Positions 1 through 10,146 of a stretch of DNA of 10,146 nucleotides are shown piece after piece (positions within the stretch are counted from its first letter, which is position 1; each line of letters opens with the position of its first letter). The stretch lies in contig CANRXD010000028.1 of the NCBI GenBank assembly GCA_947643685.1, positions 1 through 10,146 of the forward strand. The letters are read 5' to 3'. Position numbers and translations under genes: made by a program. The notes under the pieces are model-generated. The model had not been told where the DNA came from and made no database searches. It saw nothing but the letters and a program-made list of their open reading frames with translations. This stretch comes from an uncultured Clostridium sp. Its GTDB lineage: Bacteria; Bacillota; Clostridia; Lachnospirales; Lachnospiraceae.

Positions 1-1
1 G

Positions 2-358
2 GCCTTTATGGATGGAATCGACGGCACTCTGGGGGAGGCCGCTGAAAATCTGGGGGCCTCCCCGCTTTGCAGCTTTTTTGAGGTGACGCTTCCCCTAAGC
101 CTTCCCGTAATTTCAAAAGCGTTCCTTATTATTTTTATCTTTGCCTTCGGCGGATATGAACTGCCCCTTCTTCTGGGCTCCACTCTGCCAAAGGCCCTCC
201 CGGTGCAGACCTATCTTTCCTACTCCAGCCCGGACCTTTTACAAAGGCCTCTGGCCATGGCCATGAACGGCATCATGCTCCTTCTTTCCCTTGGCATGGC
301 CGCTCTTTACAGTCTGGTCATGAATCGGCTGAATAAAAAAATCGGAGGTGCGGAATGA
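2..358 (+). CDS. ABC importer permease, 5'-truncated
   Basis: This is the last 118 codons of an inner-membrane permease subunit; the reading frame is open to the left edge, so the true start lies outside the window. The visible part holds the EAA loop (GEAAENLGAS, followed by FFEVTLPLSLP), the cytoplasmic helix by which importer permeases contact the ATPase. A hydrophobic segment with FAFGGYELPLLLG follows, then a last membrane helix (NGIMLLLSLGMAALYSLVM) and a basic tail. The EAA loop marks an importer rather than an exporter. Its TGA stop overlaps the ATG of the next permease (ATGA), so the two are translationally coupled and probably form a heterodimeric pore. The family looks like the polyamine / ferric iron / thiamine permeases; the substrate is not determined. 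Confidence 0.9.
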   Translation, partial: AFMDGIDGTLGEAAENLGASPLCSFFEVTLPLSLPVISKAFLIIFIFAFGGYELPLLLGSTLPKALPVQTYLSYSSPDLLQRPLAMAMNGIMLLLSLGMAALYSLVMNRLNKKIGGAE

Positions 359-1164
359 AACGCCATCTATTTCTGCGGCTGGTCCTAAAAATCCTGCTCT
401 TTTGTATTTTCCTTCCCGTGGTCCTCTTAGGTTTATGGAGCGTCGCCGGACGCTGGCCATGGCCCGGACTGTTGCCAAAAACCTATACGCTCCGAACCAT
501 CCGGGAGCTCTTCTTTGGTTCTGCAAAGCTCCCGGACCTTCTCTTAAGCAGTATTCTCCTGGCCCTGTCTGTGGCTGTCCTCAGCACCATCATCGGCATA
601 ATGACGGCACGGGCCACAGAATTTTACCGGTTCCCCGGCCGGTCCCTGGTCCGGTTCGGCACGTTCCTGCCCCTTCTGGTTCCGGGAACGGTGTTTGCCA
701 TGGGAATCCAGGTCACTTTCATACGCCTGGGGCTTTCTGACACCATAGGCGGCATTCTCCTGGTACATATCATCGCGGCAGTCCCTTACACCATTACGAT
801 CATGACCGATGTGACCCGGGCTGTGGGAAATCATCTGGAGGAACAGGCCATGGTCCTTGGAGCCGGCCCCTACCGGGCCTTTTTTGAGATCACGCTGCCC
901 TCCCTGCTTCCGGGAATCCTGTCATCCATGAGCATGGGATTCATCCTGTCGTACAGCCAGTATTTTTCAACTTTAATGGTGGGCGGCGGGCGAATAAAGA
1001 CCATTGCCCTTATTATGGTTCCCTATATCCAGAGCGGCGACCGGGCCCTTTCTTCCACCTATGCCGTGGTTTTTGTTTTTTCGGCGCTTCTGGTATTTTT
1101 TGTCTTTGAAGGCCTGATTCAGCTGACCCGGAAAGGAGAGACCTGTCATGAAACTGACCCTTGA
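355..1164 (+). CDS. ABC importer permease, second subunit
   Basis: Complete 269-aa permease with about six membrane helices (roughly residues 10-30, 62-84, 101-123, 131-153, 187-207, 236-258). The EAA-type loop lies at residues 162-182 (EEQAMVLGAG then FFEITLP). The first position is Glu-Glu-Gln rather than Glu-Ala-Ala, but the essential Gly and the LP ending are present. The start is the ATG at 355, preceded by GGAGG at 344-348 with 6 nt spacing and overlapping the previous stop by 4 nt. It would pair with the upstream permease to form the membrane channel and use the downstream ATPase. Length and layout fit PotC/FbpB-like or thiamine-type permeases. The assignment as an importer permease is firm; the substrate is unknown because the binding protein is not in the window. 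Confidence 0.93.
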   Translation: MKRHLFLRLVLKILLFCIFLPVVLLGLWSVAGRWPWPGLLPKTYTLRTIRELFFGSAKLPDLLLSSILLALSVAVLSTIIGIMTARATEFYRFPGRSLVRFGTFLPLLVPGTVFAMGIQVTFIRLGLSDTIGGILLVHIIAAVPYTITIMTDVTRAVGNHLEEQAMVLGAGPYRAFFEITLPSLLPGILSSMSMGFILSYSQYFSTLMVGGGRIKTIALIMVPYIQSGDRALSSTYAVVFVFSALLVFFVFEGLIQLTRKGETCHETDP

Positions 1165-2173
1165 AAACCTGTCTGCCGGCTATGATGCAGGCCTGGTTCT
1201 AAAAACTTTATCTCTTCATGTCAATGAGGGGGAATTTTTATCCCTTTTGGGACCCTCCGGCTGCGGGAAAACTACCCTGCTGAAAACCATCGCCGGAATT
1301 CTTCCTGCAAGGAGCGGCTCCATTTTTCTGGATGGCCAGGACATCACAAATCTTCCCATCCATAAACGGGGAACCGTCGTCGTTTTCCAGGACATGCGCC
1401 TCTTCCCCCACCGGACTGTGGCTGAAAATGTGGCTTTTCCCCTAAAAATGCAGGGTGCCCCAAAAGCAGAACGGTTAAAAGAGGCCAGATGGTTTCTTGA
1501 AAAGGTGCAAATGGAGGGTTATGGGAGCAGAAAGCCGTTGGAACTTTCCGGCGGACAGAAACAGCGGGTGGCCCTGGCCCGTGCCCTGGCAGCCGGCCCA
1601 AAACTTCTTCTGCTGGATGAGCCCTTTTCCTCTCTGGACGAAAATCTCCGCGAGGACATGCGGAATCTGGTCCTGAAGCTTCAAAAGGAACTGAAAATGA
1701 CCGTGATTTTAGTGACCCATGACCGGGAAGAGGCTCTGGCCATGTCGGACCGGGTGGCCCTCATGTTCCATGGAGAGCTTCTTCAGATCGGAACTCCCCG
1801 GGAGGTCTACGACCACCCCTCCTGCCGTCTGGCGGCGGATTATTTTGGCAACTGTGTTTACATCCGCGGCCGGGTGGCCTCCGGCGTCTTCCTGGGGGGC
1901 GGCGTTTCCTGCCCTGCGCCGGTGGCCGACGGCGCCTGGGACATGATGCTGCGTCCCCAGGGCCTGGACATGGAAAAACCAGGCGGTTACCGCCTGGTGG
2001 TGGAGGCCGTCTCCTTTCGCGGAAACGATACTCTGCTCTCTCTTAGGGCAGAAGACGGTACCTTATGGAAAAAAGCTGTCACCCACCTAGTCACTTTAAA
2101 GCCGGGGGACTGCATCCGTGGGTCCGTATCTGTTGAAAATGCTGTTTTCTTTCCCTGCCAGGATTCTGTTTAA
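1148..2173 (+). CDS. ABC importer ATP-binding subunit with TOBE-like C-terminus
   Basis: Complete 341-aa ATPase that would power the two upstream permeases. All nucleotide-binding motifs are visible: Walker A GPSGCGKTT (35-43), Q-loop Gln81 in VVFQDMRLFP, signature LSGGQ (133-137), Walker B LLLLDEP (153-159), D-loop SSLD (161-164) and switch His191 in VTHD. Residues from about 236 to the end form an extra beta-rich part like the TOBE domain of PotA/MalK/FbpC ATPases, which often has a regulatory or substrate-sensing role. The start at ATG 1148 overlaps the permease gene by 17 nt and has GGAG at 1135-1138, 9 nt away. The TOBE-like extension supports uptake of a small ion or cationic molecule (polyamine, iron or thiamine type). 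The gene ends the operon on TAA, facing the efflux operon. Confidence 0.94.
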   Translation: MKLTLENLSAGYDAGLVLKTLSLHVNEGEFLSLLGPSGCGKTTLLKTIAGILPARSGSIFLDGQDITNLPIHKRGTVVVFQDMRLFPHRTVAENVAFPLKMQGAPKAERLKEARWFLEKVQMEGYGSRKPLELSGGQKQRVALARALAAGPKLLLLDEPFSSLDENLREDMRNLVLKLQKELKMTVILVTHDREEALAMSDRVALMFHGELLQIGTPREVYDHPSCRLAADYFGNCVYIRGRVASGVFLGGGVSCPAPVADGAWDMMLRPQGLDMEKPGGYRLVVEAVSFRGNDTLLSLRAEDGTLWKKAVTHLVTLKPGDCIRGSVSVENAVFFPCQDSV

Positions 2174-2213
2174 CCGGCGAAAAGCCAATCATGCCTGCGA
2201 TTCCAAGGTATTT
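2174..2213. other. Convergent 40-bp intergenic gap
   Basis: Only 40 bp separate the stop of the ABC ATPase gene from the stop of the opposing TolC-like gene. I looked for a bidirectional rho-independent terminator and found no clean GC-rich hairpin followed by a T-run on either strand. There is a short run of T (2211-2215) without a convincing stem before it. Transcripts from the two sides may therefore overlap at their 3' ends, or termination may use another mechanism. Confidence 0.5.
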
Positions 2214-3347
2214 TTATATCCGGCCTTTTACCTCCCATTGATAGGTTTCATATGCCTGGAGCAGATTCATGGCAGCAACCTCTTTTGCGGCTCTTTTGGC
2301 TGCATAGGAAGCTTCCCCCTGGAGATAGTCTGTGCGGCTTAAAAGTCCTGCCTGTTTCTTTCTTAAAAGAGCCTGATACTGGAGCTCTGCCGCCTCAAAG
2401 GCCTCCATGGCCGCCTCATACGCAAGCTTCGTATTCTGAAGCTTCTCATAGGAGGAGGTGATGCTTATGATCTCGTTTGCCTCTGCATCCTCCACCCGGC
2501 GGCTTCTTAGTTCCCTGGCATCGGTGCCTTTTACTTTGGAATTGAGCTCGCTCACATAAGTGCTGTCGTTGCTGACTGCGGTCTGTTTGTCGGACTCAAA
2601 ATCAATGGCTCCGATTGCCTCCATATCCGGTTCGGGAATGGCCCCTATCTGAATCTCTGTCTCTCCGGAAAGCCCCAGCATAGACAGCAGGCTTTCCTTT
2701 ATCTCATCCCGTTGTTCCTTTAAAGAAGCCAGGGTATGATTTACAGCAGTCAGGGAATTTTCTGCCGAAAGAACTTCCTCCTCCTTTACAAGCCCTGCCT
2801 GGTTTCTTGCTGCCGTTTCCTCACAGGATGCCTTTACATACTCCGCCTGCTTTTCCTGAGCCTTTATCTGTTCCTCCATCTGGTTATAGGAATTCATCAG
2901 GGTCTGGGCGGTCACAAGGCAGGCATCCACCTGCTTTTCATAGGCCTTTTCCTGGCTGTACGAGCTCATGCGCCTGATCTGGGTACCCACCTGGGACGCG
3001 GACACTTTTAGCTGCTTTGCACGTTCCTCATAAAATTCCTGCATTTGGGCGTTCCCGTCCTCCTCATAAGACTCCGCCATCTCTTCCATATATTTCTGCT
3101 CTTCCTGCAGAATATCCTGCATTTCCTTATAGGGAGCAATGCTGTTTTCTTGTTTTTCCTTCGTCTGTTTCAGAGTGAAATTTCCTGTCTTTAAAAGCTC
3201 TCTTAAGTCCTCATATTCCACCACGGCCCCTGCGGTATCGGAGTCCGCCTTAAGGCTTTCGGACTCAGCGGCAAAAGCCCGGCCAAAGGGAAGCAGACAC
3301 AGAGAAAGGGCCAGGGCCAGCTTAAATCCCCATTTCCATCCTTTCAT
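2214..3347 (-). CDS. Secreted TolC-like helical protein, copy B (no visible beta-barrel)
   Basis: 377-aa protein with an N-terminal signal peptide (basic start, hydrophobic core 9-20, likely cleavage near the AFAA at 24-27) and no lipobox. The rest is almost all charged coiled-coil-like helix. Two hairpin turns with the TolC-type AG motif are visible: NQAGLVKEEEVLSAENSL near 182-199 and KQAGLLSRTDYLQGE near 331-345, each followed by a long helix. The domain linker includes PEPD at 238-241. These match the two structural repeats of the outer membrane efflux protein (TolC) family, but the stretches that normally form outer-membrane beta-strands between helices are missing: RRVEDAE (283-289) runs almost directly into the next helix. 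The length is short against the 420-490 usual for TolC/OprM. It starts at ATG with AGGAGG (3354-3359), 6 nt spacing, 25 bp after copy A. It is probably part of the exit duct of the pump encoded upstream. Confidence 0.82.
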   Translation of the reverse strand: MKGWKWGFKLALALSLCLLPFGRAFAAESESLKADSDTAGAVVEYEDLRELLKTGNFTLKQTKEKQENSIAPYKEMQDILQEEQKYMEEMAESYEEDGNAQMQEFYEERAKQLKVSASQVGTQIRRMSSYSQEKAYEKQVDACLVTAQTLMNSYNQMEEQIKAQEKQAEYVKASCEETAARNQAGLVKEEEVLSAENSLTAVNHTLASLKEQRDEIKESLLSMLGLSGETEIQIGAIPEPDMEAIGAIDFESDKQTAVSNDSTYVSELNSKVKGTDARELRSRRVEDAEANEIISITSSYEKLQNTKLAYEAAMEAFEAAELQYQALLRKKQAGLLSRTDYLQGEASYAAKRAAKEVAAMNLLQAYETYQWEVKGRI

Positions 3348-3372
3348 TTTTTTCCTCCTTTCCGTCTGCCGC

Positions 3373-4530
3373 CTATGATGCGGATGCCAGTCCGTTCACA
3401 GCCCACTGATACTCCAGCTGCGCCTTTAAAAGATCCATCTTTTTTGTCTCTGCACTGACCTGGGCCGCCGTACAGCCTGATTCCTGGGTTTCATAGGTTT
3501 TCTTCGTAATGGTTCCGGCAGCCAGGCGGAGTCCGGCGGCCTCTAATTCCCTTTCCTGTATTTTCAGGCTTTCTGCCGCCTGCTCATAGGAGGCCTTGGC
3601 AAGCATCAGGCTGTTATATGTGTTTTTTACGCTGGAAGAGATTGTCTCTTTCTGATTTTCATAGGTCTTCTGCTGGGTCTCTCTCACCGTATCGTTTCTG
3701 GCATTTTCTATCCGCCGTCCGGTGATCTGAAGATTGTAATTGTTTTTTAACGCGGTCTTAATATCCGCTTCCACCTGAATCGCCTCCATGGACTCAAGAT
3801 CCGGTTCCGGTAATTTCCCGATTTCCACCTCATCCCCGTATTTCCATCCGAGGAGCACACAAAGACTCTTTTTTGCGGTCTCCAGACTGCTTTCTGCCGA
3901 CTGGAGAGACGCCCTGGCCGTGGTCACCGCCTCCTTTGCCGCCTCCTCGTCGGACTTGACAGCCATTCCGGCGGCTTTTCTGGTGAGGACTGATTCATAA
4001 GAACTCTCTGCCTGAATCACATTTTCCTTCAGGCTTTCCAGACTTTTCATCTGGCTCCAATAGGTAATCATCAGGCCCTGAGCCTGCTTTACGATCGTGG
4101 CCTCCTCCCGGTCATACCCCAGCCGAATGATATCCCCGTCATCCACGTTGTTATCCCCCTGTGTCCTTAAATTATCCGCCTGGATTTCACCGCTTAAAGC
4201 CTGGGATATCTGGCTGGCATAGTTTTCATCGTCATCGGACGGATAAGAAATCCGCTCCGAAACCTCATTGGCAGAATCGTAGTATTCCTCTGCGATCTTT
4301 AAACTGGTCTTTCCCCTGTAATCCTTGTAATCAAGCTCATTCTGCTGCACAGTGGTATTGTACTCATGGACCAGTTCGGCAATCTCATCAAACTCCAGTT
4401 TATTGTCCCGTAAGGACGCCCATTTTTCTTCCGTATAGGCAAACTCCGGGCTGGCCGCCAGGGCCTGCATGGGAGTAAGTCCCATGCAGACAGCTATCAT
4501 GCAAAACATTCCTTTTTTCCATCGAATCAT
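3373..4530 (-). CDS. Secreted TolC-like helical protein, copy A (no visible beta-barrel)
   Basis: 385-aa TolC-related protein. I chose the ATG at 4530 rather than the in-frame GTG at 4536: the ribosome binding site AGGAGG (4538-4543) is 7 nt from the ATG but only 1 nt from the GTG. A signal peptide covers about 1-25 (ends ALA-A), with no lipobox. The body is helical. Hairpin turns with AG are at RKAAGMAVKSD (near 184-194) and LAAGTITKKTYE (near 337-348), and the linker PEPD is at 241-244, as in copy B. Helix RRIENARND is followed after about 20 charged residues by the next long helix, so the beta-barrel insert of true TolC is not seen. The ribosome binding site overlaps the TAG of the RND gene, which couples the two. 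Copy A differs strongly from copy B, so they are old paralogues that may form a mixed channel. Confidence 0.82.
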   Translation of the reverse strand: MIRWKKGMFCMIAVCMGLTPMQALAASPEFAYTEEKWASLRDNKLEFDEIAELVHEYNTTVQQNELDYKDYRGKTSLKIAEEYYDSANEVSERISYPSDDDENYASQISQALSGEIQADNLRTQGDNNVDDGDIIRLGYDREEATIVKQAQGLMITYWSQMKSLESLKENVIQAESSYESVLTRKAAGMAVKSDEEAAKEAVTTARASLQSAESSLETAKKSLCVLLGWKYGDEVEIGKLPEPDLESMEAIQVEADIKTALKNNYNLQITGRRIENARNDTVRETQQKTYENQKETISSSVKNTYNSLMLAKASYEQAAESLKIQERELEAAGLRLAAGTITKKTYETQESGCTAAQVSAETKKMDLLKAQLEYQWAVNGLASAS

Positions 4531-4535
4531 CTGCA

Positions 4536-4543
4536 CACCTCCT
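4536..4543 (-). promoter_or_regulatory. Ribosome binding site that fixes the start of TolC-like copy A
   Basis: Read on the - strand this is AGGAGGTG. It overlaps the stop codon of the RND gene (4542-4544) and lies 7 nt before the ATG at 4530. An upstream in-frame GTG at 4536 falls inside the site and is too close to be used, so the protein should be annotated from 4530. Confidence 0.8.
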
Positions 4544-7500
4544 AAATATCCAAAACAGTCCGTTTCTTTCTTCCGTTCATCACCGCATAGTAAACGGGCA
4601 GGATAAACAGAGCCACCAGAATTCCTACGGAAAGTCCCCCGATGTTTACCACCGCAAGGCCCTGGGTGGTGGAACCGCTGCTTCCAAAGGCAAGCGCCAT
4701 CGGAATCATGGAGAGAATTGTGGTAAGGCTGGTCATGAGAATAGGGCGAAGCCTTGTGGCCCCAGCCTCAATTAACGCAGTCTGAAGGTCCATGGTCATC
4801 CGGTACTGGTTCACTGTGTCCACATATAAGATCCCATTATTTACAACCGTTCCCACCAGAATCAGGAATCCCAGAATGGAGGTCATGCTGATGGAGACTC
4901 CTGTGACCTTTAAAAGTCCGAAGGAGCCCACAAGACTGAAGGGAATCGTTGTCATGACCATGAAGGAAAACTTCGGAGATTCAAACTGGGCTGACATTAC
5001 AACAAACACCAGAAATACGGCGGTGGCGATGGCCTGGTACAGGGCGGAAAACTCGCTGGACATCATTCTGTCTCTCGTATTAACGCCCCGGGTAATGGTG
5101 GAGGAAAGCCTAGGTGCAATCACCTCACTGTCAATCTGACCCTTGGTATTCTCTCCCACATAGTCGGCCGTAATGGTGATCTGGTACTTTTTATCGGACT
5201 TCGAGATGGAGGACGGATTATCCCGGAACACAATATCTGCCACATCCATCAATGCCACGGATTTTCCGCTTCCCGTGGTAAGAATCACATCCTTAAGCTG
5301 AGAAACCGTCCGGTACTCCCCTTCCGGATATTCGGCGATCACATCAATTTCCTGACCGTCCACAATTAACGTGGTAAGCTCCATGCTGTCAAACATGCCC
5401 TTTACCTGGCTTCCGATCTGAGCGGCCGTAAGTCCCTCTGCGGAGGCCGCCACCTGATCCACCTTTACGGTGACCACCGGGGCCGTATTCTCCAGATCCG
5501 AATGAACATTCATCACATCCTCCCTGGCTGTCAGCTCCGCCACGATTTCGTCGCTGACTTCTTTGATTTCATCATAGTCTGTGCCGCTTAAAATCACCTC
5601 ATAGCCTCTGGAACGCCCCATAAAGCTCATGGAGCCGTCGGCGCTTACCTCAATCGTACAGTTTTCAATGTCAACCATCTGGTTTTCCCAGGAAGACACA
5701 ATCTCATCCTCTGTCATAGTCAAGCTGTCTTTCAGATATGCGGTCACAGAGCCGCTTCCGTTATTGTACCGGACCATATAGGAATCCACGTTTTCATCGC
5801 CGCTTACAATGGTTTCCACCTCCGTAAGGACAGCTTCCGCCTGCTCTGTAAGAAGTCCCGGCCTGGTCTCCACGCTGACGGAAATCTGACCTGTACTGTC
5901 CTGGGGCATGAGCTCGGTTTCCATGCCGCCCGCCATCTTTACTGTGGCAATGACCAGGAGCACAGAGCCTGCAAGCACCAGAACCTTATGCCTCAAGCAC
6001 ACTGGAAGCAGCCTCCGGTATGCCTCCTGGAGATGGACCATGGGCCTGGACATGAGAGCCCGTTCCGTTTCCTTTGGCTTATAAAGCATATAAGTAAGCG
6101 GCACAATGGAAATGGCCGAAAGTAAGGACGCCGTCATACAGAATATGATAGTATATCCCATAGGGCTGAACATCTGGCCGCTCATGCCATTTAAAAATAC
6201 CAGAGGAATAAATACCACACAGGTGGTCACTGTGGAGCCTAAAATGGACTGGACCACAATGTTTGTACCCTCAAGGGCAGCCCTGGCATATTCTAAAAGT
6301 CCCTTCTGGTCCATACCAGCCAGAGAACGGAAGCAGCTTTCCAACACAACGATGGAGTTATCCACCATCATTCCGACACCCAGGGTCAGAGCGCTCATGG
6401 TAATTATGTTTAAGGAAAAACCCGCCCGGGTCATTAAAATCAGAGATACCAGAATGGAAGTGGGAATGGAGCTTCCGACAATCAGGGATGCCTTAAAATC
6501 GCCGAAGAACATGAGAATAATGATCATGGAGATCCCCACCGCAAGGATCATGGTAAAAGCCACATCCTTAAGGGAGTTTAAAATAGTCTCCGAGGTATCC
6601 CTGGCAATCTCAATGGTAAGATCCGAATCCTCTGCCATCAGTTTTTCCACCGCCTCATGGACATCATCGGAACAGGCCATGGCTGAAGCTTCCTGCTTTT
6701 TTGTAATGGAAATGGAGATGGTCTCCTGTCCATTGTACCTGGAAATACCGCCCCGGTTTTTCTTGGCCTGGTATACGTCTGCAATATCTTCCAAATACAC
6801 GGTCTTTCCCGCCGCTGTGGTGATGGGGACCTGCAAAAGTTCTTCCAGAGTATTCGTATCTATGGAAGTGGTGACGGACAGCTCCAGATTTCCATACACC
6901 GCGTCACCGGACGGGTAAGAAAGATCGGCCGCGTTGATGGCGGAAGTAATCAGACTTGTGGTCACCTGATACTGCTTCATCCTCTCCGGCTTTAGCTCCA
7001 CCCGGATGTACTCGGAGGAACCTCCCATGGAGGACACCTCCGCCACAGTGGAAAGCTGCTCCAGGACCGGGACCACATTCTGGTCTACATAATCATATAA
7101 GTCCTCCTCCGTACTGTGGGAAATGGAGAGCATCAGGGTGGTTCCCGCATTCATGCTCATTTCCATGACACTCACATCGGCATCCTGGGGGAGTCCCCTA
7201 AGGCCGTCCAGGGTCTGCTTTAACTCATCATAGGCCTCGCTCATGTCTTCGTCATACCCATATTCCAGCATAATCATGGCAGAGCCCTCGCTGGAGGTGG
7301 AGGAAACACTCTCTACCCCCTCCAGGGTGGTGACGGCATCCTCGATCACCTGGGTTACCAGCTCATCCACATCCTCCGGACCTGCCCCCGAATACATGGC
7401 CATTACAATCAGCATGGGCTGGTCTGTATCCGGCATCTGCTCCAGGGTTGCATTGAATACAGAAGAAATACCAAATACCAGCAGACAGAGCAGGGTCATA

Positions 7501-7544
7501 AAAACCGTAACCGGCCGCTTCAGTACAAATTTCGTAACACCCAT
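4542..7544 (-). CDS. RND-family efflux pump (AcrB/HAE-like inner membrane transporter)
   Basis: Complete 1000-aa transporter, slightly shorter than AcrB (1049 aa). The topology is the classic RND layout: TM1 about 11-30, a large extracytoplasmic loop 31-328, TM2-TM6 in 329-487, TM7 about 519-538, a second loop 539-830, TM8-TM12 in 832-988. The N-terminus FVLKRPVTVFM and the RLRPILMTSLTTIL stretch (931-944) are family hallmarks. In TM4 the AcrB pair Asp407-Asp408 is Asp395-Asn396 (MMVDNSIVVLES), and in TM10 the place of AcrB Lys940 is Asn902 (VVNNGILYVD). Proton coupling must thus rest mainly on Asp395; Val-Asp-Asn is also common in RND proteins outside Proteobacteria. The pump would export lipophilic or amphiphilic compounds using proton motive force. 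It starts at ATG 7544, 3 nt after the fusion protein gene; GGGAGG (7553-7558) lies inside that gene's end. Confidence 0.95.
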   Translation of the reverse strand: MGVTKFVLKRPVTVFMTLLCLLVFGISSVFNATLEQMPDTDQPMLIVMAMYSGAGPEDVDELVTQVIEDAVTTLEGVESVSSTSSEGSAMIMLEYGYDEDMSEAYDELKQTLDGLRGLPQDADVSVMEMSMNAGTTLMLSISHSTEEDLYDYVDQNVVPVLEQLSTVAEVSSMGGSSEYIRVELKPERMKQYQVTTSLITSAINAADLSYPSGDAVYGNLELSVTTSIDTNTLEELLQVPITTAAGKTVYLEDIADVYQAKKNRGGISRYNGQETISISITKKQEASAMACSDDVHEAVEKLMAEDSDLTIEIARDTSETILNSLKDVAFTMILAVGISMIIILMFFGDFKASLIVGSSIPTSILVSLILMTRAGFSLNIITMSALTLGVGMMVDNSIVVLESCFRSLAGMDQKGLLEYARAALEGTNIVVQSILGSTVTTCVVFIPLVFLNGMSGQMFSPMGYTIIFCMTASLLSAISIVPLTYMLYKPKETERALMSRPMVHLQEAYRRLLPVCLRHKVLVLAGSVLLVIATVKMAGGMETELMPQDSTGQISVSVETRPGLLTEQAEAVLTEVETIVSGDENVDSYMVRYNNGSGSVTAYLKDSLTMTEDEIVSSWENQMVDIENCTIEVSADGSMSFMGRSRGYEVILSGTDYDEIKEVSDEIVAELTAREDVMNVHSDLENTAPVVTVKVDQVAASAEGLTAAQIGSQVKGMFDSMELTTLIVDGQEIDVIAEYPEGEYRTVSQLKDVILTTGSGKSVALMDVADIVFRDNPSSISKSDKKYQITITADYVGENTKGQIDSEVIAPRLSSTITRGVNTRDRMMSSEFSALYQAIATAVFLVFVVMSAQFESPKFSFMVMTTIPFSLVGSFGLLKVTGVSISMTSILGFLILVGTVVNNGILYVDTVNQYRMTMDLQTALIEAGATRLRPILMTSLTTILSMIPMALAFGSSGSTTQGLAVVNIGGLSVGILVALFILPVYYAVMNGRKKRTVLDI

Positions 7545-7547
7545 AGA

Positions 7548-8825
7548 CTAGCCCTCCCATTCTGCCGTTTCATCCACTGTCGGGGCCTTAACCTCCGATT
7601 CTTCCGGTATTCCGGATTCCGGTTCTTCAGTCCCGGTTCCTTCCGGCATTTCAGCCGCCGGATCCTTTGTTTCGGTTCCCTCCGGTGCTCCGGCCGCTGG
7701 TTTCTCCTGGCTGCCGCTTTCTTCGTTCAGACGGATTTTCGCGCCCTCATACAAATTGGAGCTCCATGTTTTAATCACCTGATCCTCAAAGGAAAGTCCC
7801 GAAAGCACTTCCGCATAGGTGTCATCGGTGAGCCCCACCTCGATGGCAGCAGTTTTTGCCGTTTGATCCTGATAGAGATATACAAAAGCATCCCCGCCGC
7901 TGTAATACACGGCGTCAATGGGAATCAGCATGGCATTCTCCGTTTTATTGGTCACCAGCTTAAGCTTTACCACGGTTCCCGTGGCCACCTCATCTGTATC
8001 CTCAAGCTGAGCTTCTATCTTAAACAGGCCTGTGGCCGAATCAACCATAGAATGAATGGCGCTTATGTGGGCTCCGTAGCTCTTCCCGTTCTTTTCCACA
8101 GTAAGCTCATCGCCCTCGCTTAAATTTTCCAGCATCCTTTGAGTCACATAAAACGTAATTTTCTTATTCCCCTCGCCGGAAATCACACAGAGCTGGCCAT
8201 TGGTTGTCACACGGTCATAAACCTCCGTATCGCAGCTCTCAACTCTTCCAGAAATGGGTGCCGTGACCGTACTGTACTCCACCTGCCTGTCATAGGCAAG
8301 CTTTGCCGAGTTATACTGGAGCCTTGCAGACTCCACATTATTGACATACTGTTCATATTCCTGCTCTGACAGATCGCCGCCGTCATAGAGGATTTTCATC
8401 CGGTTTAAGTTGCTCTGGGCCTGTGACAGAGATACGGAGGCAGAATCCAGAGAGTTTTTGGCCGACTCTACCTGTTCCGTATCAATTTGAAACAACACCT
8501 GCCCGGCTGTCACCATATCTCCCGCCTTCACCTTCACATCCGTCACATCGCCGGAGGCCTTTGCATACACGTAAACCACATCCGAAGATTCCAGCGTTCC
8601 TGTAAGCCCGGTGGTTACGTAAATATTTCCCGTTTCCGGCGTCACCACAGACACAACGTCAGCCCTGGCCTGCTGCTCACCACCCGGCATCCCGCCCATT
8701 TCCTTCCCGGGGCCGCCTTCTCTTATATTTCCGTCATTTTGCTTTTTAAGGAAAAACAGCACACAAAGCAGTGCAAATACCACACCCAGTATGCACAGCC
8801 ACAGCTTCCTTCCGTATTTTTTCAT
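7548..8825 (-). CDS. RND-pump membrane fusion protein (AcrA/HlyD-like adaptor)
   Basis: 425-aa adaptor that should link the RND pump to the TolC-like proteins. A basic start and one hydrophobic helix (9-26) anchor it; the ALLC at 18-21 is a poor lipobox, so it is probably membrane-anchored, not a lipoprotein. A Gly/Met-rich linker (37-52) follows. Next come a split lipoyl domain (about 85-113 and 184-214, with TAPISGRV), an alpha-helical hairpin between its halves (114-183), and beta-barrel and membrane-proximal domains to about 366. The hairpin tip carries Arg142, Leu146 and Ser153, spaced as in the R-x3-L-x6-S motif that AcrA and MacA use to dock TolC. The acidic C-terminal tail holds three 13-residue repeats (377-415). 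ATG 8825 has GAAGGGAG (8835-8842) 9 nt upstream. It is the first gene of the efflux operon. Confidence 0.94.
   Translation of the reverse strand: MKKYGRKLWLCILGVVFALLCVLFFLKKQNDGNIREGGPGKEMGGMPGGEQQARADVVSVVTPETGNIYVTTGLTGTLESSDVVYVYAKASGDVTDVKVKAGDMVTAGQVLFQIDTEQVESAKNSLDSASVSLSQAQSNLNRMKILYDGGDLSEQEYEQYVNNVESARLQYNSAKLAYDRQVEYSTVTAPISGRVESCDTEVYDRVTTNGQLCVISGEGNKKITFYVTQRMLENLSEGDELTVEKNGKSYGAHISAIHSMVDSATGLFKIEAQLEDTDEVATGTVVKLKLVTNKTENAMLIPIDAVYYSGGDAFVYLYQDQTAKTAAIEVGLTDDTYAEVLSGLSFEDQVIKTWSSNLYEGAKIRLNEESGSQEKPAAGAPEGTETKDPAAEMPEGTGTEEPESGIPEESEVKAPTVDETAEWEG
7581..7697 (-). repeat. Three tandem 13-residue (39-bp) repeats in the adaptor tail
   Basis: Residues 377-415 of the fusion protein read as three aligned units: AAGAPEGTETKDP, AAEMPEGTGTEEP and ESGIPEESEVKAP. 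Each has a PE at positions 5-6 and ends in Pro. The tail is acidic, rich in Pro, Glu, Gly and Thr, and should be disordered. Such a tail is absent from AcrA and is probably a recently expanded spacer or wall-interacting segment; its function is inferred only. Confidence 0.75.
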
Positions 8826-8862
8826 GATGTCATTCTCCCTTCAACAGTTCTTTTTTCCAGTT

Positions 8863-8868
8863 ACTATA
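8863..8868 (-). promoter_or_regulatory. Candidate -10 element of the efflux operon promoter
   Basis: On the - strand this reads TATAGT, two changes from TATAAT, in an A/T-rich setting. It lies 37 nt before the start codon of the fusion protein gene, giving a leader of about 30 nt. At 17 bp upstream the -35 position would read ACAGTT, a weak match that falls inside the tandem repeat block starting at 8879. That is the pattern of an activator-dependent promoter. The call is by eye only. Confidence 0.45.
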
Positions 8869-8878
8869 AAAATAAAAT

Positions 8879-8922
8879 GTGAAAAAACTGTGAGGAATTT
8901 ATCAGGATTCTGTGAGGATTCG
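8879..8922. promoter_or_regulatory. Four tandem 11-bp repeats, likely response regulator binding sites
   Basis: Four consecutive 11-bp units start at 8879, 8890, 8901 and 8912: GTGAAAAAACT, GTGAGGAATTT, ATCAGGATTCT, GTGAGGATTCG. Units 2 and 4 share GTGAGGA, unit 3 has ATCAGGA, and unit 1 is the most diverged. An exact 11-bp period places the sites on one face of the helix, as in the PhoB/OmpR-type boxes bound by tandem dimers. The block sits 10 bp from the efflux -10 (8863-8868) and 11 bp from the regulator's own -10 (8934-8939), thus replacing the -35 on both sides. This fits binding by the regulator encoded from 8974 and control of both operons. The repeats are seen directly; the binding protein is inferred. 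Confidence 0.68.
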
Positions 8923-8930
8923 TTTTTGTA

Positions 8931-8939
8931 TGGTATACT
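8931..8939 (+). promoter_or_regulatory. Extended -10 element of the response regulator promoter
   Basis: TGGTATACT is an extended -10 (TGn followed by TATACT at 8934-8939). At 17-bp spacing the -35 position would be TGTGAG, a poor match to TTGACA but inside the fourth 11-bp repeat. The predicted transcript starts near 8946, leaving a leader of about 28 nt with a strong AGGAGG site. The arrangement suggests positive autoregulation by the encoded regulator. Confidence 0.55.
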
Positions 8940-8973
8940 ATGCTCAAGGAAAAAGAGAAAAGGAGGAGGAGCC

Positions 8974-9660
8974 TTGGCCCGTTTACTGATTGTTGATGAT
9001 GATGCCAGACTCAGGAAACTTGTACAGACCTATGCCGGACTGGAGGCCCATGAATGCGTGGAGGCAGGAAACGGCAGACAGGCACTGGAACTTGTCAGTT
9101 CCCAAAGCTTTGATCTGATCGTTCTGGATGTGATGATGCCGGAGCAGGACGGCTTTGAGGTGCTGGAGGAGATACGGAAAACCAGTCAGGTTCCAGTCAT
9201 CATGCTGACCGCAAGAAGTGAGGAAGAAGATAAGCTTCTGGGATTTCGCCTCGGCGGGGATGACTATGTTTCCAAACCCTTCAGCCCCAGAGAGCTGATG
9301 GCGCGGATTCAGGCTATTTTAAAAAGGAATCAAAAAGTGCCGGACGAAGTGATCCAGTTTGGCGGCCTCTCCATTTTCCCGGCCTCACGGACCGTAACCC
9401 TTAACGGAAAGCAGTTAAATCTTCCGCCAAAGGAATTTGATCTTTTATCAAACATGGCACAAAACGAGCGCATTGTGTTCAGCCGGGAACGTCTTTTGGA
9501 GCTGGTGTGGGGCTACTGTTATTATGGAGACGGGCGGATCGTGGACACCCATGTGAAATCGCTCCGTGACCATCTCGGACCGTATCGCACAGTGATTCAG
9601 ACTGTCTGGGGAGTGGGGTATAAATTTGAATACAACAAAGAATCCATTAAAGATAATTAG
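8974..9660 (+). CDS. OmpR/PhoB-family response regulator (TTG start)
   Basis: 228-aa DNA-binding response regulator. The frame is open from further upstream, but I place the start at TTG 8974: AGGAGG (8961-8966) lies 7 nt before it and the protein then begins MARLLIVDDD, the usual receiver start. The receiver domain (1-118) has the acidic pocket Asp8-Asp9-Asp10, phospho-acceptor Asp52 in LDVMMP, Thr79 in MLTAR and Lys101 in SKPF. The winged-helix output domain (about 127-220) has PPKEFDLL, LLELVWGY, recognition helix RIVDTHVKSLR (188-198) and the terminal hairpin VWGVGYKFE. It is divergent to the efflux operon with 148 bp between start codons and is followed by its kinase. It most likely binds the 11-bp repeats in that spacer and controls the pump in response to the kinase. 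Confidence 0.93.
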   Translation: MARLLIVDDDARLRKLVQTYAGLEAHECVEAGNGRQALELVSSQSFDLIVLDVMMPEQDGFEVLEEIRKTSQVPVIMLTARSEEEDKLLGFRLGGDDYVSKPFSPRELMARIQAILKRNQKVPDEVIQFGGLSIFPASRTVTLNGKQLNLPPKEFDLLSNMAQNERIVFSRERLLELVWGYCYYGDGRIVDTHVKSLRDHLGPYRTVIQTVWGVGYKFEYNKESIKDN

Positions 9661-9682
9661 AAATATTTTCCCACGTTCAAAA

Positions 9683-10146
9683 ATGGTCTTCCAGCTATGG
9701 CTCATGATGATGGGGCTGGTTTTATTTACCATTTCTTTCGTGTGGATCGTTCAGATCTCCTTGTTTGAGAGGAATTATAATGAATCGGTCCTTACAGACA
9801 CCTGGAGCCGGTTAGAACCTGTCATGGACCAGCTGGAAAACGGGGAATTTTCTGATGATGATCAGTTTCTCCCTTTCTTAAGCCGGATCCTGGACGGAAG
9901 ACTTCTTCTTCTGGACTCCGATGGAACGCCGAAGGCCTTTTATTCCTACGGATACCCGGCCAGTCTTTCCTCTGATTCGCCGGAATACCAGATCTGGGAA
10001 TTTCTAAAGGACTCTGGTTATCAGGACGCCATTTCAGACCGGGAGTCCTTTCAGCATTCTCAGATTTTTAAAGGATGGGCTGTGAGTGTGATATTGGGAA
10101 TCCCCATCCGCTACAACGGAAAAAACTGTTATCTGATCCTCCACCA
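9683..10146 (+). CDS. Sensor histidine kinase, N-terminal part (truncated by window end)
   Basis: About 154 codons are visible and the frame runs off the right edge. One membrane helix (about residues 4-28, WLMMMGLVLFTISFVWIVQI) is followed by an extracytoplasmic sensor region with acidic segments (ENGEFSDDDQFLPFL) and a PAS/Cache-like look (GRLLLLDSDGTPKAF). The kinase core with the HAMP, His box and ATPase domain lies beyond the window, so the call rests on its place directly after a response regulator and on its topology. The start is uncertain. ATG 9683 has no visible ribosome binding site, and the frame is open upstream with a basic stretch (IIRNIFPRSK) that looks like a real cytoplasmic N-terminus. 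TTG at 9626, overlapping the regulator gene by 35 nt, is one alternative start. The sensed signal is unknown. Confidence 0.8.
   Translation, partial: MVFQLWLMMMGLVLFTISFVWIVQISLFERNYNESVLTDTWSRLEPVMDQLENGEFSDDDQFLPFLSRILDGRLLLLDSDGTPKAFYSYGYPASLSSDSPEYQIWEFLKDSGYQDAISDRESFQHSQIFKGWAVSVILGIPIRYNGKNCYLILH

Follow-up and report, generated by a model that had tools for sequence, protein, structure and literature searches.

The DNA analysed here, a window of 10,146 nucleotides from an uncultured Clostridium sp., probably encodes a tripartite pump of a monoderm, Lachnospiraceae-type Clostridium, in which a wall duct predicted to lack the outer-membrane barrel would be built from two TolC-like paralogues, referred to below as copies A and B. 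The case draws on the operon in which the two genes lie, on structure predictions for both proteins, on the recurrence of the pair in related genomes and on marker gene searches of the hosts.

An RND operon with two TolC-like genes

Four genes follow one another on the minus strand in the order adaptor, RND transporter, copy A and copy B, with spacers of 3, 11 and 25 bases. With an AcrB-family transporter and an adaptor adjoining at a distance of 3 bases, the cluster is an RND tripartite-pump operon, and both TolC-like reading frames lie where a sequence-only reading of this DNA had placed them. The features of the window are as follows.

2,214 to 3,347, minus strand: copy B, TolC-like paralogue of copy A, predicted to be helical and barrel-less, 377 aa
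2,346 to 2,351, minus strand: copy B hairpin tip 2 (AG), with G in 48 of 48 B rows
2,793 to 2,798, minus strand: copy B hairpin tip 1 (AG), with G in 48 of 48 B rows
2,961 to 3,146, minus strand: predicted helical insert in repeat 1 of copy B, residues 68–129, with helices at 57–97 and 100–127
3,373 to 4,530, minus strand: copy A, TolC-like, predicted to be helical and barrel-less, 385 aa from ATG (387 aa from GTG 4,536)
3,514 to 3,519, minus strand: copy A hairpin tip 2 (AG), with G in 48 of 48 A rows
3,967 to 3,972, minus strand: copy A hairpin tip 1 (AG), with G in 48 of 48 A rows
4,138 to 4,323, minus strand: predicted helical insert in repeat 1 of copy A, residues 72–133 in the 387 numbering, with helices at 78–95 and 106–128
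4,542 to 7,544, minus strand: RND (AcrB-family) transporter, 1,000 aa (ACR_tran, 628.5 bits over 4–989)
7,548 to 8,825, minus strand: membrane fusion (adaptor) protein, 425 aa (TIGR01730 RND_mfp, 184.8 bits against a cut-off of 94.9)
8,349 to 8,417, minus strand: tip of the adaptor alpha-hairpin with the RLS motif (R-x3-L-x5-[IL]-S), from alignment with AcrA
8,974 to 9,660, plus strand: OmpR-type response regulator, divergent (Response_reg and Trans_reg_C), with the TTG start at 8,974 inferred and the ORF as listed beginning at 8,791
9,626 to 10,144, plus strand: likely histidine kinase partner, named from its position, 5' part of an open ORF that leaves the window

Copy A can be read from ATG 4,530, which has an AGGAGG-type site upstream, or from GTG 4,536 two codons earlier; its two closest relatives from elsewhere (84% identity) are likewise 385 aa long. 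The response regulator is probably the pump's regulator; its homologues stand divergently upstream of the adaptor gene in 23 of the 48 related loci described below, and a kinase-like homologous stretch follows the regulator in 9 of the 48. A promoter scan of the window gave a result at chance level, and a terminator scan gave 11 candidates against 7.4 expected. At 2 to 2,173, convergent with the operon, lie ABC import genes for two binding-protein-dependent permeases and an ATPase. Their top profiles, those of 2-aminoethylphosphonate and spermidine/putrescine transporters, all score below cut-off, and these genes appear unrelated to the pump. The home genome (G000), a draft of 2.05 Mb in 368 contigs that is 60% complete, holds at least two more TolC-like loci, C293 and C22 (L159 and L160), one of them behind a partial RND gene.

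The RND protein aligns with AcrB at 22.5% identity, with all gaps at 9 residues or fewer. Of D407, D408, K940, R971 and T978, which we take to be the proton-relay residues of AcrB, it retains D407, R971 and T978, whereas asparagine occupies the positions of D408 and K940, in the window as in the aligned relatives, so that proton coupling may differ from that in AcrB.

The adaptor begins, as read by eye, with a hydrophobic N-terminal segment, and the tip of its hairpin carries the RLS motif, which has a role in docking. Across 36 aligned adaptors that include the window's own, the arginine and the leucine are each present in 36 and the serine in 35. The strict pattern occurs in all 39 whole adaptors of the related loci, compared with about 2% of shuffled sequences; elsewhere it is found in 14 of 33 adaptors accompanied by a TolC-like gene (including two loci from the window's own family, L161 and L162) and in neither of two adaptors without one, so that the motif is not universal. 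The legend to Fig. 35 of PMC8277102 names the motif and notes that it is conserved.

Predicted fold and the two unequal repeats

Copies A and B share 26% identity (E 7e-23). The Pfam family OEP (PF02321) matches copy A at 47 bits (cut-off 22). For copy B the direct Pfam scan returned nothing at E ≤ 0.01 and NCBIfam gave only weak matches below its cut-offs, and the protein-cluster entry of this copy carries PF02321.24. Both copies stay below the 225-bit cut-off of TIGR01844, the TolC subfamily of type I secretion (31.5 bits for A and 19.8 for B), and profile searches of solved-structure sequences brought weak matches only, TolC and EmrA among them. Pfam finds no wall-binding domain in either protein.

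The motifs that had been read from the letters alone were recovered, namely the PEPD linker, the segment RRVEDAE at residues 283–289 of copy B, and the paired AG tips at 184–185 and 333–334 of B and at 187–188 and 338–339 of A, counted from ATG (189–190 and 340–341 in the 387 numbering). A simple heuristic agrees with the proposed signal peptides, as a hydrophobic N-terminus is present in 46 of 48 A rows and 47 of 48 B rows, with an AxA-like site in all; a lipobox-like pattern occurs in four A rows and one B row out of 48 each. At 385 and 377 aa, the two proteins are also shorter than TolC of Escherichia coli (493), CusC (457) and MdtP (488), as had been noted.

AF2 monomer models, built on alignments of the window copy with 102 sequences for A and 59 for B out of the 120 listed for each (124 and 1,025 found), contain strands of 2–3 residues only and no barrel. 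The best 44 Foldseek rows from the PDB for each model are all TolC-family channels, and the models superpose on TolC with an rmsd of 6–7 Å. The models and the fold comparison bear out the two-repeat helical layout, and the loss of the barrel suspected from the sequence agrees with both predicted structures, neither of which has barrel strands.

The sequence-only reading had further proposed that short linkers stand in for the barrel strands in each repeat, and here the two repeats part company. In repeat 2 the proposal holds, with a loop-to-tip spacing of 74 residues in A and 72 in B against 144, 134 and 134 in E. coli TolC, CusC and MdtP, or 60–72 residues below these controls. In repeat 1 the spacing is 129 in A and 128 in B against 132, 132 and 147, and the models place there a helical insert some 62 residues long, 32% charged in both copies, with a GRAVY of −1.22 in A and −1.16 in B. 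Models and spacing together rule out a short linker for repeat 1, whose helical insert is predicted to occupy the position of the TolC strands. The tip-to-repeat spacing, at 72–75 residues, is common to A, B and TolC.

The shortened second repeat extends well beyond the window. Among 177 rows from the related loci and the class survey described below, none has a repeat 2 of control size, the longest reaching 108 residues against 134 in the controls; judged by length, the suggestion that such members cluster in monoderm Clostridia is upheld. Five loci (L116, L117, L119, L134 and L145) have TolC-like ORFs of 474–525 aa in which repeat 1 spans 199–245 residues (the median is 113.5) and repeat 2 is still 93; an additional outer-end domain may be present in these.

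Distribution and ancestry of the pair

Genome contigs were scanned with patterns drawn from copy A, which brought out 48 related loci (L020–L067); B-only loci could not surface there because copy A served as the query. By title the loci are Clostridia, mainly Lachnospiraceae (Enterocloster, [Clostridium] symbiosum, C. fessum and others), with a few titled just 'bacterium' and one (L059) filed under Candidatus Gastranaerophilales. A diderm owner of the pair was discounted in this last case: the contig, of only 3,020 bases, shares 99.57% identity with an Enterocloster contig (L061), and its filing is likely a binning error.

Two whole TolC-like genes are present in 46 of the 48 loci. They lie within 600 bases of each other in 45, with a median gap of 13, and 1.8 kb apart in L048. 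The exceptions are L020, where the contig end cuts the locus, and L052 (Clostridia bacterium UC5.1-1D2), where copy A is broken; in L052 the adaptor and RND genes are fragmented as well, through draft errors or decay. The pair is accompanied by an RND gene in 37 loci and by HlyD, ABC and MacB genes in four (L049–L051 and L055), which form HlyD–ATPase–MacB operons whose MacAB-type genes were identified by Pfam. Six pairs have neither adaptor nor pump in the available DNA (L054, L057, L059, L060, L061 and L064). Apart from the short L059, these make up a third arrangement, at around 8,800–11,350, and in L054 and L064 the pair stands behind a TetR_N gene, likewise identified by Pfam.

In the home genome and 60 relatives, a search with copy A matched 5 of 61 genomes, one of them marginally, so that the operon is patchy. 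For the wider class, OEP matches were obtained in 112 of 393 genomes (107 above cut-off), an upper figure since 7 of 60 surveyed loci, taken from the first 60 distinct genomes in order of E-value, have no whole TolC-like ORF. Four of these seven are fragments (L100, L112, L113 and L126), two are adaptors (L150 and L155), and the last, L068 (G147:C79), is an OEP match of 511 aa that covers almost the entire profile; by eye it resembles a protein of Bacteroidota within a Clostridia genome, and it is likely contamination. The remaining 53 loci comprise 22 tandem pairs and 31 single genes, and the 76 surveyed TolC-like ORFs have a median length of 387 aa. A pair is therefore not needed everywhere.

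Trees were built from 102 and 48 hand-picked rows. The larger one sets 46 Lachnospiraceae-type rows apart from the other 56 (support 100) and gathers 22 A rows into one cluster together with a single swapped gene of L162 (99). The B rows do not form one cluster there and fall into three around an unresolved fork, and the first and second genes of the survey loci group apart, the single genes falling with or next to the first genes. L162 (G001:C35) comes from the sole same-genus genome searched, and in this tree its A-like and B-like genes seem to have changed places. In the 48-row tree A and B form one cluster each (97 and 92). Copies A and B are probably ancient and separately conserved paralogues.

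AU tests reject a grouping of A with the survey first genes (p = 5.35e-05) and with the survey second genes (p = 4.97e-05); the groups follow gene order and were set after viewing the 102-row tree, and the tests used a quick tree with L162 left out. On these tests a single ancient duplication behind all clostridial pairs is rejected, and pairing goes back to two or more duplications, provided that the tree has not been distorted by gene conversion or long branches.

Host envelope and possible forms of the duct

Omp85 and LpxC were both absent from all 61 genomes searched, the 60% complete home genome and 60 relatives, and Omp85 from 15 genomes that carry the A/B pair (13 with an RND operon, one with a MacAB-type operon and one with the pair alone); positive controls of the Omp85 and LpxC searches matched in 7 and 4 of 14 genomes. 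Within the 393-genome class sample no Omp85 match rose above the cut-off, and one genome gave a sub-threshold match at E ≤ 1e-3. The monoderm setting assumed in the sequence-only reading agrees with these searches, and of the two signs sought against that reading, barrel strands and diderm marker genes, neither was found.

The RND pump probably passes its substrate to an adaptor ring, presumably hexameric as in the family at large, whose RLS hairpin tips would engage the AG tips of a helical, TolC-like duct; docking of this kind is suggested by the conservation of the adaptor tip and of both TolC tips. The duct would stand in the cell wall, where a barrel would be unnecessary in the absence of an outer membrane. 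Repeat 2 would turn back at the point where TolC enters the membrane, and the charged helical insert of repeat 1 would crown the outer end. Copies A and B would most likely form the duct jointly, with two types of protomer in a single tube, and we give mixed A/B trimers roughly an even chance of being its form. A shade below even we place the broader proposal that a two-subunit, membrane-free duct evolved repeatedly, as a mixed and helix-crowned tube on a common adaptor ring that would serve RND and MacAB-type pumps alike.

Copies A and B might instead form homotrimers, either as alternatives for other partners or conditions or stacked on one another to lengthen the duct. Such an arrangement would fit the conservation of both adaptor-facing tip glycines in A and in B, the 31 single-gene loci, which indicate that homotrimers can suffice, and the pairs that have no transporter in view. 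However, the two genes remain close together and are co-retained across RND and MacAB-type operons, their pairing arose at least twice, and alternative homotrimers would be expected to have separated in some genomes. We regard separate homotrimers as possible but unlikely.

More doubtful is an envelope without a continuous duct, in which the RND pump and adaptor work alone, in the manner envisaged for monoderm MacAB-like pumps, and the TolC-like proteins serve the wall in another way, for instance as caps or scaffolds. The relevant part of PMC5985334 describes adaptor-bearing MacAB-like systems of monoderms with no TolC-like duct, and the absence of Pfam wall-binding domains from A and B would suit this idea, but the conserved RLS tip and TolC tip glycines and the tip-to-repeat spacing in common with TolC point to a retained docking geometry. 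We find it similarly improbable that the proteins are housed in a protein S-layer replacing the outer membrane, as proposed for C. difficile and others by Stubenrauch et al. (2022, PLoS Biol; PMC8809574), where an association with the C. difficile secretome and S-layer is cited. SLH domains exceed the family cut-off in 13 of the 15 pair-bearing genomes, yet several strong matches occur in only five (G454, G455, G456, G459 and G462), eight have one or two matches with a best E of 7e-7 to 4e-4, and two (G450 and G461) have none. CW_binding_2 is above cut-off in none of the 15, with two weak matches; the search covered these two anchors, and other anchor types are possible. Support for the S-layer idea is thus mixed, and a general S-layer requirement is not supported. 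Hardly credible, finally, is a diderm organism whose ordinary outer-membrane TolC proteins have been misread: homology to the TolC family and the incomplete home genome leave some room for it, but the models lack a barrel, and a diderm host is rejected on the empty Omp85 and LpxC searches described above, with working positive controls.

The proposed barrel-less duct of two paralogues shares with TolC, OprM and CusC the two-repeat helical fold, the hairpin tips, the linker spacing and the operon partners; unlike these channels, A and B are predicted to have no barrel strands, a shortened repeat 2 and a helical insert in repeat 1, and they come from two subunit genes. The AcrB-family RND protein and the AcrA-like adaptor with its RLS tip recall AcrAB-TolC, from which the system differs in its monoderm host and in the two asparagines at the positions of D408 and K940. 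With the monoderm MacAB-like systems YknWXYZ and Spr0693-0695 it has in common an adaptor-bearing pump in a cell with one membrane (PMC5985334, PMC8277102); those systems are described without a TolC-like duct in the portions of these papers that concern them, whereas the HlyD–ATPase–MacB operons of the relatives carry the A/B pair.

The closest precedent lies in PMC8809574, of which the following concerns the parts that treat these proteins. TolC-like proteins are reported there as widespread in monoderm Firmicutes, many of them in tripartite operons and in hosts without BAM; a C. difficile model lacks part of the barrel domain, and the S6 Fig legend shows one of 12 operons (L. gingivalis) with two TolC-like proteins. 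Membership of the TolC family, signal peptides, BamA-less single-membrane hosts, operons with adaptor and transporter, and the gap in the barrel domain are all shared with A and B. That study rests on a Phyre2 model of one C. difficile protein placed in the S-layer, and the present one on alignment-based AF2 models of two paralogues; relative to the parts in question, the unequal repeats, the A/B pairing with RND and MacAB-type pumps and the at least two origins of pairing are additions made here. A further TolC-family protein, Dred_3141 (PF02321), is recorded in the surfaceome of Desulfotomaculum reducens (PMC4137172), and its likeness to A and B, drawn from the surface detection given in that report, consists in the family and the Gram-positive host; the passages on this protein discuss neither a barrel nor pairing.

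Given these two reports, barrel-less monoderm TolC proteins are known in outline, and the description of the pump as little described has to be qualified accordingly. In mainly open-access literature, preprints excluded, we found no account of A/B pairing in RND or MacAB-type operons, of its repeated origin or of a helical replacement confined to the first hairpin. The A/B system is a paired version, with a predicted helical crown, of already known monoderm TolC-like proteins.

TolC ducts are usually treated as outer-membrane devices, and docking features kept without a membrane domain suggest that such ducts are useful where there is no outer membrane. The finding also touches annotation, in which the Pfam name 'outer membrane efflux protein' is applied to proteins of cells that have none. 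A barrel-free system would lend itself to studying how adaptors open the TolC duct, and because pairing recurs, having arisen two or more times, the idea of a hetero-oligomeric duct can be put to a direct test on purified proteins. For the organisms themselves, the finding bears on the possible expulsion of drugs and bile compounds by gut Clostridia.
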